A stretch of 64,000 nt of DNA from Actinomycetota bacterium (GCA_014360655.1 JACIXC010000008.1:1-64000), one strand, 5' to 3'; positions 1 to 64,000 are shown, counted from the first letter of the stretch. A program made the numbers and translations. Notes: a model not told the origin generated them from the letters alone.

Positions 1-401
1 ACGCTGGAGGAAGAAAGGCGGATGCCGTAGTCCCTCTTGAGGATCACCGCTATCTTGTGCTTGGACCAGGCGGGGTGCTCTCTCCTTAAGTCGCAGATGA
101 GCTGGATCGTCTGCCAGGGGATCTCCGAGACCCTTTTCCTTTTCGGGGTGCGGGGGAGGTCCTCCAGTCCCCTGAGGCCCCGTTTCAGGTACCTCTTCAG
201 CCACTTGTAGAAGGTGGTGGGGGAGATGGCGAAGTGGCGGCAGGTCATCCTGGCATTTCCGCAGCTGCGAAAGTGCTCTATCCAGCGCAGCCTCCTTCTG
301 GCCTCCCTGGAGAGGACCTCGCCCATCATTCTCTCCAACTCCCATTGATGGGGAAGCCTGGTGTGGTAGATACTAGTAGTGGTTCCAACTGAACCCTTCA
401 T
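1..401 (-). CDS. IS481-type transposase, N-terminal part (runs off the window)
   Basis: Reading the minus strand from the ATG at 401 gives an uninterrupted frame of 133 codons that leaves the window at base 1. A strong Shine-Dalgarno (GGAGGTG) precedes the ATG. Residues about 45-75 form a helix-turn-helix with the wording typical of IS481 and related DDE integrases (CRHFAISPTTFYKWLKRY), followed by the usual G-L-x-G-L-x-D-x-x-R-x-P linker and a second Arg/Lys-rich helix ending near P-A-W-S-K-H-K-I. The DDE catalytic core would lie outside the window, so activity cannot be judged. This is a mobile element abutting the CoA-transferase region. Confidence 0.82.
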   Translation of the reverse strand, partial: MKGSVGTTTSIYHTRLPHQWELERMMGEVLSREARRRLRWIEHFRSCGNARMTCRHFAISPTTFYKWLKRYLKRGLRGLEDLPRTPKRKRVSEIPWQTIQLICDLRREHPAWSKHKIAVILKRDYGIRLSSSS

Positions 402-954
402 TTGGACACCTCCTTGCTCTGCTTCGTTTATCACAAAGCAAGTATAGGGGGTGTCCACCATGTTTATGAACCCGGGCAAGCCCATGACCGCGCTCAGTGC
501 CCCCGCTTTTGGGCGTGGGACGCCGCAGGCGGCGACGACGACGGCGTTCCTCCTGCGGCCATGCGGGGCCGAGGTGGGAGTTTCCCCGACACGTGGGTGG
601 GAACGGCGCGCGGGGCTTACCTTCCCATGTATGGTCCCGGGAGCGGCGTGAGAGGATGAGCGACGCGATCGTGCGACGCGATCGTGTAAAGAATAAGGTG
701 GGTTTGAGGAAAGATCTCCACAATGGGAGAGAAACGCCACCCGGGGATCACATTGCACATTCCCTCGATAAATGGTAATAGTATGTGGAGTGAAATATCG
801 TACGCAGCAGAGACGCAGTCAAATCGAGGAAAGTGATGGAGCAGGGCAAGGAGCAGGTCCCCGCGGTTCCGCGTTCCGCGGAGCCGTATGAATCCCCGCA
901 TGACCGGAACCTCCTATCCCTTCCATCCTGAGAACGAAAGCGGGAGGTAAGAGG
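402..954. other. Intergenic region containing the probable IS border
   Basis: No convincing gene lies in these 550 bases. The bases just upstream of the transposase start (about 430-470) contain TGTCCACCATGTTTATG, which resembles IS481-family termini in wording but points away from the transposase, so the exact border is unresolved. A perfect tandem duplication of the 13-mer CGACGCGATCGTG occupies 661-686. A Shine-Dalgarno for the next gene lies at about 943-950. Confidence 0.4.
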
Positions 955-2013
955 ATGAGTCACGCCAACGAAAGACTGTTCGACCACAAGCTGGCACGGG
1001 AATGGAAGATGAAGAAATCCCGCGCCGAAAAGGATAAGCGCATGGACCTGAAGGAGGCCGTCGCCACCCTGGTGGAGGACGGGGACTCCCTCATCGAGAC
1101 GGGCTTTTCCTACGTGCGCGGTCCCATGGCCGCCTACTGGGAGATCGGCCGCCAGCGCAAGAAGGACCTGGTGGGGATATTCACCCCCGGGGGGATGAAC
1201 GCCGCCTGGCACGAGTTCGGGGGGCTGGAGGGCGCCCACGTGGCCTACGTGGGGGCGGAGATGCGCGGGCTGCTGATGCCCTTCCGGAGGGGGGTGCAGG
1301 AAGGAACCTTGAAGGTCTACTCCGAGTGGAGCCACGGCGGGCTGGCGCTCGCCCTGCGCGCCGCCGAACAGGGCGTGAACTACGTGGCCTGCAAGTCCAT
1401 GCTGGGCACGGACATCATGCGCACCAACCCCTATATCAAGGAGGCCAAAGACCCCTGGACGGGCGAGCCGGTATGCCTGGTGCCCGCCATGTACCCCGAC
1501 GTGGCCATCTTCCACGTCCACCACGCCGACAAGTACGGCAACAGCCGCATCTGGGGGCCGGCGGTCAACGACACGGCCATCGCCATCGCGGCGCGCAAGG
1601 TCATCGTCACCTGCGAGCGCATAGTGAGCACCGAGGACATCCGCTCCAATCCCTACCAGGTGATCATCCCCCATTACTGCGTGGACGCGGTGTGCGAGGT
1701 GCCCTTCGGCGCCTACCCCGGGGACATACCCGGCATGTACTTCTTCGACCGCCGCCTGCAGGAGCGGGTGATCCGGGTGGAGTGGAAGACCGTGGAGTCG
1801 ACCAGGGAATGGTACGAGAAGTACATCCTGGGAACCAAGGACCACTTCGAGATGATCCAGCTGGTGGCCGAGGAAGAGGGGATGAACGTGCTCGAGTACA
1901 TGAAGCGCCTGGAGCAGCTCTCCTGCGACGCCAGCTACTTCGGGCTGGGTTACTGGGGAGTCGGCGGGGAGCGTGAATGGAAATACGAGGAAGTGGCCAA
2001 GAGGGCCATCTGA
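955..2013 (+). CDS. CoA-transferase family I, alpha subunit (IpdA/GctA-like)
   Basis: 352 residues. The protein has the family I CoA-transferase alpha fold: an N-terminal G-F-S-Y-V-R-G-P nucleotide loop, a central SMLGTD segment and the Y-P-D-V-A-I-F-H-V-H-H-A-D-x-x-G-N core typical of glutaconate CoA-transferase A and IpdA. The closest families act in glutaconate metabolism or in opening the last steroid ring as a CoA thioester; the substrate cannot be told from sequence. The beta subunit follows after 13 bases, so the two are co-translated. The ATG at 955 has a GGGAGGTAAGAGG ribosome site. No other steroid or fatty-acid genes are adjacent, so the pathway is unresolved. Confidence 0.85.
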   Translation: MSHANERLFDHKLAREWKMKKSRAEKDKRMDLKEAVATLVEDGDSLIETGFSYVRGPMAAYWEIGRQRKKDLVGIFTPGGMNAAWHEFGGLEGAHVAYVGAEMRGLLMPFRRGVQEGTLKVYSEWSHGGLALALRAAEQGVNYVACKSMLGTDIMRTNPYIKEAKDPWTGEPVCLVPAMYPDVAIFHVHHADKYGNSRIWGPAVNDTAIAIAARKVIVTCERIVSTEDIRSNPYQVIIPHYCVDAVCEVPFGAYPGDIPGMYFFDRRLQERVIRVEWKTVESTREWYEKYILGTKDHFEMIQLVAEEEGMNVLEYMKRLEQLSCDASYFGLGYWGVGGEREWKYEEVAKRAI

Positions 2014-2026
2014 GGAGGGTTGCGAG

Positions 2027-2794
2027 ATGAGCGATATCCAATATACTCCACGGGAACTGCTGGCCTGCGTGGCGGCCAGGTTGATAAAGGACGGGGAAAG
2101 CGTGTTCGTGGGCACCGGCCTGCCCCTGGTGGGGGCCCTGCTGGCCAAGAAACTGCACGCGCCGAACATGATGGCCATCTACGAGTGCGGGGCGGTGGAC
2201 CCGGAGCCGCGGGTCCTCCCCTGGTCCGTCTCCTGTTCCTGGACACATTACAAGGCCCCCACCATCCTCTCCATGTCCTCGGTCTTCGGGCACAGCCGCG
2301 CCGGCTATGCGGACGTCGGCTTCCTGGGCGGGGCCCAGATCGACATGTACGGGAACATCAACGCCACCGTCATCGGCGATTACGAGCATCCCAGGGTGCG
2401 CCTCACGGGGTCGGGGGGCGCCAATGACATCGCCTCCCTTTGCGGCAGGGTCATCTTCATGGGCCTGCACCTGCCGGAGCGCTTCCCGGAGCGCGTCGAC
2501 TACATCACCACGCCGGGTTTCCTCGACGGCCCGGGGGCGCGGGAGCGCGCCGGCCTGGTGGGCGGAGGCCCCTGGAGGGTCATCTCCCACCTGGGGGTCA
2601 TGGGCTTCGACGAGGAGACCTGCCGTATGAAGCTCATCTCCTTCCATCCCGGGGTGACGCCTGAAGTCATCCAGCAGTTCACCGGGTTCGAGCTCATCAT
2701 CCCCGACGACGTGGAGGAGACCCCCAAGCCCACGGAGGAGGAGCTGCGCCTCCTGCGCGAGGAAGTCGACCCCTGCCAGCTCTTCTGCTTCTGA
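2027..2794 (+). CDS. CoA-transferase family I, beta subunit (IpdB/GctB-like)
   Basis: 255 residues from the ATG at 2027, chosen because AGGAGGG sits seven bases upstream; an in-frame GTG or ATG further upstream would overlap the alpha gene. The sequence opens with the expected G-x-G-L-P loop (G-T-G-L-P, residues 29-33). The YECGAVDP segment puts Glu53 at the position of the glutaconate-CoA-transferase catalytic Glu54, which favours a real transferase over an IpdB-type hydrolase. A G-G-A-Q-I-D-x-x-G-N-I-N motif is typical of the subunit. A strong hairpin terminator follows at 2832, so the operon is probably just these two genes. Confidence 0.85.
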   Translation: MSDIQYTPRELLACVAARLIKDGESVFVGTGLPLVGALLAKKLHAPNMMAIYECGAVDPEPRVLPWSVSCSWTHYKAPTILSMSSVFGHSRAGYADVGFLGGAQIDMYGNINATVIGDYEHPRVRLTGSGGANDIASLCGRVIFMGLHLPERFPERVDYITTPGFLDGPGARERAGLVGGGPWRVISHLGVMGFDEETCRMKLISFHPGVTPEVIQQFTGFELIIPDDVEETPKPTEEELRLLREEVDPCQLFCF

Positions 2795-2831
2795 GCCCGG
2801 GTGTGACGGGAAGCGAGCGGGCCATGTTTAA

Positions 2832-2861
2832 GGCCCGGGAGAGGGACCGCTCTCCCGGGCC
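2832..2861. terminator. Hairpin terminator after the CoA-transferase pair
   Basis: A perfect 12-bp stem (GGCCCGGGAGAG at 2832-2843 pairing with 2850-2861) with a six-base loop, followed by CTTTC. It lies between the plus-strand CoA-transferase pair and the convergent minus-strand anti-sigma gene. The T-tract is short, so termination may be only partly intrinsic. Confidence 0.65.
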
Positions 2862-3073
2862 CTTTCATGCCCGGCGTCTTCCCGGCGCAGGTCCGCCGGG
2901 CAAAGGAGGATAGAGGTGAACGGGGAAGGCACTTGGCTACCAGCCGTGCACCCGATGTCGTCCCCGGGCACCGGGCTTTCAGGCCGTTTCGCAGGCGCGG
3001 TATGCAGGCGATGAGAATTTCTGCAGGTTGCTTCAGCCGTATATCCGAGGGCGCATCAAGGTCGCCACGGACC

Positions 3074-4390
3074 TCAAGGAGCTTCCCAGACGATCCCGCC
3101 GGTGGTGCGCTCTACCGCCCACAGCCTCTTGGGTGGGACGAGGAAATCGCTCAGGTTGACTCCCTCCCTGGCCAGGGAGGCCCAGTCCCCATGCACGAGC
3201 AGCATGAGCTGCTCGTAGTTCAGGCGCTGCAGGGAGGCGACCACGTCGAGGCTGGTCCCCCCGGCGGCCAGCTCATCCAGGAAGGCATGGAACACCGCTT
3301 CCGCCCTTCCCGGCCCCGCCGCGAGTCCGGCGGGAACCCGCTCCCCCGCCGCGCCTGCATCGCTCTCGGAGGTATTGCCGTCCGCAACCCCCCCTCCCAT
3401 GCCGGTGTCGAACGTGGTACCCACGATGTCGGACGTCGGGCCCAGGTTGACGCCGGGAAGAAGACGATCGGCCAGGTCGCGGATGAGGGCCTCGCTCACC
3501 TTCAGGCTCTCTTCTCCTGCCGTGGCCGCCATGTGCATGGAGGGGGGGACCTCGGGGTCGGGGAAGAGGAGGTAATCCTCGGGGCCGCTGAGCGAGATGA
3601 GCCAGCATTCCCTCCCGTTCACCCGGGCCAGCTCCGCGTGGCAGGGGAGCAGGGGCGCCTCCTCCCGCCCCATGGCCGATGAGACGCACCTCTTCAGCTC
3701 CTCCGCGTCCTGACCCGCCGCGGTTGCCTGCGCTGCCAGGTCGTTCACGAGTCGTTCCTGCAGGACGGAGAGGGAGGCTTGCTGCGCGCCGGCCGCGAGC
3801 GGGTACCAGTAGGCGGAGTAGAAGGCGAGGCGTGACCCGAGGTCTTCACGGTAAGCAGCCAGCTCTGCGTCGGTGTAATCCCTGCCGGACACGGACAGGG
3901 TAGGCCGCACCGTAACGGCGCCCTCTGCCATGGGAATATTTTCCATAACGGCCATGTCTTCACCCGCCCCCGTGTCCCGTGACCGGACGCCCGGGGGCGC
4001 CTCCTCACCCCGGGGGGCTTCCTGGACCGTCACGGCGGGTTCGCGATGGCGGAGGAGAGGCCAGGCGATCCCCGTGGCGAGCAGGGCCAGGATGGCGACG
4101 GCGGCGATGCCCGCGGGAACGAGTTTGCGGGAGGAGACGTGGATGCGGGAGGTTGTGGGAGGAGAGGCCATCTCCTGCCGGAGGCGGTTGAGAAGCCGTC
4201 GCGTTTCCAGGTCCGTGGGCACCACGGCGGGAAGGTCCGCCAGGGCGCCCAGCAGAAACTTCATGCGGTCCAGGCTGTGCGCGCAGCGGAGGCAGGAACC
4301 CAGGTGGTTTCCCAGTTCCCCTGCCGTCCCGCCGTCCAGTTCCCCGTCCAGGTAGGGACCGATGAGCCTTTTCGCTTTCTTACACCTCAT
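3074..4390 (-). CDS. Membrane anti-sigma factor with zinc-finger (ZAS) domain and large unknown outer domain
   Basis: 438 residues. The N-terminus is a zf-HC2/ZAS anti-sigma domain: MRCKKAK, then the H-x3-C-x2-C signature in NHLGSCLRC. One transmembrane helix follows at about residues 93-112 (VPAGIAAVAILALLATGIA). The remaining 320 residues would lie outside the membrane and match no family I recognise; they include two acidic linkers and three cysteines. It sits directly downstream of the ECF sigma gene on the same strand, as expected for a cognate pair. The start region carries a near-duplicate of about 20 bases (CTCATGCCCGCATC twice, 4387-4425), and no clear Shine-Dalgarno is visible. Confidence 0.8.
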   Translation of the reverse strand: MRCKKAKRLIGPYLDGELDGGTAGELGNHLGSCLRCAHSLDRMKFLLGALADLPAVVPTDLETRRLLNRLRQEMASPPTTSRIHVSSRKLVPAGIAAVAILALLATGIAWPLLRHREPAVTVQEAPRGEEAPPGVRSRDTGAGEDMAVMENIPMAEGAVTVRPTLSVSGRDYTDAELAAYREDLGSRLAFYSAYWYPLAAGAQQASLSVLQERLVNDLAAQATAAGQDAEELKRCVSSAMGREEAPLLPCHAELARVNGRECWLISLSGPEDYLLFPDPEVPPSMHMAATAGEESLKVSEALIRDLADRLLPGVNLGPTSDIVGTTFDTGMGGGVADGNTSESDAGAAGERVPAGLAAGPGRAEAVFHAFLDELAAGGTSLDVVASLQRLNYEQLMLLVHGDWASLAREGVNLSDFLVPPKRLWAVERTTGGIVWEAP

Positions 4391-4505
4391 GCCCGCATCC
4401 CGTGGTCGATCTCATGCCCGCATCACGTGGCCTTCCCGTTCTTCTTCACCAGGCACTGCATTAGATGAAGGCGCCTTTCCATCTGTTCCCCCTCAAACCG
4501 TCTTC

Positions 4506-5141
4506 TCAATCCGTCTCCTCGCCGCCGATCTCCTCGCGGCACATCTCCTCACGGTACCCCTCCAGTTCCCCCGCCAGGCGCGCCCGGGCCCGGTTAAGGC
4601 GGGACTTGACCGTGCCGAGGTTTATGTCCAGGATCTCGGCCACCTCCTTGTAATTGCAGCCGCTGATGTCGTGCAGGTAGATCACTTCCTTGAACTTGGG
4701 CGGCAGCCTCCTGATCGCCTCCTGCACCTTCCTGCGCACCTCCTCCCTCTCCATGCTCTCCTCGGGGCCTTCGAGCCCCTCGTCGGGAAGGAGCTGCTCC
4801 ATCTCCGGCATGTCCTCGCCGGGGGATTCGGAGAGGGAGACGTGGCGGCGGGCGCGGCGCGCGTGGTCGTGGCAGGCGTTGAGCGATACGCGGTAGAGCC
4901 AGGTGGAGAACTTGGCCTCTCCGCGGAAGGAACCCAGCTTGCGCAGCAGCAGTATGAATACCTCCTGGCAGACGTCGGCGGCATCGTCGCGGTTTCCCAG
5001 CAGGCGGCAGGCCATGTTCAGGACCACGGGGTGGTAGCGCCTCACCAGCTCCTCGAAGGCCTCCCGGTCGCCCTCGAGAAACGCCCGCACCAGCTCCTCG
5101 TCCGGGAGCCCATGTCTTTCACCGCCTTCGTCATCGCGCAT
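4506..5141 (-). CDS. ECF-family RNA polymerase sigma factor (RpoE-like)
   Basis: About 211 residues. Region 2 is clear (E-L-V-R-R-Y-H-P, then D-D-A-A-D-V-C-Q-E-V-F, then F-S-T-W-L-Y-R-V), and region 4 is canonical (LPPKFKEVIYLHDISG then the helix-turn-helix Y-K-E-V-A-E-I-L and G-T-V-K-S-R-L-N-R-A-R). An acidic linker of about 40 residues separates them. I place the start at the ATG at 5141 because GAGG lies eight bases upstream; an ATG at 5147 and a TTG at 5171 are alternatives. The anti-sigma gene follows after 115 bases. The gene is divergent from iorA, and the sigma may control its own operon. Confidence 0.9.
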   Translation of the reverse strand: MRDDEGGERHGLPDEELVRAFLEGDREAFEELVRRYHPVVLNMACRLLGNRDDAADVCQEVFILLLRKLGSFRGEAKFSTWLYRVSLNACHDHARRARRHVSLSESPGEDMPEMEQLLPDEGLEGPEESMEREEVRRKVQEAIRRLPPKFKEVIYLHDISGCNYKEVAEILDINLGTVKSRLNRARARLAGELEGYREEMCREEIGGEETD

Positions 5142-5274
5142 GGTCATGTCCTCGCTTAACGGGCCGGGCAAGGTTTAGGTAATTTTAGCACAGGGTTTTG
5201 GCACGGGACCGGAGCGCCTCCCTCTCCCCCGGCCCGCCACCGGCCCGCGAGCGGCCGGCGCGGCCGAAATGCTG

Positions 5275-5283
5275 TGTTATAAT
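5275..5283 (+). promoter_or_regulatory. Extended -10 promoter for iorA operon
   Basis: TGTTATAAT is a perfect extended -10 element (TGn plus TATAAT). No good -35 box is visible, as is usual for extended -10 promoters. Transcription would begin near 5290, about 60 bases before the chosen iorA start. Confidence 0.55.
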
Positions 5284-5319
5284 GCCCTCGAAAAATGCCC
5301 TCGAAAAATGCCCTCGAAC
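5281..5319 (+). repeat. Three perfect 13-bp repeats in the iorA leader
   Basis: AATGCCCTCGAAA occurs at 5281-5293 and 5294-5306, with AATGCCCTCGAAC at 5307-5319. The array begins inside the -10 box and covers the predicted transcription start. Each unit carries an ATG, and 13-bp spacing puts the three ATGs in three different frames. Confidence 0.8.
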
Positions 5320-5351
5320 AAGGCGGCGGAGAGAGGAAAGAGGGGAAGGGG

Positions 5352-7154
5352 ATGGAAAAGGCCCTCCTTTCGGGGAACGAGGCGGTGGCCCTGGGCGCTT
5401 TCCACGCGGGGGTGCGTGTGGCGGCGGCTTATCCCGGTACCCCCTCCACCGAAATCCTGGAAGAACTTTCCAGGAACCCTGGTGTTTACTGCGAGTGGGC
5501 GCCCAACGAGAAGGTGGCCCTCGAGGTGGGGATCGGGTCCTGCCTGGGCGGTGCGCGCACCCTGGTGGCCATGAAGCACGTGGGGCTGAACGTGGCCGCC
5601 GACCCCTGGATGACCCTTCCCTACATCGGGGTCAACGCGGGCCTGGTGCTGGCGGTGGCGGACGACCCCGGCATGCATTCCTCCCAGAACGAGCAGGACA
5701 GCCGTTACTACGCCCGCATGGCGGGCGTCCCCATCCTCGAGCCCTCCGACAGCCAGGAGGCATACGATATGGTTAGGGCGGCCCTGGAGCTCTCCGAGAG
5801 ATACGATACCCCCGTCATGCTGCGCCTGGAGACGAGGGTGAGCCATTCCCGCGGCGTGGTGCGCTACCGCCGCGAGCGGCTGGAGGTGGACCTCCCCTAC
5901 GAGAAGGACGCAGTCAAGCGGGTGATGATCCCCGGGCACGCGCGCCTGCGCCATCCGGTGCTGCTCGGGCGCCTGGAGGAGCTGGCACGCGCGGCGGACG
6001 AATCCCCCTTCAACCGGGTAGAGATGAGGTCGCCCAAGGTGGGCCTCGTGACCTCCGGGGTGTGTTACCACTACGCGCGGGAGGCCTTCCCCGAGGCCTC
6101 CGTCATCAAGCTGGGCTTCCCCTACCCCTTTCCGGAGAGGACGCTGCGCGATTTCGCCTCCCACTTCCACCGCCTCTACGTGGTGGAGGAGCTGGAGCCC
6201 TTTCTCGAGGAGGGGCTCAAGGCCATGGGGCTGGACGTGGTGGGGAAGGCCAGGGTCCCCAGGGACGGCGAGCTCGACCCGGACCTGGTGGGGGAGAGCC
6301 TTGGAGAACTCATCGAGGCGGACAGCGGGATCAAGAACGGGGGATGGGACCGTCCGGAGGAGGGCACGCCCCTTCCGTCCGCGGCCGACCTGCCCGTGCG
6401 GCCCCCCGTGATGTGCCCGGGATGTCCCCACCGCGGCCTCTTCCACGTGCTCGCACGGCTGAAGCTGGTGGTTTCCAGCGACATCGGTTGCTACACCCTG
6501 AGCGTGCTGCCGCCTCTCTCCGGGATTGACTGCCAGGTCTGCATGGGGGCGGGCGTGGGCATGGCCCTGGGGCTGGAGAAGGCCTTCGCGAGCAGCGCGG
6601 CCAACGCGGAGAGGCGCGGCAGGGTGGTGGGCGTGCTGGGGGATTCCACCTTCATCCACGGCGGCATAGCGGGCCTCATCGACATGGTCTACAACCGCAC
6701 CACCTCGACGATCATCATCCTGGACAACCGCACCACGGCCATGACCGGTTTCCAGGACCATCCGGGGACGGGTAAGACCCTCATGGGAGAGGAGACCCAT
6801 GCCCTGGACCTGGAGGAGCTCTGCCGCGCGGTGGGGGTGGAGTCGGTGCGTGTCGTCGACCCCTGGGACCTGGCGGCGACGGAGGAGGCGGTGCGGGAGG
6901 AGGTGGACGCCGACCGCACCTCGGTGATCATCTCCAGGAGGGCGTGCACGCTGCGCGAACGAGCGGAGCGCCCCGCTTTCCGCGTGGAGGAGGAGGAATG
7001 CACGGGGTGCAAGAGATGCATGCGCCTGGGGTGCCCGGCCCTGGTAATGCGGGGAGACAAGGCATGGGTGGACGAGAGCCTGTGCGCCGGATGTTCCCTT
7101 TGCGCCCAGCTCTGCGGCGCGGAAGCCCTGCGGGAGGTGTGGGACCATGGCTGA
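5352..7154 (+). CDS. iorA: Indolepyruvate ferredoxin oxidoreductase, alpha subunit
   Basis: 600 residues. The enzyme oxidatively decarboxylates aryl-pyruvates (indolepyruvate, phenylpyruvate) to aryl-acyl-CoA, passing electrons to ferredoxin. The order is as in IorA: N-terminal pyrimidine-binding domain (GNEAVALGAFHAGVRVAAAYPGTPSTE), a central region, a thiamine-diphosphate-binding domain (GDSTFIHGG then NRTTAMTG), and a C-terminal two-cluster ferredoxin domain (CTGCKRC then CAGCSLCAQLC). The ATG at 5352 is preceded by AGGGGAAGGGG; upstream ATGs lie in the 13-bp repeats. It overlaps iorB by eight bases. The family is common in anaerobes and thermophiles that ferment aromatic amino acids. Confidence 0.93.
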   Translation: MEKALLSGNEAVALGAFHAGVRVAAAYPGTPSTEILEELSRNPGVYCEWAPNEKVALEVGIGSCLGGARTLVAMKHVGLNVAADPWMTLPYIGVNAGLVLAVADDPGMHSSQNEQDSRYYARMAGVPILEPSDSQEAYDMVRAALELSERYDTPVMLRLETRVSHSRGVVRYRRERLEVDLPYEKDAVKRVMIPGHARLRHPVLLGRLEELARAADESPFNRVEMRSPKVGLVTSGVCYHYAREAFPEASVIKLGFPYPFPERTLRDFASHFHRLYVVEELEPFLEEGLKAMGLDVVGKARVPRDGELDPDLVGESLGELIEADSGIKNGGWDRPEEGTPLPSAADLPVRPPVMCPGCPHRGLFHVLARLKLVVSSDIGCYTLSVLPPLSGIDCQVCMGAGVGMALGLEKAFASSAANAERRGRVVGVLGDSTFIHGGIAGLIDMVYNRTTSTIIILDNRTTAMTGFQDHPGTGKTLMGEETHALDLEELCRAVGVESVRVVDPWDLAATEEAVREEVDADRTSVIISRRACTLRERAERPAFRVEEEECTGCKRCMRLGCPALVMRGDKAWVDESLCAGCSLCAQLCGAEALREVWDHG

Positions 7155-7719
7155 CGTTGTCCTGGCGGGCGTGGGGGGCCAGGGGAACGTGCTCTCCGCC
7201 CGCATCCTGGCGGAGGTAGCCATGCAGGCAGGCTGGGACGTGAAGACCTCGGAGGTGCACGGCATGGCGCAGCGGGGAGGAAGCGTGGTATGCATGGTGC
7301 GCTGGGGAGAAGAGGTGCACTCCCCGCTCATCCCGCGGGGGAGGGCTGATTTCCTCCTGGCCTTCGAGCTCCTCGAGGGATTGCGATACCTTGAATACCT
7401 GCGCGCGGGGGGAACGGCGGTGGTCAACGACTACCGGCTGGACCCCCTCACGGTCCTGCGGGGAGACGCCCGCTACCCGGAGGATGCCCTGGAGCTAATA
7501 CGGGCACGTGCCGGCGAATGCGTGGTTCTCGACGCGCGGGAGGCGGCGTCGAGGGCGGGCAGCCCGCGCGCTATCGGCTCCTGCCTCCTCGGGGTCCTCT
7601 CCCGTTTTCTCGCTTTTCCCGAGGAGGCCTGGGACGGCGCCCTGCGCCGCCTGGTCCCCTCGCGTGCGTTGCAGTCCAACCTGGAAGCCTTTGCCATGGG
7701 CAGGGGAAAGGCGGTATAA
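7147..7719 (+). CDS. iorB: Indolepyruvate ferredoxin oxidoreductase, beta subunit
   Basis: 190 residues, the gamma-type catalytic partner of IorA. It opens with VVLAGVGGQGNVLSARILAE, the standard CoA-binding start of this subunit, followed by EVHGMAQRGGSV, which is diagnostic for IorB and related 2-oxoacid oxidoreductase gamma subunits. The ATG lies inside the end of iorA, so translation is coupled. The length is normal. The gpgS gene begins 83 bases downstream and could be cotranscribed. Confidence 0.93.
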   Translation: MADVVLAGVGGQGNVLSARILAEVAMQAGWDVKTSEVHGMAQRGGSVVCMVRWGEEVHSPLIPRGRADFLLAFELLEGLRYLEYLRAGGTAVVNDYRLDPLTVLRGDARYPEDALELIRARAGECVVLDAREAASRAGSPRAIGSCLLGVLSRFLAFPEEAWDGALRRLVPSRALQSNLEAFAMGRGKAV

Positions 7720-7802
7720 CGCCCGGCTCGGGCGCCGGCATCGGCCCCGGCGTGCAAAACACGTGCGCGGGAAGCGCCCGTGCCGCGATAAGGGGGTTTC
7801 CG

Positions 7803-8789
7803 GTGGGCAGGAAACTGGAGAAATGCGCCTGGTCGGAGGGGAACACCTTCCACAACTGCGAGTTCGAGGACCTGGAGCGACTGACGCGCCAGAAGGAGGA
7901 GGCGGGCATGACGGTTAGCGTCTGCCTCCCCAGCATGAACGAGGCCACCACCATAGGCCCCATCCTCGAGACCATACGGGAGCGATTGATGGAGGGGATC
8001 CCGCTGGTGGACCAGCTCTGCGTGGTCGACGGGGGCAGCCATGACGGGACAAGGCGGGTGGCGAAATCGGCGGGCGCGGAGGTTTACCTGCAGAAGGACA
8101 TCCTTCCCGGCACCTTCCAGCCCCTGGGGAAGGGGGACGCCCTGTGGAGGAGCCTCTTCTGCATGCGGGGGGATATCGTGGTGTGGGTAGACTCCGACAT
8201 CCGCAATTTCCACCCCCGTTTCATATACGGCATCGTGGGCCCCCTCCTCACGCGCCCCCACATCCGCTTCGTGAAGGGCTTTTACCAGCGTCCCATCCGA
8301 GCCGAGCACCGCCTGCTCCCCAGCGGTGGAGGCAGGGTGACGGAGCTGGTGGCCCGCCCCCTGCTCAGCTTCTTCTACCCCGAGTTGACCGCCCTCATCC
8401 AGCCCCTCTCGGGGGAGTACGGCGGCGAGAGGTCACTCCTGGAGAGGATACCCTTCTTCTCCGGTTACGGCGTGGAGATAGGCATGCTCATCGATATCTA
8501 CAATCGCTACGGAATGGATGTGATCGCCCAGGTGGACCTGGAGGAGAGGCAGCACCGCAACCAGACCCTTCCCGCCCTGGGAAGGATGTCGTTCCAGGTC
8601 ATGCAGGCCGTGTTCAAGCGCCTGCAGGAGGAGGGGAGGATGGCCTTCCGGCAGCCTTACAGCGTGGAGATGGCACAGGTGGACTACCGTGACGGTGAAT
8701 ACATCCTGGATAAGAGGATGCTGGCGGTGGAAGAAAGACCCCCCGCCGTCGAGTTGCGCGAGTACAGGGATCGTTTCGGGGGAGATTGA
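7803..8789 (+). CDS. gpgS: Glucosyl-3-phosphoglycerate synthase (GT81)
   Basis: 328 residues. It would transfer glucose from a nucleotide sugar to D-3-phosphoglycerate, the first step to glucosylglycerate, and in mycobacteria to methylglucose lipopolysaccharide. The GT-A fold is clear: VCLPSMNEATTIG, VVDGGSHDGT, the metal-binding D-S-D at residues 130-132 (VWVDSDIRN), F-V-K-G-F-Y-Q-R-P, and the GT81 signature G-G-G-R-V-T-E-L then L-S-G-E-Y-G-G. I chose the GTG at 7803 because A-G-G-G-G-G lies six to seven bases upstream and the resulting length matches the family. The following HAD phosphatase is the expected partner. Confidence 0.9.
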   Translation: MGRKLEKCAWSEGNTFHNCEFEDLERLTRQKEEAGMTVSVCLPSMNEATTIGPILETIRERLMEGIPLVDQLCVVDGGSHDGTRRVAKSAGAEVYLQKDILPGTFQPLGKGDALWRSLFCMRGDIVVWVDSDIRNFHPRFIYGIVGPLLTRPHIRFVKGFYQRPIRAEHRLLPSGGGRVTELVARPLLSFFYPELTALIQPLSGEYGGERSLLERIPFFSGYGVEIGMLIDIYNRYGMDVIAQVDLEERQHRNQTLPALGRMSFQVMQAVFKRLQEEGRMAFRQPYSVEMAQVDYRDGEYILDKRMLAVEERPPAVELREYRDRFGGD

Positions 8790-8950
8790 GGGTGGGCGGA
8801 ACCGGAAGGCAGGGCTTGCACGGGGCGTGCATGGGCGGAGGGAAGCGGGCGTGAGCGAAGGGAAGCGGAAGGGCGTGGTCGGGACTGGGCGGAGGCGGAC
8901 GATAAGGGTCCCGGCATGGGAGTCTCGCGGGAAGATAGAGGCGGGATGAA

Positions 8951-9865
8951 ATGGGAAAACGACCTGTGGGGGAGGACCACGCCGAGCTCGCGCGGGCGGC
9001 GGAAGACTACGGGCCCCGCGCGCGCTGGCCGAGGGTGAGGGAATCCCTGGGGGACATCCGGGTCGTCTACACAGACCTGGATGGGACCATGATGGGCCCC
9101 GGGGGGTGCTTTTTCCGGAACCTCGCGGGGGAGTTCACGCTGCGCCCGGCGCGGGTCCTCATCCGGGCGTTGCGGCGGGGGGTGGACGTGGTGCTCGTGT
9201 CGGGGAGGAGCGGCAGGCAACTGATGGGGGACGCCCGGCTTCTCGGTCTGCGCAACTACATAGCGGAGCTGGGCGTGGAGACCGTTTATGACCTGGGCGA
9301 GGAGGTGGTGGTGAACGCCGGTGATTTCGGGGAAGGCGGCGCGGGGCTCCTCGCGGCCATCATGGAAAGCGGTGCCGTGGACTTCCTTCTCGACGAGTAC
9401 CGGGGCCGCATCGAGTACCATACGCCCTGGTCGGAGACGCGGGATTGCACCCCCCTCTTCCGCGGCCTGGTGGACCTGGAGGAGGTGAACGACATCATCG
9501 CGCGGCGTTTCCCGGGCCTGGTGCTGGTGGATAACGGCGTACTCCCCCGCACCAGCCCCACCCTCGAGGTCCCCGAGGTCCACGCCTATCACCTGGTGCC
9601 GGTGGGTGTGAGCAAGGAGCGGGCGGTGGCGGAGGACATGCGCCGCAGGGGTTTCGGGCGCGAGGAGGCCATAGCGGTGGGGGATTCCGGGGCGGACCTC
9701 GCCTTCGCCGGCGTGGTGGGAGTGTTCTTCCTGGTGCGTAACGGTCTTTTCGCCAACCCGCAGCTGCTGCCCGTGGTGTCGGAAGTTGAGAACGTCGTGG
9801 TCACGGAGGGTTTCCTCAACGATGGCTGGGCGGAAGCGCTGGAGCTGGCGGTCTTGGGAGCCTGA
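8951..9865 (+). CDS. HAD-IIB phosphatase, candidate glucosyl/mannosyl-3-phosphoglycerate phosphatase
   Basis: 304 residues. The HAD motif I is Y-T-D-L-D-G-T (Asp42 nucleophile, Asp44), motif II is V-L-V-S-G-R-S, and motif IV is V-G-D-S-G-A-D. The cap and the order of motifs fit the Cof/MPGP (HAD-IIB) group. It starts 161 bases after gpgS on the same strand, so the simplest reading is removal of phosphate from glucosyl-3-phosphoglycerate to yield the compatible solute glucosylglycerate. Substrate assignment is by context only. The first 35 residues are an extension not usual in the family, and the start could be further in. Confidence 0.75.
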   Translation: MGKRPVGEDHAELARAAEDYGPRARWPRVRESLGDIRVVYTDLDGTMMGPGGCFFRNLAGEFTLRPARVLIRALRRGVDVVLVSGRSGRQLMGDARLLGLRNYIAELGVETVYDLGEEVVVNAGDFGEGGAGLLAAIMESGAVDFLLDEYRGRIEYHTPWSETRDCTPLFRGLVDLEEVNDIIARRFPGLVLVDNGVLPRTSPTLEVPEVHAYHLVPVGVSKERAVAEDMRRRGFGREEAIAVGDSGADLAFAGVVGVFFLVRNGLFANPQLLPVVSEVENVVVTEGFLNDGWAEALELAVLGA

Positions 9866-10234
9866 TCGTAGGCCGCCCCCTAGCGCGGGCGCCTTCTCGC
9901 TCTGAGAACGGTAGAAACATCCAATCCCCTCGGCGTGCGCCGGAAACCCCCTCGAGCAGCGCCCCCGCCTTCCCGCGGCACCCGCCGCCCATCTCGCCTT
10001 CATGCAGGGCGAGCGAAGCCAGGCTGCCTTCCCGTTCATCCCGCGCGGAAGCCCTTTCGCCCCTACCATACAACCGCTGAAGGAATAACTTTAGGTGCGG
10101 GAGAAAAAAGTCGATAAACTTACAGATATAAATCTCCAGGTTGAGGGATACCCCTCTGCCGGGGGATATGACGGTAAGAGCCTTTCGCGCAGGATGAATT
10201 AGGCCGTGGGTACAAAGCCGGGACAGCTAGGGGT
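9866..10234. other. Intergenic region before the HD-GYP gene
   Basis: No gene is visible. From about 10080 the sequence becomes AT-richer (AGAAAAAAGTCGATAAAC, then GATATAAATC), which suits a promoter, and a short hairpin (ATACCCC at about 10149 with GGGGGAT) follows. I looked for a c-di-GMP riboswitch because of the downstream gene but found no GGCAAACC core. Confidence 0.3.
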
Positions 10235-12388
10235 GTGGCCTTGGACCTGAAGAAAAAGCTGATCCTCTTCGCCAGGCTCATCCGCTTGTTCGTATATCTC
10301 TACGTGCTACTGCAGTACATTATCTCCCGCGGCTATTTCGAGCGGGCCAGTGTCTTACCGGTCATCATCGGGATGGGCGTGTTCTACGTGGTGATCGACC
10401 AGGTCATCTTCCACGTCCCCGAGAAGAGATTCAGGTTGACCTGCCTCTGCCTCCTCCCCCTCGAAATGCTGCTCATCTCCCTGCTCGTGTACTTCACCCG
10501 CTCCCATCCCTTCACGGAGTTCGACTTCCTCTACGCCCTGCCGGTGGTGAACGTGGCCCTCTGGTTCGGGTTGAAGGAGGGGATTTCCTTCGGGGTCCTG
10601 GGCGGTGCGATCATGGCCGGCACCATCGCCCTCTCCGGCCGGCTGACGGGCCTCGATGCCGTGGGGGCGACCATCGGCCGCGCCGGGTTTTTCCTCATCA
10701 GCGCCTTCGTGACGGGTTACATGTCGGAGTTCGCGGACCGGGAGAGCATGGAGAAGGCGAGGAGGGTGGTGGAGCTCACCGCCCTCTCCGGTTTCGCCAC
10801 CCTGTTCGAATCGACCCTCAACGAGAACCGCGTCTATGAGAACCTGTGCGAGGCGGTGTACAGGAGCATCAACCCAGACGTGGTCCTCGTCTTCCGGCTG
10901 GACAGGGACAGCAACCGGCTCACGGTGGTCGCCAGCGAGGGGGTCAGGGGAAGCGACGCGGAGCTGAGCCTGCCCCACGACTACGGGCTCATCGGCAAGG
11001 TGCTGGAGAGCAGGGAGTCCATGTTGATAGAGGACACCGAACTGGAATGGGGGTACCGCCAGTTCCTCGAGACCTACCGCATAAGGTCGGCCCTGTACTC
11101 CCCATTGAAGTGGCGTGACGAGATCTACGGGGTGGTCTTCGCGGGCAACCAGCTGAAGGACAGCTTACGCGTGGATGACCTCAACCTCCTCTCGGCGCTG
11201 GCGGTACAGGCCGCGGTGGCCGTGCACAACTCGCGGCTGTACGCGGACCTCGAGGACCGCATCGGTGAACTGCACGCCATCTTCGAGATAGACAAGGCCA
11301 TCACCTCGGCTATAGAGCTCAACACGGTGCTGCAGCAGATCGTGCAGATGAGCCTCACCCTGCTGGGGGCCAAGAACAGTTCCATCATGCTCCTGGACGA
11401 GGAGAAACAGGAGCTGGTCATCGCCGCCTCCCACGGCCTCTCCGAGGAATACCTGGGGAAGGGGAACATAAAGGTGGGGGAGAGCATCGCCGGGAGGGTC
11501 ATCCTGGAAGGGAAACCCATCGCCGTTTACGATATAGGTTCCGACCCACGCCATGCCTACCAGGAGCACGCACGCTCGGAGGGGTTGCGCTCCCTCCTGT
11601 CCGTCCCCCTGAGCCTCAAGGACCGCGTCATAGGCGTGCTGAACCTCTACACCGAGGAGCCGCACCGCTTCTCGCCCCATGAGATAAACCTCTTCACCAG
11701 CCTTGCCAGCCAGGCGGCCATCGCTATCGAGAACGCACGCCTCTTCGCCAGCCTGGAGGAGATCTACATCGAGGTGATCACCGCCCTCGCCTCCGCCATC
11801 GACGCGCGGGACGCCTACACCCACGGCCACTCCCAGCGCGTCACCGAGTACGCGGTGGCCATCGCCGAGGAGATGGGCCTCTCCTCCTCGGAGGTGGACG
11901 TGGTGCGCAACGCCTCCATCCTCCACGACGTGGGCAAGATAGGCATCAAGGAGAGGATCCTGAAGAAGCCGGGACGCCTCACCGAGGAGGAGAGGAGGGA
12001 GATGGAGTACCACCCCTTCATAGGCACCCGCATCCTGCAGTCGGTGAAGCTCCTCGAGCCCGTCATGCCACTGGTCTACCACCACCATGAGTGGTACGAC
12101 GGTAACGGTTACCCGGACGGCCTGCGGGGAGAGGAGATACCCCTGGGAGCCCGCATCATCTCCGTGGCCGACGCCTTCGAGTCCATGACCTCGGACCGCC
12201 CTTACCGCAAGGCCCTTCCCGTGGAGGAGGCGCTGGCGGAGCTGAGGCGCGGCGCGGGGAGGCAGTTCGATCCACGCGTAGTGCAGGCCTTCATAAGTCT
12301 GGTGGAGAGGGGCAAGGTGGAGGTGAAGTGGGAGGACGGCCGCGTCATCCCCATCGCCGACCACATCGGCAAGGCCGGCATGAACTGA
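10235..12388 (+). CDS. Membrane GAF-GAF-HD-GYP protein, c-di-GMP phosphodiesterase
   Basis: 717 residues. Five or six hydrophobic helices fill residues 10-165, then come two GAF sensor domains (about 190-330 and 345-495), then an HD-GYP domain (about 510-690). The HD pair is intact (ILHDVGKIGI), as is the second signature (YHHHEWYDGNGYPDG), so it should hydrolyse cyclic di-GMP. The GTG at 10235 is too close to the AGGGG upstream; a TTG at 10241, seven bases from AGGGG, may be the true start. It appears monocistronic and is followed by the modular repeat cluster. A second, degenerate HD-GYP protein is encoded at 61513. Confidence 0.9.
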   Translation: MALDLKKKLILFARLIRLFVYLYVLLQYIISRGYFERASVLPVIIGMGVFYVVIDQVIFHVPEKRFRLTCLCLLPLEMLLISLLVYFTRSHPFTEFDFLYALPVVNVALWFGLKEGISFGVLGGAIMAGTIALSGRLTGLDAVGATIGRAGFFLISAFVTGYMSEFADRESMEKARRVVELTALSGFATLFESTLNENRVYENLCEAVYRSINPDVVLVFRLDRDSNRLTVVASEGVRGSDAELSLPHDYGLIGKVLESRESMLIEDTELEWGYRQFLETYRIRSALYSPLKWRDEIYGVVFAGNQLKDSLRVDDLNLLSALAVQAAVAVHNSRLYADLEDRIGELHAIFEIDKAITSAIELNTVLQQIVQMSLTLLGAKNSSIMLLDEEKQELVIAASHGLSEEYLGKGNIKVGESIAGRVILEGKPIAVYDIGSDPRHAYQEHARSEGLRSLLSVPLSLKDRVIGVLNLYTEEPHRFSPHEINLFTSLASQAAIAIENARLFASLEEIYIEVITALASAIDARDAYTHGHSQRVTEYAVAIAEEMGLSSSEVDVVRNASILHDVGKIGIKERILKKPGRLTEEERREMEYHPFIGTRILQSVKLLEPVMPLVYHHHEWYDGNGYPDGLRGEEIPLGARIISVADAFESMTSDRPYRKALPVEEALAELRRGAGRQFDPRVVQAFISLVERGKVEVKWEDGRVIPIADHIGKAGMN

Positions 12389-12444
12389 ACTTCTTCCTGC
12401 CCGGGGCCTCAGGGTAAAGATCTCGTCCTGCACCGCGCGCCTTA

Positions 12445-13075
12445 CTTCTTCCGGCGGCCGGGCCGCCGGGTAACGGTCTCGCTCGCAGGCTCGCTGCGAC
12501 CGACCCGGTCGTTCCCGGCCTTGGTCGGGTGGAAACACGGAGGCCGCTTGCGATGTCGCTCGCCCGACCCCCGGACCCGGCCTTGGTGGGTGCGTAAACA
12601 TCCTTCTTCCGGCGGCCGGGCCGCCGGGTAACGGTCTCGCTCGCAGGCTCGCTGCGACCGACCCGGTCGTTCCCGGCCTTGGTCGGGTGGAAACACGGAG
12701 GCCGCTTGCGATGTCCCTCGCCCGACCCCCGGTCCCGGCCTTGGAGGGTGCGTAAACATCCTTCTTCCGGCGGCCGGGCCGCCGGGTAACGGTCTCGCTC
12801 GCAGGCTCGCTGCGACCGACCCGGTCGTTCCCGGCCTTGGTTATTGCGTATCCGTCTTTCTTCCGGCGGCCGGGCCGCCGGGTAACGGTCTCGCTCGCAG
12901 GCTCGCTGCGACCGACCCGGTCGTTCCCGGCCTTGGTGGGTGCATATCAGTTCTTCTTCCGGCCCGAGGCCTCAGGGTAACGGTCTCGCTCGGCGCCGCG
13001 TACCTTTCTTATAAATCCGAAACCCTGGGTAAGGCGTCCTCGCTGCGACCGACCCTGTAGTTCCCCGGGAAAGTT
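12445..13075. repeat. Modular intergenic repeat cluster, locus 1 of 3
   Basis: Four near-identical units of about 80 bases begin near 12445, 12603, 12761 and 12857 (first spacings 158 bp, then 96 bp). Each starts with CTTCTTCCGGCGGCCGGG, contains a nine-bp palindrome (CCGGCGGCC-G-GGCCGCCGG) and ends in CTCGCTGCGACCGACCCGG. A divergent fifth unit begins near 12953 and follows a second pattern (CCCGAGGCCTCAGGGTAACG to CTGTAGTTCCCCGG). The extra 62 bp of the longer units include GAGGCCGCTTGCGATGTC. Modules recur at 46.97 and 59.4 kb. The frames through it are repeat artefacts. Confidence 0.85.
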
Positions 13076-13255
13076 GGGTTAATATCCGTCCTTTATCTGG
13101 CTGCAGAGCTTGACGAGGATGGCGGGACGGGGCATGAGGACGCGGGTGGGGGTAGCGTCAAGGACCGCAAATGCCGTGCCGACTGAATAAAAGGGTGTCG
13201 CTACGGAATGGAACGGGGCGCGAGGGCGCCGTCCCCGGAGAGAGGCGTAAGGGAC

Positions 13256-14896
13256 ATGGAGGATGTGGGTGTAAAGAGGAGCGAGGAAGAGGAAGAAGGC
13301 GCGGACATCCTGGTGGTGGACGACGAGCCCGACGTGGCCAACCTGATCGCCATAAACCTCGAATTCGAGGGCTACCGTGTACGCAAGGCCCACGGAGGAA
13401 GGCAGGCGTTGGAGGAGGTGGCGAGAAAGAGGCCGGACTGCGTGCTCCTCGACATAATGATGCCGGAGGTGGACGGCTGGGAGGTGTTGCGCCGCCTCAA
13501 GGAGGAGCCGGAGACGGCCGGTATACCCGTCATCGTGGTCACCGCGCGCAATACCGACATGGATCACATCAAGGGCCTCGGCGGCGGGGCCGTGGACTAC
13601 ATCACCAAGCCCTTCGACACCGGGGTACTCAGGACCCACGTGGCGCGCGCCCTCCGGGAGCGGGACCGGGAGCTGGTGGAGCAGGCGCGCGAGGACCGCG
13701 TGCGCAGGCTGCAGCTCTCAACCCTGCGGGACATCACCGAGAAGCTCATCTCCACGCTGGAGATCGAGGATATCCTGGAGGCCATCGCGGACAGGCTGCT
13801 CAACCTCTTCGACCTGGACATCTGTGCCCTCTGTCTTCCCGATCCCACCGGGCGCAGGTTTCACCTCGCCTCCTGCCGCTCGCGCCTTCCGCTGAGCCGC
13901 AGGGAGGAGGGAGCCTTCGACATCACCCGGGACCGCATCGCCGAACTGGCGGGAGGCGATCCCTTCTCGCGCGGCGGCCTGCATGCCATCTCGAGCGAGG
14001 ATTTCGCTGGAGGCGAGGTGGCGGGCGTGCTCTCCGGCTTGCGCTCCCTCCACCTTCTCGCCCTGCAGGCGAGGGAAAAGCCCGTCGGCGTCATCTTCCT
14101 GGGTCATCGTGAAGAGGTGGGTTTCGGCGAACAGGAGCGGGAGCTCCTTGCCGCCATAGGGAACCAGGCGGCCATCGCCATCGAGAACGCCCGCCTCTAC
14201 GACGACCTGCGCTACGACGAAGAAGTGCACCGGCAGCTCCTGCAGAGGGTCATCACCGCCCAGGAGGACGAGAGGAGGAGGGTGGCCATGGAGCTTCACG
14301 ACGGCGTCATCCAGAACCTGGTAAGCGCCGCTTTCCGCCTGCAGCTCTGCTCCGCGCGCCTGGAGAGCGACCCGGAGGAAGCGCGCAGGGCGCTCCTGGA
14401 GTCGCGGGAGATCATCGACGCCGGCATCGCGGAGATGCGGCGCATCATCTCGGGGCTGCGCCCCTCCATCCTCGACGACCTGGGACTTTCCGCGGCCCTC
14501 CAGAAGTACATCATGCGGCTGCAGGAGGAAACCCCCTTCGACATTCACATAGAACTGGAAGAGACCGGTATCCCCCCGTTGACCACGGAGGCGGAAACCG
14601 CCCTCTTCCGCATTGCGCAGGAGGCTCTGAACAACGTGGTGAGGCACTCGCGCTGCCGCAGGGCCAGGGTTACCATAGGGGTTGAGGACGGGGAGTTGTT
14701 CCTGCGCGTGGAGGACGACGGGGTGGGGTTCGAGCCGCCGGGTGCGCAGCGGAGGACGGCGCGCAGCTACGGCCTGGTGGGGATGCGCGAAAGGGCGGAA
14801 TCCCTGGGGGGGACCATGGCGGTGGAGAGCGCGCCCGGGGAGGGCACGTCGGTGGAGGTGCGCTTCCCCCTCTACGCGGTGACAAAGGAGGGATGA
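13256..14896 (+). CDS. Cytosolic REC-GAF-histidine kinase (NarX/HisKA_3 type)
   Basis: 546 residues. A receiver domain comes first (Asp22/Asp23, phospho-acceptor Asp66 in LLDIMMP, Lys118 in ITKPF), then a GAF domain (about 160-310), then a HisKA_3 dimerisation helix with RRRVAMELHDG (His348) and a HATPase with N-box EALNNVVRH and Y-G-L-V-G-M-R-E-R-A. No membrane helix is present. The protein therefore both receives and donates phosphate. The ATG at 13256 is chosen; an in-frame ATG at 13208 has no ribosome site. Its stop overlaps the ATG of the LuxR-type regulator, the obvious output partner. Confidence 0.9.
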   Translation: MEDVGVKRSEEEEEGADILVVDDEPDVANLIAINLEFEGYRVRKAHGGRQALEEVARKRPDCVLLDIMMPEVDGWEVLRRLKEEPETAGIPVIVVTARNTDMDHIKGLGGGAVDYITKPFDTGVLRTHVARALRERDRELVEQAREDRVRRLQLSTLRDITEKLISTLEIEDILEAIADRLLNLFDLDICALCLPDPTGRRFHLASCRSRLPLSRREEGAFDITRDRIAELAGGDPFSRGGLHAISSEDFAGGEVAGVLSGLRSLHLLALQAREKPVGVIFLGHREEVGFGEQERELLAAIGNQAAIAIENARLYDDLRYDEEVHRQLLQRVITAQEDERRRVAMELHDGVIQNLVSAAFRLQLCSARLESDPEEARRALLESREIIDAGIAEMRRIISGLRPSILDDLGLSAALQKYIMRLQEETPFDIHIELEETGIPPLTTEAETALFRIAQEALNNVVRHSRCRRARVTIGVEDGELFLRVEDDGVGFEPPGAQRRTARSYGLVGMRERAESLGGTMAVESAPGEGTSVEVRFPLYAVTKEG

Positions 14897-15543
14897 TGGG
14901 CACGCGCGTTCTGAGGGTCATGGTGGTGGACGATCACCGCCTGGTGCGGGAGGGTCTGATCGGGCTCCTGCGCTTGAACCCCGAGATCGAGGTGGTGGGA
15001 GAGGCTGCCAACGGGGACGAGGCGGTGGCCAGGGCGAAAGCCCTGAAACCGGACGTGGTGCTCATGGACATCAGCATGCCGGGCATGAACGGCATCACCG
15101 CCACCAGGCTGATAAAGAAGGCGCTACCGGACACCAAGGTGATCATGCTGACCATGCTCGACCAGGAGGGTTACGTTTACGAGTCGGTAAAGGCGGGCGC
15201 CACCGGGTACCTGCTGAAGAATGCCGGCCTCGAGGAGCTGGTCAAAGCGGTAAAGGAGGTGCACAGGGGGGGCGCAACCCTGCACCCGGACGCGCAGGCC
15301 CAGTTGCTCAAGGAATACCTCTACCTGGCGCGCAGCAACCGGGAGACCTACGGTTTGAGCGAGCGTGAGATGGAGATATTGCAACTCCTGGCCGACGGGC
15401 TTTCCAACAAGGAGATAGCGGACCGCCTCTTCATCAGCATCCAGACGGTGAAGACGCACATCACCCACATATTCGAGAAGCTGGGGGTGAGCGACCGCAC
15501 GGAGGCCGTCGCCGCCGCCCTCCGCCGCGGCCTGGTCACCTAA
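14893..15543 (+). CDS. NarL/LuxR-family response regulator
   Basis: 216 residues. The receiver domain has VVDDH, phospho-acceptor Asp59 (VLMDISMPGMNG) and the conserved Lys in YLLKNA. The C-terminal LuxR helix-turn-helix is canonical (LSEREMEILQLLADGLSNKE then SIQTVKTHITHIFEKLGV). It begins at an ATG overlapping the TGA of the upstream kinase (ATGA), with AAAGGAGGG just before, so the two are translationally coupled. It should activate transcription when phosphorylated by the His348 kinase; the targets are unknown. Confidence 0.93.
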   Translation: MMGTRVLRVMVVDDHRLVREGLIGLLRLNPEIEVVGEAANGDEAVARAKALKPDVVLMDISMPGMNGITATRLIKKALPDTKVIMLTMLDQEGYVYESVKAGATGYLLKNAGLEELVKAVKEVHRGGATLHPDAQAQLLKEYLYLARSNRETYGLSEREMEILQLLADGLSNKEIADRLFISIQTVKTHITHIFEKLGVSDRTEAVAAALRRGLVT

Positions 15544-15874
15544 AGACGGCCGGTTCGAGCGACCCCGACGCGATCTTTCGCCGAGGGGCTTTCCCCGCCG
15601 CGGCCTGGACGCCCGGGATGGTCAGGTCGAGGAATGTGGTTACCCCTTCCTATCCCGTGGGCGTTGTCGCGTCCAAGGGAAACTGGCGGCTTTCCTGTAA
15701 CGGTCTTGATGGACCGGAAGATGTACGGATTAAACACCCCGCTTCCGGGCCTCGATCATTCATGCCACGTGGGGCGTGAGGGGGAGGGGACAGGAGCATC
15801 CTCCTGCGAACGCTCTCCCCACGCGCTGCAGGGCACACCATCCGGTCCCTCGAGCCCCGCGGACCCCGCCTCCC
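15544..15874. other. Intergenic region, nothing recognised
   Basis: About 330 bases between the response regulator and the convergent microprotein gene. I see no gene, strong hairpin with T-tract, or repeat here. Confidence 0.3.
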
Positions 15875-16018
15875 TCAGAACCTTTTCCGGTAATCGGGGC
15901 AGGACTCGGCGTTGGGCCTCTCGGGTCGGGAACATGCGCTGGGGTAATCGTACGCGCAGGTGTCGCACAGGAAACGCTTGCCGCGGAAGAACCGCTTGAT
16001 CTTCTCCCAGATACTCAT
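15875..16018 (-). CDS. 47-residue Cys-rich microprotein (probable zinc ribbon)
   Basis: A short frame starting MSIWEKIKRFFRGKRF and ending at a TGA at 15875. It contains a CxxC pair (LCDTCAY) followed by two more cysteines (S-A-C-S and E-S-C-P-D-Y), a four-Cys metal-site pattern, after a basic amphipathic N-terminus. No Shine-Dalgarno is present, but an extended -10 element (TGGTATGAT) ends exactly six bases before the ATG, as for a leaderless mRNA. The even Cys layout, the basic N-terminus and the promoter placement make chance unlikely. The function is unknown. Confidence 0.65.
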   Translation of the reverse strand: MSIWEKIKRFFRGKRFLCDTCAYDYPSACSRPERPNAESCPDYRKRF

Positions 16019-16024
16019 GGCGCA

Positions 16025-16033
16025 ATCATACCA
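16025..16033 (-). promoter_or_regulatory. Extended -10 element giving a leaderless start for the microprotein
   Basis: On the minus strand TGGTATGAT is followed by six bases and then the ATG at 16018, so +1 would be the A of the ATG. No -35 consensus is evident. Confidence 0.5.
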
Positions 16034-16219
16034 CAGTGGCTGCGCGCGCCTATCGCGCCCGGCTCGTCTTGTCCGCGGCCGGACATCCGTTTATTGCAGC
16101 ACTCGTGCCACGGCGACCGGGCGGGCAGTCGCGCTTTGGCGGGATGCCGGTGCGCGACATGGAGAACGATTCCCGGGTAATCGACCTGCGCGTCATCGTT
16201 ATGGCGGGAATGCGTTACG

Positions 16220-17104
16220 TCAGAGATGGGTGAGGTGGCGTGGGGCCAGGTATACCTCGGCCCTGTCCAGCGCCATTTCCACGGTGCGGAGCATCTTCTC
16301 CCGGTCCTCGGGGAGGTGCCCGTAGACGGGCACGTAGTTGGAGATGTGGTCGGAGAGGAACCAGGTGTCCTCCAGGTCGAGCAGGCTCAGCATCACCTGC
16401 AGCTCGCGCATGACCGTCTCCCCCGAGGCCTCGCGGAACAGGCCGGCCCTCGCGTCGTCGTAGAGGGGCATGCCGGGAAGGAGGTAGAGGGTGCGGGGCC
16501 GGATGTATTGCGGCTGCATGGCGTTGAGCACGTGGGCGGTGTTCTCGGCGTGCTGCCGCCAGCGCTCCTCGCCCCCGAGCCCCAGCAGCACGTACACGGA
16601 GAGGTCGATCCCCGCCTCTTTCACGCGGCGGGCGGCCTCGATCATCCCGCGCGAGTCCACGCCCTTCTCCATCCTGGCCAGGGTCTCGTCGTCCCCGCTT
16701 TCGAGCCCGAAGTAGATGATGTCCAGGCCGGCCTCCCTCAGCATGCGCAGGGCTTTCACCGGCTTACCCTTGAGGAAACGCGCGCCGCCGTAGCTGGAGA
16801 TACGGCGCACCTCCGGGAAGAGGTCGCGGATGTAGCGAATGATGTCCGCGAGCTTCTCGGAATTCATGGCGATGGTGTTCCCGTCGGCCAGGAAGATGGT
16901 CTCCACGTAGGGAAAAGCCAGCCGCGCCCTCCTCAGCTCCGCCTTGACCTCCTCCGGGTCGCGCACCCGGTACTTCTTCACCTTGTACATGTTGCAGAAG
17001 GCGCAGCGGTTATGGGGGCAACCGAGGGTTACCTGCACGATGAGGCTGCCCGCCTCGCAGGGCGGCCGGAACAGTGGCTCCTCGTAACGCAGTATCTCTC
17101 TCAT
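16220..17104 (-). CDS. Radical SAM protein with CX4CX2C cluster motif
   Basis: About 294 residues from the ATG at 17104. The cluster motif is V-T-L-G-C-P-H-N-R-C-A-F-C, i.e. CX4CX2C rather than the usual CX3CX2C, a variant known in one group of Elp3/MiaB-like radical SAM proteins. SAM-contact features follow (FLADGNT, GGARFLKGK, IYFGLESGDDETL, V-L-L-G-L-G-G). The C-terminus has no extra iron-sulfur domain. The substrate is unknown. AGGAGG lies very close to the ATG, so a start a few codons upstream is possible. The gene is isolated on this strand. Confidence 0.85.
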   Translation of the reverse strand: MREILRYEEPLFRPPCEAGSLIVQVTLGCPHNRCAFCNMYKVKKYRVRDPEEVKAELRRARLAFPYVETIFLADGNTIAMNSEKLADIIRYIRDLFPEVRRISSYGGARFLKGKPVKALRMLREAGLDIIYFGLESGDDETLARMEKGVDSRGMIEAARRVKEAGIDLSVYVLLGLGGEERWRQHAENTAHVLNAMQPQYIRPRTLYLLPGMPLYDDARAGLFREASGETVMRELQVMLSLLDLEDTWFLSDHISNYVPVYGHLPEDREKMLRTVEMALDRAEVYLAPRHLTHL

Positions 17105-17489
17105 GCCTCCTCTTTTTCTCCCTCGCGTTCTCTTCCTTGCGACCGCCTCTTTGCCCGCGCGCTCCCTCGCTGCATGCCGGGGCGTGCCACCCTCGCGGCG
17201 ATTACCCGGCCGGCGCCGGGCAAGGGCGCCCCTTCCACACGGCCCCGGGCCGCCGGCCTGACCTGCGCGCATGAAGGCCGTCAGGAGCCCGCCGTGGATG
17301 CGGTCGCCTCGGGTCGTTTCCTCCCGTCATCTATAATTATAGGACAGATCCCTTCGAGATACCTCGGGTTGACCGATAACGGGAGGCGGCAGCCAAGCGC
17401 GTTGATAGGAAATAAATTGAAGATAGGGTGAAGATGCCCGCGGGCACGGGCGGCTTCCGGTGTGGGTGCTCGGCGGTGGGGGAGACGAC
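17105..17489. other. Intergenic region with possible promoters
   Basis: The stretch between the divergent radical SAM gene and a small plus-strand gene. It holds TATAAT at about 17332 inside an AT-rich patch, and TTGATA at about 17403 upstream of the small gene. Neither has a clear matching second box. Confidence 0.3.
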
Positions 17490-17819
17490 ATGGGGATGGA
17501 CGGTGGTGAGAAAGGAGACGGCGTGGGCGGTAGCGGGAAGGACGTGGGCGGAAACGGAAAGGGCGAGCGGGTGAACTTCCCCCCTCACTGCCGCCTGGTC
17601 TCCGACGCGTCCGGGGCGGAGAGAGAGGGATGGAGGGAGGCCGTGGTCTCCGCGGGGGACCACCTGAAGCGGGTGCTCGACGAGTACGGGGAGCTGGGCT
17701 TCGAATGCCTCCTCGTGGAGCTTGACGCGGAGGCGGAGGGCGGGTGCGCGGAGTGTTTCTTGGCGGGAGGGGAGAGGATATTCCGGGTTTTCGTGCGCCG
17801 CACGGGGGAAGAGGGATAA
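17490..17819 (+). CDS. Small hypothetical protein
   Basis: 109 residues. After a Gly/Lys-rich low-complexity start (residues 1-27), the rest looks like a folded domain: C-R-L-V-S-D-A-S-G, a helix A-V-V-S-A-G-D-H-L-K-R-V-L-D-E-Y, then alternating strands (F-E-C-L-L-V-E-L-D-A-E and R-I-F-R-V-F-V-R-R). I do not recognise the family. The ATG at 17490 has GGGGGAG five or six bases upstream. Coding is supported by the non-random hydrophobic pattern and a clean stop at 17819. It could be a small regulator; nothing in context says. Confidence 0.55.
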   Translation: MGMDGGEKGDGVGGSGKDVGGNGKGERVNFPPHCRLVSDASGAEREGWREAVVSAGDHLKRVLDEYGELGFECLLVELDAEAEGGCAECFLAGGERIFRVFVRRTGEEG

Positions 17820-18128
17820 CGTTTGGTGCCGCCGGGCTCCGGGTCGAAACCCGGCGCTCCCGCCCCCCGGTCATCTACTATCTTGGCTTCCTACCGGCAC
17901 GGCCCCAAATTCACCGCCCCTTCCCCCGGGATGTGTTCATTGCGTGACACGGGCCCGTGACCCGGGGTGCGCGCATGTGCGTGGCGTCATACCCCCTCCC
18001 GCCGGGATGCGTTCCTTGCGCGGGTCGTGGGGCAACGGGTCGTTTGCGCCGCCGGGAGCGGCCGGAAGGGGCTTTTCAAGCGAGGCGAGGGATCACTCGA
18101 TGCGCTGCGAGGGAAAGGAGGTGGCCCC
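17820..18128. other. Intergenic region between convergent genes
   Basis: About 309 bases without a gene. A short hairpin (CCGGGT-CGAA-ACCCGG at about 17836-17855) lies just after the small gene but lacks a T-tract. Confidence 0.3.
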
Positions 18129-18845
18129 TTACCTCGCCCCGTCTTCCTCGCAGGAAAGGTCCGCCTCCGGGCCCGCGCTGTCGTCGCTCACCTTGCCGTC
18201 GCGCAGGGTGACGATGCGGCGGGTGTAATCCGCCACCATGGGGTCGTGGGTGACGATGGCGAAGGTCCGGCCCGTCTCCCGGTTGAGGTCGCGCATGAGC
18301 TCGATGACCCGGCAGGTGTTGTAGGTGTCAAGCTCGCCGGTGGGCTCGTCCGCCAGCACCAGCACGGGGTCGGTGACCAGCGCCCTGGCGATGGCCACCC
18401 GCTGCTGTTCCCCGCCCGAGAGCTGGCCGGGACGGTTGGCGGCGCGGTCGGCAAGCCCCACCATCTCCAGCGCCCGCCGGGCACGGCGCCGCCTCTCCGC
18501 CGCGTTCACCCCGAGGTAGCGCAGGGGGAGCTCCACGTTCTCCAGGGCGTTGAGCACGGGCAGGAGGTTGAACTCCTGGAAGACGAAGCCGATCTTCTCC
18601 CTGCGCAGGCGGGTGAGTTCCCGAGGGGGAAGGCCCGTCGTTTCCCTTCCGTCCAGCAGGACGCTCCCGGTATCGGGGGTGTCGAGCAGGCCCAGGATAT
18701 GCAGGAGGGTGGTCTTGCCGGAGCCCGATGGCCCCACGATGGAGAGGAATTCCCCCGCCTCTATGCGCAGGCTCAGGCCGTCCACGGCCCGTATCTCCGT
18801 GCCGCCTATATGGTATATCTTGGAAATATCCCTGACCTCGATCAT
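18129..18845 (-). CDS. ABC transporter ATP-binding protein (MacB/LolD type)
   Basis: 238 residues. It has Walker A (GPSGSGKTT), the Q-loop (VFQEFNLLP), signature LSGGEQQR, Walker B (VLVLADEP), a D-loop and the switch His (IVTHD). The sequence is of the lipoprotein-release and macrolide-export group ([23 protein letters not shown]). The ATG at 18845 follows the permease stop by five bases, with GGAGG ten bases upstream in the end of the permease gene. It energises the adjacent FtsX-like permease. Confidence 0.93.
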
Positions 18846-18850
18846 CCCGC

Positions 18851-20002
18851 TCAGTCCTCCTTCAGGGCTTCCACGGGCCTCAGGCGCGCCGCGCGGTAGG
18901 CGGGGAAGAGCCCGGCCGCCGTTCCCAGGAACACGGCGAAGATGACGGGGCCCAGCACCACCGTGGGGGTCACGGTGAAGATGGTGACGTTGCTGGCCGC
19001 CGTGGCGCGATTGAGGAACAGCACCGCCAGCAGGCCGCAGAGCATGCCCGCAGTCCCGCCCCACAGGCCGATCAGGGCCGATTCGAGGAGGTACTCCGCG
19101 AGGACGGAACCGGTGCCCGCTCCCAGGGCCTTCTTCAGCCCGATCTCCTGGGTGCGCTCGGAGACGGACATGATCATGGTGTTGATGATGGAAAGGCCAC
19201 CCACCACCAGGGCGATGAAACCTATGCCCAGGAGGATGGCGTTGAATATCAGGCTGAACTGCGATATCTGCTTTTCCGCCTCGCGGGGGGATATGACCTT
19301 AATCCCAGCCACGCTCTCCGATATGCGCGCCGCCAGTTCCTCGGCGTCCACCCCCTCCGCAGGGATGACGTCTATGGTGGCGGCTATGTCCCCGACCTGG
19401 AAGTAGGGGTTGACTTCCCTGAAGAGATCCAGGGCGTCCTGGTAGGAGACGAAGGCGAAGGAGTCGGGCGCGGAAAGGGTTGGCTGGTAGACGCCCACCA
19501 CCTCGAAGCTCCTTCCCCTGAGCTCGATGGTATCCCCCACCCCGACCTCGAATTTCTCCGCCAGGGTGGATCCCAGCACCACCTTCCCGCTGTCGCCGGC
19601 CTCGAGTATGCGCCCGCTGCCGATGTCGATGAGCCGGAGGAGGTCGCCGGCCCTCGACAGGTCGGCGCCCACGATGAGTTCAGGGGTGCCGAAGCCGGTG
19701 CTCTCATCGGAGAGCAGCAATCCGAAGCCGGCCACCGCGCTCTTCACCCCGGGCACCGCCTCGATCTCCCCGACCTTTGAGACCTCCAGGTAGCGGTCGG
19801 AACCCCCGAAGAGGCTGCTCCCTGAGGGGACCACCGAGATCTTGGAGGAGAACCAGCTGCGCGCCCCCTGCACCTGCTGGTTGAGTCGCGCGGAAAGGGC
19901 CCCCAGGACGGTGAGGGCGAAGATGCCCACCACGATGCCGAACACCGTGAGAAGGGTGCGGGCCTTGCGCCTCCACATGTTCCGCAGGACGTACTTGACC
20001 AA
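18851..20002 (-). CDS. MacB/FtsX-type ABC transporter permease
   Basis: 383 residues. One N-terminal helix (T-L-L-T-V-F-G-I-V-V-G-I-F), then a large outer domain of about 200 residues (MacB periplasmic core type), then three C-terminal helices ending A-A-R-L-R-P-V-E-A-L-K-E-D, the FtsX/MacB ending. The start is a TTG at 20002, decided by GGAGG seven bases upstream. This is a mechanotransmission-type transporter: it does not carry substrate through the membrane but works on an outer or membrane-held ligand. It is cotranscribed with the ATPase; no accessory MacA-like gene is adjacent. Confidence 0.92.
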   Translation of the reverse strand: MVKYVLRNMWRRKARTLLTVFGIVVGIFALTVLGALSARLNQQVQGARSWFSSKISVVPSGSSLFGGSDRYLEVSKVGEIEAVPGVKSAVAGFGLLLSDESTGFGTPELIVGADLSRAGDLLRLIDIGSGRILEAGDSGKVVLGSTLAEKFEVGVGDTIELRGRSFEVVGVYQPTLSAPDSFAFVSYQDALDLFREVNPYFQVGDIAATIDVIPAEGVDAEELAARISESVAGIKVISPREAEKQISQFSLIFNAILLGIGFIALVVGGLSIINTMIMSVSERTQEIGLKKALGAGTGSVLAEYLLESALIGLWGGTAGMLCGLLAVLFLNRATAASNVTIFTVTPTVVLGPVIFAVFLGTAAGLFPAYRAARLRPVEALKED

Positions 20003-20158
20003 GAGACTACCTCCCTCCGCTACCAGGCGTGATGGTCCGCGTTCACGGTAACCAGATTAGCTTATCGTGCCCGGGGATGGATATGATCCAGGGCACGCGG
20101 AGGTCGCAGGGTCACGGCATGGCCGGGTCCACGGTCGTGGGTGGTGGCGGACCGCCGG

Positions 20159-20755
20159 TCAGAGCAGGGAGGCATCCCTCCTCAGCTTTTCTATCTCCGC
20201 CGCCGCGGCGTCGTGCAGGGCAACGCGGTAGGCGAAGAGCCCCATGCCGGTGGCGAGGAGCATCTCCCTTACCGGGCCCTGCAGTTCCTCCAGGGTCAGC
20301 CACGAGGTCTCCCTGATCTCCTCCTCGTCCTGGTGCGCCAGCTCTCCCCCGTCGTGGAAAGCGGTGAAGACCAGGCTCCTCCAGTCCTCGACGGCGGGGC
20401 CGCAGGTGAAACGGGCGTGGATGTGCAGGATGAAGCGGTCCAGCGCGATCTCCAGCCCCGTTTCCTCGCGCGCCTCCCGCCGCGCCGCGTCCTCCAGCGG
20501 TTCCCCGGGGTTGGCGGCCCCCGAGGGAGCCCGGAAGGCGCCGGCGGGGAACATGTGCTTGGCGATGGCCGCGAACTCGCGGTAGGAGCGGTCCCGGAAT
20601 ATGAAAAGGGTGATGTCGTGGTTGCGGTCGTGCTTCCTGGAGCCCCGCAGCATGACCATCTCCGGGGGCTTTATCTCGAAGTTAAGGTGGAGGTGGCGCG
20701 GCGTCCCGAACCTCTCCTCCATCTCCCTTATCATCTCGTCCGTGACGTAAGCCAT
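20159..20755 (-). CDS. NUDIX hydrolase
   Basis: 198 residues. The NUDIX box is complete: G-A-A-N-P-G-E-P-L-E-D then REAREETG fits GX5EX7REUXEEXGU. It lies in the middle of the protein, flanked by an N-terminal extension (E-M-E-E-R-F-G-T-P-R-H) and a C-terminal helix. The substrate is not predictable; members cleave nucleoside diphosphate derivatives. No Shine-Dalgarno precedes the ATG at 20755; TATAAG lies eight bases upstream, so a near-leaderless transcript is likely. It is divergent from the cysteine desulfurase. Confidence 0.87.
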   Translation of the reverse strand: MAYVTDEMIREMEERFGTPRHLHLNFEIKPPEMVMLRGSRKHDRNHDITLFIFRDRSYREFAAIAKHMFPAGAFRAPSGAANPGEPLEDAARREAREETGLEIALDRFILHIHARFTCGPAVEDWRSLVFTAFHDGGELAHQDEEEIRETSWLTLEELQGPVREMLLATGMGLFAYRVALHDAAAAEIEKLRRDASLL

Positions 20756-20926
20756 GCCAACATCTTATACCCAGGCCCACGAGGATAGAAGTGCGCACGT
20801 CATGCCGGAGACGACGGCACCCTGCCATGGGGTCGCGCGCCTCCCGGCTCGCGGGAGAGCGAGGGGAGGCGGACAGCGTACCTGCGCCGCGGGTGGCCCG
20901 CCTTTCAACTTGCGCGGCACCGATTA

Positions 20927-20932
20927 TATAAT
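20927..20932 (+). promoter_or_regulatory. -10 box of a near-leaderless promoter for the cysteine desulfurase
   Basis: TATAAT at 20927-20932 with a weak TTTCAA at 20903-20908 (18-bp spacer). Transcription would start near 20939, only about four bases before the ATG at 20943. No Shine-Dalgarno is present, which agrees. Confidence 0.5.
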
Positions 20933-20942
20933 TCTTCATGTC

Positions 20943-22106
20943 ATGAAGAGGATCTACATGGACCATGCGGCCACCACGCCCCTTCACCCCGCGGTGACGG
21001 AGGCCATGCTCCCCTTCCTGCGCGAGCGCTTCGGCAACCCCTCCAGCGTGTACGCGGAAGGCCGGGAAGTGCGCAGGGCGGTGGAGGAGGCGCGCGCCAA
21101 GGTGGCGCGGGCCATCGGGGCCGACCCCGCCGAGGTGTTCTTCACAAGCGGCGGCACGGAGGCCGACAACCTTGCCCTGCTGGGGGTGACCCGGGCCCTG
21201 CGCGGCAGGGGCGACCACGTCATCACCACCACCGTCGAGCACCACGCGGTCCTGGAGCCATGCCATTTCCTGGAAAGGGAGGGCTACCGGGTCACCTACC
21301 TTCCCGTGGACGGCACGGGTATGGTGGACCCGGAGGAGGTGCGCAGGGCCATCACTCCGGCGACCGTTCTGGTATCGGTGATGCACGCCAACAACGAGGT
21401 GGGCACCATCCAGCCGGTTGAGGAGATCTCCGCCGTGTGCCGCGAGGCTGGGATCTGTTTCCACAGCGACGCCGTGCAGACGATGGGCGCCCTGGAGGTC
21501 GACGTGGGGCGGCTGGGGGTGGATCTTCTCTCCGTGTCGGCGCACAAGATCTACGGGCCCAAGGGTGTGGGATGCCTCTACGTGCGACGGGGCGTGGAGA
21601 TCGAGAGCATCCTCCTGGGAGGGGGCCAGGAGAGGGGGATGCGCTCGGGGACGGAGAACGTGGCAGGGATAGTGGGTTTCGGCGTGGCCATGGAGCTGGC
21701 GGCGGCCGAGTGGCGGGAACGTTCCGAGCACGTGCGACCCCTGCGCGACAGGCTCGTCGAGGGGATCCTGGAAGGCATACCCCACGTCAGGCTCAACGGG
21801 CATCCCACGCGGCGCCTGCCCAACAACGCCAACTTCCTCTTCTCCTACATCGAGGGGGAGGCCATATGCCTGCGCCTGGATTTCCTGGGCGTGGCCGCCT
21901 CCACCGGGTCCGCCTGCAGCTCGGAGCGGGGGGAGGCCTCCCACGTGCTGCTGGCACTCGGCATCCCTCCCGAGGAGGCGCACGGCAGCCTGCGCCTCAC
22001 CCTGGGACGCGACAACACCATGGAAGACGTGGACTACATCCTGGAAAATATCCCCAAAGTAATAGAGGACCTCCGCGCCATGTCCCCCCTCTACCCGGGG
22101 GCGTGA
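20943..22106 (+). CDS. Cysteine desulfurase, NifS/IscS family
   Basis: 387 residues. It takes sulfur from L-cysteine for Fe-S clusters or thiolated tRNA. PLP-site residues are present: TSGGTEADN, VEHHAVLEP (His aligned over PLP), Lys202 in SVSAHKIYGPKG, and the sulfur-carrying Cys325 in STGSACSS on a short loop. The start MKRIYMDHAATTP is the family's usual N-terminus and fits a leaderless transcript. No iscU, mnmA or regulator lies nearby, although a TtuA-like tRNA thiolase is encoded 22 kb away and would need such a sulfur donor. Confidence 0.93.
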   Translation: MKRIYMDHAATTPLHPAVTEAMLPFLRERFGNPSSVYAEGREVRRAVEEARAKVARAIGADPAEVFFTSGGTEADNLALLGVTRALRGRGDHVITTTVEHHAVLEPCHFLEREGYRVTYLPVDGTGMVDPEEVRRAITPATVLVSVMHANNEVGTIQPVEEISAVCREAGICFHSDAVQTMGALEVDVGRLGVDLLSVSAHKIYGPKGVGCLYVRRGVEIESILLGGGQERGMRSGTENVAGIVGFGVAMELAAAEWRERSEHVRPLRDRLVEGILEGIPHVRLNGHPTRRLPNNANFLFSYIEGEAICLRLDFLGVAASTGSACSSERGEASHVLLALGIPPEEAHGSLRLTLGRDNTMEDVDYILENIPKVIEDLRAMSPLYPGA

Positions 22107-22336
22107 AAACACCGAAAGACACCCTTTCGCCCGTCATTGCGCCGATATCGCCGCGGGTGACCCCCGCTTGGCATGGCGAGGGATGCGGGCTGCCGATGTT
22201 GCGCGGGAGCCCCTCCCGCCTGTAGGGTGTGCATGGCGCGGGACGGACCGCCCGGGATCAACGGGCGACGGAAGACCTTCGTGTTTGCGGCGCGCGGGCT
22301 CGCCGCGCTTGCCGCATGTCCCAGGGGATATTCGGG

Positions 22337-22753
22337 TCAAGGAGCAAGATCGGAACCCTTGAGGCGTTGCAGGCGTTCCCTTGCCTCCCTGCTCTCGGGG
22401 TTGAGCTCCAGCGCCTTGCGGTAATCGTCGCGGGCGGAGACGTAGTCACCCTCCTGGTAATAGAGGTCGCCCCGGTATATGTAGGTGATGGCCACCTGCG
22501 GTTCCAGCTTGATGGCCCGGGTGAAGTCCTCCTTGGCCTTTTCCCGCTCTCCCTTGCGGCCGAAGAGCCTTCCGCGGTTGACGTAGCAGAGGTAGATGTT
22601 GGGGTCGAACTCCAGCACCTGGGTGTATTCCTCGATGGCGGCGTCGATCTTGCCCTCCGAGGCGTGGATGGAGGCAAGGCTCATACGGGTTATGGCCAGG
22701 TTCACGTTGAAGAACTCTATGTCGAAGAGGTCGAAATCCTCGTCCATCTCCAT
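22337..22753 (-). CDS. Small TPR protein
   Basis: 138 residues with three tandem tetratricopeptide repeats (S-L-A-S-I-H-A-S-E-G-K-I-D-A; C-Y-V-N-R-G-R-L-F-G-R-K-G; T-Y-I-Y-R-G-D-L-Y-Y-Q-E-G-D), each about 34 residues, after a short acidic lead. It has no signal peptide and is probably a cytosolic scaffold for protein contacts. GGAGG lies seven bases before the ATG. It converges with the cysteine desulfurase; no partner is evident. Confidence 0.82.
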   Translation of the reverse strand: MEMDEDFDLFDIEFFNVNLAITRMSLASIHASEGKIDAAIEEYTQVLEFDPNIYLCYVNRGRLFGRKGEREKAKEDFTRAIKLEPQVAITYIYRGDLYYQEGDYVSARDDYRKALELNPESREARERLQRLKGSDLAP

Positions 22754-22914
22754 CTTGCTTCCTCCACGTTATCGTGTCCGCGTGCTTTTCACCCCCTTGC
22801 TTAGTATAGATTCACCCCGATTGCATTGAAAGTACCGGAGTTCGCCATACGCTCTGCCGCCTCCGGGAAAGCGTCCGCGGCGAGCTGGGGCGCGCCGCGG
22901 CCCGCAGCGATCCG

Positions 22915-24147
22915 TTACCGGCGCATGACCACGGTCCGGGAGGTGGGGCGATCCCGCCCGATGAAGGAATGGCGGTAGCACGCGACGGGAAGGCCGTGGG
23001 TTATGGCCACGATGCAGCGGTTGCAGGAAGTACATGACGCCTTATCCGCCCGGCCCTCCGCGAATTTTTTCACCAGTTCGGGCTCCCGGATGAGGGGCCG
23101 GCACAGGGATATGAAATCCGCGAGCCCCTTCTCCAGCACTTCCCGCATGAAGGCGAGAGTGCGTAATCCGCCCACGAGGAGCAGCTTGCCTTCCCCCAGG
23201 GATTCCCTCACGGCCAGGGCCGCCTCGAGGTTGTAACCCTCCACCAGGTCATGCCTGCCCACCTGGCGCCGCATGATCATGGCTGCAGGCAGTTTTTTCC
23301 ACCAGGGCGATATGTATACCATCTCCCTCACCGGTACCTCGCCGCGCAGCGTCTCCAGGAAGTTGAACCATCCCCCGCAGCTCACCTCCACGGCATCCAC
23401 TCCCAGCTCACGCACGCGGCGTACGTAGCGCGCCGCCAGCGGCGGGGTGATCCCCTCTCCCGGGGTGTGGTCGTTGGCGTTGATCTTCACCAGGAGCGGC
23501 ATGGTGCCGGGAAGCACTTCCCTCACGGCCAGTATGATCTCGCGGAGGAAACGAAAGCGCCTTTCCTCGTCTCCCCCCCATGCGTCCGTCCTGCGGTTGA
23601 GGAAGGGGGAAAGGAACTGGTTGACGAGGTAGCCGTGGGCGGCGTGCACCTGTATGCCGTCCGCGCCGGCCTCCACCGCCCTCCTGGCCGCCTCCCGGAA
23701 GGACCGGATGACGAGGATTATTTCCTCCTCGCTCATTTCCCGGGGCTTGACGAGGAAAATGGGGTCGCGCCGGAAACCGGAGGGGCCCATGGGCCTGGTG
23801 CCCGCGATCTTCCTGGTGGTCTGCCTGCCGGCGTGGGAGATCTGGAAGACGATCCTGCTCCCCTCGCCGTGGACGGCGCCGGTGAGGCGTTGCAGCCCCG
23901 GGAGCAGGTGATCCTCATGAATGCCGGTCTGCAGGGTGTGCGCCTTGCCGGAGGAATGGACGTACATGTGCCCCGTGATGATCAGGCCCAAGCCACCTCG
24001 CGCCAGCTTCCGGTACCGCGAGAGCAGCGGCTCCGTCACTTCCCCCTCGGAGGTGGCCATGTTCTCGCAGGTGGCGCTGTGCACGAAGCGGTTTGGCAGC
24101 TCGAGCTGGCCGATGCTGCCCTTTTCGAAAGGAGTCGCCCCCGGCAT
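22915..24147 (-). CDS. Old yellow enzyme family FMN oxidoreductase
   Basis: 410 residues, a single-domain OYE of the 2,4-dienoyl-CoA-reductase/NADH:flavin type. Key parts: LPNRFVHSATCE at the start, ISHAGRQT, the substrate-binding HAAHGYLVNQFLSP, R-T-D-x-W-G-G, and the FMN-phosphate loop V-G-G-L-R-T. The C-terminus has CTSCNRC but the usual four-Cys iron-sulfur motif and the following FAD/NAD domain are missing, so it must get reductant from another protein or directly from NAD(P)H. The ATG at 24147 has GGGGGAG nearby. Confidence 0.88.
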   Translation of the reverse strand: MPGATPFEKGSIGQLELPNRFVHSATCENMATSEGEVTEPLLSRYRKLARGGLGLIITGHMYVHSSGKAHTLQTGIHEDHLLPGLQRLTGAVHGEGSRIVFQISHAGRQTTRKIAGTRPMGPSGFRRDPIFLVKPREMSEEEIILVIRSFREAARRAVEAGADGIQVHAAHGYLVNQFLSPFLNRRTDAWGGDEERRFRFLREIILAVREVLPGTMPLLVKINANDHTPGEGITPPLAARYVRRVRELGVDAVEVSCGGWFNFLETLRGEVPVREMVYISPWWKKLPAAMIMRRQVGRHDLVEGYNLEAALAVRESLGEGKLLLVGGLRTLAFMREVLEKGLADFISLCRPLIREPELVKKFAEGRADKASCTSCNRCIVAITHGLPVACYRHSFIGRDRPTSRTVVMRR

Positions 24148-24382
24148 CAGCTCCCCCTTTGCGCTACGTGGATTTCCCCGCTCGGCGGTTACGGAAGACG
24201 TGCCCGCTACGGCACGCCTCTCCCCTTACATTATATGCGCTTTGCTTGCCACACGCGCCTTGCCCGTCGCGGCCATGCCGGAGGCGGCGGCATGCGGTTG
24301 CGGGAGTTGCGGGAGGGGCTGCACGGCCCCCCTGCCTGCTCGAACCACGATTTCGCCCTCGCAGTCCGCCCCTCGCGGGCTG

Positions 24383-24391
24383 TGGTATAAT
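24383..24391 (+). promoter_or_regulatory. Extended -10 promoter of tRNA-Gly
   Basis: TGGTATAAT lies 15 bases upstream of the tRNA. It is a perfect extended -10; no -35 is apparent. Confidence 0.6.
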
Positions 24392-24406
24392 AAGGTTTCG
24401 TCGAGG

Positions 24407-24482
24407 GCGGGTCTAGCTCAGTTGGCAGAGCGCGAGCTTCCCAAGCTCGAGGCCGCGGGTTCGATCCCCGTGACCCGCTCCA
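24407..24482 (+). tRNA. tRNA-Gly (anticodon CCC)
   Basis: 76 bases including an encoded CCA. The acceptor stem GCGGGTC pairs with GACCCGC, the D-arm is GCTC...GAGC, the anticodon stem CGAGC/GCTCG holds loop TTCCCAA with anticodon CCC at 24440-24442, and the T-arm contains the GTTCGATCC loop. It reads GGG glycine codons. An extended -10 promoter and a strong terminator flank it, so it is a single transcription unit. Confidence 0.97.
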
Positions 24483-24490
24483 GAAGAGCG

Positions 24491-24518
24491 AGCCGGAGGC
24501 AGGACCTCCGGCTTTTTT
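24491..24518 (+). terminator. Rho-independent terminator after tRNA-Gly
   Basis: AGCCGGAGG pairs with CCTCCGGCT around a five-base loop, followed by six T residues. Confidence 0.9.
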
Positions 24519-24682
24519 CAACCCCGTTCCATCGCGAGGCGCTCCCCGCTTCGGGGTCGCTCCCGCGTGCGCCGCAAGACGGAGCTGCGCGCGGGAAAGG
24601 GGAACGCCCGGACCGTTTTATCTATCGGTGCGAGGGTTTAGGAGCGCCGTGGCCGGCGGAACGCTTCCCGACCGGCGTGTTA

Positions 24683-27133
24683 CTACCCGTGCCTCCGCCC
24701 GAAGGCCCTCCAGCCTTCATTTACCAATGTCCGTAACCCTTTCATCAACAGGTCGTGGCAGCGGCGTCTCCACGTTCCGGTAGGCAGCAGCCTATCGACC
24801 GCGCGCTGGTACCTGCCGGCGAGCCGTATCACCATGCGCCCCTCCATATGCCGTATGATGTTCTCCAGGGCCGCGATGCGCATGTCGCGCTCCACGATCT
24901 GCTCCACCCTCACCTCAAGGTCGTAGTCGAGCTGCCCCACCTGGGCGTTGAGTTCACCTATCCTGGCGTGGAGCTCCGCGATCCGTTCCTCCCCGGCATG
25001 GAGGGAGTCGGTCAGCTCCGCTATGCGCCTCTCTTTTTCCGCCAGGGAACTCCCTAGCTTTATTACCAGGGAAGTGATCAGGGGGTCCCCGGCGGCAGCC
25101 ACCCGCCGCAGGGCCTCGAAGAAGGTCTTTCCGTCGCGGGCAAAGGCCGCTTGCGGAGTCTCGCCTGCCCGTTCGTCCTTCAATCTCCTCAGCAACCCGT
25201 AGATCCTGCCGCCGTATTCCTCCCTGGTGAAAGTGCGGGAGGCGAAAGCAAAGCCGTTCTCGCCGAGCCTCCTCGCTTCCTCCGGGTTGTCGGCGAGGTA
25301 GGCGATGTGCGCGGCGAGCCGGCGGTGGTCCCCGGGCGCGTAGAGCAGACCGTTGAACCCGTCCCGCACCAATTCGAGCGTTCCGCCTGCCGAGGTGGCG
25401 ATGACGGGCTTTTTCAGGAGCATCCCCTCGATGATCGACCGGCCGAAGGCCTCGTGCCTGCCGCAGGAAAGCACGATGTCCGCCTGGTCCAGGAAAGGAT
25501 AGGGATTCTCCCGAAAGGCGACGAACTTGACATATTTTTCCAGACCCTCCTCCTCGACCATCTTCTTCAGGTTCGCCGCGTATTCCGAAACGCAGTGGCC
25601 CATGATCGCCAGTTCCACGTCCCTGCCGCAGTGCACCAGCTCCCTGACGGCCAGGACGGCATCCCTCTGGCCCTTCTGTTCGTACACGGCGCCGGCCACC
25701 ATCAGCCTGGTGGCGCCCTCCCTCTCGAAGCAGGTCCCCTCGTGCCCTTCGAGGGCGCCTGCGGGTATCTCGACCCGGCTATACACGGTCAGCACTTTCC
25801 CGTTGCCGTCGTCCGGGAAGAGCTCCTTCCTGATGAAATGCGAGTTCACCACGATGGCCGAGGAGGATTGCTCGATGAAGCGGGCGGTTTCGTCGGGAGG
25901 CAGGGGTGCTTTCAGGGGCTGGCCGCGGTCACCGAGTTCGCGGACGAACCAGGCATGCGGTTTGCCGAGGAGGGAGGCGGCAAAGGCGCCCCAGGGTATG
26001 AGCGTGGTGAAGGTGGCGATCACATCCGGATCGACCTTGCGCAGCGCTCGTTCGATGAGGTAGGCGACTTCGCCCGCGCTGTCGACGTAAAGGGCCTCTT
26101 TCCGCGCGGGAGGCATGGCCTCCGGTTTCCACCACCACGAATAGCCGGCCTTGACGACGGAAGCCCCCGCCCGCGCCATCTTTTCCGGAAGCGGGCCGTT
26201 TCCGGGAATGACCACGGTGCACAGCGCCCCGTGATCCTCGACCAACTCGCTGACCAGCTCCAGGAGGCTCCTCTCCGCCCCGCCGAGGTCGGAGGAATGG
26301 GAGAAGAAGCAGACGCTCAGGGATCTTTCCTTCTTCAGGCAGAGGAGGTTGATATAGGCCATCTCGTCGCCCCCGGGCAGGTATTCGGACCAGCGGTCGA
26401 AGCGGTCCTCCGCGACGCGGTAGGTCATCCCGTTGCGCTCGTCGACGGCGTGCATCTCGAACCCGAGCGCGCTTATCTCTTCCAGGAACCGTTCCGGCTC
26501 GTAGCCCGCTTTTCGCAGGCACTTCGGATTGAACTCCACCAGGAGTTTGACCTCCGCGTTTTTCTCCAGGAGCCCCTTCATGCCCCTGATGACGAAGGGC
26601 TCGTGCCCGTCCGTGTCTATCTTGATGAACACGGGCGCCGCGGGCGGAAGGTCGAGAAAAGCGTCCAGCCTTGTCGTCCTTACCTCGATCTCCCTTACCG
26701 TGCGGGTCAGGGGGTGGTCATGGAACCCGCAGGAGTCCGAGGCCTCCTTTATCTTGAACTTCCTCCACCCCTCGCAGTCGGATACGGCGAGGTTGTGCGT
26801 TTCCACGTTTGCGAGCCCGTTGAGGGCCACGTTCCGCTCCAGCACGGCGTGATTCTCGGGCACCGGCTCCAGGGCGATGATCCTGCATCCGGGGCATGCC
26901 GTTCCCACCAGGAGGGTGTAGTAGCCGTAGTGGGCCCCCACGTCGACGAAGAGCATGCCTTCCCGCATGTGATGGAGCAGCAGTTCGCAGGAGAAGCCCT
27001 CGAAGGGTTTTTCGTAATAATGCTCTATGAACCTGGGGGTTATCAGCATCTGGAAATCCCTGCCTCTCGGGGTTATCGCCGTTAACCTTTCCAGGTCGTA
27101 ATCGTAGCGGAAAGGCGAGCCGTTTTCTTCCAT
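24683..27133 (-). CDS. FkbM methyltransferase - GT4 glycosyltransferase - coiled-coil fusion
   Basis: About 816 residues. Residues about 50-250 are an FkbM-type SAM methyltransferase (LFVDVGAHYGYYTLLVG; ALEPVPENHAVLERNVALNG; FIKIDTDGHEPFV). Residues about 270-640 are a GT-B, GT4-family glycosyltransferase (SSDLGGAERSLLELV; R-H-E-A-F-G-R-S-I-I-E-G-M; G-G-T-L-E-L-V). Residues about 695-765 form a heptad-rich coiled coil, and the tail is basic. It should glycosylate and O-methylate one surface glycan or lipid. I prefer the ATG at 27133 (AAGGTGATC upstream) to a GTG at 27157. It lies downstream of the asparagine-synthetase-like and MDR genes on the same strand. Confidence 0.87.
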   Translation of the reverse strand: MEENGSPFRYDYDLERLTAITPRGRDFQMLITPRFIEHYYEKPFEGFSCELLLHHMREGMLFVDVGAHYGYYTLLVGTACPGCRIIALEPVPENHAVLERNVALNGLANVETHNLAVSDCEGWRKFKIKEASDSCGFHDHPLTRTVREIEVRTTRLDAFLDLPPAAPVFIKIDTDGHEPFVIRGMKGLLEKNAEVKLLVEFNPKCLRKAGYEPERFLEEISALGFEMHAVDERNGMTYRVAEDRFDRWSEYLPGGDEMAYINLLCLKKERSLSVCFFSHSSDLGGAERSLLELVSELVEDHGALCTVVIPGNGPLPEKMARAGASVVKAGYSWWWKPEAMPPARKEALYVDSAGEVAYLIERALRKVDPDVIATFTTLIPWGAFAASLLGKPHAWFVRELGDRGQPLKAPLPPDETARFIEQSSSAIVVNSHFIRKELFPDDGNGKVLTVYSRVEIPAGALEGHEGTCFEREGATRLMVAGAVYEQKGQRDAVLAVRELVHCGRDVELAIMGHCVSEYAANLKKMVEEEGLEKYVKFVAFRENPYPFLDQADIVLSCGRHEAFGRSIIEGMLLKKPVIATSAGGTLELVRDGFNGLLYAPGDHRRLAAHIAYLADNPEEARRLGENGFAFASRTFTREEYGGRIYGLLRRLKDERAGETPQAAFARDGKTFFEALRRVAAAGDPLITSLVIKLGSSLAEKERRIAELTDSLHAGEERIAELHARIGELNAQVGQLDYDLEVRVEQIVERDMRIAALENIIRHMEGRMVIRLAGRYQRAVDRLLPTGTWRRRCHDLLMKGLRTLVNEGWRAFGRRHG

Positions 27134-27238
27134 CCCGATCACCTTAAGTCCATTCACAGGGCTTAATTATGGCGAAAGAGCGCATGTTTATCAATGCGCG
27201 TGACCTCGCGTGACCTTGCGGCCGAGGTGCATCCCTTA

Positions 27239-29140
27239 TCACTTACTCCCGTATTCCTTGTGCCACCGGCCGAAGGTGAGCAGCAGGAAGAGAATCTCGC
27301 TGTAATCCGCTTTACCTTCCATGTGCTCATGGAAAACAGCCCTGATGCGGTCCAGGTTGAACAGGCGAGGGTCCAGGCATTCCTCGTCCTCTATGGTCGC
27401 CAGCATCAGGTCGCTCAGCTTCCGGTTGTGGCGGATCAGCTCCGGGTAGTTGGGCCATGACCCGGTGGAGAACGCGGGGTGAGGCGCGGGCACGGGCTTG
27501 AAGAGGTGCTTTCTTGCCGTGGGTTCCAGCGCCAGCAGTAACGATTCGAGCCGTGGCGGGGTGGCCGCGGGCAGTCCCGTGTTGGCGTTGGTGGCTATTG
27601 CGGTTCTCCACGAGATCCTGGGCAGGATGCCCTTTATCAACCGGTTTCCCACCATCAGGCCCGTGGGCACGGAGAGCGCCAGGTCGACGAGGTCGTTGTC
27701 GAAGGACACCGTCCTCTCGTCCATGTGAGCGCGATTGTGGATGATGTGAAAGTGATCGCCGAACTGGCGGGCGTCAAGGATGCCGGAAAGGTAGGCGGGC
27801 GTCTTGCGGGCCTCACGGATGATCTCCGGCGCGATGGGGTTATTGTATTGTGACTCCACGGAGGCCAGCATGAGCTCGGTCACCTCCCGTGCGGACATGT
27901 TGAAGATGTTCCGGCTGATCTCGATCATGCTGTAGCCCAGGATGTTCCATATCATCTCATCCGGGGATACGTCTTCGTGGATGTCGGCGACGGGGATGGT
28001 CACGGAATGGCCCAAGAGGGTGCGCTGCTTCAGGGGCACGAGATATGCCTTGAACAACCATCCGAAAGCGACCCCGTGCAGGAGGATATCGGCATGTTCG
28101 CGCATGGTTTCGAAATAGCCCAGGTTGTGGGCGTGGTTACAGGAATACATGCCGTCGCCGATGGCCACCGCCCCCGGCACCATCCTCAGGTAGTGGTCGA
28201 GGTCCCTCCAGAGTATGACGTGTCGGCACCCGTACCCTGCGGCGAGCCTGCGGGCCACCTTCAACTCCCGGTTGGGGTGATCGGCTATGGTGAAAGCGGT
28301 GGCGATCTTCCCCCTCCCCGCCGCGTAAAGCACCGTCCTCGAGTCCAGCCCCCCGCTCAGGAGGATCCCCAGGCGGTGGCCGCCCCCGGTCCTTCTCTCC
28401 ACCGCCTTTTTCATGGCCTCGGCGAAGGCGTGGATGTAGTGGCGTTTAGTCCTGAACTCGTCTTTCCGCTCCCAGTTCCAGTAGCGACTCACCCGGGGCT
28501 GGCCGTGCTCGAGGCAGAGGACGCTCGCCGCCGGGAGGGAGCTCACGGATCGGTAGAAGGTACGATATCCCAGGATCTTCCTGAAGGTGAAGAACTCGCA
28601 GACCGCCTGCAGGTCAATTTCGCGGGAAAGGCCCGGGAACCTGAGCAGGGGCCGCACCTGGCTACCGAAGACCAGGTCCCTTCCATTCCAGTGGTAATAA
28701 ACGGGGCGCGAGTTGACGCGGTCGGTGGCCAGCACCAGTTTTCCCGAGTCCACGTGGTAGAGGGCGACGAGGAACGAGCCGTTGAGCTCGCGGAAGGCCT
28801 CGAGCCCCTCCTGCTCGTAGAGATGGAGAACGTACTCGGCGTCGTTGTCCGGGTAGCGGAAACGGTGGCCCTGCCGGGAGAGCCGTTGTTTACCGGACTG
28901 GTAGTCGAAGACCTCACCGTCCATGAAGACGAGGATGGACCCATCCTCGTTGCGCAGGGGCTGCGGTTGCGGGTTCAGGATCCCGTGATGTACACGCGAG
29001 ACGGCCGCTTGCTCTTCCACCCAGAGGTCCACGGGCTCTTCCCCGGTGTATGAGATGTCGCCGGCCATGGCCTTGAGAAGCCGCTCGCCGCGCTCCCGCT
29101 CCAATGTATCACTGGTAAATAATCCCACCAATCCCGCCAC
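27239..29140 (-). CDS. Asparagine-synthetase-like amidotransferase lacking the glutaminase Cys
   Basis: 633 residues. The N-terminal class II glutaminase domain is recognisable, but the sequence begins M-A-G-L-V-G where active AsnB starts M-C-G; position 2 is Ala, so glutamine hydrolysis is lost. The ATP-binding SGGLDS motif is intact at residues 262-267, with M-D-E-R and D-N-D-L-V-D helices behind it. It may use free ammonia or another amine to make an amide or cyclise a substrate, as beta-lactam synthetase does. The GTG start at 29140 has GGGAGG eight bases upstream. The neighbours suggest modification of a surface sugar or acid. Confidence 0.85.
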   Translation of the reverse strand: MAGLVGLFTSDTLERERGERLLKAMAGDISYTGEEPVDLWVEEQAAVSRVHHGILNPQPQPLRNEDGSILVFMDGEVFDYQSGKQRLSRQGHRFRYPDNDAEYVLHLYEQEGLEAFRELNGSFLVALYHVDSGKLVLATDRVNSRPVYYHWNGRDLVFGSQVRPLLRFPGLSREIDLQAVCEFFTFRKILGYRTFYRSVSSLPAASVLCLEHGQPRVSRYWNWERKDEFRTKRHYIHAFAEAMKKAVERRTGGGHRLGILLSGGLDSRTVLYAAGRGKIATAFTIADHPNRELKVARRLAAGYGCRHVILWRDLDHYLRMVPGAVAIGDGMYSCNHAHNLGYFETMREHADILLHGVAFGWLFKAYLVPLKQRTLLGHSVTIPVADIHEDVSPDEMIWNILGYSMIEISRNIFNMSAREVTELMLASVESQYNNPIAPEIIREARKTPAYLSGILDARQFGDHFHIIHNRAHMDERTVSFDNDLVDLALSVPTGLMVGNRLIKGILPRISWRTAIATNANTGLPAATPPRLESLLLALEPTARKHLFKPVPAPHPAFSTGSWPNYPELIRHNRKLSDLMLATIEDEECLDPRLFNLDRIRAVFHEHMEGKADYSEILFLLLTFGRWHKEYGSK

Positions 29141-29180
29141 GCCTCGCCCCTCCCGTGACCCGGGTCGCCCCCCTTGGCGC

Positions 29181-30398
29181 TCAGGGGACGAAGGCGATCT
29201 TCACCGCGTGGTGCTTCCCCTTGTTCAGGGCCGCATCCAGGGCCTGGTGGTACTGGTCGAGGCGGAACCTGTGGGTCACCAGGCGGGAGAGGTCGATCTT
29301 CCCCTCCTCCATGAGCCGGATGGCGATCTCGAAGTCGAACGCGGTGGCCCCCTGCCAGGTGTCGCGCTGGGATCCATAGATCCCCCTTATGGTGAGCTCC
29401 TTCAGCCACACGGGGGTCCAGTCGACCCTCCCGATGGGAGCGATACCCAGCAGGTTGTAGGCGCCCCCGTTGGCGAGGATACGGAAGGAGGCCTGCACGG
29501 TGCGCGTGTTGCCCACGGCGTCGAAGACGCGGTCCACGCCTCCTATGAGCAGAGGGTCCGCCGCCAGGGGGGTGTGCATCTTGGCCCCGGTGAGCTCGGC
29601 GACCCTGCGGTAGAACTGCCTGCCGCCGGGCTTGATGACCTCCTCCGCCCCCAGCTCCCGCGCCAGCCCGGCATGGAAGGGGTCCGGCTCCACCGCCAGC
29701 ACGCGGTTTTCCGGGTGCAGGGCCTTGAGTGCGGCGAGGGTGCACAGGCCCATCACCCCGCACCCGAAGACCAGAAGCGTCTCGCCGGGCTGGATGTCGT
29801 TGGCGAGGACCATGTGCAGGCAGGTGGAAAAGGGCTCCACCATGACCACGTTCTCGTCGCTCAGGTTTTCGGGCACCTTGACCAGGTTGTGCTGCGGAGC
29901 GACGCTCATCTCGCTGATGAAGCCGGGAACGTCGGCGTTGGAACCGGCGAACATCCCCGGGGCGAACCTGCCCTCGGTGAAGTTCTCGCACAGCTGCGGT
30001 CTTCCCTGGGCGCACATGCGACACGGCGGATGGATACCTCTTTCGCGGCAAGCGAGCCAGGGGATCACCGCCACCCGCTCCCCCGGAGAAAAACCCTCGA
30101 CCCCGGGTCCGAGCTCCGCCACTTCCCCGCACACCTCGTGGCCGAGCACGAAGGGATAGGAGGCGAAGGGCTGGAGGGTGAGGCTCTCGTGGCACCTGAT
30201 GATGCTGAGGTCGCTCCCGCAAAGGCCCGCCAGGCGGGGCCTGATCTTCACCCAGTCCGGCCCGGGAAGCTCCGGCTCGGGGGCCTCCCGCAACTGCACC
30301 GGGGCCAGGCCGCTGAAGAGCACCCGGGGCATGCGGTCGGCGAGTGCCCCCGTGACCAGGTAGCGGGGGATGCTGTACTCGAAAGTCAGCGCCTTCAT
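29181..30398 (-). CDS. Zinc-dependent medium-chain dehydrogenase (MDR)
   Basis: 405 residues. Catalytic zinc ligands are Cys60 (LCGSD) and His87-Glu88 (GHE). The structural-zinc loop has Cys117, Cys126, Cys129 and Cys137 with unusually long spacing between the first two. The Rossmann motif V-F-G-C-G-V-M-G-L is present. It resembles threonine and sorbitol dehydrogenases; the substrate is probably a polyol or amino alcohol. GGAGG lies eight bases before the ATG. The asparagine-synthetase-like gene starts 40 bases after its stop, so the three genes 30398 to 24683 probably form an operon that could make or attach an unusual sugar. Confidence 0.9.
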   Translation of the reverse strand: MKALTFEYSIPRYLVTGALADRMPRVLFSGLAPVQLREAPEPELPGPDWVKIRPRLAGLCGSDLSIIRCHESLTLQPFASYPFVLGHEVCGEVAELGPGVEGFSPGERVAVIPWLACRERGIHPPCRMCAQGRPQLCENFTEGRFAPGMFAGSNADVPGFISEMSVAPQHNLVKVPENLSDENVVMVEPFSTCLHMVLANDIQPGETLLVFGCGVMGLCTLAALKALHPENRVLAVEPDPFHAGLARELGAEEVIKPGGRQFYRRVAELTGAKMHTPLAADPLLIGGVDRVFDAVGNTRTVQASFRILANGGAYNLLGIAPIGRVDWTPVWLKELTIRGIYGSQRDTWQGATAFDFEIAIRLMEEGKIDLSRLVTHRFRLDQYHQALDAALNKGKHHAVKIAFVP

Positions 30399-30780
30399 GG
30401 TAACGACCTCCTCTCCCAGATCTTACCAGGTTCCTTGTATGCCGATGCCAGGCCGCCGAACAGCTTCGGATGGCTTTATATCTCCAAGTCTATTCTAACC
30501 CGGGCACGGGGGCTAGGGCTTATCTGCCGGGATGCCGCTTCGCGCATGGCCCGGGATCATCCGGCGGGGTCGGGTGATGATGTCCCTGGAGTGCTGACGT
30601 CGGGAACGGGCTCCCGGTTGAGAACGGGCTCCCAGATTGATCCCCCGGAACGGTTTTTTCACCCACTGTCTCCTCCAGTGAAGCAGCGGAGAGCGAGGGA
30701 CCTGGCTTCTCCCCTGCCCGTTTGCGCGATGCCCTGAGGCGTGAGAGTACCCGGGAACAAGATCGGGCCCGCTACTCGCC
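30399..30780. other. Intergenic region between two minus-strand dehydrogenases
   Basis: No gene. An AT-rich patch at about 30468-30500 (GGCTTTATATCTCC and TCTATTCTAACC) may carry the promoter of the MDR operon: on the minus strand it contains TAGAAT and TATAAA. No strong -35 is visible. Confidence 0.3.
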
Positions 30781-31632
30781 TCAGGGTCGGGCGCCGAAGA
30801 AGCGGTGGATGATCCCCTTCCTCCACAGGAAGCGGAAGAGGTGGTGGTAGAGCTGCGGCGAGACCCTCTTCAGCAGGTACTGGGGGCCACTGTGGGACCA
30901 GGGAACCACGGTGATCCCGATGTCCTTCTCCAGGGCGCGCAGGCCGGCGGCGGCCACCACGGCGGGGTCCACTCCCCTGGTGGCGTAGAACTTCTCGATC
31001 TCCGGCCGGGTGCTCCTGCCCGTGGAGTTGTACAGGTAGATCCTGCCATCCCTGATGATGTTGGTGTTGATGAACCCCGGGCAGAGGAGGCTCACCTTGA
31101 TGCCGTGCTCGTAGAGCTCCATGCGCAGCGTCTCCCCCAGCCCCACCACCCCGTACTTGCTGGTCTGGTAGGCGGCCATGCCGGGAATGGCCACCAGGCC
31201 GGCGTCGCTGGCAGTGAGGAGGATGGAACCGCCCTTGCGCTCGATCATGTGCGGGACGAAGGCGTGCAGGGTGTAGATGGCGCCCCACAGGTTTATCCCC
31301 AGCACCCATTCCCAGTCCTCGAGGGAGGTCTCCACGAAGCGTCCTCCCATGCCCACGCCCGCGTTGCTGCACAGGATGTCCACGTGGTCCCAGTCGGCGA
31401 GGAACCTCCCGGCGAACCTCTCCACCTCCTCCCGCCTGGAGTGGTCAACCCGGTAGCCGCGCGCCGCCGCGCCCTTCGCCTTCAGCTCCTCCACCACCTG
31501 CCCGATGCGCTCGGGCACGATGTCGGTTATGGCCACGCGGCATCCCGCCTCCGCCAGGGCGTGCGCCAGGGCCCTGCCGATGCCGGAACCCCCGCCCGTG
31601 ACCACGGCCGTCTTCCCCTCGAAAAAGCCCAT
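30781..31632 (-). CDS. Short-chain dehydrogenase/reductase (SDR)
   Basis: 283 residues. The cofactor motif is T-G-G-G-S-G-I-G at residues 12-19, with the N-A-G motif at 90-92 and the catalytic triad Ser142, Tyr155 and Lys159 (YQTSK). Asp37 after the second strand (A-I-T-D-I) suggests NAD rather than NADP. The C-terminal 40 residues are basic and aromatic (Y-H-H-L-F-R-F-L-W-R-K), perhaps membrane-touching. GGAGG lies eight bases before the ATG at 31632. The substrate is unknown. Confidence 0.9.
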   Translation of the reverse strand: MGFFEGKTAVVTGGGSGIGRALAHALAEAGCRVAITDIVPERIGQVVEELKAKGAAARGYRVDHSRREEVERFAGRFLADWDHVDILCSNAGVGMGGRFVETSLEDWEWVLGINLWGAIYTLHAFVPHMIERKGGSILLTASDAGLVAIPGMAAYQTSKYGVVGLGETLRMELYEHGIKVSLLCPGFINTNIIRDGRIYLYNSTGRSTRPEIEKFYATRGVDPAVVAAAGLRALEKDIGITVVPWSHSGPQYLLKRVSPQLYHHLFRFLWRKGIIHRFFGARP

Positions 31633-31840
31633 CACGCGCACCTCCTTACTCTTGCCGGACCATCCGCCCATTACCATATCACACCGCCCGAACACAAGTG
31701 GTAGGGCACGGGTTCCAGGGCACGTCCTGCGCCCGTTCGGTCTCCGCCATTGCGAGGAGGCGCGCAAGCGCCCGGCACCCGTCATTGCGAGGAGGCGCGC
31801 TCCAAGGATGTCATCGCGATGAAGCCCGTCCTGAGAATGT

Positions 31841-31965
31841 CATTGCGAGGAGGCGCGCAAGCGCCGACGAAGCGATCTCCCCGGGAGGAGGGAAGGAGCA
31901 CGGGCACCGGGAGGGCGGTAGTGGACGGAGGAGATCGCTTCGTCGCTCCGCTCCTCGCGATGACG
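31841..31965. repeat. Palindromic element copy 1
   Basis: CATTGCGAGGAGG to CGCGATGACG. The arms GAAGCGATCTCC and GGAGATCGCTTC pair around a 51-bp centre. This copy reads CGCTCCGCTCC where the others read CGCTTCGCTCC. Confidence 0.85.
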
Positions 31966-32055
31966 TTTAATGGGGGTCCTTGCCATGACGGTTCGAGGGA
32001 GCTCCTCGCGACGGCGTTTAAGAGGGGTTCCTCGTGGTGACGTTCCGGCACCCGC

Positions 32056-32180
32056 CATTGCGAGGAGGCGCGCAAGCGCCGACGAAGCGATCTCCCCGGG
32101 AGGAGGGAAGGAGCCCGGGCACCGGGAGGGCGGTAGTGGACGGAGGAGATCGCTTCGTCGCTTCGCTCCTCGCGACGGCG
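32056..32180. repeat. Palindromic element copy 2
   Basis: Same 125-bp element; the centre has GAGCCCGGGC where the other copies have GAGCACGGGC. Confidence 0.85.
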
Positions 32181-32465
32181 TTTAATAGGGGTCCTTGCCA
32201 TGACGGTTCGAGGAAGTTCCTCGCGATGGCGTTTAATGGGGGCCCTTGCCATGACGGTTCGAGGAAGTTCCTCGCGATGACGTTTCGGGGAGCTGCTTGC
32301 CATGACGGTTCGAGGGAGCTCCTCGCGACGGCGTTTAAGAGGGGTTCCTCGTGGTGACGTTCCGGCACCCGTCATTGCGAGGAGGCGCGCTCCAAGGATG
32401 TCATCGCGATGAAGCCCGTCCTGAGAATGTCATTGCGAGGAGGCGCGCGGGCGCCCGGCACCCGT

Positions 32466-32590
32466 CATTGCGAGGAGGCGCGCAAGCGCCGACGAAGCGA
32501 TCTCCCCGGGAGGAGGGAAGGAGCACGGGCACCGGGAGGGCGGTAGTGGACGGAGGAGATCGCTTCGTCGCTTCGCTCCTCGCGACGGCG
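32466..32590. repeat. Palindromic element copy 3
   Basis: Same 125-bp element, ending CGCGACGGCG like copy 2. Confidence 0.85.
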
Positions 32591-32910
32591 TTTAATAGGG
32601 GTCCTTGCCATGACGGTTCGAGGAAGTTCCTCGCGATGGCGTTTCGGGGAGCTGCTTGCCATGACGGTTCGAGGGATCTCCTCGCGATGGCGTTTCGGGG
32701 AGCTGCTTGCCATGACGGTTCGAGGGAGCTCCTCGCGACGGCGTTTAAGAGGGGTTCCTCGTGGTGACGTTCCGGCACCCGTCATTGCGAGGAGGCGCGC
32801 GGGCGCCCGGCACCCGTCATTGCGAGGAGGCGCGCTCCAAGGATGTCATCGCGATGAAGCCCGTCCTGAGAATGTCATTGCGAGGAGGCGCGCAAGCGCC
32901 CGGCACCCGT

Positions 32911-33035
32911 CATTGCGAGGAGGCGCGCAAGCGCCGACGAAGCGATCTCCCCGGGAGGAGGGAAGGAGCACGGGCACCGGGAGGGCGGTAGTGGACGGAG
33001 GAGATCGCTTCGTCGCTTCGCTCCTCGCGATGACG
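32911..33035. repeat. Palindromic element copy 4
   Basis: Same 125-bp element, ending CGCGATGACG like copy 1. Confidence 0.85.
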
Positions 33036-33336
33036 TCTAATGGGGGTCCTTGCCATGACGGTTCGAGGAAGTTCCTCGCGATGACGTTTAATGGGGGTCC
33101 TTGCCATGACGGTTCGAGGGAGCTCCTCGCGATGGCGTTTCGAGGGAGCTGCTCGCGCAACGAGCGGGCTCAGGCAACGGGGTGTTGCCAAACGTTGCTT
33201 TGATCCACGTCCTCGCTCCTTAGCCATACGGTTGGCGCTGCGCTATAATATTCACGCGGTTATGGAAAGAAAGCGGTTATGGAAAGAGGGAAGAAGAACA
33301 GCGCCGGCACAGGCAGGAAAGAGGAGGAACCAGGAA

Positions 33337-34278
33337 ATGAAGCACACCAAGACGGCAGCGATAGTGATCGGTGCCTTCGCCGTCGCCCTCGTCCTCTCCC
33401 TGGGGGGCTGCGCCGTGAACGGCGGGGGGAAGGAATACCGGGATCCGTCCGTTCCCATCGTGGTGGAAAAGGGAGAGGAGTTCACCATCGCGCTGGAGTC
33501 CAACCCCACCACCGGCTACCGCTGGATGCTGCAGAAGGAGCTGGACGAGAAGATAATCACCCTCCAGAAAACGGAGTTCGAGGAGCCGGAGTCCAACCTC
33601 CTGGGCGCCCCCGGTGAGGAGAGGTGGATCTTCAAGGCGGTGGGCCTGGGGCGCACAACCATCGAGCTCAAGTACGCGCGGCCCTGGGAGGAGGAAAGCC
33701 CATCGCCGGCCTTGGGAGAAGAAGAGGCGGGCACGGCGGAAGAGGGCGGCGCCGCGGAAGGCGGCGCTACAACCCATGCCGGGGAAGCGGCGGGAAGATC
33801 CACCGGCGAGGCCGGTGGGGAAGCCACCACCGACGTGGAGACGGGCAGCGTGGAGGCCGGCGCGGAAGCCGAGACCCTGGTCTTCTCCGTCTGGGTGAAG
33901 AAGAAGGGTGCGACGGACAAGGAGCCCAAGGAATACGACAACCCCGACGAGGCCATCGAGGTCGAGGAGGGGCTCGAGTTCGCCATCGTCCTGGAGTCCA
34001 ACCCCACCACCGGCTACCAGTGGCAGCTCGCGGAGCCCCTGGACGGGGAGATCCTTTCCCTGGTGAGCGCGACCTTCGAGAGCAAGGGCGGCGGAGAAGG
34101 AGAGGAAAGAGTAGGAGCCCCCGGGGAGGAGGTATGGACCTTCGAGGCGGTGGGTCCGGGGAAGGCCGAGATAACCCTGGCCTACGCGCGGCCCTGGGAG
34201 AAGGAGGCGGCGCCCGAGGAGACCAAGACCTTCCATGTGGAGGTGAAGGCCGTAGGGGAGGAGGCCGCGGAGCACTAG
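33337..34278 (+). CDS. Lipoprotein with two chagasin-type (I42) protease-inhibitor domains
   Basis: 313 residues. A signal peptide ends in a lipobox (SLGGC, Cys25), so the protein is anchored by lipid. Two copies of the chagasin/ICP fold follow, about residues 40-125 and 200-300. Each has the inhibitory NPTTGY loop (57-61 and about 222-226) and the ARPW loop. They are joined by an Ala/Glu/Gly-rich linker of about 60 residues. Chagasins block papain-type cysteine proteases. The ATG at 33337 has GGAGG nine bases upstream, and TATAAT lies at 33244. The gene follows the palindrome array directly. Confidence 0.9.
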   Translation: MKHTKTAAIVIGAFAVALVLSLGGCAVNGGGKEYRDPSVPIVVEKGEEFTIALESNPTTGYRWMLQKELDEKIITLQKTEFEEPESNLLGAPGEERWIFKAVGLGRTTIELKYARPWEEESPSPALGEEEAGTAEEGGAAEGGATTHAGEAAGRSTGEAGGEATTDVETGSVEAGAEAETLVFSVWVKKKGATDKEPKEYDNPDEAIEVEEGLEFAIVLESNPTTGYQWQLAEPLDGEILSLVSATFESKGGGEGEERVGAPGEEVWTFEAVGPGKAEITLAYARPWEKEAAPEETKTFHVEVKAVGEEAAEH

Positions 34279-34520
34279 GCACCCATCGTCGTGTGACGGG
34301 GCTCCCTTGCGGGGCCTCGCTTTTATGCGCTTAGTAGGCGAGCCGGCCGCAGGGAAGGCGGCGGCGTTGAGCGTGTGACCGGACGGTGCGGCTCTCGCGA
34401 GACGGCGCGCGAGCCGTACGCCGGACAGGTATGCCGGCTGCGTCCCGGCCTGCCGAGGGAAGCGGGACTTGGCTGCCTCCCTTCCCTTGCGGGGAAGGGA
34501 GGGCCACTTACTTCGCAAGG

Positions 34521-35021
34521 ATGAAAGGGGAAAGGCCTCACGTGGCGGGCGGGGGAGCGCTTGCATCGCGCGCGTTGAGGGAACTGCCGCAAAGCGGGGT
34601 TTACGTCCTTGTGGCAAGGGTCGGGCGCGAGCGCACCCTGCGACACGGCGTCCTGGGGGAGCTGCGCCTGCGCCCCGGCTATTACGCCTACGTGGGGCGC
34701 GCCCGCAGGGGTTTGCCCGCGCGCCTGGCGCGCCACGCCCGCGCTGGAAAGCAGGGCAAGCGCCTCTTCTGGCATATCGACCACTTCCTGGAGATGTCGT
34801 CGCTTGAGGAGGTCTGGGTATACCCGCTGGAGGTGGGGGAATGCGCCCTGGCCTCCGACCTGGAGGAGATAGGCGGGGACCGCGGCGGCCTCGCGGGCTT
34901 CGGGTCCTCCGACTGCCGCTGCCCCGGCCACCTCCTCCACTTCGGCGAAAAGAGGCCGCGTCCGGATGATGGATCCCTGCCGCGTGTTTTGACGTGCCGG
35001 CCGCCTTTCCCGCTTCGTTGA
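34521..35021 (+). CDS. DUF123 (GIY-YIG-like) protein
   Basis: 166 residues. The conserved core runs from S-G-V-Y-V-L-V-A-R-V through R-L-R-P-G-Y-Y-A-Y-V-G-R-A, then L-F-W-H-I-D-H-F-L, ending G-F-G-S-S-D-C-R-C-P-G-H-L, as in the DUF123 family related to GIY-YIG endonucleases, sometimes fused to endonuclease III in other organisms. The biochemical role is not established. The first 20 residues and the last 25 are extra. The ATG at 34521 has only AAGG close by, so the start is uncertain. A bidirectional terminator follows. Confidence 0.85.
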   Translation: MKGERPHVAGGGALASRALRELPQSGVYVLVARVGRERTLRHGVLGELRLRPGYYAYVGRARRGLPARLARHARAGKQGKRLFWHIDHFLEMSSLEEVWVYPLEVGECALASDLEEIGGDRGGLAGFGSSDCRCPGHLLHFGEKRPRPDDGSLPRVLTCRPPFPLR

Positions 35022-35138
35022 AAAGAGGTTGCACCAGCGGAGCTGATGGCGTGGATGAAGTATCCTTTTGGGGAGTTGCCAGAGGCAGCGAATGAGGCCC
35101 GATTCCTGGGTGCGCGTGCAAAGAACGGGGTCAGGCAC

Positions 35139-35224
35139 CGGGGTGTTGCGAAAGGCAACATTTTAGGCCCGACCTCGGGGTGTTGCGAAAGCAACGTTCC
35201 TGGCCCGCCTCGGGGTGTTGCGCG
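35139..35224. repeat. GNRA-like hairpin repeats
   Basis: GGTGTTGCGAAAGGCAAC at 35142-35159 and GGTGTTGCGAAAGCAAC at 35179-35195 each fold to a GTTGC/GCAAC hairpin; a third, broken copy starts at 35213. A related sequence sits at about 33180 upstream of the chagasin gene. The three units are spaced 34-37 bases. Confidence 0.6.
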
Positions 35225-35237
35225 GAACCTGTCCGGG

Positions 35238-35277
35238 AAAAAAGGAAGGGCGCCCGCAAGGGCGCCCTTCCTTTTTT
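35238..35277. terminator. Strong bidirectional terminator
   Basis: A perfect 18-bp inverted repeat: six A, GGAAGGGCGCCC, loop GCAA, GGGCGCCCTTCC, six T. It lies between convergent genes and would work on both strands. Confidence 0.93.
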
Positions 35278-35287
35278 ATCCGCGCGT

Positions 35288-37258
35288 TCAGGCCGTGCCG
35301 CGGCGACTCAGCATGATCCCCCCGCCCACCAGGATGAGGGCGATGATGAGGGATAGCACGATGGCCACCACCCAGCTTCCCTTGCCGCCCGTGGTGTAGT
35401 TGTAGGTGGGCTTGGTCTGGAAGAGGAAGCGCACCTGGTTCTCGGCGTCATCGGCCTTGCCCAGCAGGTGGTCGTACTCCTCGCCGCGCTTGGTGATGGC
35501 CGCCACCTGCGCGTCCGTCATGTAGAAGGCCTTGAGGAAGTTGTAGACGCCGCGGGCGAGCTGTCCCGTCCCGTCGCCCACGCTGGCGAGGCCTTCCTTG
35601 ACGGCGTTGGTCCCGTAGAGCAGGGTATCGGGAGTCCCGGAGCTGCCGATGCCCGCTATCGCCTCTCCCAGGCCCTCGGAGATCAGGATCAGGCCCTCCT
35701 TGACGCCGGGGTTGCTCAAGCTCCCGGTTGAGAGGCCAGCCTTTATCTTATCGAGTCCTGCCTGGATCGCCGCCATGGCGTAAAGCAGCGTGTCACTGGT
35801 GCTTTCGGAGCCGATGCCCGCCTTTACTGAGTTCAATCCACCCTTCACGCTTTCTGCTATTTGCAGAGCGGGCACGAGGGGTGACGATACGGGGCCTTTG
35901 ACGAAGGCTATGATCGTTTGAGCCAGGGAGACAATGTTAGTTGCTGCGGTCACAACATTTGGATCTGTATGCGACAAAAGAGGCGTAGCTGCACCGATGA
36001 TGTTGGTAGCAAGCTGCTCGATGCCTCCCGGCCAGGTGGGGCCCAACGCGCCTGCAGGGCTACTAAGCATCAACTTTAACGTTTCCATGCCCTTGAGCAT
36101 GGTGGAACCGGAGTCGCTCATGCCGCTGCCGATACCCGCCTTAATGCCGTTGAGCCCGTTTATCACGGCGTTGACGGCATAGAGAAGGGTATCCTTGATA
36201 TTTGCGGCTCCGATGCCCGACACGATCTGGGCGACGCCGGTGATGAGTTTCTCGTCCAGGCTGACCTTGGCCTCGGGCAGCCCCGCGCCCAGCTTGCCCA
36301 GCCCCTCGTGCACGGCGGTTATCCCATAGAGCAGGGTGTCCTCCTTCTCCGGCTCACCCACCCCCTCGTCGAGCTTCTTCAACCCGGCGTAGATCTGCTC
36401 CAGCCCCGACTTCAACAGGAACGTGCTGTCCTCCTGGTTGGTCTCCGGGATGAGGAAGGCGGCGCCGATGGTCAGGGGCGGCATCTGGAAGTTCTTCACG
36501 TCCGCCCGCACCCAGATGGTGTGGCTCTCCTGCGTGGCGGGCGGGAAGAGGGGTATGTTCCACTGCACGTTGGTGAAGTCGGGCATGGGTATGACCATCC
36601 CCGTGGGGTCAGCCTCCACGTTGAAGAACACCCGGTTGTCGAAGTACCAGTCGTAGGGCGAGATGACCATGGGCAGGTAGGTCTCGACCTCATCTTCCAC
36701 CATCTGCCCGGTGTCCGGGTCCTTGTACGTCACCCGGGTCTTCTCCTTGCTGGTGTTGCGCAGGGTGAGCTCGAGCTCGAAGCGCCCGCTCTTGCCGGTG
36801 ATCTCGTTCAGGTCGCTCACCGGCGCGCCGTCGAACTTGTACTTGAAACGGAGGTCCAGGGGGATGCGCGTGCGGACGTCCTCCACCATGGACTCGGAGA
36901 GCTTGGCGCCGGCCACGTAGCTGGCGCTGCCCTTGGCCTTCAGGCCCTCCCAGACGATGTAGTCCCCCTCGACCTTGGGCTTCTTGAAGCCGTGCACGCC
37001 CTGCCAGCTGGCATCCCCCTCGATGGATTTCCTCTCCCGCACGTTGAAGGGGCCGTCTCCCTTGAGGTCGAGGATGTCGAAGACCTGCACCCCTTCTATC
37101 TCTCCCGTGGAATCCAGGTTGCAGAGGACGAACTCCGAGCTCCTGACCTTCTGGCTCCCCTTGGTGTCCGTCTCGGCGCTGGCCGGGAGGATCATGGTCA
37201 GGGAAACGACCATGCCCAGGGCGATGAGCACCACCAGGATCCTTCTCAGTCGCTTCAC
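35288..37258 (-). CDS. Membrane-anchored exported protein with repeated DTLLY motifs (YhgE-like repeats)
   Basis: About 656 residues. A signal peptide (V-V-L-I-A-L-G-M-V-V-S to P-A-S-A) is followed by a beta-rich domain (about 40-270) and then a helical repeat region (about 285-590) with four DTLLY units followed by x-A-V/I-x-x-G-L-x-x-I/V-x-x-G, plus a diverged fifth. One C-terminal helix (W-V-V-A-I-V-L-S-L-I-I-A) anchors it, with an RRG tail. The repeats resemble the coiled region of YhgE/Pip proteins, but the six-helix export domain is missing. The GTG at 37258 is chosen from AGGAGG eight bases upstream. The next-upstream gene is a membrane protein. Confidence 0.75.
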   Translation of the reverse strand: MKRLRRILVVLIALGMVVSLTMILPASAETDTKGSQKVRSSEFVLCNLDSTGEIEGVQVFDILDLKGDGPFNVRERKSIEGDASWQGVHGFKKPKVEGDYIVWEGLKAKGSASYVAGAKLSESMVEDVRTRIPLDLRFKYKFDGAPVSDLNEITGKSGRFELELTLRNTSKEKTRVTYKDPDTGQMVEDEVETYLPMVISPYDWYFDNRVFFNVEADPTGMVIPMPDFTNVQWNIPLFPPATQESHTIWVRADVKNFQMPPLTIGAAFLIPETNQEDSTFLLKSGLEQIYAGLKKLDEGVGEPEKEDTLLYGITAVHEGLGKLGAGLPEAKVSLDEKLITGVAQIVSGIGAANIKDTLLYAVNAVINGLNGIKAGIGSGMSDSGSTMLKGMETLKLMLSSPAGALGPTWPGGIEQLATNIIGAATPLLSHTDPNVVTAATNIVSLAQTIIAFVKGPVSSPLVPALQIAESVKGGLNSVKAGIGSESTSDTLLYAMAAIQAGLDKIKAGLSTGSLSNPGVKEGLILISEGLGEAIAGIGSSGTPDTLLYGTNAVKEGLASVGDGTGQLARGVYNFLKAFYMTDAQVAAITKRGEEYDHLLGKADDAENQVRFLFQTKPTYNYTTGGKGSWVVAIVLSLIIALILVGGGIMLSRRGTA

Positions 37259-37270
37259 CGCAACCACCTC

Positions 37271-37819
37271 CTATTCCGACCCGCCGGCGCTCTCGGCCGC
37301 CGCGGCGCTCCGGCGCAGGACCACAGCGTCGAGGACGGCGGCCAGGAGCATCCCGAAGAGCAGCGAGAGGATGACCCCAAAGAGGGTGGGCAGCACGCGG
37401 GGCATGCCCTCAATGGGCTTTTCCGCGAAAAGGTACTCAAAGCGCGCCATGGCCGCCTGGAACACCCCCCATCCCACCAGGAACATGGGGAGCATCTCGC
37501 GCATCTTTGGTATGGACACCAGGGCGGCGATGAGGATGAAGATGGCCCCGGCGATGGCCACCGAGAGCCCGTAATATAACGGGAAGACCAGCATGTACAG
37601 CAGGTAGGTGAGGAGCCCCGCGAACACCCCCAGCACCCCTCCCAGGGTCATCCAGGGCAGGGAGCGCGCGAGGGCGGAACCGTAGGCCAGGCACACCCCG
37701 AAGGAGATGAGCGCCACCCAGTAGGCCTTGGCCCCGAGGTAGTCGAAGAACCAGATCCAGAAGAATGCCACCACGGCCAGGATAACGGCCAGGATGGCGT
37801 TACGCTTGACGTTTTCCAT
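37271..37819 (-). CDS. DUF1097-like six-helix membrane protein
   Basis: 182 residues, nearly all hydrophobic, with about six transmembrane helices beginning A-I-L-A-V-I-L-A-V-V and F-F-W-I-W-F-F-D-Y-L-G. The pattern (an early G-A-K-A-Y-W-V-A-L-I-S-F-G-V) fits the DUF1097 family, whose function is unknown. The ATG at 37819 is preceded directly by GGGGGGAG. It lies 12 bases upstream of the repeat-rich anchored protein, so the two are an operon and may act together in the membrane. Confidence 0.72.
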   Translation of the reverse strand: MENVKRNAILAVILAVVAFFWIWFFDYLGAKAYWVALISFGVCLAYGSALARSLPWMTLGGVLGVFAGLLTYLLYMLVFPLYYGLSVAIAGAIFILIAALVSIPKMREMLPMFLVGWGVFQAAMARFEYLFAEKPIEGMPRVLPTLFGVILSLLFGMLLAAVLDAVVLRRSAAAAESAGGSE

Positions 37820-38420
37820 CTCTCCCCCCTTTCGCGTCGGAGATATAAAACCGCCCTTACGATCTCTCACGAAACCTTTTCCCGCCGTGCCTTACGGCAG
37901 AACAAGGGAAAAGGCAGAAGAAAGATACTCGGAAGGATCAGGACGTGTGCCTCACCTCCTCCGGCCGACACCCGCTCCCCACGCTATAATTATTAACCGA
38001 TCCCGGCCCGTTTAGCAACACGAACTCCACCCGGCCGCGCGCTCCCGGAACCCCGTTCCCCGGCGTCTTTTCCCCGCCGCGGTACCTCCCTTTCATCCGC
38101 CTTCCTCTTGATACATCAAACCTACTATGCTATTTTTCCACGTTTTTCCTCTATACCCTTCATACCCCGTTCCGGCCGCCATCGCATCACCCACCGGCAG
38201 CTCCCCTCCGCGACCTTACGTTGAAAGCGCCCCTCGCCACGCCGGTCGCCCGCTCCGACTAAAACGCCTGTTTTGTATTTGTATCGGCCTGCCTTCCTTG
38301 ATTATTTATGCCCCCCGGTTATCCGGCCGTGGGGCGGCACCCGGAGGCTGATGCGGGGGGCCGCGTCGAAGAGGAAAAATAGGAAAAGGGGTTCGAGGAA
38401 CGGCGAAAAGAGAGCGGCTA
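37820..38420. other. Intergenic region with possible promoter
   Basis: No gene is recognised. At about 38108 TTGATA and, 17 bases on, TATTTT make a fair promoter on the plus strand, with no gene after it. The rest is GC-rich. Confidence 0.35.
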
Positions 38421-38510
38421 TGGGGAGTACGGGGATATGGATATGGGGATTTGGGGAGCATGGTGATATTTGGGGTATGGGGATATGGGGAGTATGGGGA
38501 GGAGGCAGGG
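38421..38510. repeat. G-rich simple-sequence tract
   Basis: About 90 bases of tandem, imperfect GGGGATAT / GGGGAGTAT / GGGGATTT units: at least seven GGGG runs in one strand, enough for G-quadruplexes. No gene runs through it convincingly. Confidence 0.7.
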
Positions 38511-38540
38511 GTGATAAAAGGAGCTGCGGCGTAAGGAAGT

Positions 38541-38702
38541 GCCCGCGCGGAAGCGCGGATGCCCCCGCGGAACCCCCGAAAAGCTTATGCATGCGCGGAA
38601 CCTCGGAAACGCGGATGCCCGCCCCAGCCGAGGAGTTCAGCCGGTTCGACGGCCGTCTTAGATACATGCGCGGAACTCGGAAAACGCGGATGCCCGCGCG
38701 GC
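38541..38702. repeat. Direct repeats of ATGCGCGGAA-containing units
   Basis: ATGCGCGGAACCTCGGAAAC then GCGGATGCCCGC at 38591-38622 recurs as ATGCGCGGAACTCGGAAAAC then GCGGATGCCCGC at 38665-38698, with a shorter related unit at 38541-38576. Confidence 0.65.
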
Positions 38703-38769
38703 AGTGCGGAAGCGTAAAGGCCGCCGCGTGGAGGGATGTCACGTCACCGGCGGCGGGAAGGGCAGCCGT

Positions 38770-39417
38770 TCAGGCGCCCCCGCCCTTCATCATCTCCCGC
38801 AGGCGCAGCAGGTTGGCGAGGGGCTCGGCGGGCAGCTCCCGCGCCCCTCCCAGCGCCTGGGCGTAAAAGGTCACCTCGGCGCAGAACTCCACCGTCTCCA
38901 GGCGGTGGTAGGCCTGCTCCACGTCGCTTCCCCAGCAGATGACGCCGTGGTTCTCCAGGAGGGCCGCGTCGTATTTCGCGAGGTACGACGCCACCGCCTC
39001 GCCCAGCTCCGGGCTTCCCGGAGGCTGGAAGGGGACCAGGGGCACCTCGCCCAGGAAGATGACCGCCTCGGGGACGAGGTGCAGGTCCAGGGGCCTGCCG
39101 GCGATGGCGAAAGCCGTGGAGAAGGAGGGATGGGCGTGCACCACCCCGCCCAGGTCCTCCCTTTCCCGGTAAAGTCGCAGGTGCATGGGGGTTTCCGTGG
39201 TGGGGTACCCCTCTCCCCGCAGCACCTCCCCGTCCAGGCTCATGGCCAGGATCTGCTCCGGGCGCATGAACCCCTTGCTCACAAGTGTGGGGGTGATGAG
39301 TACGGTGTCCCCGTCCAGGCGGGCGGATATGTTTCCGGAGTTGGCGGAGACCATGCCCCGCTGCCACATACGCCTGCCCACCTCGCATATCATCTCGCGC
39401 AGAGTCCCTTCATCCAT
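38770..39417 (-). CDS. Class II aldolase (L-fuculose-phosphate aldolase type)
   Basis: 215 residues. Zinc ligands His94 and His96 (VVHAHPS) and His157 (ENHGVI), and the base Glu75 (TETPMHL), are all in place; the N-terminal A-N-S-G-N-I-S phosphate loop is typical of FucA, RhaD and AraD. It probably cleaves a deoxy-sugar phosphate or a related ketose phosphate. GGAGG lies five bases before the ATG at 39417. There are no sugar kinase or isomerase genes nearby. Confidence 0.9.
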   Translation of the reverse strand: MDEGTLREMICEVGRRMWQRGMVSANSGNISARLDGDTVLITPTLVSKGFMRPEQILAMSLDGEVLRGEGYPTTETPMHLRLYREREDLGGVVHAHPSFSTAFAIAGRPLDLHLVPEAVIFLGEVPLVPFQPPGSPELGEAVASYLAKYDAALLENHGVICWGSDVEQAYHRLETVEFCAEVTFYAQALGGARELPAEPLANLLRLREMMKGGGA

Positions 39418-39846
39418 GGCTCCCTCCTGTCGGCCGGTTCCCTCGGGGCGCTTTCCGGGCGCTCTTCCCGCGCTTTCCGAACGAGCCCGCCCGCCGCGCG
39501 GTTTTTCTCTCGCCGTCGGGGGGCGTGTTTATGATCATACACCGTTTGCCCGGGATGGCGGTCGCGGCCGTACGCAGCCGTGGGTCGCGCCGCGGCCGGC
39601 CTTCCGTGAGCGCACAGGGAGGGGTGGGTCGCGGGCACGCCTTGCGTGCATGCCTTGCGTGTGTCGGCATGCCTTGCGGGTTGCAGAAAAAGCGGGGGAA
39701 CGGCGGCGCTCGCAATCCCGTGCCCGCGGGAAGATGTCCACGGGTTGATGCTCGCGGGTAGATATTGCGGAACGACGCTCACTCTTGGATTCCACAGGAA
39801 AATGCTCACGAGCGGATCTCGCGGGTCGACGATCACGGAAAGGCGC
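39418..39846. other. Intergenic region with short repeats
   Basis: No gene. CATGCCTTGCG occurs at about 39651 and 39668, with a related CACGCCTTGCG at 39637, all within about 45 bases. Around 39748-39830 the words CTCGCGGG and GCTCAC recur. I see no promoter or terminator. Confidence 0.4.
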
Positions 39847-40329
39847 CTAAAAAATCTTCTTCTCCCACCACCGTTCCTTGTTGCGGTCCCGGTCTCGATA
39901 GGGGCGCACGTTTATCTTCGTCTTCCCCGAAGAGGCCTTGGGGACCGCTTCTTCCTCGACGGGGAGATCCTCCATGGACTGCACCTTCTCGTCCTCATGC
40001 AGCACCAGCGACGCCATCACCTTGATGGGCGAATCCTTCAGGCGTTCGAGCATCTCCTCCCACCCCCTGCGGGGTCGCCCCATGACCTCGTAGACCTCCA
40101 TGAGGTGTTCCGCGAAGACGAAGGCCAAGGGCTTCAGGTTGCTTTCGTACAGCTCCCTGTCCTCGGGGGTGAACTCCTCGAAGGGGACGTCAAGGAGGTT
40201 GATGAGCTTCTGCGGGATCTGCAGCTCCTTTTCCTCGAACTTTCTCTCCAGCTTCTTGGTGAAGAAACTCCGGACGACCTTCCTGGCCGGTGCCTGGCTT
40301 GCCTCCTGTCCGGTTGCGCTTGCTTCCAT
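39847..40329 (-). CDS. Hypothetical cytosolic protein
   Basis: 160 residues, charged, no membrane segment. It starts MEASATGQEASQAPARK, then shows helices rich in Lys/Glu (F-F-T-K-K-L-E-R-K-F-E-E-K-E-L-Q-I-P) and ends R-P-Y-R-D-R-D-R-N-K-E-R-W-W-E-K-K-I-F. I do not recognise the family. The ATG at 40329 has AGGGGT about seven bases upstream. It is divergent from uppS and may share its control region. The pattern of charged helices and the good start make it a probable gene. Confidence 0.6.
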   Translation of the reverse strand: MEASATGQEASQAPARKVVRSFFTKKLERKFEEKELQIPQKLINLLDVPFEEFTPEDRELYESNLKPLAFVFAEHLMEVYEVMGRPRRGWEEMLERLKDSPIKVMASLVLHEDEKVQSMEDLPVEEEAVPKASSGKTKINVRPYRDRDRNKERWWEKKIF

Positions 40330-40565
40330 TCGTGTACCCCTGGTTTTCGTACATCTTTGTCCTGCACCAGTCATCGCTTCATTATATCGGAAATCACCGC
40401 GCATCCTTGAATCTGCGCGCCTGCCCGCATCACTCCTCGCCCTTGCTCCCTCCATGGCCCGCGAGGGCGGCGCGGCTTTCCGCCCGGAGGCCGCCGGTAT
40501 CGCCTTGGGATATAATCTTGAAGGGCGGAGAGAAAGCGGCGGAAACGAGGTCGGGAGGACGCGCC

Positions 40566-41297
40566 TTGCGTGAAGAGCACGACATCAAGCCCGTTCACAT
40601 CGGCATCATCATGGACGGGAACGGTCGCTGGGCGAAGATGCGGGGATTGCCGCGCATCGAGGGACACCGCTGCGGCGAGGAATCCATCATGGAGGCCGTG
40701 CGGGTATGCGCCGGGCACGGCATAAGGGCCCTCTCCCTCTTCGCTTTCTCCACCGAGAACTGGGATCGCCCGGAGGAGGAGGTGCGTTTCCTGGTCAACA
40801 TGAGTCGCGACGTGCTGCGGAGGCGGCTGGAGGAATTCATGTCCCTGGGCGTGCGCTTGCGGCACGTGGGGCGAAGGGACGGCATACCGGACAAGATACT
40901 CGCATGGTTCGACCTGGCCGCGGAGGTGACGGCGCAGAACCGCGGGCTGAACCTCAACATAAATTTCAATTACGGAGGAAGGAGGGAGATACTCGACGCC
41001 GCCCTCGCCGTGGCCCTAGCCGTGAGGGAGGGACGCGTGCGGCTCGAGGATGTCGACGAAGGGGTATTGAGGCGGCACCTCTACGTTCCCGAGCTTCCGG
41101 ACATCGACCTGCTCATCCGCACCGCGGGCGAATGGAGGATAAGCAATTTCATGCTCTGGCACCTGGCCGACGCGGAGGTGGTGATAACGCCGGTGCTGTG
41201 GCCCGATTTCCGGCGCGACCACCTCGAGGAGGTCATGCGTGAGTTCGCGAGGCGCCGCGCCCGCCTTGGCGAAGTCGCAACCGATCGGTTCGATTGA
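40566..41297 (+). CDS. uppS: Isoprenyl (undecaprenyl) diphosphate synthase
   Basis: 243 residues. It makes the cis-polyprenyl diphosphate carrier lipid used for cell-wall and surface-glycan assembly. The catalytic Asp17 lies in the diagnostic HIGIIMDGNGRWAK; other family motifs are A-F-S-T-E-N-W-x-R-P, N-I-N-F-N-Y-G-G-R, and D-I-D-L-L-I-R-T-A-G-E then N-F-M-L-W then W-P-D-F. The start is a TTG at 40566, decided by GGGAGG seven bases upstream; no ATG or GTG precedes the motif in frame. A TATAAT lies at about 40511. Confidence 0.95.
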   Translation: MREEHDIKPVHIGIIMDGNGRWAKMRGLPRIEGHRCGEESIMEAVRVCAGHGIRALSLFAFSTENWDRPEEEVRFLVNMSRDVLRRRLEEFMSLGVRLRHVGRRDGIPDKILAWFDLAAEVTAQNRGLNLNINFNYGGRREILDAALAVALAVREGRVRLEDVDEGVLRRHLYVPELPDIDLLIRTAGEWRISNFMLWHLADAEVVITPVLWPDFRRDHLEEVMREFARRRARLGEVATDRFD

Positions 41298-41508
41298 GGC
41301 GGATTGCGGCTTTTCCGGTTGCGTCGCCCGCTTGGCCGACAAGAGACATCCCCTTCCGGGCGCAACGGTACCGCCCCGTTTGCGCATCACGGCAACGTCT
41401 TCTCGCCCACTTTTTCCATGCGAACATGCGGCCACGCGCGGATGGCGTTTCCCTCGTGTTCATGCGCTTTTACGGCAGTCGTTGTGTTGCGCGAGCGGGA
41501 TAGGAATT

Positions 41509-41517
41509 TGGTATATT
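41509..41517 (+). promoter_or_regulatory. Extended -10 promoter of the histone-tail gene
   Basis: TGGTATATT is an extended -10; TTGCGC 19 bases upstream of TATATT may be a weak -35. Transcription would start near 41524, giving a leader of about 139 bases. Confidence 0.5.
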
Positions 41518-41525
41518 ATGACATG

Positions 41526-41542
41526 TTGCCATATATAGGCAA
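41526..41542. promoter_or_regulatory. Inverted repeat at the transcription start, operator-like
   Basis: TTGCC-ATATATA-GGCAA, directly after the predicted start site of the histone-tail gene. It could be an operator or a small leader hairpin. Confidence 0.35.
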
Positions 41543-41662
41543 TAGAAGCACGCACCCGCGAGCGCCCGCGAATTGTCCCGGGACGATTTTCAAAAAGGGG
41601 AAGGAAATCCGTGCCAAGGAGAGAAAATTCTTCAAGAAAAACTTAATGAAAGGAGTGAAGAC

Positions 41663-41917
41663 ATGGCTACCAAACCCGCTAAGAAGGCAGCGGCCAAGAA
41701 GCCCGCCAAGAAGACGGCCGCCAAGAAGACGGCAGCCAAGAAGACGGCCGCAAAGAAGCCCGCGAAGAAGACGGCGGCGAAGAAGCCGGCCGCCAAGAAG
41801 ACGGCCGCGAAGAAGCCGGCGAAGAAGACGGCCGCCAAGAAGCCTGCCGCGAAGAAGCCAGCCAAGAAGACGGCCGCCAAGAAGCCGGCGAAGAAGACGG
41901 CCGCCAAGAAGAAGTAG
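41663..41917 (+). CDS. Free-standing histone H1-like Lys/Ala/Pro/Thr tail protein
   Basis: 84 residues: after MATKPAKKAAAK it is almost wholly repeats of K-K-P-A-K-K-T-A-A and K-K-T-A-A, without aromatic or acidic residues. This composition matches the C-terminal tails of histone H1, of actinobacterial HU and of bacterial histone-like proteins such as HctB; here there is no globular domain. It should bind DNA non-specifically and compact the nucleoid. AGGAG lies seven bases before the ATG. The frame is real: promoter, ribosome site and stop agree, and codons alternate AAG/AAA-GCC/GCG/GCA. Confidence 0.85.
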   Translation: MATKPAKKAAAKKPAKKTAAKKTAAKKTAAKKPAKKTAAKKPAAKKTAAKKPAKKTAAKKPAAKKPAKKTAAKKPAKKTAAKKK

Positions 41918-42154
41918 TTTTCACGGATAGAGACACGGCGGGAAAGAAAGGCTTTTCGTATCCCTGCAAGGCGGCAAGGAGCCTTGCGTGTTACCGTGGG
42001 AGGAACCCTGTGGGAACGTGGTCTTTCCCGCCGTCTTTCGCTTCGCGCAGATCCCCGGGATTCCCCAGAGGATTCAACGGGGATGACCTGTCGTTTCGGC
42101 ATGTTTGCCCGGTTGGGCAATATCGGGTAGCTCCCCGGAGAGGATATCCATGCT

Positions 42155-42184
42155 TTGACCCCACATCCACCTCCTGTCTATACT
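42155..42184 (+). promoter_or_regulatory. Promoter giving a leaderless start for the single-domain regulator
   Basis: TTGACC at 42155-42160, an 18-bp spacer and TATACT at 42179-42184. The start site would be at 42191-42192, on the ATG itself. No Shine-Dalgarno is present. Confidence 0.6.
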
Positions 42185-42191
42185 CGTATGG

Positions 42192-42560
42192 ATGGAAAAG
42201 AAAACCGTCCTGATCATTGAGGATGACCGGGCCGTCGCCAGGCTTATCGAGATAGTGCTGAGCGGGAAAGGTCTTTATACGCATGTCTGCCTGGATGCCA
42301 CCGGGGCCCTGGAGGTCACGAAACGCGTCCTGCCCGACCTGGTAATCCTTGACATACACATGCCCCGCCGCAGCGGCATCAGCGTGCTCAAGCGGTTACG
42401 CCAGGAAGAAAACACCCGTCACGTTCCGGTGGTGGTCTTTTCCGTGCTGTCCCGGCGCCAGAGCATAGAGCAGCTTTCCAGGATGGGGGCGGACGGGTTC
42501 GTTTCCAAGAGCGAGGGCGTGGATGCGCTGGTGGAGAAGGTCATGGAAATGCTTGCTTGA
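42192..42560 (+). CDS. Single-domain response regulator
   Basis: 122 residues, a receiver domain only. Acidic pocket Asp11/Asp12 (IIEDD), phospho-acceptor Asp54 (VILDIHMPRRSG), and the conserved Lys106 (FVSKSE) are present; the switch Ser is at 84 (VVVFSVLS). With no output domain it probably acts through protein contact or as a phosphate shuttle. It is leaderless by promoter position and lies alone, 22 bases before the nitroreductase. Which kinase serves it is unknown; the membrane kinase at 45.6 kb is the nearest. Confidence 0.92.
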   Translation: MEKKTVLIIEDDRAVARLIEIVLSGKGLYTHVCLDATGALEVTKRVLPDLVILDIHMPRRSGISVLKRLRQEENTRHVPVVVFSVLSRRQSIEQLSRMGADGFVSKSEGVDALVEKVMEMLA

Positions 42561-42581
42561 CGCGGGAGGGGAATACGCACG

Positions 42582-43181
42582 ATGGAAGTGATGGAGGCCA
42601 TCAGGAAGAGGAGGAGCATCCGTCGTTACCAGGACAGGGAAGTGCCCCCCGAGCTCATCCGCGAGGTCCTCGAGGCCGCGCGGCTGGCCCCCTCGGGGAG
42701 CAACCTGCAGACCTGGAAGTTCAAGGTGGTGACGGATGCCGATACCCGCAAGTCGCTGCGGGAGGCGGCCTTCGGGCAGAAATTCGTGGAGCGGGCTCCG
42801 GTGGTCATCGTCGCGTGCGCCGACCTCACGGCTTTCGGCGACGTCTCCAGGAGGACCATGGAGCTCCTGAAGTCCGGCGCGGTGAGACCCAGCATGGAGA
42901 TGGCGCTGTGGTACCTCCGCCGGAACAAGGGGGAAGACCTCGAGGAGAGAAACCTGGTAAGCGCCTGCATCAACGTCAGCATCGCCGTGCAGAACATGGT
43001 ACTGGCGGCCACTTCCCTCGGACTGGGCACCTGCTGGGTGCGGGCCTTCCGGCCGGAGAAGGTGGCCGAGCTGCTGCGATTGCCCCCTGAGTACCCCCCG
43101 CTCTTTCTCGTCACCATGGGTTATGCGCGCGAGGACCCCGAGGCAAGGAGCAGGAAATCCCTGGAAGAGATACTGCTCTGA
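42582..43181 (+). CDS. Nitroreductase-family FMN enzyme
   Basis: 199 residues. The FMN-binding start is typical (A-I-R-K-R-R-S-I-R-R-Y then A-R-L-A-P-S-G-S-N-L-Q-T-W-K-F), followed by the family's central helix and the N-M-V-L-A-A-T-S-L-G-L-G-T-C-W-V segment. It reduces nitro groups, quinones or similar with NAD(P)H; the physiological substrate is unknown. The ATG at 42582 lies 22 bases after the regulator stop with GGGAGGGG ten bases upstream, so cotranscription is likely. Confidence 0.92.
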   Translation: MEVMEAIRKRRSIRRYQDREVPPELIREVLEAARLAPSGSNLQTWKFKVVTDADTRKSLREAAFGQKFVERAPVVIVACADLTAFGDVSRRTMELLKSGAVRPSMEMALWYLRRNKGEDLEERNLVSACINVSIAVQNMVLAATSLGLGTCWVRAFRPEKVAELLRLPPEYPPLFLVTMGYAREDPEARSRKSLEEILL

Positions 43182-43252
43182 GCGGGGTTTGTGCATCTTG
43201 CGCCCGCTAACACCGCGGTACGCATCACCAATGCGGTACGCGTCACGGGGAG

Positions 43253-44197
43253 TCACCGGGACGCGGGGGAGGCGCTCCCGTGCGCGAACCAGTCACTCAA
43301 CTGGCATATGGCGCAGAGGGGTTGCGACGTGGGCTCGCCGCAGCGCGTACAGTCCGAGGGAGGCTCGCGGTCGGTCGTTTCCCCTTCAGGCATCGCTTCG
43401 CGCAGCGAGAGGAGAAGCTGCAGCTTCCCCGAGGGTATTATCCTCTCCATGTGGTCGAAGACCTCCTTGAGCGCATGGCCGCGGGGGCTCCACACGGGGC
43501 ACTTCTCCGCGAATACCGGGATGTCCCGCTGGTGGCAGTATTCCAGGTTGAGCCGCTCGGGCATGTAATACAGCGGCTTCACCTTGCGCACGAGCCGCTC
43601 GGCGGCCGGCAGGACCGGGGGCGGAAGATAGTGCTTGCGCGAGAGCAGGTTCTTGAAGGCGAAGAGGAGGATGTCCTCCAGGGTGTGGGCGGTGGCGACG
43701 ACCGTGGCGTCCATGCCCCGCGCTTCCCTGTCGAGCAGCGAGCGCTTGATGGCGCCGCATACGGCGCAGGGGTGCCACCCCTTTACCTTCTGCACCCTCA
43801 GCCCCATGTCGCCGATGCGCACCACCCGCAGGAGCACGCCCGCCCGGGAGCACTGCTCCTCCACCACGCCCAGGTTGCGGTCGGAATACTCCCCCATGTT
43901 GAGATGGAAGTGCAGCGCCGAGAGGTGGAATCCCATCACTACGCCAAGGCGCCGCAGCGCGTAGAGGAGAGCGGCGGAGTCCTTCCCCCCCGAAACGGCC
44001 ACCACCACCCTGTCCCCCTCTTGCAGCATGTCGTGTTTTTCCACGGCGCGGCGTACACGCCGCTCGTAGAAGCGGAGGTAGCAGGGAGGGCAGAGCTTCA
44101 GGTTGAACTCCGTGAGGCGCAACACCCCGGTGCGGGCGGCGCAGATGCGGCAACGCCCCTCCACCTGCTGCACGGGAGGATGGTTGTCTTCGCTCAT
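43253..44197 (-). CDS. TtuA/Ncs6-type tRNA 2-thiolation PP-loop ATPase
   Basis: 314 residues. It carries the N-type PP-loop S-G-G-K-D-S (69-74). Zinc fingers sit at both ends: C-R-I-C and C-P-P-C at the N-terminus, C-T-R-C-G and C-A-I-C at the C-terminus. Cys144 and Cys147 (PCAVCG) and Cys233 (EKCPVW) match the three ligands of the catalytic 4Fe-4S cluster in TtuA, which thiolates ribothymidine 54 and raises tRNA heat stability. The tRNA position is inferred. No Shine-Dalgarno is present, but TGCTATCTT lies six bases before the ATG, a leaderless start. Confidence 0.85.
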   Translation of the reverse strand: MSEDNHPPVQQVEGRCRICAARTGVLRLTEFNLKLCPPCYLRFYERRVRRAVEKHDMLQEGDRVVVAVSGGKDSAALLYALRRLGVVMGFHLSALHFHLNMGEYSDRNLGVVEEQCSRAGVLLRVVRIGDMGLRVQKVKGWHPCAVCGAIKRSLLDREARGMDATVVATAHTLEDILLFAFKNLLSRKHYLPPPVLPAAERLVRKVKPLYYMPERLNLEYCHQRDIPVFAEKCPVWSPRGHALKEVFDHMERIIPSGKLQLLLSLREAMPEGETTDREPPSDCTRCGEPTSQPLCAICQLSDWFAHGSASPASR

Positions 44198-44203
44198 GCG
44201 AAT

Positions 44204-44212
44204 AAGATAGCA
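44204..44212 (-). promoter_or_regulatory. Extended -10 element giving a leaderless start for the tRNA thiolase
   Basis: On the minus strand TGCTATCTT plus six bases leads to the ATG at 44197, so +1 falls on the A. Confidence 0.45.
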
Positions 44213-44277
44213 GATATTCCCCCGGCGCGTACTCGCTATCCCGGTTTTCAGGAGGGTGCGTTCGAGGTGATGCGTTC

Positions 44278-44346
44278 GGGGAGAAGGGTTCGCGCAGCGG
44301 TCAGGGGAACGCCTTCAGGGAGAAGGGTTCGCGCAGCGGTCAGGGG
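44278..44346. repeat. Direct repeat at the end of the pseudokinase gene
   Basis: A 29-bp word beginning GGGAGAAGGGTTCGCGCAGC is found at 44278-44306 and again at 44318-44346; the second copy contains the pseudokinase stop codon. Confidence 0.7.
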
Positions 44347-45614
44347 GACACGCCGTGCATCGCCGTGGAAAGCGGTATGTCGGCGGGCATCTCCCCGGTT
44401 TCCATGAGAGGCAGGCGGATGACTATGGTGAGCCAGCCTCCCGATGCCCTTATGGCGCTGAAGCTTCCTCCGTGCGCCGCCACCACCCTGTTCGCTATGG
44501 CCAGGTCGAGGTCTTCCTCGCTCTGGTCCCAGTGCGCAAGGGAAAGGCGGCTTCCGTTCTCACGCAGCACGGAGGCCTCCCGGTTGCGTATGTTGAGGGT
44601 GAACACCAGCTCACGCCCCTCGTCCTTGAGGGATATCCTGGTTTCGGTGCCGCTGCCGAACCTCCTGGAAACGAAGGAGAAGACGCCTTCCAGCGCGCGT
44701 TTCATGCGCGTGACGTCAAGCATCACCTCGGGAAGCCTTTCCGGCGCGCTCAGGACGGCCTGCGCGGGGTCGCAGGCCTGTCCCAGGCGGGGGAGGGAAG
44801 AGCGCACCAGGTCCTCCATCCTGGCGGGTTCGCGGTTCAGGCGCACCTTGCCCGACTCGAGGCGCGAGATGTCCAGGAGGTCCTCGACAAGACGGGAGAG
44901 GTTATCGGCCTCCCTGCGGATTATCTCCAGGTATTCCCTCTCCATCTCCGCGGGAAGCTCCCTGCTCGCCAGCAACTCGCTGAAGCCGAGGATGGAGGTC
45001 AGCGGCGTGCGCATCTCGAAGCTGACCGCCGAGACGAAGCCGGAAGCGGCGCGGTTCATCTCCGCGAGCCTGTGCAGTTCCTCCATGGCCCTCGTCCTCT
45101 CGCGGGCCTGTTCCCTGCTCTCCACGCTGAGGCGCTCGAAGAAGAAGGAGAGGAGGAAGAGGAAGAACAGTTGCGAGACGAGTAGCTGCGTTTCGCCGGA
45201 AACGAGCTGGTACCGCACGCTGCAGGCGAAGAGGTGGCCGACGGCGGCCAGTATGGCGAGAGTGGCGGACATGCGCGACGAGGTGCTCAGCCCGCACGCG
45301 AATGCGGTGAAGAGCAGCAACAACGGGAAGAGCGGGCTGCGCACGCCGCCGCTGAAGGAGATGGCCCCGCAGAGGAGGGCTGCCGCGGACAGCAGGTAGA
45401 CGGCGATGATGAGACTCGCGTAGCGCGCGAAAAAACCTTCCCCGTGGGGGAGCATTATGGTGGTGGCGTTCACCACGAGGATGCCGACCAGGAAGAGGAA
45501 CGCCGTCTCCTGCCGCATGCCGGCCTGGTGGGGGAGGAAGAGCAGCAGGGCGAAAAGCGGGATGACCACCCAGAGGGAGTTCCCCAGTACGCGCGTCAGG
45601 TTCCTCCGGAACAA
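44340..45614 (-). CDS. Degenerate membrane sensor histidine kinase (pseudokinase)
   Basis: 424 residues. Five or six helices fill residues 12-158, followed by a linker and a HisKA-like helix. The H-box reads SFEMRTPLTS: Phe199 stands where the phospho-acceptor His should be. The ATPase part is also damaged: no Asn in the N-box region (ALEGVFSFVSRRF) and no D-x-G-x-G motif. It keeps the A-N-R-V-V-A-A-H-G-G helix. It starts at a TTG at 45614 (GGGGGG seven bases upstream), 13 bases after the intact kinase, with which it shares fold and the T-S-I-x-G-F-S-E box. It probably dimerises with and modulates that kinase. Confidence 0.88.
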   Translation of the reverse strand: MFRRNLTRVLGNSLWVVIPLFALLLFLPHQAGMRQETAFLFLVGILVVNATTIMLPHGEGFFARYASLIIAVYLLSAAALLCGAISFSGGVRSPLFPLLLLFTAFACGLSTSSRMSATLAILAAVGHLFACSVRYQLVSGETQLLVSQLFFLFLLSFFFERLSVESREQARERTRAMEELHRLAEMNRAASGFVSAVSFEMRTPLTSILGFSELLASRELPAEMEREYLEIIRREADNLSRLVEDLLDISRLESGKVRLNREPARMEDLVRSSLPRLGQACDPAQAVLSAPERLPEVMLDVTRMKRALEGVFSFVSRRFGSGTETRISLKDEGRELVFTLNIRNREASVLRENGSRLSLAHWDQSEEDLDLAIANRVVAAHGGSFSAIRASGGWLTIVIRLPLMETGEMPADIPLSTAMHGVSP

Positions 45615-45627
45615 CTCGCGACCCCCC

Positions 45628-46869
45628 TTATCCTCCGCGTATGGGAAGGTAGACGGTGAAGGTGCTGCCCTGCCCCTGCTCGCTGCGCACGGTGACCTTC
45701 CCGCCGTGCAGCTCCACGATGTGCTTGACTATGGCCAGCCCCAGGCCCGTTCCGCTTATGCCCAGCACCTCTTCCCTCTCCACGCGGCTGAACCTTTCGA
45801 AGATGCGCGGCAGCTCCTCGGCCGGGATGCCGATCCCCCGGTCGCTGACGGAGATGGTCACGTACTTGCCCTCCACCTCGGTGGTCACCTCTACGGGGCC
45901 CCCGTCGGGAGAGTACTTGATGGCGTTGCTGAGGAGGTTCTTCATCACCTGGTGCAGCCTTTCCGGGTCCGCGTAGACCATGGGGACATGGCGCGAACCG
46001 AGGTAGCGCAACCGGTGGGAGGACGTCTGCGACTGGAAGAACTCCACGTCCTCCGTGACGAGGCGCGGGATATCGACCATCTCGTGCTTGAGCTCCAGGC
46101 CCGCTTCGATGCGGGACAGGTTGAGAAGGTTGGTGATGAGGCTTGAGAGGCGCTCTGCCTCCACCTGGATGATGCGGTAGAACTCCTGCCTCTTTGCGGG
46201 CTCCAGGTCCTTGGTGGCCAGGATCTCGCTGAAGCCGTGAATGGAGGTAAGGGGGGTGCGTATCTCGTGTGAGACCACGGACACGAACTCGGACTTCGCC
46301 TTTTCCAGCCGCCGGATGAATTCACCCAGGGTGGCCACCTCGTTGCGGGACTGCTCCTGGCGGCGCAGCTCGAGGGAGATGCGGCTGGAGAGGTAGCAGG
46401 CGAGGAAGAGGTAAAGGACGTTACATGCCAGCGCCTGCACGTTCGCGACGGCGAAGTCGCCGGAGGTGACCGTCACAAGGGTGTAGGCGGCCGCGAGAAA
46501 GGACGTGTTCAGCAGGGCCGGGACCAGGTCGCAGCAGATGCCGGCCGCCACGGGCCCGATGAGCGCGGCGTAGTAAAGGGTGCTGGAGACGCCCCCGCTG
46601 AAGTAGATGGCCGCGCACACGATCACGTCGTACACGCAGATCCCGATGAAGAGGGGTGGCAGGCGCGGGAAAAGCCTGCCGTGCCTGCTGGGGTAGAGGA
46701 TGACCAGGTGGTGTACTATGACCAGTACGCCGAGGGCGGCGAGCACGAGGTAGAGCATGGAGTGGTCCATCTCCTGCTCGTGGGGGAGGTGGATGATGAG
46801 GGCGGTGAGGGGGATGGCGATGATCGCCATGATGGTGAGTATGCCCGCCAGCTTTCTCTCCATGTTCAT
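45628..46869 (-). CDS. Membrane sensor histidine kinase
   Basis: 413 residues. About six transmembrane helices (12-165) with short loops form the sensor part; then comes HisKA with His201 ([18 protein letters not shown]), N-box [11 protein letters not shown]1 D-R-G-I-G-I and G2 G-T-G-L-G-L-A-I-V. All catalytic parts are intact. No response regulator follows; the next gene is the degenerate paralogue. The membrane sensor has no large outer domain, so it may sense the membrane or partner helices. The ATG at 46869 lacks a strong Shine-Dalgarno, and the in-frame ATG two codons on is an alternative. Confidence 0.92.
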
Positions 46870-46965
46870 CCGCCCGCGCGTCTCCCCCGTCCTCTTTCGG
46901 CTCTCCCTTTCTTCTTATTGTACTTCGTCCTGCCGGGCTCTTTCTTTGACATTCCAGGGCACCCG

Positions 46966-47315
46966 TTCTTCTCCCGGCCCGGGGCCTCGGCATGACGGTC
47001 TCGCTCGGCGCCACGCACCGCTCTTGAATTCGGAACGTGAGAGAGGAGTCCTCGCTGCGACCGATCCTGTAGTTCCCCGGGCTGGGTGGATACGGTAAGG
47101 CCGGGCCGGGGGCTCGTGCTCGCTCCGCGACGCGCGGCCTCGCGATGGCTACATGCCCTCCTTCGGGCAAGGCCTTTCTCAAACGGGGACACTTCGCCAG
47201 AGCCATGATGGAGGCCGCTTGCGATGTCGCTCGCCCGACCCCCGGATCCGGCCCGGGTGGTTGGTTCAGTAAGGGAGGCTGCGACCGATCCTGTAGTTCC
47301 CCGTGCTGGGTGGAT
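46966..47315. repeat. Modular intergenic repeat cluster, locus 2 of 3
   Basis: Three modules. 46966-47085: CCCGGCCCGGGGCCTCGG to CTGTAGTTCCCCGGGCTG. 47101-47148: GGGGGCTCGTGCTCGCTCC to CGGCCTCGCGATGGC. 47210-47315: GAGGCCGCTTGCGATGTCGC to CTGTAGTTCCCCG. All are also present, in other order, at 59.4 kb; the first and third appear at 12.4-13.1 kb. The rest of 46870-47525 holds no gene. Confidence 0.8.
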
Positions 47316-47525
47316 GGAAATGCGGGGGCTGCTCGCGATTTCCCTGGCCCGGCACCCGGACGGACTTACGCCCAGGCCCGGTGGAATGCGTATGCATGGA
47401 GGTTAAAGGAATCGAGCCTGTGTTGCTGCCGGTGCCCGATACCTCGTCACGACAGTGGGCTGGGCAAAATCCTGGGTAAAGCAAAGGGAGGAGGCCGTGG
47501 CCCCCTCCCATGGAGGAAATTCGCT

Positions 47526-48257
47526 TTACTGTTGCGCGAGGATGTCCCTCAGGGGTATGTCCGCCAGGTGCGTGTACACGTAGGACGAGCTTCCGTAGCG
47601 GTGCCAGAGGAGATTCGGCTGCTGGTAGTTGTAGATGTTGACGTGCGTGGTGTAGAGATTGCTGGACAGGGGCCAGCTCCAGACCTCGAGCATCCCGTTC
47701 ACCTCGATGTAGGCGCTGTTGGGGTCGATGGAGGCGCCGTTGGTGTCGAAGGTGAAGAAGAGGTTGACGTCCCCTCCCACGTGGTCGGGGTAGCGCGCGC
47801 CCAGGTCGTTCTGGTAGTGATTGCCGCGCCTCCACAGGTAGGAACCCTTCGAGGACCCCTTGCCGAAGAGGATATAGGAACGCCCGCCGCTGTGCAGGAT
47901 GAGCTGCAGGGGCATGTAGTCCAGGGAGCGCTCGTTGGTCAGCCACTGCACCGTCAGGTAGAGATGCACGTAGTTCGCCTTGCTCCAGTCGGCGTTGTAG
48001 AGATCGGGGGTGTACCAGTTCATGATGGCGCTCTGGGGATCCAGGTCAGCGGAGGGGTCGACGTTCCTGAAGATGTAGCGGTAATCCCCCCAGGTCACGT
48101 TGGGCTTGGTAGGTTCCTGCGCCACCCCGACCCCGGCTTCCTCTCCCTGCGCCGTCTCTCCCGCCTGTCCCGCCTGCTCGTCCTGGGCCCAGCACCATCC
48201 CATCAAGAGGGCGACGAGCAACAGGCTGAGGAGGGCTATCATGGCTATCTTCCTCAT
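47526..48257 (-). CDS. Secreted hypothetical protein
   Basis: About 243 residues. A signal peptide (MIALLSLLLVALLMGWCWAQ) is followed by an acidic Gln/Gly linker and then a beta-rich domain of about 190 residues, rich in Tyr, Trp and Asn (N-W-Y-T-P-D-L-Y-N-A-D-W, H-V-N-I-Y-N-Y-Q-Q-P-N). I do not recognise the family; the pattern suggests a jelly-roll, perhaps ligand or sugar binding. The ATG at 48257 has GGGGG eight bases upstream. An extended -10 promoter about 140 bases upstream gives it a long leader. Confidence 0.7.
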   Translation of the reverse strand: MRKIAMIALLSLLLVALLMGWCWAQDEQAGQAGETAQGEEAGVGVAQEPTKPNVTWGDYRYIFRNVDPSADLDPQSAIMNWYTPDLYNADWSKANYVHLYLTVQWLTNERSLDYMPLQLILHSGGRSYILFGKGSSKGSYLWRRGNHYQNDLGARYPDHVGGDVNLFFTFDTNGASIDPNSAYIEVNGMLEVWSWPLSSNLYTTHVNIYNYQQPNLLWHRYGSSSYVYTHLADIPLRDILAQQ

Positions 48258-48562
48258 CACCCGGACCCCCTTCTAATCCTGCTCCCTTTCCTGAAAAAGG
48301 AAGTAACTGTCCAAGCCGCTTTCAATTCTAACATATCGGCATTCGACAACCCGCTCTTGAACCCGACGACACGGTCCACTGGCGCTGCTGCCGACAATTT
48401 TCAATAATATACCAATCGGCAGGATTTGTAAAAATGTGGTGACCGCGCCTTTGCCCTTGTGCGACTTCTTCCATGCCGAAGATGCTGTTCGCCATCGCAC
48501 GCATGTTACGGCGCACACGGGACAGGCCTTCCACCGGTTGAGGGGAACTGCGGTGGGAGTCC
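48258..48562. other. Intergenic region holding the promoter of the secreted-protein gene
   Basis: About 305 bases without a gene. On the minus strand TGGTATATT (48406-48414) with TTTACA 15 bases upstream of the hexamer (48427-48432) makes a good extended -10 promoter. The transcript would have a leader of about 140 bases before 48257. Confidence 0.5.
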
Positions 48563-51295
48563 TCAGGGGAGGGAGGCCTCGCTCTCCAGTTCCTCCTCCA
48601 TGGCGTCCACCACGCTGGTGTAGGCGACCACGCTGCGGTGCAGGAGGTCCATGGCCTCGGAGAACCTCCTGGCCAGGAGCGGGTCATCGCTGACCTCCTT
48701 CATCTGCCGGAGTATGTCCAGGACCTGCTTCATGGAGCGCACGAAATCCCCGGCGGAATACTGGGGGTAGGCGGAGGAGATATAGGCAAGGTCCTCGCCG
48801 CGGGCCCAGTCGTGAACGACGGGTATGAAGCCGGGATCCACGAGCCGCAGCAGGTCCAGCCCCTCGCGCGCCTCCAGTGTCTTTATCCTTCCCTCCAGGG
48901 TACGTGTGCGCGTCACCGCCTCCTCCAGCCCGGGGGTGGGAAAAGAGGGAGCCGCGGCGGGTTCGCGGTAGGGGCGGCCTCCCCGGCGGCGAGGCGCGGG
49001 ACCCTCCCGGGTCTCGAAGACGAAGATGGAGGCGAAGGCGGCCGTTTCCGCCGCGTCCAGTGGATGGAAGACACCCTGCTCCAGGCATTCCGCGAGCGTG
49101 AGGTCGCACTCGTTGTAGATGCGGCTGAGCATGATGCCCTTGCGCGTCGGCTTGTCGTCCTCCAGGTAGCCCAGGCGCGACAGCACCTTCATCACGTTGC
49201 CCAGCCTGCGCGAGGAGACGTCGCTGCGCGCCGCCATCTGAGACTCGACGCGGGCGATCTCCGCCTCCAGGTTGGCGATGTTGCGGCATACCTCCATGCA
49301 CCCCTCCTGCGCATCGCAGGCATGGCAGGGGTGCGTTTCCATTTCCTCCCTGGCGTAGATGAGTTCCTCGCGGTGCGGGAGGGACAGCTCCGCCTCCCAC
49401 TCCTCCGGGGGCGGCAAGCGGAAACCGCCAAGAGCTTGGCGTAGTTTCTTCTCCTTGGCCTTGCTGTCGGCGGGGAGGAAGGAGGATCCCAGGTGCCCGA
49501 TGACCTGGGGGGGATATGGAAACTGCTGGTAGGAAGCCTTGAGGAAGCGGCCGCGGTCGTCCATGGTCGTCAGGCGGGGGTTGCCGTGCTTGTCCTCGGA
49601 GATGGAGAGCACCACCGCGGCCCTGCGCGCGCCCTTGCGCTGCAGCACGATGACGTCGCCGGGGACCATTTCCTCCAGCTCGCGGTTGACGAGCTCCCTC
49701 CTCCTGCGGCGGCGCTCCTCGGCCATCTCCTTCTCCATGCGCGAGACCTCCGTCCGCAGCGCGAAGTATGCTCGGGCGTCGCCGCGCTCGCAGGCGATCT
49801 TCTTCTCGTGAGACCGCGCCCTCTTGCGCAGCCGGCTGCGGGAGCGTTCCAGGCGCACCACGTCGCGGTCGGCGTGGAACTGGGCGAAGCTGGAGTTCAG
49901 GAGGTGCACCGCGGCCTCCACGTCGTAGTAGTGCAGGAGGTTCACGGCCATGTTGTAGGAGAGGGTGAAACTGGAACGGATGGGAAGACTTTCCATGCGG
50001 GCAAGGTTCTGCACCTGGGCGAACTGCACCATGGGGTTGTAGAGGGTGACGGCGTTGCCAACCCTGTCTATCCCCCGCCTCCCGGCGCGGCCCGTGAACT
50101 GGGTGTACTCGGTGGGGGTGAGGAACTCGTGCGATTCGCCGCTGAACTTGAAGAGGGACTCGATGACCACCGTCTTGGCCGGCATGTTGATGCCCAGTGA
50201 GAGGGTCTCGGTGGCGAAGACCACCTTCACCAGCCCCTGGGCGAAGAGGTCCTCCACGACCTCCTTGAAGAGGGGGAGGTGCCCCGCATGGTGGGAGGCG
50301 ACACCGCGCTTCAGGGCCTCCAGCCAGAGGTCGAAGCCGAAGACCTTGAGGTCCTCCTCGGGCAGCCAGGCGAAACGCGCCAGGGCCTGCTCCTCGATGG
50401 ACGCCTTCTCGTGCGGGGCGGTCAGGTCGATGCCCGCCTCCATGCAGTGCGAGACACCCGCGTCGCAGCCCGCCCGGCTGAAGATGAAGTAGATGGCGGG
50501 GAGCATGCCCGACTTGCGCAGCCGCTCCACCACGTCCGCCCGGCGCGGTATGAGATGGCGGGCCTTCAACGCGCGGCCGCCGCGGCCTCGCCTCTTCATG
50601 GACCGCTCGTATTCCTCCACCACCTGGGGGGAGCGGTCGGAGAGGAGGTTCACCATGATGCCGCCGATGAGGTAGTAATGGCGCAGGGGCACGGGCCGGT
50701 GGTCGTGGTAGATGACCTCCACGTCGCCGCGGAGGTCGTTGAGCCATTCGCCGAATTCCCGGTAGTTGGAGACGGTGGCCGAGAGGGCGACGATCTTTAT
50801 GTCCACCGGCAGGTGGATGATGATCTCCTCCCAGACCGCTCCCCGGAAGGGGTCCATGAGGTAATGGCACTCGTCCAGGACCACGTAGCGCAGGCCGTAA
50901 AGCGTCGGGGAACGCTCGTAGATCATGTTGCGCAGCACCTCCGTGGTCATGACGACCACCGGTGCCTCGGGGTTGATGCTGTTGTCCCCGGTGAGCAGCC
51001 CCACGTTCTCCGTCCCGTAGGCGGCGCAGAAATCGCGGAACTTCTGGTTGCTGAGGGCCTTGAGGGGCGTGGTGTAGAAGGTCTTGCCCCCCGCGCGCTG
51101 CGCCGCCCACACCGCGAACTCCGCCACCACCGTCTTTCCCGAGCCCGTGGGGGCGACAACCAGGACGGAACGGTCGCGCGCCAGGTGCCTGATGGCCTCG
51201 AGCTGAAAATCGTCCAGGGGGAAGGGGTAGCGCGACGTGAATTCGTCTAATTCGCTCAACTCTTTCGTCTCTCTTCCGTTTTCCACGCCCTTCAT
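48563..51295 (-). CDS. Ski2/HelY-type DExH-box helicase
   Basis: 910 residues. Helicase motifs: Walker A APTGSGKT (48-55), DECH (Walker B), S-A-T, then in RecA2 HHAGHLP, ATETLSLGINMPAK and QFTGRAGRRG. A C-terminal DSHCT-like region follows. Cysteines in H-P-C-H-A-C-D with C-M-E-V-C behind (about residue 660) may bind metal. HelY proteins are the actinobacterial members of the Ski2/Mtr4 group, thought to unwind RNA. The ATG at 51295 has no Shine-Dalgarno; TGCTACAAT overlaps it and would start a transcript at about 51287, so a leaderless GTG at 51286 is a good alternative start. Confidence 0.92.
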   Translation of the reverse strand: MKGVENGRETKELSELDEFTSRYPFPLDDFQLEAIRHLARDRSVLVVAPTGSGKTVVAEFAVWAAQRAGGKTFYTTPLKALSNQKFRDFCAAYGTENVGLLTGDNSINPEAPVVVMTTEVLRNMIYERSPTLYGLRYVVLDECHYLMDPFRGAVWEEIIIHLPVDIKIVALSATVSNYREFGEWLNDLRGDVEVIYHDHRPVPLRHYYLIGGIMVNLLSDRSPQVVEEYERSMKRRGRGGRALKARHLIPRRADVVERLRKSGMLPAIYFIFSRAGCDAGVSHCMEAGIDLTAPHEKASIEEQALARFAWLPEEDLKVFGFDLWLEALKRGVASHHAGHLPLFKEVVEDLFAQGLVKVVFATETLSLGINMPAKTVVIESLFKFSGESHEFLTPTEYTQFTGRAGRRGIDRVGNAVTLYNPMVQFAQVQNLARMESLPIRSSFTLSYNMAVNLLHYYDVEAAVHLLNSSFAQFHADRDVVRLERSRSRLRKRARSHEKKIACERGDARAYFALRTEVSRMEKEMAEERRRRRRELVNRELEEMVPGDVIVLQRKGARRAAVVLSISEDKHGNPRLTTMDDRGRFLKASYQQFPYPPQVIGHLGSSFLPADSKAKEKKLRQALGGFRLPPPEEWEAELSLPHREELIYAREEMETHPCHACDAQEGCMEVCRNIANLEAEIARVESQMAARSDVSSRRLGNVMKVLSRLGYLEDDKPTRKGIMLSRIYNECDLTLAECLEQGVFHPLDAAETAAFASIFVFETREGPAPRRRGGRPYREPAAAPSFPTPGLEEAVTRTRTLEGRIKTLEAREGLDLLRLVDPGFIPVVHDWARGEDLAYISSAYPQYSAGDFVRSMKQVLDILRQMKEVSDDPLLARRFSEAMDLLHRSVVAYTSVVDAMEEELESEASLP

Positions 51296-51658
51296 TGTAG
51301 CAGACTCGCGGAAGCGTGCGCCTCGGAGGCATCATGAGGAGTACGGCCGCGGGCCGCACCTCCCGCTTTCCCCCGGCGCGCGCCGTCGCCTCGTTCACGC
51401 GCGGTGGCCTCGATAAGGCAGTGGCCTCGCCAAGTGCGCCTTGAGGACTGCGGCTCGGGATGGGTCGAGGGACGCCCTGTTCTCGCGGGCAAGGGTCCCC
51501 CTCGTCCCGGCAAGTCCCTTTCATCCTGGCAAGGCTTGCGCTCGTCCCTGCAAGCCCCCATCGTCCCGGCAAGCAATAGATGATACGGCGGGAAGGGAAC
51601 GGCCTGCCGTGGCGAAGGTCACCCCGGTGCGGTAATCTCTCTTGGTGATGATGTAAGG
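51296..51658. other. Intergenic region with short degenerate repeats
   Basis: No gene. From 51503 to 51580 a unit of about 20 bases ending C-x-G-CAAG (CGTCCCGGCAAG, CATCCTGGCAAG, CGTCCCTGCAAG, CGTCCCGGCAAG) recurs four times. Just before, TGGCCTCG repeats at about 51407 and 51422. Confidence 0.5.
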
Positions 51659-52516
51659 ATGGTGATGCGGGGGATGGACGAGAGTCTGAACTGCGAGGAG
51701 CTCGCGCCGGGAGACGAGGAGGAACTCCTCACTTTCCTGGAACGGGACGCGGTGAAGAACCTGCGCATGGTGTGGTCCGTCAGGCGCTGGGGACTCCTCA
51801 ACCTGGGGCTGGCGGAGCAGGGCTCCTTTCTGGCCGCCCGTTCCGGGAGCGAGATACGCGGGGTGCTCCTCCGCGAAAACCAGGGCATCTGGAGGGTGGC
51901 GGGGGAGGGCGAGGCGGCGGTGGTGCTGGCGCGGGCGGCGCTCGAGGAGTGGGGTATGCCGGAAGCCGTGGCGGGCCGCCGCGAGGAGGTCGTTTTCCTG
52001 CTCGAGCGGTTCCCGGAGCTGGGCGGGGCGCAGGTGAGAAGGGAGGAGGAGGTGGCCCTCATCCTCGAGGCGGGGGGCTTCATCCCGCGGGACCCCGAAA
52101 GGGCGGAGCATGCGCGGTTGGAGGACATCGAGGCGCTGGTGGGCCTGGAGCGCGCCCTGCAGTGGGACCTCCTGGGAAGCGTTTCCAGGGAATGGGCTAT
52201 ACGCCTGCAGATGCTGCGCGTGGTGGAGGGCGGTGCTTGTGCCGTGGTGAGGGACGGCGGGCGGGTGGTGGCCAAGGCCGAGATGGAGGCCGTGACGCCG
52301 AGGGCGGACGAGCTGGGCGGGGTCTATACCGTGCCGGATCACCGCCGCCGGGGTTGCGCGGCCGCCGCGTGTAGCCTGATTTGCTCGCATTCCTTGTCCC
52401 GCGGCAAGGTGGTGCGCCTGGAGACGCAGAAGGACAACCACGCCGCCATCGCCCTTTACCGCGGCCTCGGTTTCCGGGAGCTCTGGCCCCACCTGGTGGT
52501 GTCCTTCCGGGCCTGA
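51659..52516 (+). CDS. GNAT-family N-acetyltransferase
   Basis: About 285 residues. The C-terminal half is a GNAT domain: G-G-V-Y-T-V-P-D-H-R-R-R-G is the acetyl-CoA phosphate loop (V-x-P-x-x-R-x-x-G), then L-E-T-Q-K-D-N-H-A-A-I-A-L-Y-R-G-L-G-F, typical of the FR47 subgroup. The N-terminal half is a diverged second lobe. The acceptor is unknown. Start candidates are ATG at 51659, 51665 and 51674; AAGGA lies about five bases before the second. The gene is isolated and converges with the subtilase. Confidence 0.87.
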   Translation: MVMRGMDESLNCEELAPGDEEELLTFLERDAVKNLRMVWSVRRWGLLNLGLAEQGSFLAARSGSEIRGVLLRENQGIWRVAGEGEAAVVLARAALEEWGMPEAVAGRREEVVFLLERFPELGGAQVRREEEVALILEAGGFIPRDPERAEHARLEDIEALVGLERALQWDLLGSVSREWAIRLQMLRVVEGGACAVVRDGGRVVAKAEMEAVTPRADELGGVYTVPDHRRRGCAAAACSLICSHSLSRGKVVRLETQKDNHAAIALYRGLGFRELWPHLVVSFRA

Positions 52517-52592
52517 GCGTCCTTCCGGACATGAACGGGAGTAGTGAAACACCTCGGTGCCGGGCGCGGTGCGTTGCTCATGCGTGTTGTTT

Positions 52593-52642
52593 GTAAGGTG
52601 GCGGTCACGCGGGCGTGCCAGCTTTCGGGGCAAGCACCTTAC
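52593..52642. terminator. Possible terminator between convergent genes
   Basis: GTAAGGTG (52593-52600) pairs with CACCTTAC (52635-52642) across 34 bases, and GATCTTTTT follows on the plus strand. The wide loop weakens the call. Confidence 0.35.
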
Positions 52643-52666
52643 TCGTGATCTTTTTGTGTTGCGCGC

Positions 52667-55654
52667 CTACGGGATGATGGAGCTTCCCAGGGAGTCGTGG
52701 GCCCAGGTCCTCCCTGCGCCGTAGACGGCGCGCTCGCAGACCACCGGCCCGCTCGCCTCCACGCGGGTGGAGACCTCCCAGGCTACGAGGTGGTCGTTGA
52801 GGCGGAAGGAACGGCGGGAGGCGGCCGGGATCACCTGGCCCTGCAGGCCCGCGGGCCTCCTCTCCCCCTCCGCGGTCTGCAGGACGAGGTCCACGGTGAC
52901 CGCCTCCTCGCCCGGGTTCTGCACCACCACCCAGGTCTCGAAGCCGCCCGCGGTGCACCCTTCCGCCAGGTACCAGGTGCGGGAGGCCTCGCTGGCTCCC
53001 AGGGAGTCGTGGGCCCAGGTCCTCCCTGCGCCGTAGACGGCGCGCTCGCAGACCACCGGCCCGCTCGCCTCCACGCGGGTGGAGACCTCCCAGGCTACGA
53101 GGTGGTCGTTGAGGCGGAAGGAACGGCGGGAGGCGGCCGGGATCACCTGGCCCTGCAGGCCCGCGGGCCTCCTCTCCCCCTCCGCGGTCTGCAGGACGAG
53201 GTCCACGGTGACCGCCTCCTCGCCCGGGTTCTGCACCACCACCCAGGTCTCGAAGCCGCCCGCGGTGCACCCTTCCGCCAGGTACCAGGTGCGGGCGGCC
53301 TCGCTGAACTCCGCCGACAGCGTGCGATCCCTTTCGGCGTCGAACACGTAAGGGTTGGCAGTGGAAACCTCTCTCCCTTCCTCCTTCCAACGGACAAAGC
53401 GGAAGCCGGCGGCGGGCAAGGCGGTGAGGGTAACACGTGATCCGTGTTTGTAAGTCCCGGTCCCCCAAACCCCGCCGGATCCCGCCGGCTCCACGTCGCA
53501 GGAGATGTCGTATTCGGTGAGCTCGAAGGTCACCCGGATGTCGTGATCCTTCTGGACGCCGGTGAGGGTATAGACCATCCCGCCCGCATCGGTGACGGGT
53601 TGCGCCACGCCGTTGTCGGTGATGCCCGCGATGCGGTGGCCGGGGGCTGGGGTGATGGTGAGACTGAGGTCGGAGGCGGCCACGGCCTCCAGCATGCCTT
53701 CGGGGTCGATGGAGCCTCCCGGCCCCGCGGAGGCCGAAACGGTGAAGATCGTCCCGTCGTGGCTCACGCTGAGCAGGGTGGCGTAGGCGTCGATGCGACC
53801 GTGACCGAAGTAATCGTCCCTGCCCGGTTCACCGAGATCCTTGGCGTTTTCGAAGATAGCTAGCTCCACTTGCTCCGGGGTATAGCCCGGACGCAATGAG
53901 AACACCAGGGCGGCCAGTCCCGCCACGTGGGGCGTGGCGTACGAGGTCCCCGAGCCGAAGGCGTAACCGCCGGATCCCTCGTACTTGGTCACGTAGATGT
54001 CGCGGCCGGGCGCGCTGGCGTCGACCCGGGCGTGGTGGTTGGAGAAAGAGGCCCACTGGTCCTGGTTGGTGGTGGCCGCGCAGCCGATGACGTTGTCCAG
54101 GCAGGCCGGGTATATTACGTAATCGGCGCCGTCGTTTCCCACCGCCGCGCACAGCACCATGCCCTTGGCATGAGCATAGTCGACCGCGTCCTGCACGGCC
54201 TGGGAGTAGAACGGGCTTCCCAGGCTCATGCTGGCGACCTTGGCCCCGTTGTCCGCCGCGTAATAGATGCCCTCCACCAGCTCGGCGATATCGAAGGCCC
54301 CCGCATCGTAGCCTGCCGCGCTCAGTACCTTCAGGGGCATGATCATGGCGCCGTGCGAGACCCCGGAGATGCCCCGCGCGTTGTCGCTCTCCGCGGCCAC
54401 CACCCCGCTCACCGAGGTGCCGTGGCCGAAATCGTCGCGCGGGTGTGGATTGGGGTTGGTCTTGAAATAGAAATCGTAGGTGGAGCTTCCCGACCACGCG
54501 GAACCGTTCCAGAGCCATTGCTGACCTTCGGGATACGGGTTCCTTCCCTGGAAAATATAGTAAAAATCGCTGGAGCTCAGGTTGGTGGTCCTGAAGACCA
54601 GGTAGCAGGTGGCGCCGGCAGCCAGGTGATAGGGGGAGGAGAGCTCCCGGTAGTGGAGGTTGAGGGTATCCACCAGCCTGCGCTCCGGCTCGTCGTCCGG
54701 GCATATGGTAAATGTTCCCAGGTCCGGTCCGTTGAGGTCGCTGCGCACGGAAACGGTTATTTCCCCCGTGGGGTTGCCCACCTTGAGGAGCAGGATGCCC
54801 ACGTGCGTGATGTCGTAACCGGTGCCCTTGATGGACTGGGCATACATCTGTGTGCCTGTCCCGGTGCCGAACTGGCGGTACTGGGGTATATAACTGCCGC
54901 CCGACTTTGAGAAGAAGAGGGTCTGAGAGATGCCCGCGAAGTTGTACCCGTGTACGTCGTCGACGTACCCGTTTGCGTCATCGTCTACGCCGTTGTCGGG
55001 AATCTCGTCCTCGTTGGTCCATATCTTCCCGTCCAGGTCGGGATGGTCAAATTTTATTCCTGAGTCCAGGACCGCCACCGTCACCGGGTGGGAGTATCCC
55101 CGCTCGATCTCCCAGGCCGCTGCCGCGCCGATGTCCGCCCCGGGCACGCCGGCCACGCCCCCGATGGTCTGCCCGGTGTTGTGCAGGCCCCACTGCAGGT
55201 TGAAATAGGAATCGTTGGGCACGAGCGGTAGGAGGGAGGGAATACCGACGAGTTTCTCGAGGCCTTCGCCGGGGACATGGTCTGCAGCCGGCGAGAAGTA
55301 GTTCGTGTAATTGGGTTCTGCGTACTCCACCTCGGGAAACGAGACGAGGTCGCCCGCTGCGCTCTCCACGGTGACCCCGGGGTTTAACCCCACCAGGAGC
55401 ACCCGGCCTTGCGGCGGCCCCATTTCCTTGAGTACGCGGCCGGCTCCGCAGAGCTCCAGGAGGTAGGACCGGCGTTCCTCGGGCGTGCCGGCGCGGAACT
55501 TGACCAGGAGCTCCCCCGGGACATAAGGCGGCATGGACAAGCTCAAGCCATGTGGGTACGGTTCTTCGCGGGCTCGGGGTACCTCGCAGGCATGGGAAAG
55601 GGAGGCGATAAAAAGAATCGCTCCCAGGGCGATGATGGTCTTGGTCGTCCTCAT
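52667..55654 (-). CDS. Secreted subtilisin-like protease (S8) with inserted and repeated domains
   Basis: 995 residues. After a signal peptide and prodomain come Asp197 (VAVLDSGI), His411 (FGHGTSVSG), oxyanion Asn507 and Ser571 (GSGTSYATPHVAG): a complete triad. About 165 residues lie between the Y-N-F-A-G after Asp197 and the His motif, forming a beta-sandwich like those used as choice-of-anchor domains. C-terminal to the protease are two beta repeats (S-A-G-P-G-G-S-I-D-P-E-G and its neighbour), then two 104-residue W-Y-L-A-E-G-C-T domains that are nearly identical. It may digest or bind surface or extracellular protein. AAGGG lies seven bases before the ATG. Confidence 0.93.
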   Translation of the reverse strand: MRTTKTIIALGAILFIASLSHACEVPRAREEPYPHGLSLSMPPYVPGELLVKFRAGTPEERRSYLLELCGAGRVLKEMGPPQGRVLLVGLNPGVTVESAAGDLVSFPEVEYAEPNYTNYFSPAADHVPGEGLEKLVGIPSLLPLVPNDSYFNLQWGLHNTGQTIGGVAGVPGADIGAAAAWEIERGYSHPVTVAVLDSGIKFDHPDLDGKIWTNEDEIPDNGVDDDANGYVDDVHGYNFAGISQTLFFSKSGGSYIPQYRQFGTGTGTQMYAQSIKGTGYDITHVGILLLKVGNPTGEITVSVRSDLNGPDLGTFTICPDDEPERRLVDTLNLHYRELSSPYHLAAGATCYLVFRTTNLSSSDFYYIFQGRNPYPEGQQWLWNGSAWSGSSTYDFYFKTNPNPHPRDDFGHGTSVSGVVAAESDNARGISGVSHGAMIMPLKVLSAAGYDAGAFDIAELVEGIYYAADNGAKVASMSLGSPFYSQAVQDAVDYAHAKGMVLCAAVGNDGADYVIYPACLDNVIGCAATTNQDQWASFSNHHARVDASAPGRDIYVTKYEGSGGYAFGSGTSYATPHVAGLAALVFSLRPGYTPEQVELAIFENAKDLGEPGRDDYFGHGRIDAYATLLSVSHDGTIFTVSASAGPGGSIDPEGMLEAVAASDLSLTITPAPGHRIAGITDNGVAQPVTDAGGMVYTLTGVQKDHDIRVTFELTEYDISCDVEPAGSGGVWGTGTYKHGSRVTLTALPAAGFRFVRWKEEGREVSTANPYVFDAERDRTLSAEFSEAARTWYLAEGCTAGGFETWVVVQNPGEEAVTVDLVLQTAEGERRPAGLQGQVIPAASRRSFRLNDHLVAWEVSTRVEASGPVVCERAVYGAGRTWAHDSLGASEASRTWYLAEGCTAGGFETWVVVQNPGEEAVTVDLVLQTAEGERRPAGLQGQVIPAASRRSFRLNDHLVAWEVSTRVEASGPVVCERAVYGAGRTWAHDSLGSSIIP
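52686..53309. repeat. 312-bp tandem duplication inside the subtilase gene
   Basis: Bases from 52686 and from 52998 match for about 300 positions in a row; differences appear only at the module junctions. The unit is 104 codons. Near-identity of DNA indicates a recent duplication or ongoing gene conversion. Confidence 0.9.
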
Positions 55655-55967
55655 CTCGTTTCCCTTGTCCCCGGCGTTGTGAGCGCGACGCGGGCTTCAT
55701 TTATCTTATATGAATTTTCGACATTTCCCGCGCCAAACTTGTCACGCGGCTTTCACGCGCATCGCGTCTCTCATCGGGTGCAGGATGCAGGACAGGCTCG
55801 CGCGGGCACGGTGCAATGGTCGCTCGTCTCGCGCACCTCATCTCGTCACGGGCATGTGTTTTACATGGCGGTAACATATTATGATCAGCGGGGATGACCG
55901 GGCAGGGCGGACGTAGCGGGAGAAGCGGCTTGTGGCGGGCAAGGACCGCGGAAGAAAGGAGGTCGTC
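55655..55967. other. Divergent control region of protease and hydrolase
   Basis: 313 bases between two divergent genes. An AT-rich stretch near 55700-55735 (ATTTATCTTATATGAATTTTC) on the protease side and AACATATTATGATC at about 55873 on the hydrolase side are likely promoter sites; on the plus strand TATTAT at 55877 is a fair -10. Confidence 0.4.
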
Positions 55968-57041
55968 ATGGAACGGATCAGCGATCAACCGGGCAACACC
56001 CCCTTGAGGGAGGTTCCAGGCGATTACCATCCCCCGGGCAGCGGGCGGTGGTTCGTTCTCGAGGGCGGCCCGGACCACGGCAAGAAGATGTTCTTCTACG
56101 ACGTGGTCCTGGGGGACGGCGAGCCCGCCGCCACCGTGGTCTTCGTGCACGGAAACCCCGAGAATTCCTATGCCTACCGCAAGGTGCTGGAGGAGCTGAA
56201 GCGCAGGGCGGCGTCGCCCTTCCGGGCGGTGGCCATGGACCACATCGGCTTCGGGCTCTCGGACCAGGCGACCTACGAGATGACCGCCATGGACCACGCG
56301 GAGAACCTCCTGCAGCTGGTGCGCTACCTTGACCTGAAGGACGTGACCCTCGTGGTGCACGACTGGGGCGGCCCCGCCGGCATCGGCGCCTTTATCAGGG
56401 AACCGGAGAGGGTATCGAACCTGGTGATCCTCAACACCACCGTGTTCCCCGTGCCGGAGAGCGGCCTCACCTTCAGGAACTACCCCATATCCTGGTTGGG
56501 GTGGTGCAACATCCCCAGGATCACCCCGGTGTTCATGTGGCAGTTCATCGGGCCCTACGCCGTTTTCCGCACCCCCGTGGGCGCCTTGCGCCTTCTGTCG
56601 GGGCTGGCCTATTTCACGGCGGCGACCGCCCTGGGCCGTATCCCCGGGAGGGAGAAGGAGGCGAAAAGGGTCTACCGCGACCAGTTTCGGCCGCGCATGA
56701 ACGCCAGGAGCGGGCGCAGGATGTGCCTGCTCACCAGGTACTGGGGGAAGGGCAGCGTCTACAGGGCACGCGGTGTGGGAAAGCGGGACACCGCGCCCTT
56801 TTACGAGTATATTCAGGAAAATATCGGGAAATGCTGGGGTCCCGGGGGGAGAAACGTCGGCGTGCGCGCGGTGCTGGGAGGATGGGACCCCCTGGCGAAG
56901 GAGGAAGTGGTCAGGCAGTGGATCCAAGCCTTGCCCCAGCTTGAGGGCAAGGTCAACATCTTCCCCGGTGTAAGCCATTTCATAGAGGTGGAAAGGCCCG
57001 GGGCGGCTGCGGAAGCCATAAGGGAGGTCGCCGGGCTTTGA
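55968..57041 (+). CDS. Haloalkane dehalogenase-like alpha/beta hydrolase
   Basis: 357 residues. The nucleophile elbow is VVHDWGGPAG with Asp132, as in haloalkane dehalogenases (most hydrolases use Ser). Asn63 of HGNPENSY and Trp133 match the halide-stabilising pair. The catalytic His is about residue 337 (GVSHFIEVERP), and an acid Asp lies in GGWDPLA. The cap domain is aromatic. So C-halogen hydrolysis is likely, though related enzymes with Asp can act as epoxide hydrolases (these lack the Asn). AAGGAGG lies five bases before the ATG at 55968. No other dehalogenation gene is near. Confidence 0.85.
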   Translation: MERISDQPGNTPLREVPGDYHPPGSGRWFVLEGGPDHGKKMFFYDVVLGDGEPAATVVFVHGNPENSYAYRKVLEELKRRAASPFRAVAMDHIGFGLSDQATYEMTAMDHAENLLQLVRYLDLKDVTLVVHDWGGPAGIGAFIREPERVSNLVILNTTVFPVPESGLTFRNYPISWLGWCNIPRITPVFMWQFIGPYAVFRTPVGALRLLSGLAYFTAATALGRIPGREKEAKRVYRDQFRPRMNARSGRRMCLLTRYWGKGSVYRARGVGKRDTAPFYEYIQENIGKCWGPGGRNVGVRAVLGGWDPLAKEEVVRQWIQALPQLEGKVNIFPGVSHFIEVERPGAAAEAIREVAGL

Positions 57042-57565
57042 CTCGCCCCCCGGTTATTACTCGCCGCATCCCGCCCGGGAAAAGAAGGTGATGCGAGCCG
57101 AGCGCGGTCCCTTGTGTTTGCCGCGCTCTGACCGCGCCTTGCTTGTGGCGGTGCTCCGCCGGCCCCGGACCGGTTTGCCGGCACCCAGGCCGGCGACGTA
57201 CCCGCGATGAAGCCCGAGATCGGCGTTCCCGGTGGCAGGCCCGCAGGCGCACGAGGTCCCCGGGAGGCGCGGGACGTTGAGGAAGCGGTCTCGGCGATGC
57301 GCGGAGGAGATCTCGACGGCGTGCTGAGGAAAGGGTCGCCGGGAGAGCCTCGGCCCCGTCCGCTCGCCTCCCGTGCGACGGGTACCCCGACAGGCCGTTT
57401 TTTCAATGTGCCGTCGAAGCCGGTAAAATGGTAAACGGTCGTGTTTCCTTGTCGTGAGGCGACCCGGCACCCCGTCGTGAAGCCGGGGAAAGCGACCTCG
57501 ATGGAATATCGTGTCAGGTAGGTCCCGGGGCACGAGCGCGGCTTCTTGCCAGGGGAGGTCGAAAG
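57042..57565. other. Intergenic region before paaK
   Basis: 524 bases with no convincing gene; a plus-strand frame at 57207-57434 has no ribosome site and reads like GC-rich noise. At about 57399-57430 TTTTTTCAATGTG and GGTAAAATGG could form a promoter (TTCAAT, 16-bp spacer, TAAAAT) for the PaaK gene. Confidence 0.35.
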
Positions 57566-58897
57566 GTGGAACGGGAACCGCAGCCTGGATTCTGGAACCG
57601 GGAGATGGAGCTCCTCCCGCGCGAGGAGATCGAGGCCCTGCAGTTGCGGCGATTGCGCGAGGTGTTGCAGAGGTGCGCGCGCAGCCCTTTTTACCGTGAC
57701 CTGTTCCGGGAAGCGTCCTTTGACCCCGAGAGATTGACCTCCCTCGCAGACCTGAGAGCTATCCCCTTCACGGACAAGGATACCCTGCGGGGAGGCGACC
57801 CGGCGCGTTTCCTCACCGTGCCCCTCGAGGAGGTCGTGCGCGTGCATTCCTCCTCGGGCACCACAGGGCAGGCCACGGTGGTCTTCCACACCGCGCGGGA
57901 CATCGACGCCTGGGCGGAGCTGGTGGCGCGCTGCATGTTCATGACCGGGGTGCGCCGCCACGACGTCTTCCAGAACATGATGGGCTACGGCCTGTTCACC
58001 GGGGGACTGGGCTTCCACTACGCGGCGGAGCGCATAGGCGCCCTGGTCATCCCCGCGGGGTCCGGCAACAGCAGGCGCCAGATACAGCTCATGCGGGATT
58101 TCCATACCACCGTGGTGCACGTGATACCCAGCTACGCCCTCTACCTGCTGGAGGTCTTCCGCGAGATGGGACTGGACCCGGCGAAGGACACCGACCTGCG
58201 CATCGCCTTCATCGGCGCGGAACCCCACACGGAGAGCCTGCGGCAGCGCCTGGAAAAGTCCTACGGGGTGAAGGCCTACAACTCCTATGGCCTCACGGAG
58301 ATGAACGGCCCCGGGGTGGCCTTCGAGTGCCCCTACCAGGAGGGGATGCACTTGTGGGAGGACAGCTTCCTGCTCGAGGTCATCGACCCCGAGACCCTGC
58401 AGCCGGTGCCCGACGGCGAGGAGGGGGAGCTGGTCCTCACCACCCTCAACCGCGAGGGCATGCCCCTGCTGCGCTACCGCACGCGCGACCTTGCCTTCGT
58501 CTACCCGGAACCGTGCCGCTGCGGCAGGGCCCACCGGCGCATATCGCGCATCAAGGGGCGCACGGACGACATGTTCATCGTCAAGGGGGTGAACATCTTC
58601 CCCATGCAGGTGGAGAGGGTGCTCCTGGGCATACTGGGGGTGGGCTCCAACTACCAGATCATTCTGGACACCGTGGAGTCGCGCGACGAGATGCGCGTCC
58701 TGGTTGAAGTGGCCGGGGACCTTTGGCACGGGGAGGTGCGCGAGCTCAACCGCCTGCGCAAGAGGATAGTGGAGGAGCTGCGCCAGGAGATACTGGTCAC
58801 ACCCCTGGTGGAGCTGGTGGAACCAGGCACGCTGCCCGCCGGGGAGGGCAAGGCGGTGCGCGTTCTGGACAGGAGAGAATTCGCGAGGGGGGAATGA
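57566..58897 (+). CDS. paaK: Phenylacetate-CoA ligase family protein
   Basis: 443 residues. It activates an aryl acid (phenylacetate or similar) with ATP to its CoA thioester. Signature: V-H-S-S-S-G-T-T-G-Q-A (P-loop), Y-N-S-Y-G-L-T-E-M-N-G-P-G, and R-T-D-D-M-F-I-V-K-G-V-N-I-F-P at the C-terminal domain hinge. Start is a GTG at 57566 with GGGAGG seven bases upstream. With IorAB (which makes aryl-acetyl-CoA from aryl-pyruvate) it could form two ways to the same CoA esters, although they lie 50 kb apart. The ACT-domain gene follows with overlap. Confidence 0.92.
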   Translation: MEREPQPGFWNREMELLPREEIEALQLRRLREVLQRCARSPFYRDLFREASFDPERLTSLADLRAIPFTDKDTLRGGDPARFLTVPLEEVVRVHSSSGTTGQATVVFHTARDIDAWAELVARCMFMTGVRRHDVFQNMMGYGLFTGGLGFHYAAERIGALVIPAGSGNSRRQIQLMRDFHTTVVHVIPSYALYLLEVFREMGLDPAKDTDLRIAFIGAEPHTESLRQRLEKSYGVKAYNSYGLTEMNGPGVAFECPYQEGMHLWEDSFLLEVIDPETLQPVPDGEEGELVLTTLNREGMPLLRYRTRDLAFVYPEPCRCGRAHRRISRIKGRTDDMFIVKGVNIFPMQVERVLLGILGVGSNYQIILDTVESRDEMRVLVEVAGDLWHGEVRELNRLRKRIVEELRQEILVTPLVELVEPGTLPAGEGKAVRVLDRREFARGE

Positions 58898-59328
58898 GGA
58901 TGGCTCACCAGGTGAACGTCTTCGCGCAGAACCAGCCCGGCAGGCTGGAGAGGCTCACCGAGGTGCTCGCGGAGGAGGGCGTGAACCTCAGGGCCGTCAC
59001 CATAGCGGGCGCGGATGATTTCGGCGTCATCAAGCTCCTTGCGGATGATCCGCAGCGAGCATACCAGGCGCTCCGGCGCGAGGGTTTCTCCGCCTTCCTC
59101 AAGGAGGTCATAGCGGTGATCATGGACGACCGCCCGGGCGGGTTGCACCGCGTGTGCAGGGTGCTGGGCGAGAGAGGCGTCAACATCGAGGACGCTTACG
59201 GCTTCGTGGTGCAGGATAGGCGGACCGCGGTGCTGGTGGTGGAGGTGGAGAAGATCCCCGAGGCCGAGGAGATCCTCAAGAGCGGCGGCTTCACCCTCAT
59301 GAGCGACCGGGAACTCTATTCCCTTTAG
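58894..59328 (+). CDS. Tandem ACT-domain protein
   Basis: 144 residues with two ACT domains (about 6-65 and 75-140). Each has the ligand loop pattern: N-Q-P-G-R-L-E-R-L and D-R-P-G-G-L-H-R-V. Such stand-alone ACT proteins often follow phenylacetate-CoA ligases and are thought to sense an amino acid or its aryl product. The ATG at 58894 overlaps the paaK stop codon (ATGA), with GAGGGGGGA upstream; an ATG at 58900 is also possible. Translational coupling indicates joint control with the ligase. Confidence 0.92.
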   Translation: MRMAHQVNVFAQNQPGRLERLTEVLAEEGVNLRAVTIAGADDFGVIKLLADDPQRAYQALRREGFSAFLKEVIAVIMDDRPGGLHRVCRVLGERGVNIEDAYGFVVQDRRTAVLVVEVEKIPEAEEILKSGGFTLMSDRELYSL

Positions 59329-59373
59329 CATCCATCGCCAGGCACCCGGAGCCGGGCTGGGTGGGGACAGATA

Positions 59374-59835
59374 GGCCGGGACGGGGGCTCGTGCTCGCTC
59401 CGCGACGCGCGGCCTCGCGATGGTTTCCCCTCTTCATGCAGGAGCTCCATGAATGCAAGGGTTTACCATCTGCCTTCCTGGTCCGGAGGCCGCTTGCGAT
59501 GTCCCTCGCCCGACCCCCGGAACCGGCCCGGGTGGGTGGTTCGGTAAAGGCTCGCTGCGACCGACCCGGTCGTTCCCGGCCTTGGTGGTTGCGTATCAGT
59601 CCTTCTTCCGGCCCGGGGCCTCAGGGTAACGGTCTCGCTCGGCGCCGCGCACCTTCTTTACAATCCAAACGTGGGATAGGCGCGCTCGCTGCGACCGACC
59701 CTGTAGTTCCCCGGGCTGGTTGGGCGATAAACCGGAGGCCGCTTGCGATGTCCCTCGCCCGACCCCCGGAACCGGCCCGGGTGGGTGGTTCAGTAAAGGC
59801 TCGCTGCGACCGACCCGGTCGTTCCCGGCCTTCGT
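59374..59835. repeat. Modular intergenic repeat cluster, locus 3 of 3
   Basis: Modules in order: 59374-59422 (GGGGGCTCGTGCTCGCTCC type), 59485-59587 (GAGGCCGCTTGCGATGTC to GACCCGGTCGTTCCC), 59602-59720 (CTTCTTCCGGCCCGGGGCC to CTGTAGTTCCCCGGGCTG), and 59731-59835 (second copy of the 59485 module). The modules match those at 12.4 and 47 kb. The rest of 59329-59963 contains no gene. Confidence 0.85.
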
Positions 59836-59963
59836 TGATCGTGTATCCGTCCTTTGTCCGGCCCACAACGGGGGAATAAGTGCCTGGTGGGCGCGGCGTT
59901 CTGGCCATAGAAAATACTGTTAACATTGGTTTAGGCTGCGTGTGCCACGAGGAGGGTGGGAAC

Positions 59964-60455
59964 ATGAAGTACGGCAGGCAGGTCTCCGCGGGGGGTGTCC
60001 TCGTTAGGCCGGCCGCGAAGGGATATGAAGTGGCGGTGATCCGGCTGAAGGGGGGCAAGGTACTTGCCCTGCCCAAGGGGCTGGTGGACGAGGGGGAAAG
60101 CCCGGAGGAGGCAGCCCTGAGGGAGGTCAGGGAGGAGACGGGGATGGAGGGGGAGGTGGTCGCCCCCCTTGGATACATACGCTATTACTATTACTCAAAG
60201 GAGGAGAACACGCGCTACTTCAAGCTGGTCCATTTCTTCCTCCTCCGCTACCGTGGCGGAAGCGAGCGGGATCATGACTGGGAGGTGGAGGGGGTGGAAT
60301 GGCTCCCCCTGGAAAAAGCCCGCACGTCCTTATCCTATAAGGGAGAGAGGGAAGTGCTGGACAGGGCATGGGAATATATGGAAAAGCAAGGATTGACGGG
60401 CGGACGGGGAGGAAAGGGCGGGCAGGGTGGAGAGATGGAAGGAAAGAGCGGATGA
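59964..60455 (+). CDS. NUDIX hydrolase
   Basis: 163 residues. The NUDIX box is G-L-V-D-E-G-E-S-P-E-E-A-A then LREVREETG. The N-terminus (SAGGVLVR then K-V-L-A-L-P-K-G) fits the MutT/diadenosine-polyphosphate-hydrolase type. A Gly/Lys-rich tail ends it. GGAGG lies eight bases before the ATG at 59964. Its stop overlaps the ATG of the DUF488 gene (ATGA), so the two are coupled. The likely role is cleaning up nucleotide derivatives. Confidence 0.9.
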   Translation: MKYGRQVSAGGVLVRPAAKGYEVAVIRLKGGKVLALPKGLVDEGESPEEAALREVREETGMEGEVVAPLGYIRYYYYSKEENTRYFKLVHFFLLRYRGGSERDHDWEVEGVEWLPLEKARTSLSYKGEREVLDRAWEYMEKQGLTGGRGGKGGQGGEMEGKSG

Positions 60456-61033
60456 CGAAGGCGGGTGACGGCGTGGAGGGCAAGCCCGAACAAGAGGTCA
60501 AGGGGCGCGAGCCGGAGATGTCCTCGCAGGCGAACGACGACCGGCCCGAAGCCGCGGGAAGGGTGGTCTATACCCTGGGCACCAGCACGCGGACCATGGA
60601 GGAATTCCTGAATCTCCTCGCCCTTCGGGGTATCGCGCGTGTGTGCGACGTGCGCTCCTTCCCCGGCAGCCGGCGCTATCCCCATTTCAGTCGAGAGGCT
60701 TTCGCCTCCTCCCTGCAGGAGGCGGGATATGATTACCGCTGGCTGGGCGAGACGCTGGGCGGTTACCGCAAAGGCGGCTACGAGGCGCACATGCATAGCC
60801 GCGAGTTCGAGGAGGGTATGGAGGAGCTGGAGAGGCTGGCGGGAGAGATGCCCACCGCCGTGGTCTGCGCCGAGCTTCTCCCCTGGAAGTGCCACCGCCG
60901 CTTTATCGCTTCCGCCCTGGAGGAAAGGGGATGGCGGGTCGTCCACGTGATAGACGCGCAAAGGGAATGGAAACCCCGCGACAAGTCCGGGTCCCTCTCC
61001 CTCCCCTCGGAGGAACCCGCAAGGGAGGAATGA
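60452..61033 (+). CDS. DUF488-family protein
   Basis: 193 residues. After a charged start of about 45 residues come the family's marks: VYTLGTSTRTMEEFLNLL, C-D-V-R-S-F-P-G-S-R-R-Y-P-H-F-S, and C-A-E-L-L-P-W-K-C-H-R-R (members often have C-A-E-x-x-x-x-x-C-H-R). DUF488 is widespread; its chemistry is not settled, though the two Cys and His suggest a metal or nucleic-acid role. The ATG overlaps the NUDIX stop, so function may be linked. Confidence 0.87.
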   Translation: MTKAGDGVEGKPEQEVKGREPEMSSQANDDRPEAAGRVVYTLGTSTRTMEEFLNLLALRGIARVCDVRSFPGSRRYPHFSREAFASSLQEAGYDYRWLGETLGGYRKGGYEAHMHSREFEEGMEELERLAGEMPTAVVCAELLPWKCHRRFIASALEERGWRVVHVIDAQREWKPRDKSGSLSLPSEEPAREE

Positions 61034-61512
61034 GGTCCTGCTCCCGTCTGCCGCGTACGGGCGGCAATGGCCCATCCTTGGCGCCGGCTCCGGGCCCGCT
61101 GTTGTTTCGGTCATCTCGGCCCCACCCGTTACCAACGGCTCGCACCGGACCCCTCCCTTTCCCACTAGTTTGCGCCCGGGCCCACCTGGGTACACCCGTT
61201 CCCACCGGGTCCCACCGGACCCCACCCGGGTAAACCAATTCCCAACGGCTTGCACCGGGATCCACCCGGTTACGGCAGGTCTTACCGGACACCACCCGGT
61301 TACGGCAGGCCTCACCGGCTCCCCTTGCCGCAGAGGTGGCCTCTTTTCAAGGCTTAATCAACCGGAAGGGTGATGTGGCCCACCGGCCGCGGGAACGAAG
61401 GAAGAACCGAAAAGGAAGCGGCGTTCGTGTCGTGATGGCGACGCCGGTGCGTCACGGTCCGCGTGGCCGGGCAAGGCCGGAGCGGTCGTGGATAGGGGGA
61501 AAGGAGGCGGCC
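61034..61512. repeat. Intergenic degenerate CCCACCCGGTT repeat tract
   Basis: From about 61110 to 61320 words such as CCCACCGG, CACCCGTTCCCACC and CACCCGGTTACGGCAGG recur; the longest exact copy is ACCACCCGGTTACGGCAGG with one near-match (61262-61280 and 61292-61310). The tract is strongly pyrimidine-rich on the plus strand. No gene; the last 70 bases before the next ATG hold AAGGAGG. Confidence 0.6.
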
Positions 61513-62586
61513 ATGGGGCGCAAGGGGCAGAGGGAAAAGCCCCCGGTCACCGCCCGGGAGGCGGACGGCAGCTGGCAGGAGAACGGGCAGGAGAACGGGC
61601 AGGAGAACGGCATCGTCCTCGTGGACCGGGGTCGGCGGGAGGTCCTTTACCTGTCCATCGTGGTGCTCCTCATCCTGGGCATAGCCGTGGTCGTCTACGC
61701 CTTCAACCTGGAGAGGCTCAACGGCCTTTTCAACTCCCAGTACTTCAACAACGTTACCCGCATCGCCCTGGCCCTGCTCATCGTGGCCTTTGCCCTCTAT
61801 CTCATCCGTCGCGAGAGGGACTACAGCCGCCAGTCGGAGGAGGTTTTCAAGAGGCTGAGCAAGACGACTGAGGGGTTGCGCAGGCAGATGGAGGACCTCA
61901 CGGCGCTGCTCGAGGTTTCCAAGCTGGTGGCCATCGCCGACGACCTGCACGCCCGCCTGGAGAAGAAGATGCCACACATGAAGGGGCACTGGAAGCGCGT
62001 GGCCTTCTACTCCGTGGAGATCGCGCGCCGCATGGAGCTGGACGAGGACTACGTGCGCCTGGTGGAAAGGGCGGCCAACCTCATGGATATCGGGATGCTG
62101 CAGGTAGCGGGGGATCTCTCCGAGACCGCCTTCAGGGCGGGGGAGCTTGTCCCCGCCGACAAGGAGCTGATCAAGCAACATCCCCGGCTGGGTGCGGAGA
62201 TGTTGGCGGCCATCCGTCCCAACTGGGAACTCATCCCGCTGGTGCGAAGCCACCACGAGTGGTGGAACGGGATGGGATACCCGGACGGCCTGAAGGGCGA
62301 GTCCATCCCCCTGGGAGCCCGCATCCTCAGCGTGGCGGACGCCTTCGTGGCCATGACCTCCTGGCGCGCCTACCGCGAGGTCATGGAGGTCAAGGAGGCC
62401 ATCGGGGAGATAAACGCCTACAGCGGGGTGCAGTTCGATCCCCGGGTGGTCAACGCCTTTCTGGCGGTGATGACGCCGCGCATATACGCCATGGATGCGG
62501 ACGAGGCCGGGAGGGAGGAGGTCAGGCTGCTCAGGGAGATAAACCTGCAGCAACCCTCGACGGGCGGGAGCCACCACCCCATCTAG
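61513..62586 (+). CDS. Membrane HD-GYP-like protein with a broken HD site
   Basis: 357 residues. An Asn/Glu/Gly repeat (ENGQ x3, residues 23-33) leads to two transmembrane helices (47-63 and 83-98), a coiled linker and an HD-GYP domain (about 150-330). The HHEWWNGMGYPDG signature is intact, but where the catalytic HDxGK should stand the protein reads N-L-M-D-I-G-M: Met191 replaces the His and Met195 the Lys. Metal binding is likely impaired, so it may bind but not cleave c-di-GMP. The ATG at 61513 has AAGGAGG five bases upstream. An intact HD-GYP gene lies at 10235. Confidence 0.88.
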   Translation: MGRKGQREKPPVTAREADGSWQENGQENGQENGIVLVDRGRREVLYLSIVVLLILGIAVVVYAFNLERLNGLFNSQYFNNVTRIALALLIVAFALYLIRRERDYSRQSEEVFKRLSKTTEGLRRQMEDLTALLEVSKLVAIADDLHARLEKKMPHMKGHWKRVAFYSVEIARRMELDEDYVRLVERAANLMDIGMLQVAGDLSETAFRAGELVPADKELIKQHPRLGAEMLAAIRPNWELIPLVRSHHEWWNGMGYPDGLKGESIPLGARILSVADAFVAMTSWRAYREVMEVKEAIGEINAYSGVQFDPRVVNAFLAVMTPRIYAMDADEAGREEVRLLREINLQQPSTGGSHHPI

Positions 62587-62945
62587 GCTTCCCCTGCCGA
62601 TCCCGGGAGGGCGTTGCCCGCGCCCGCATGGACGCGAGAAAAGGCTTTCTATCCCGGGGTCACCCTCGATCGCTTTGCCCGCGCCCGCGTAGATGCGAGA
62701 CGACCCGCGCGGATGCAGTGCCGCGCTTACGCGGGTGCAAGACCGCCTGCAGGGACCCGACCCCACCGGGGGGACCGTGACAGGAGACCCGGGCATGCGG
62801 CTTACCATCGCCTGCACGCCATACTCGCTGGAACTTGCGAGTAGGGCATGAGGTCCCGCGGGAAACCCCCCACGCCTTTCTCGCGTCGAAGTGAATATGA
62901 TATTTTAGAGCGGCGGACTTCCGCGGGTGAGATCAAGGAGACTGC
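62587..62945. other. Intergenic region with promoter for the lipoprotein gene
   Basis: No gene. GCCCGCGCCCGC repeats at about 62620 and 62679, each followed by a GATGCGAGA-like word. AATATGATATTTTAGAGC at 62894-62911 holds a likely -10 (TATGAT) about 40 bases before the next ATG. Confidence 0.4.
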
Positions 62946-63809
62946 ATGAGACACAAGGTGGGGTTTGCGGCCCTGGTCCTAATGGCGGCGGGCACGGCAC
63001 TGATCATCGTCGCCTGCGGGGGAGGCAATCCGGAGGGCCTGCTCAAGCGGGAGGTGCCTGAGAACGCCACTCCCGAGAAGATCATGCTTGAGGGCCTGAA
63101 CGCCACCGACGAGGTGCGCAGCCTCCACTACATATTCGACTACTCCTTCCTCATCCCTCCCACGGGCAAGCAGCCCTATACCGGCGAGGTCAGGCTGACC
63201 GGGGAGGGGGATTACGACGCCGTGACGGAGAACGCCATGGCCCACCTCTTGTGGTCCACCATCGAGCGCGAGTTCGACTACGTGCTCTACGAGGGCGTGC
63301 AGTACTACCGCGTGGAGGAATCGGGCCCCTGGTACGAGCTCCCGGCCGGCTCCAACCTGAACATCCCGAGCGTGTCGGAGATCACCAGGAACACCGCAGA
63401 GTACATGGACAATTTCCAGAAGATAACCCGCCTCGCGGACGAGGTGGTCAACGGCAGGGATTGTTACCACATCGCCATGGTGCCCAACTTCGACGCCATC
63501 ATGCAGAACGAGGAGTTCCTCAACATGATCAAGGGCGAGCGGGAGGAGCTGGACGAGGAGACCATGGCCAAGCTCGAGGAGATCAAGCGGGAGCTGAAGG
63601 AGGCCAGCGTCAATTACGAGTACTGGTTCGACAAGGAATACCTCGTGCTGCGGCGCACCCTCTACAACATCGAGATGCAGGAGCAGGGGGACGAGAAGAG
63701 CCCCTCCTTCACCGTGAAGGTGATCATGGAGATAGACTTCCCCACCTATAACCAGAAAGTGGTGATAAGCAAGCCGGAACCCACCATGCTGCACAAGGGT
63801 TCCACCTAG
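62946..63809 (+). CDS. Lipoprotein, LolA/LppX-like fold suspected
   Basis: 287 residues. A signal peptide ends in the lipobox IVAC (Cys24) with C-G-G-G, so it is lipid-anchored. The mature part alternates beta strands (R-S-L-H-Y-I-F-D-Y-S-F, E-V-R-L-T-G-E-G-D-Y-D, Y-V-L-Y-E-G-V-Q-Y-Y-R-V) with a helical insert; this strand-rich layout resembles LppX/LprG lipid-binding lipoproteins, but the match is by shape only. AAGGAG lies five bases before the ATG. A second lipoprotein gene follows after 34 bases. Confidence 0.8.
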   Translation: MRHKVGFAALVLMAAGTALIIVACGGGNPEGLLKREVPENATPEKIMLEGLNATDEVRSLHYIFDYSFLIPPTGKQPYTGEVRLTGEGDYDAVTENAMAHLLWSTIEREFDYVLYEGVQYYRVEESGPWYELPAGSNLNIPSVSEITRNTAEYMDNFQKITRLADEVVNGRDCYHIAMVPNFDAIMQNEEFLNMIKGEREELDEETMAKLEEIKRELKEASVNYEYWFDKEYLVLRRTLYNIEMQEQGDEKSPSFTVKVIMEIDFPTYNQKVVISKPEPTMLHKGST

Positions 63810-63843
63810 CAGGCAGGGATGGGGCAGGCGGAGAGGAGGGACC

Positions 63844-64000
63844 TTGCGCGCAAGGGCTTTTCGCGCGTTGCCGTTCTGTTTGCTGGCCGCCGCCGTCGTC
63901 GTGGCGACCCTCGCGGTGGGATGCGGGGGAAAACGCGACTACGGGCGGGAACTGCGGGAGGCGGCGGAGAGGGCCGTGGCCGCGGGGAGCTTCCATGCCC
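63844..64000 (+). CDS. Second lipoprotein, 5' end only (runs off the window)
   Basis: A frame open to the window edge starts at a TTG at 63844, with AGGAGG four bases before it. It begins L-R-A-R-A-F-R-A, has a hydrophobic core (L-P-F-C-L-L-A-A-A-V-V-V-A) and a lipobox (LAVGC-G-G-K), so a lipoprotein is likely. It is close enough to the preceding gene to be cotranscribed; the two may be paralogues. The mature part is not visible. Confidence 0.65.
   Translation, partial: MRARAFRALPFCLLAAAVVVATLAVGCGGKRDYGRELREAAERAVAAGSFHA

Follow-up and report, generated by a model that had tools for sequence, protein, structure and literature searches.

A fused FkbM-GT4-coiled-coil protein and a Cys-less asparagine-synthetase-like protein beside redox genes in an actinobacterial locus

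Do neighbouring genes that could be arranged into one pathway also form one? This question is raised by an interval of Actinomycetota DNA (GCA_014360655.1 JACIXC010000008.1:1-64000; the 64,000-nucleotide stretch that was analysed is called here the window). Three open reading frames of the same strand, at 24683-27157, 27239-29140 and 29181-30398, had been described in the first-pass annotation as a surface-glycan cluster, in which a dehydrogenase (MDR) would oxidise a sugar, a Cys-less asparagine-synthetase-like protein (AsnL) would amidate it, and a polypeptide joining a SAM methyltransferase, a GT-B glycosyltransferase and a long coiled coil would add it to a glycan and methylate it. We recovered the three frames and the fused protein, and domain parsing by Pfam and NCBIfam agrees with that description. 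On the minus strand, in the direction of transcription, an SDR gene ending at 30781 is followed by MDR (30398-29181), AsnL (29140-27239) and the fused gene, FkbM-GT4-CC (27133-24683). The genome itself is 2.97 Mb long and nearly complete, and its family includes one recorded as Candidatus Solincola daggyaiensis, which we take to be a Geothermincolia-type actinobacterium. Two of the three genes do look like glycan tools, but the word cluster overstates the case, as the other nearby genes scanned (OYE, TPR, NifS-like and SDR) include no glycan gene, and no polymerase, flippase or transporter was found adjoining the AsnL/FkbM-GT pair. A literature search on FkbM together with asparagine synthase gave nothing relevant.

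Several features border the interval. Beyond the SDR gene, positions 31744-33203 hold a MITE- or REP-like array of four direct repeats of about 300 bp, which match the reference copy at 70-96% and have inverted arms of 16 nt (CGACGAAGCGATCTCC and GGAGATCGCTTCGTCG). The product of a frame at 33337-34278 begins like a lipoprotein and has two I42 protease-inhibitor domains of the chagasin type. On the other side, a tRNA-Gly(CCC) gene at 24407-24482, convergent with the FkbM-GT gene, is directly followed by a terminator-like hairpin (whole span 24407-24519). This tRNA prompted the idea of a tRNA-anchored island, which no test supported and which we set aside.

The three-gene set was sought in relatives, and its recurrence proved narrow. 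The sole other species of the genus examined (G004) keeps the order SDR-MDR-AsnL-FkbM/GT, with identities of 86, 86, 63 and 61%, so the three genes do co-occur outside the window; no further species with the set was seen. Relatives of AsnL were gathered by an alignment search of genome contigs, which yielded at least 80 loci and is a sample (a search with the single AsnL protein found none), and among these loci AsnL is accompanied by this MDR and the FkbM-GT fusion only in that of G004. With two species of a single genus, the support for any unit is weak.

The dehydrogenase (29181-30398, minus strand) carries the ADH_N and ADH_zinc_N domains of the MDR zinc enzymes and is present in 24 of the 31 class genomes; counterparts from the other families and orders are 61-75% identical to it. 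Around it, at 17 relatives' loci, no AsnL, FkbM or GT homologue was found. Its neighbours there are SDR and OYE genes, as identified by BLAST, and probable genes for enoyl-CoA hydratase, acyl-CoA dehydrogenase and ThDP enzymes, as read by eye from the gene starts. Because MDR is class-wide and lacks glycan genes at these 17 loci, it probably stands outside the glycan pathway, though adjacent to it, and the proposed oxidation of a sugar loses its footing. The SDR gene (30781-31635, minus strand; exact start uncertain, the frame reaching 31785) neighbours MDR in the window and in G004, and also in a further genome (G020), where other genes intervene.

Base composition changes along the same line. 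GC3 is 0.83 for both AsnL and FkbM-GT in comparison to 0.91 for MDR and 0.94 for SDR, and the same contrast is found in G004. The break, which sits between MDR and AsnL, is modest, since the GC3 of OYE is also 0.85. AsnL and FkbM-GT are under purifying selection (dN/dS approximately 0.35-0.40), and their evolutionary rates differ from those of the MDR/SDR side. The gap between MDR and AsnL measures 40 bp in the window and about 115 bp in G004; given the 40-bp gap and the order kept in both species, the two genes may still have some functional link.

AsnL (27239-29140, minus strand) carries a GATase_7 and an Asn_synthase domain (Pfam/NCBIfam). Its AF2 model is good (pLDDT 88.7) and matches TsnB9, AsnB and beta-lactam synthetase in the PDB over both domains, while its family scores fall below the cut-offs (155 bits vs 816.9 for TIGR03108 and 143.5 vs 267.1 for TIGR01536). 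The protein was rightly called Cys-less: its second residue is Ala, a reading fixed by the ribosome site GGGAGGGG that closely precedes the GTG at 29140, and the glutaminase Arg, RGPD and Asn are missing as well. The PP-loop (SGGxDS) is present as LSGGLDSR (28337-28360, residues 261-268), and the catalytic Glu of GEGxDE and the Lys are absent. In G004, 48 residues of the glutaminase domain (27-74, corresponding to 28919-29062) are missing in-frame between imperfect repeats, with a small chance that a metagenome assembly error is the cause; the rest of the protein is under purifying selection. Together, the lost glutaminase and synthetase residues and the missing 48 residues make amidation with glutamine-derived ammonia very unlikely, and the amidation step in its usual form has to be given up.

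Known members of the superfamily illustrate both sides of this protein. The XrtA/PEP-CTERM and EPS amidotransferases (TIGR03108) and AsnB (TIGR01536) share with AsnL the two-domain fold, the SGGxDS PP-loop and an occurrence in glycan loci; they differ from it in Cys2, RGPD, the GEGxDE motif and the conserved Lys, all missing from AsnL, which in turn has SGGxDSR. Beta-lactam synthetase, carbapenam synthetase and lasso-peptide cyclase belong to the same superfamily. Beta-lactam synthetase works without the glutaminase Cys, and both it and carbapenam synthetase use catalytic Glu/Lys residues, which AsnL does not keep. The identity of a lasso-peptide cyclase was considered and rejected, with no lasso precursor or partner genes next to AsnL.

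These results bear on the idea of one operon, in which MDR would oxidise a sugar, AsnL amidate it, GT4 add it and FkbM methylate it. The short MDR-AsnL gap and the order conserved in two species speak for such a pathway, as does the similar N-terminus of a canonical family of XrtA-type amidotransferases. However, an MDR that is class-wide and elsewhere in non-glycan surroundings, an AsnL devoid of Cys2, RGPD, the glutaminase Arg/Asn and the catalytic Glu and shortened in the sister species, and genes that differ in composition and evolutionary rate leave this pathway highly improbable. The reading that we favour, and consider reasonably probable, is that two units of separate origin meet in this interval: native SDR and MDR redox genes, and a probably acquired, compositionally distinct glycan cassette of AsnL and FkbM-GT4-CC.

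The origin of AsnL was addressed through its relatives. Among the matches listed, its nearest ones come from Neomarinimicrobiota (39%) and Bathyarchaeota (37%), while those of its own family reach 25-29%, which points to transfer between lineages. In a tree of 102 AsnL relatives (FastTree, with some long branches), 38 SGGxDSR proteins, two of them duplicates, are gathered on one side, where a single exception on a long branch sits among them; none of the 38 starts with Met-Cys among the matches listed. The columns of this clade were compared with those of 17 canonical proteins, which were chosen for Cys2 and SGEGxDE, so that these motifs are fixed there by construction. In this comparison the clade lacks the glutaminase Cys, Arg, RGPD and Asn. 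The equivalent of AsnB Glu348 is found in 0/36 members and that of Lys449 in one of 36 in this alignment, whose Lys column is less certain. SGGxDS is invariant in all 36 and is followed by a new invariant Arg, SGGxDSR replacing SGGxDSS, and of the window's PP-loop only residue 265 varies; D481 is kept in 34/36.

The clade occurs in bacteria and archaea, mostly in polysaccharide loci. Among the first neighbours of 32 members (115 proteins), GT1/GT4 domains were found in 32, GT2 in 11 and flippases in 6; in one locus (L065) a flippase lies directly upstream of the AsnL relative, and another (L066) is a glycan locus. AsnL proteins of this clade might be catalytically dead scaffolds or regulators of glycan enzymes, as the loss of the glutaminase Cys and of the Glu348 and Lys449 equivalents would suggest. 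The invariant SGGxDS, the new invariant Arg and the largely kept D481, on the other hand, suggest a constrained nucleotide site, and we regard a dead protein as a possibility on the doubtful side.

Further observations were made at the clade loci. In an Omnitrophota locus (L076:8037-11596) two FkbM genes lie directly upstream of an SGGxDSR AsnL, an FkbM-AsnL adjacency outside the genus. One type of methyltransferase was found near SGGxDSR AsnL in two Geothermincolia-type bacteria and one Bathyarchaeota archaeon (L041:8348-8965, L066:3150-3782 and L038:13957-14586) and in no locus without SGGxDSR among the matches listed. Eight loci (L106, L108, L111, L122, L126, L132, L135 and L141), the named ones mostly Verrucomicrobia-type, each encode a pair of asparagine-synthetase-like proteins separated by at most a few kb; one of the pair has SGGLDSG, and the other starts MPGI(V/A)GI and has no recognisable PP-loop.

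The second gene of the cassette (24683-27133, minus strand) encodes the fused protein. The frame reaches 27157 (824 codons), and its likely start is Met9 (27133), which would give 816 residues both in the window and in the full-length G004 counterpart (61% identical); Met9 is favoured because AAGGTG lies 6 nt upstream and the G004 protein starts at the same Met. A promoter-like site before the gene (27194-27166) is not conserved in G004, and the count of such sites is near chance. In the numbering of the longer frame, residues 72-234 (26456-26944) form an FkbM SAM-methyltransferase domain (TIGR01444, 95 bits vs a cut-off of 37.7; PF05050, 4e-16) with an intact motif I (VDVGAHYG; FVDVGAHYGYYT). 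The two GT-B halves follow at residues 292-447 and 483-635 (25253-26284; PF13579/PF13439 and PF00534, the latter at 1e-27), with the EX7E residues E569 and E577 of GT4 present in both species. These intact motifs, kept in G004, support the roles suggested for the protein in glycan addition and methylation.

The coiled coil predicted after these modules stands as well, but not its length: it spans about 100 residues, which is moderate. In each 56-residue stretch within residues 671-766 (816-residue numbering), the hydrophobic periodicity of 3.5 residues is stronger than in almost all shuffled sequences (p ≤ 0.004). The AF2 model of the fusion, built from two sequences and used for the helix alone, gives a single helix at residues 692-790 (24788-25084), broken at LLPTGT; it is poor overall (pLDDT 38) and reaches approximately 55-76 over most of the helix. 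The protein ends in a tail (residues 791-824, 24686-24787) of the form LPxGTxRR ... NEGW ... RR (LLPTGTWRRR...NEGWRAFGRR), also present in the G004 counterpart.

Is this fusion unique? Outside the genus, no full-length FkbM-GT4 fusion was found in 31 class genomes, 296 phylum genomes (where the best three candidates per genome were scored, so that weak fusions could escape), 31 genomes carrying AsnL relatives, 72,556 plasmids and 50,697 phages. Its parts do recur. The tail is found in a 1671-aa protein of G004 (L166:8089-13104), between a run of GT2, Methyltransf_24 and coiled coil and a run of RgpF and a HAD-like end. Two further actinobacterial families show it weakly, in proteins that by eye seem to bear GT2, one of them with an N-terminal methyltransferase. 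The gene of the 1671-aa protein adjoins pyruvate-dehydrogenase-like genes. A Methyltransf_11-GT4 fusion exists in G005, of the same family, and similar proteins are encoded by separate adjacent genes in the window's genome (L024:700-2793 and L170:14605-16539). Thus, methyltransferase-GT fusions and such tails are recurring kinds. Actinobacterial methyltransferase-coiled-coil-GT2 proteins (L174, L176 and the 1671-aa protein) resemble FkbM-GT4-CC in a coiled coil that leads into a P-x-G-[ST]-x-R-R tail, whether these stand between the catalytic modules or behind them; they differ in the modules, which are GT2, Methyltransf_24 and RgpF, and in the position of the tail, internal there and C-terminal here. 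FkbM-GT4-CC is a new module arrangement among known modular methyltransferase/glycosyltransferase/coiled-coil proteins.

The closest described proteins, by a likeness of topology, are WbdD of E. coli O9a and the coiled-coil terminators ORF6 of Klebsiella pneumoniae O7 and ORF7 of O4, in which the coiled coil acts as a molecular ruler (PMC3482155, PMC11231755). These have N-terminal catalytic modules and then a coiled coil in one polypeptide; WbdD and ORF6 also include a methyltransferase, and ORF6 joins GT modules. FkbM-GT4-CC differs in its FkbM-type methyltransferase, in the GT4 before the coiled coil, in having no kinase and in having no adjacent Wzm/Wzt or polymerase. A sharper form of our explanation would make it a chain terminator of the WbdD type, with GT4 adding a terminal sugar, FkbM methylating it, the coiled coil setting the length and a Wzm/Wzt-type exporter coded elsewhere. 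The order of catalytic modules, coiled coil and C-terminal tail resembles that of WbdD and the O4/O7 proteins, and a Wzt with a Wzt_C domain lies with an ABC2 membrane partner on another contig (C2) of the window's genome. Nevertheless, this exporter is unlinked, no polymerase is adjacent, the coiled coil has only about 100 residues, and no homology to WbdD is claimed; we see this sharper form as a tentative option.

Within the reading of two units, SDR and MDR would be native redox genes of a Geothermincolia-type actinobacterium, belonging in relatives to acyl-CoA/ThDP-type metabolism, and the probably acquired cassette may be read from the MDR operon. The FkbM-GT4 protein would act at the inner face of the membrane, where GT4 may extend a lipid-linked glycan by one sugar and FkbM may O-methylate that glycan end, so that the chain is decorated or capped. 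The coiled coil would oligomerise the protein, and the basic LPxGTxRR tail could tether it to the membrane or to a partner. AsnL would take no ammonia from glutamine; its fold and ATP-type PP-loop are kept. The same glycan is its most likely target, on which it would serve either as an altered, ATP-dependent ligase that uses a different nucleophile or as a partner without catalysis of its own.

More broadly, and only tentatively, the SGGxDSR clade may be an undescribed family of ATP-dependent enzymes that modify the surface glycans of bacteria and archaea, attaching to them something that is not ammonia from glutamine; in this genus its member would work with a fused sugar-adding, methylating coiled-coil enzyme. 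If this is right, it would be a mistake to take many of the 'asparagine synthase-related' proteins of glycan loci for sugar amidases. The clade has lost the glutaminase and the usual synthetase residues while keeping an ATP-type loop with a new invariant arginine, which makes the biochemical question testable, and the fusion would represent a further module order among the methyltransferase, glycosyltransferase and coiled-coil proteins that set polysaccharide ends.
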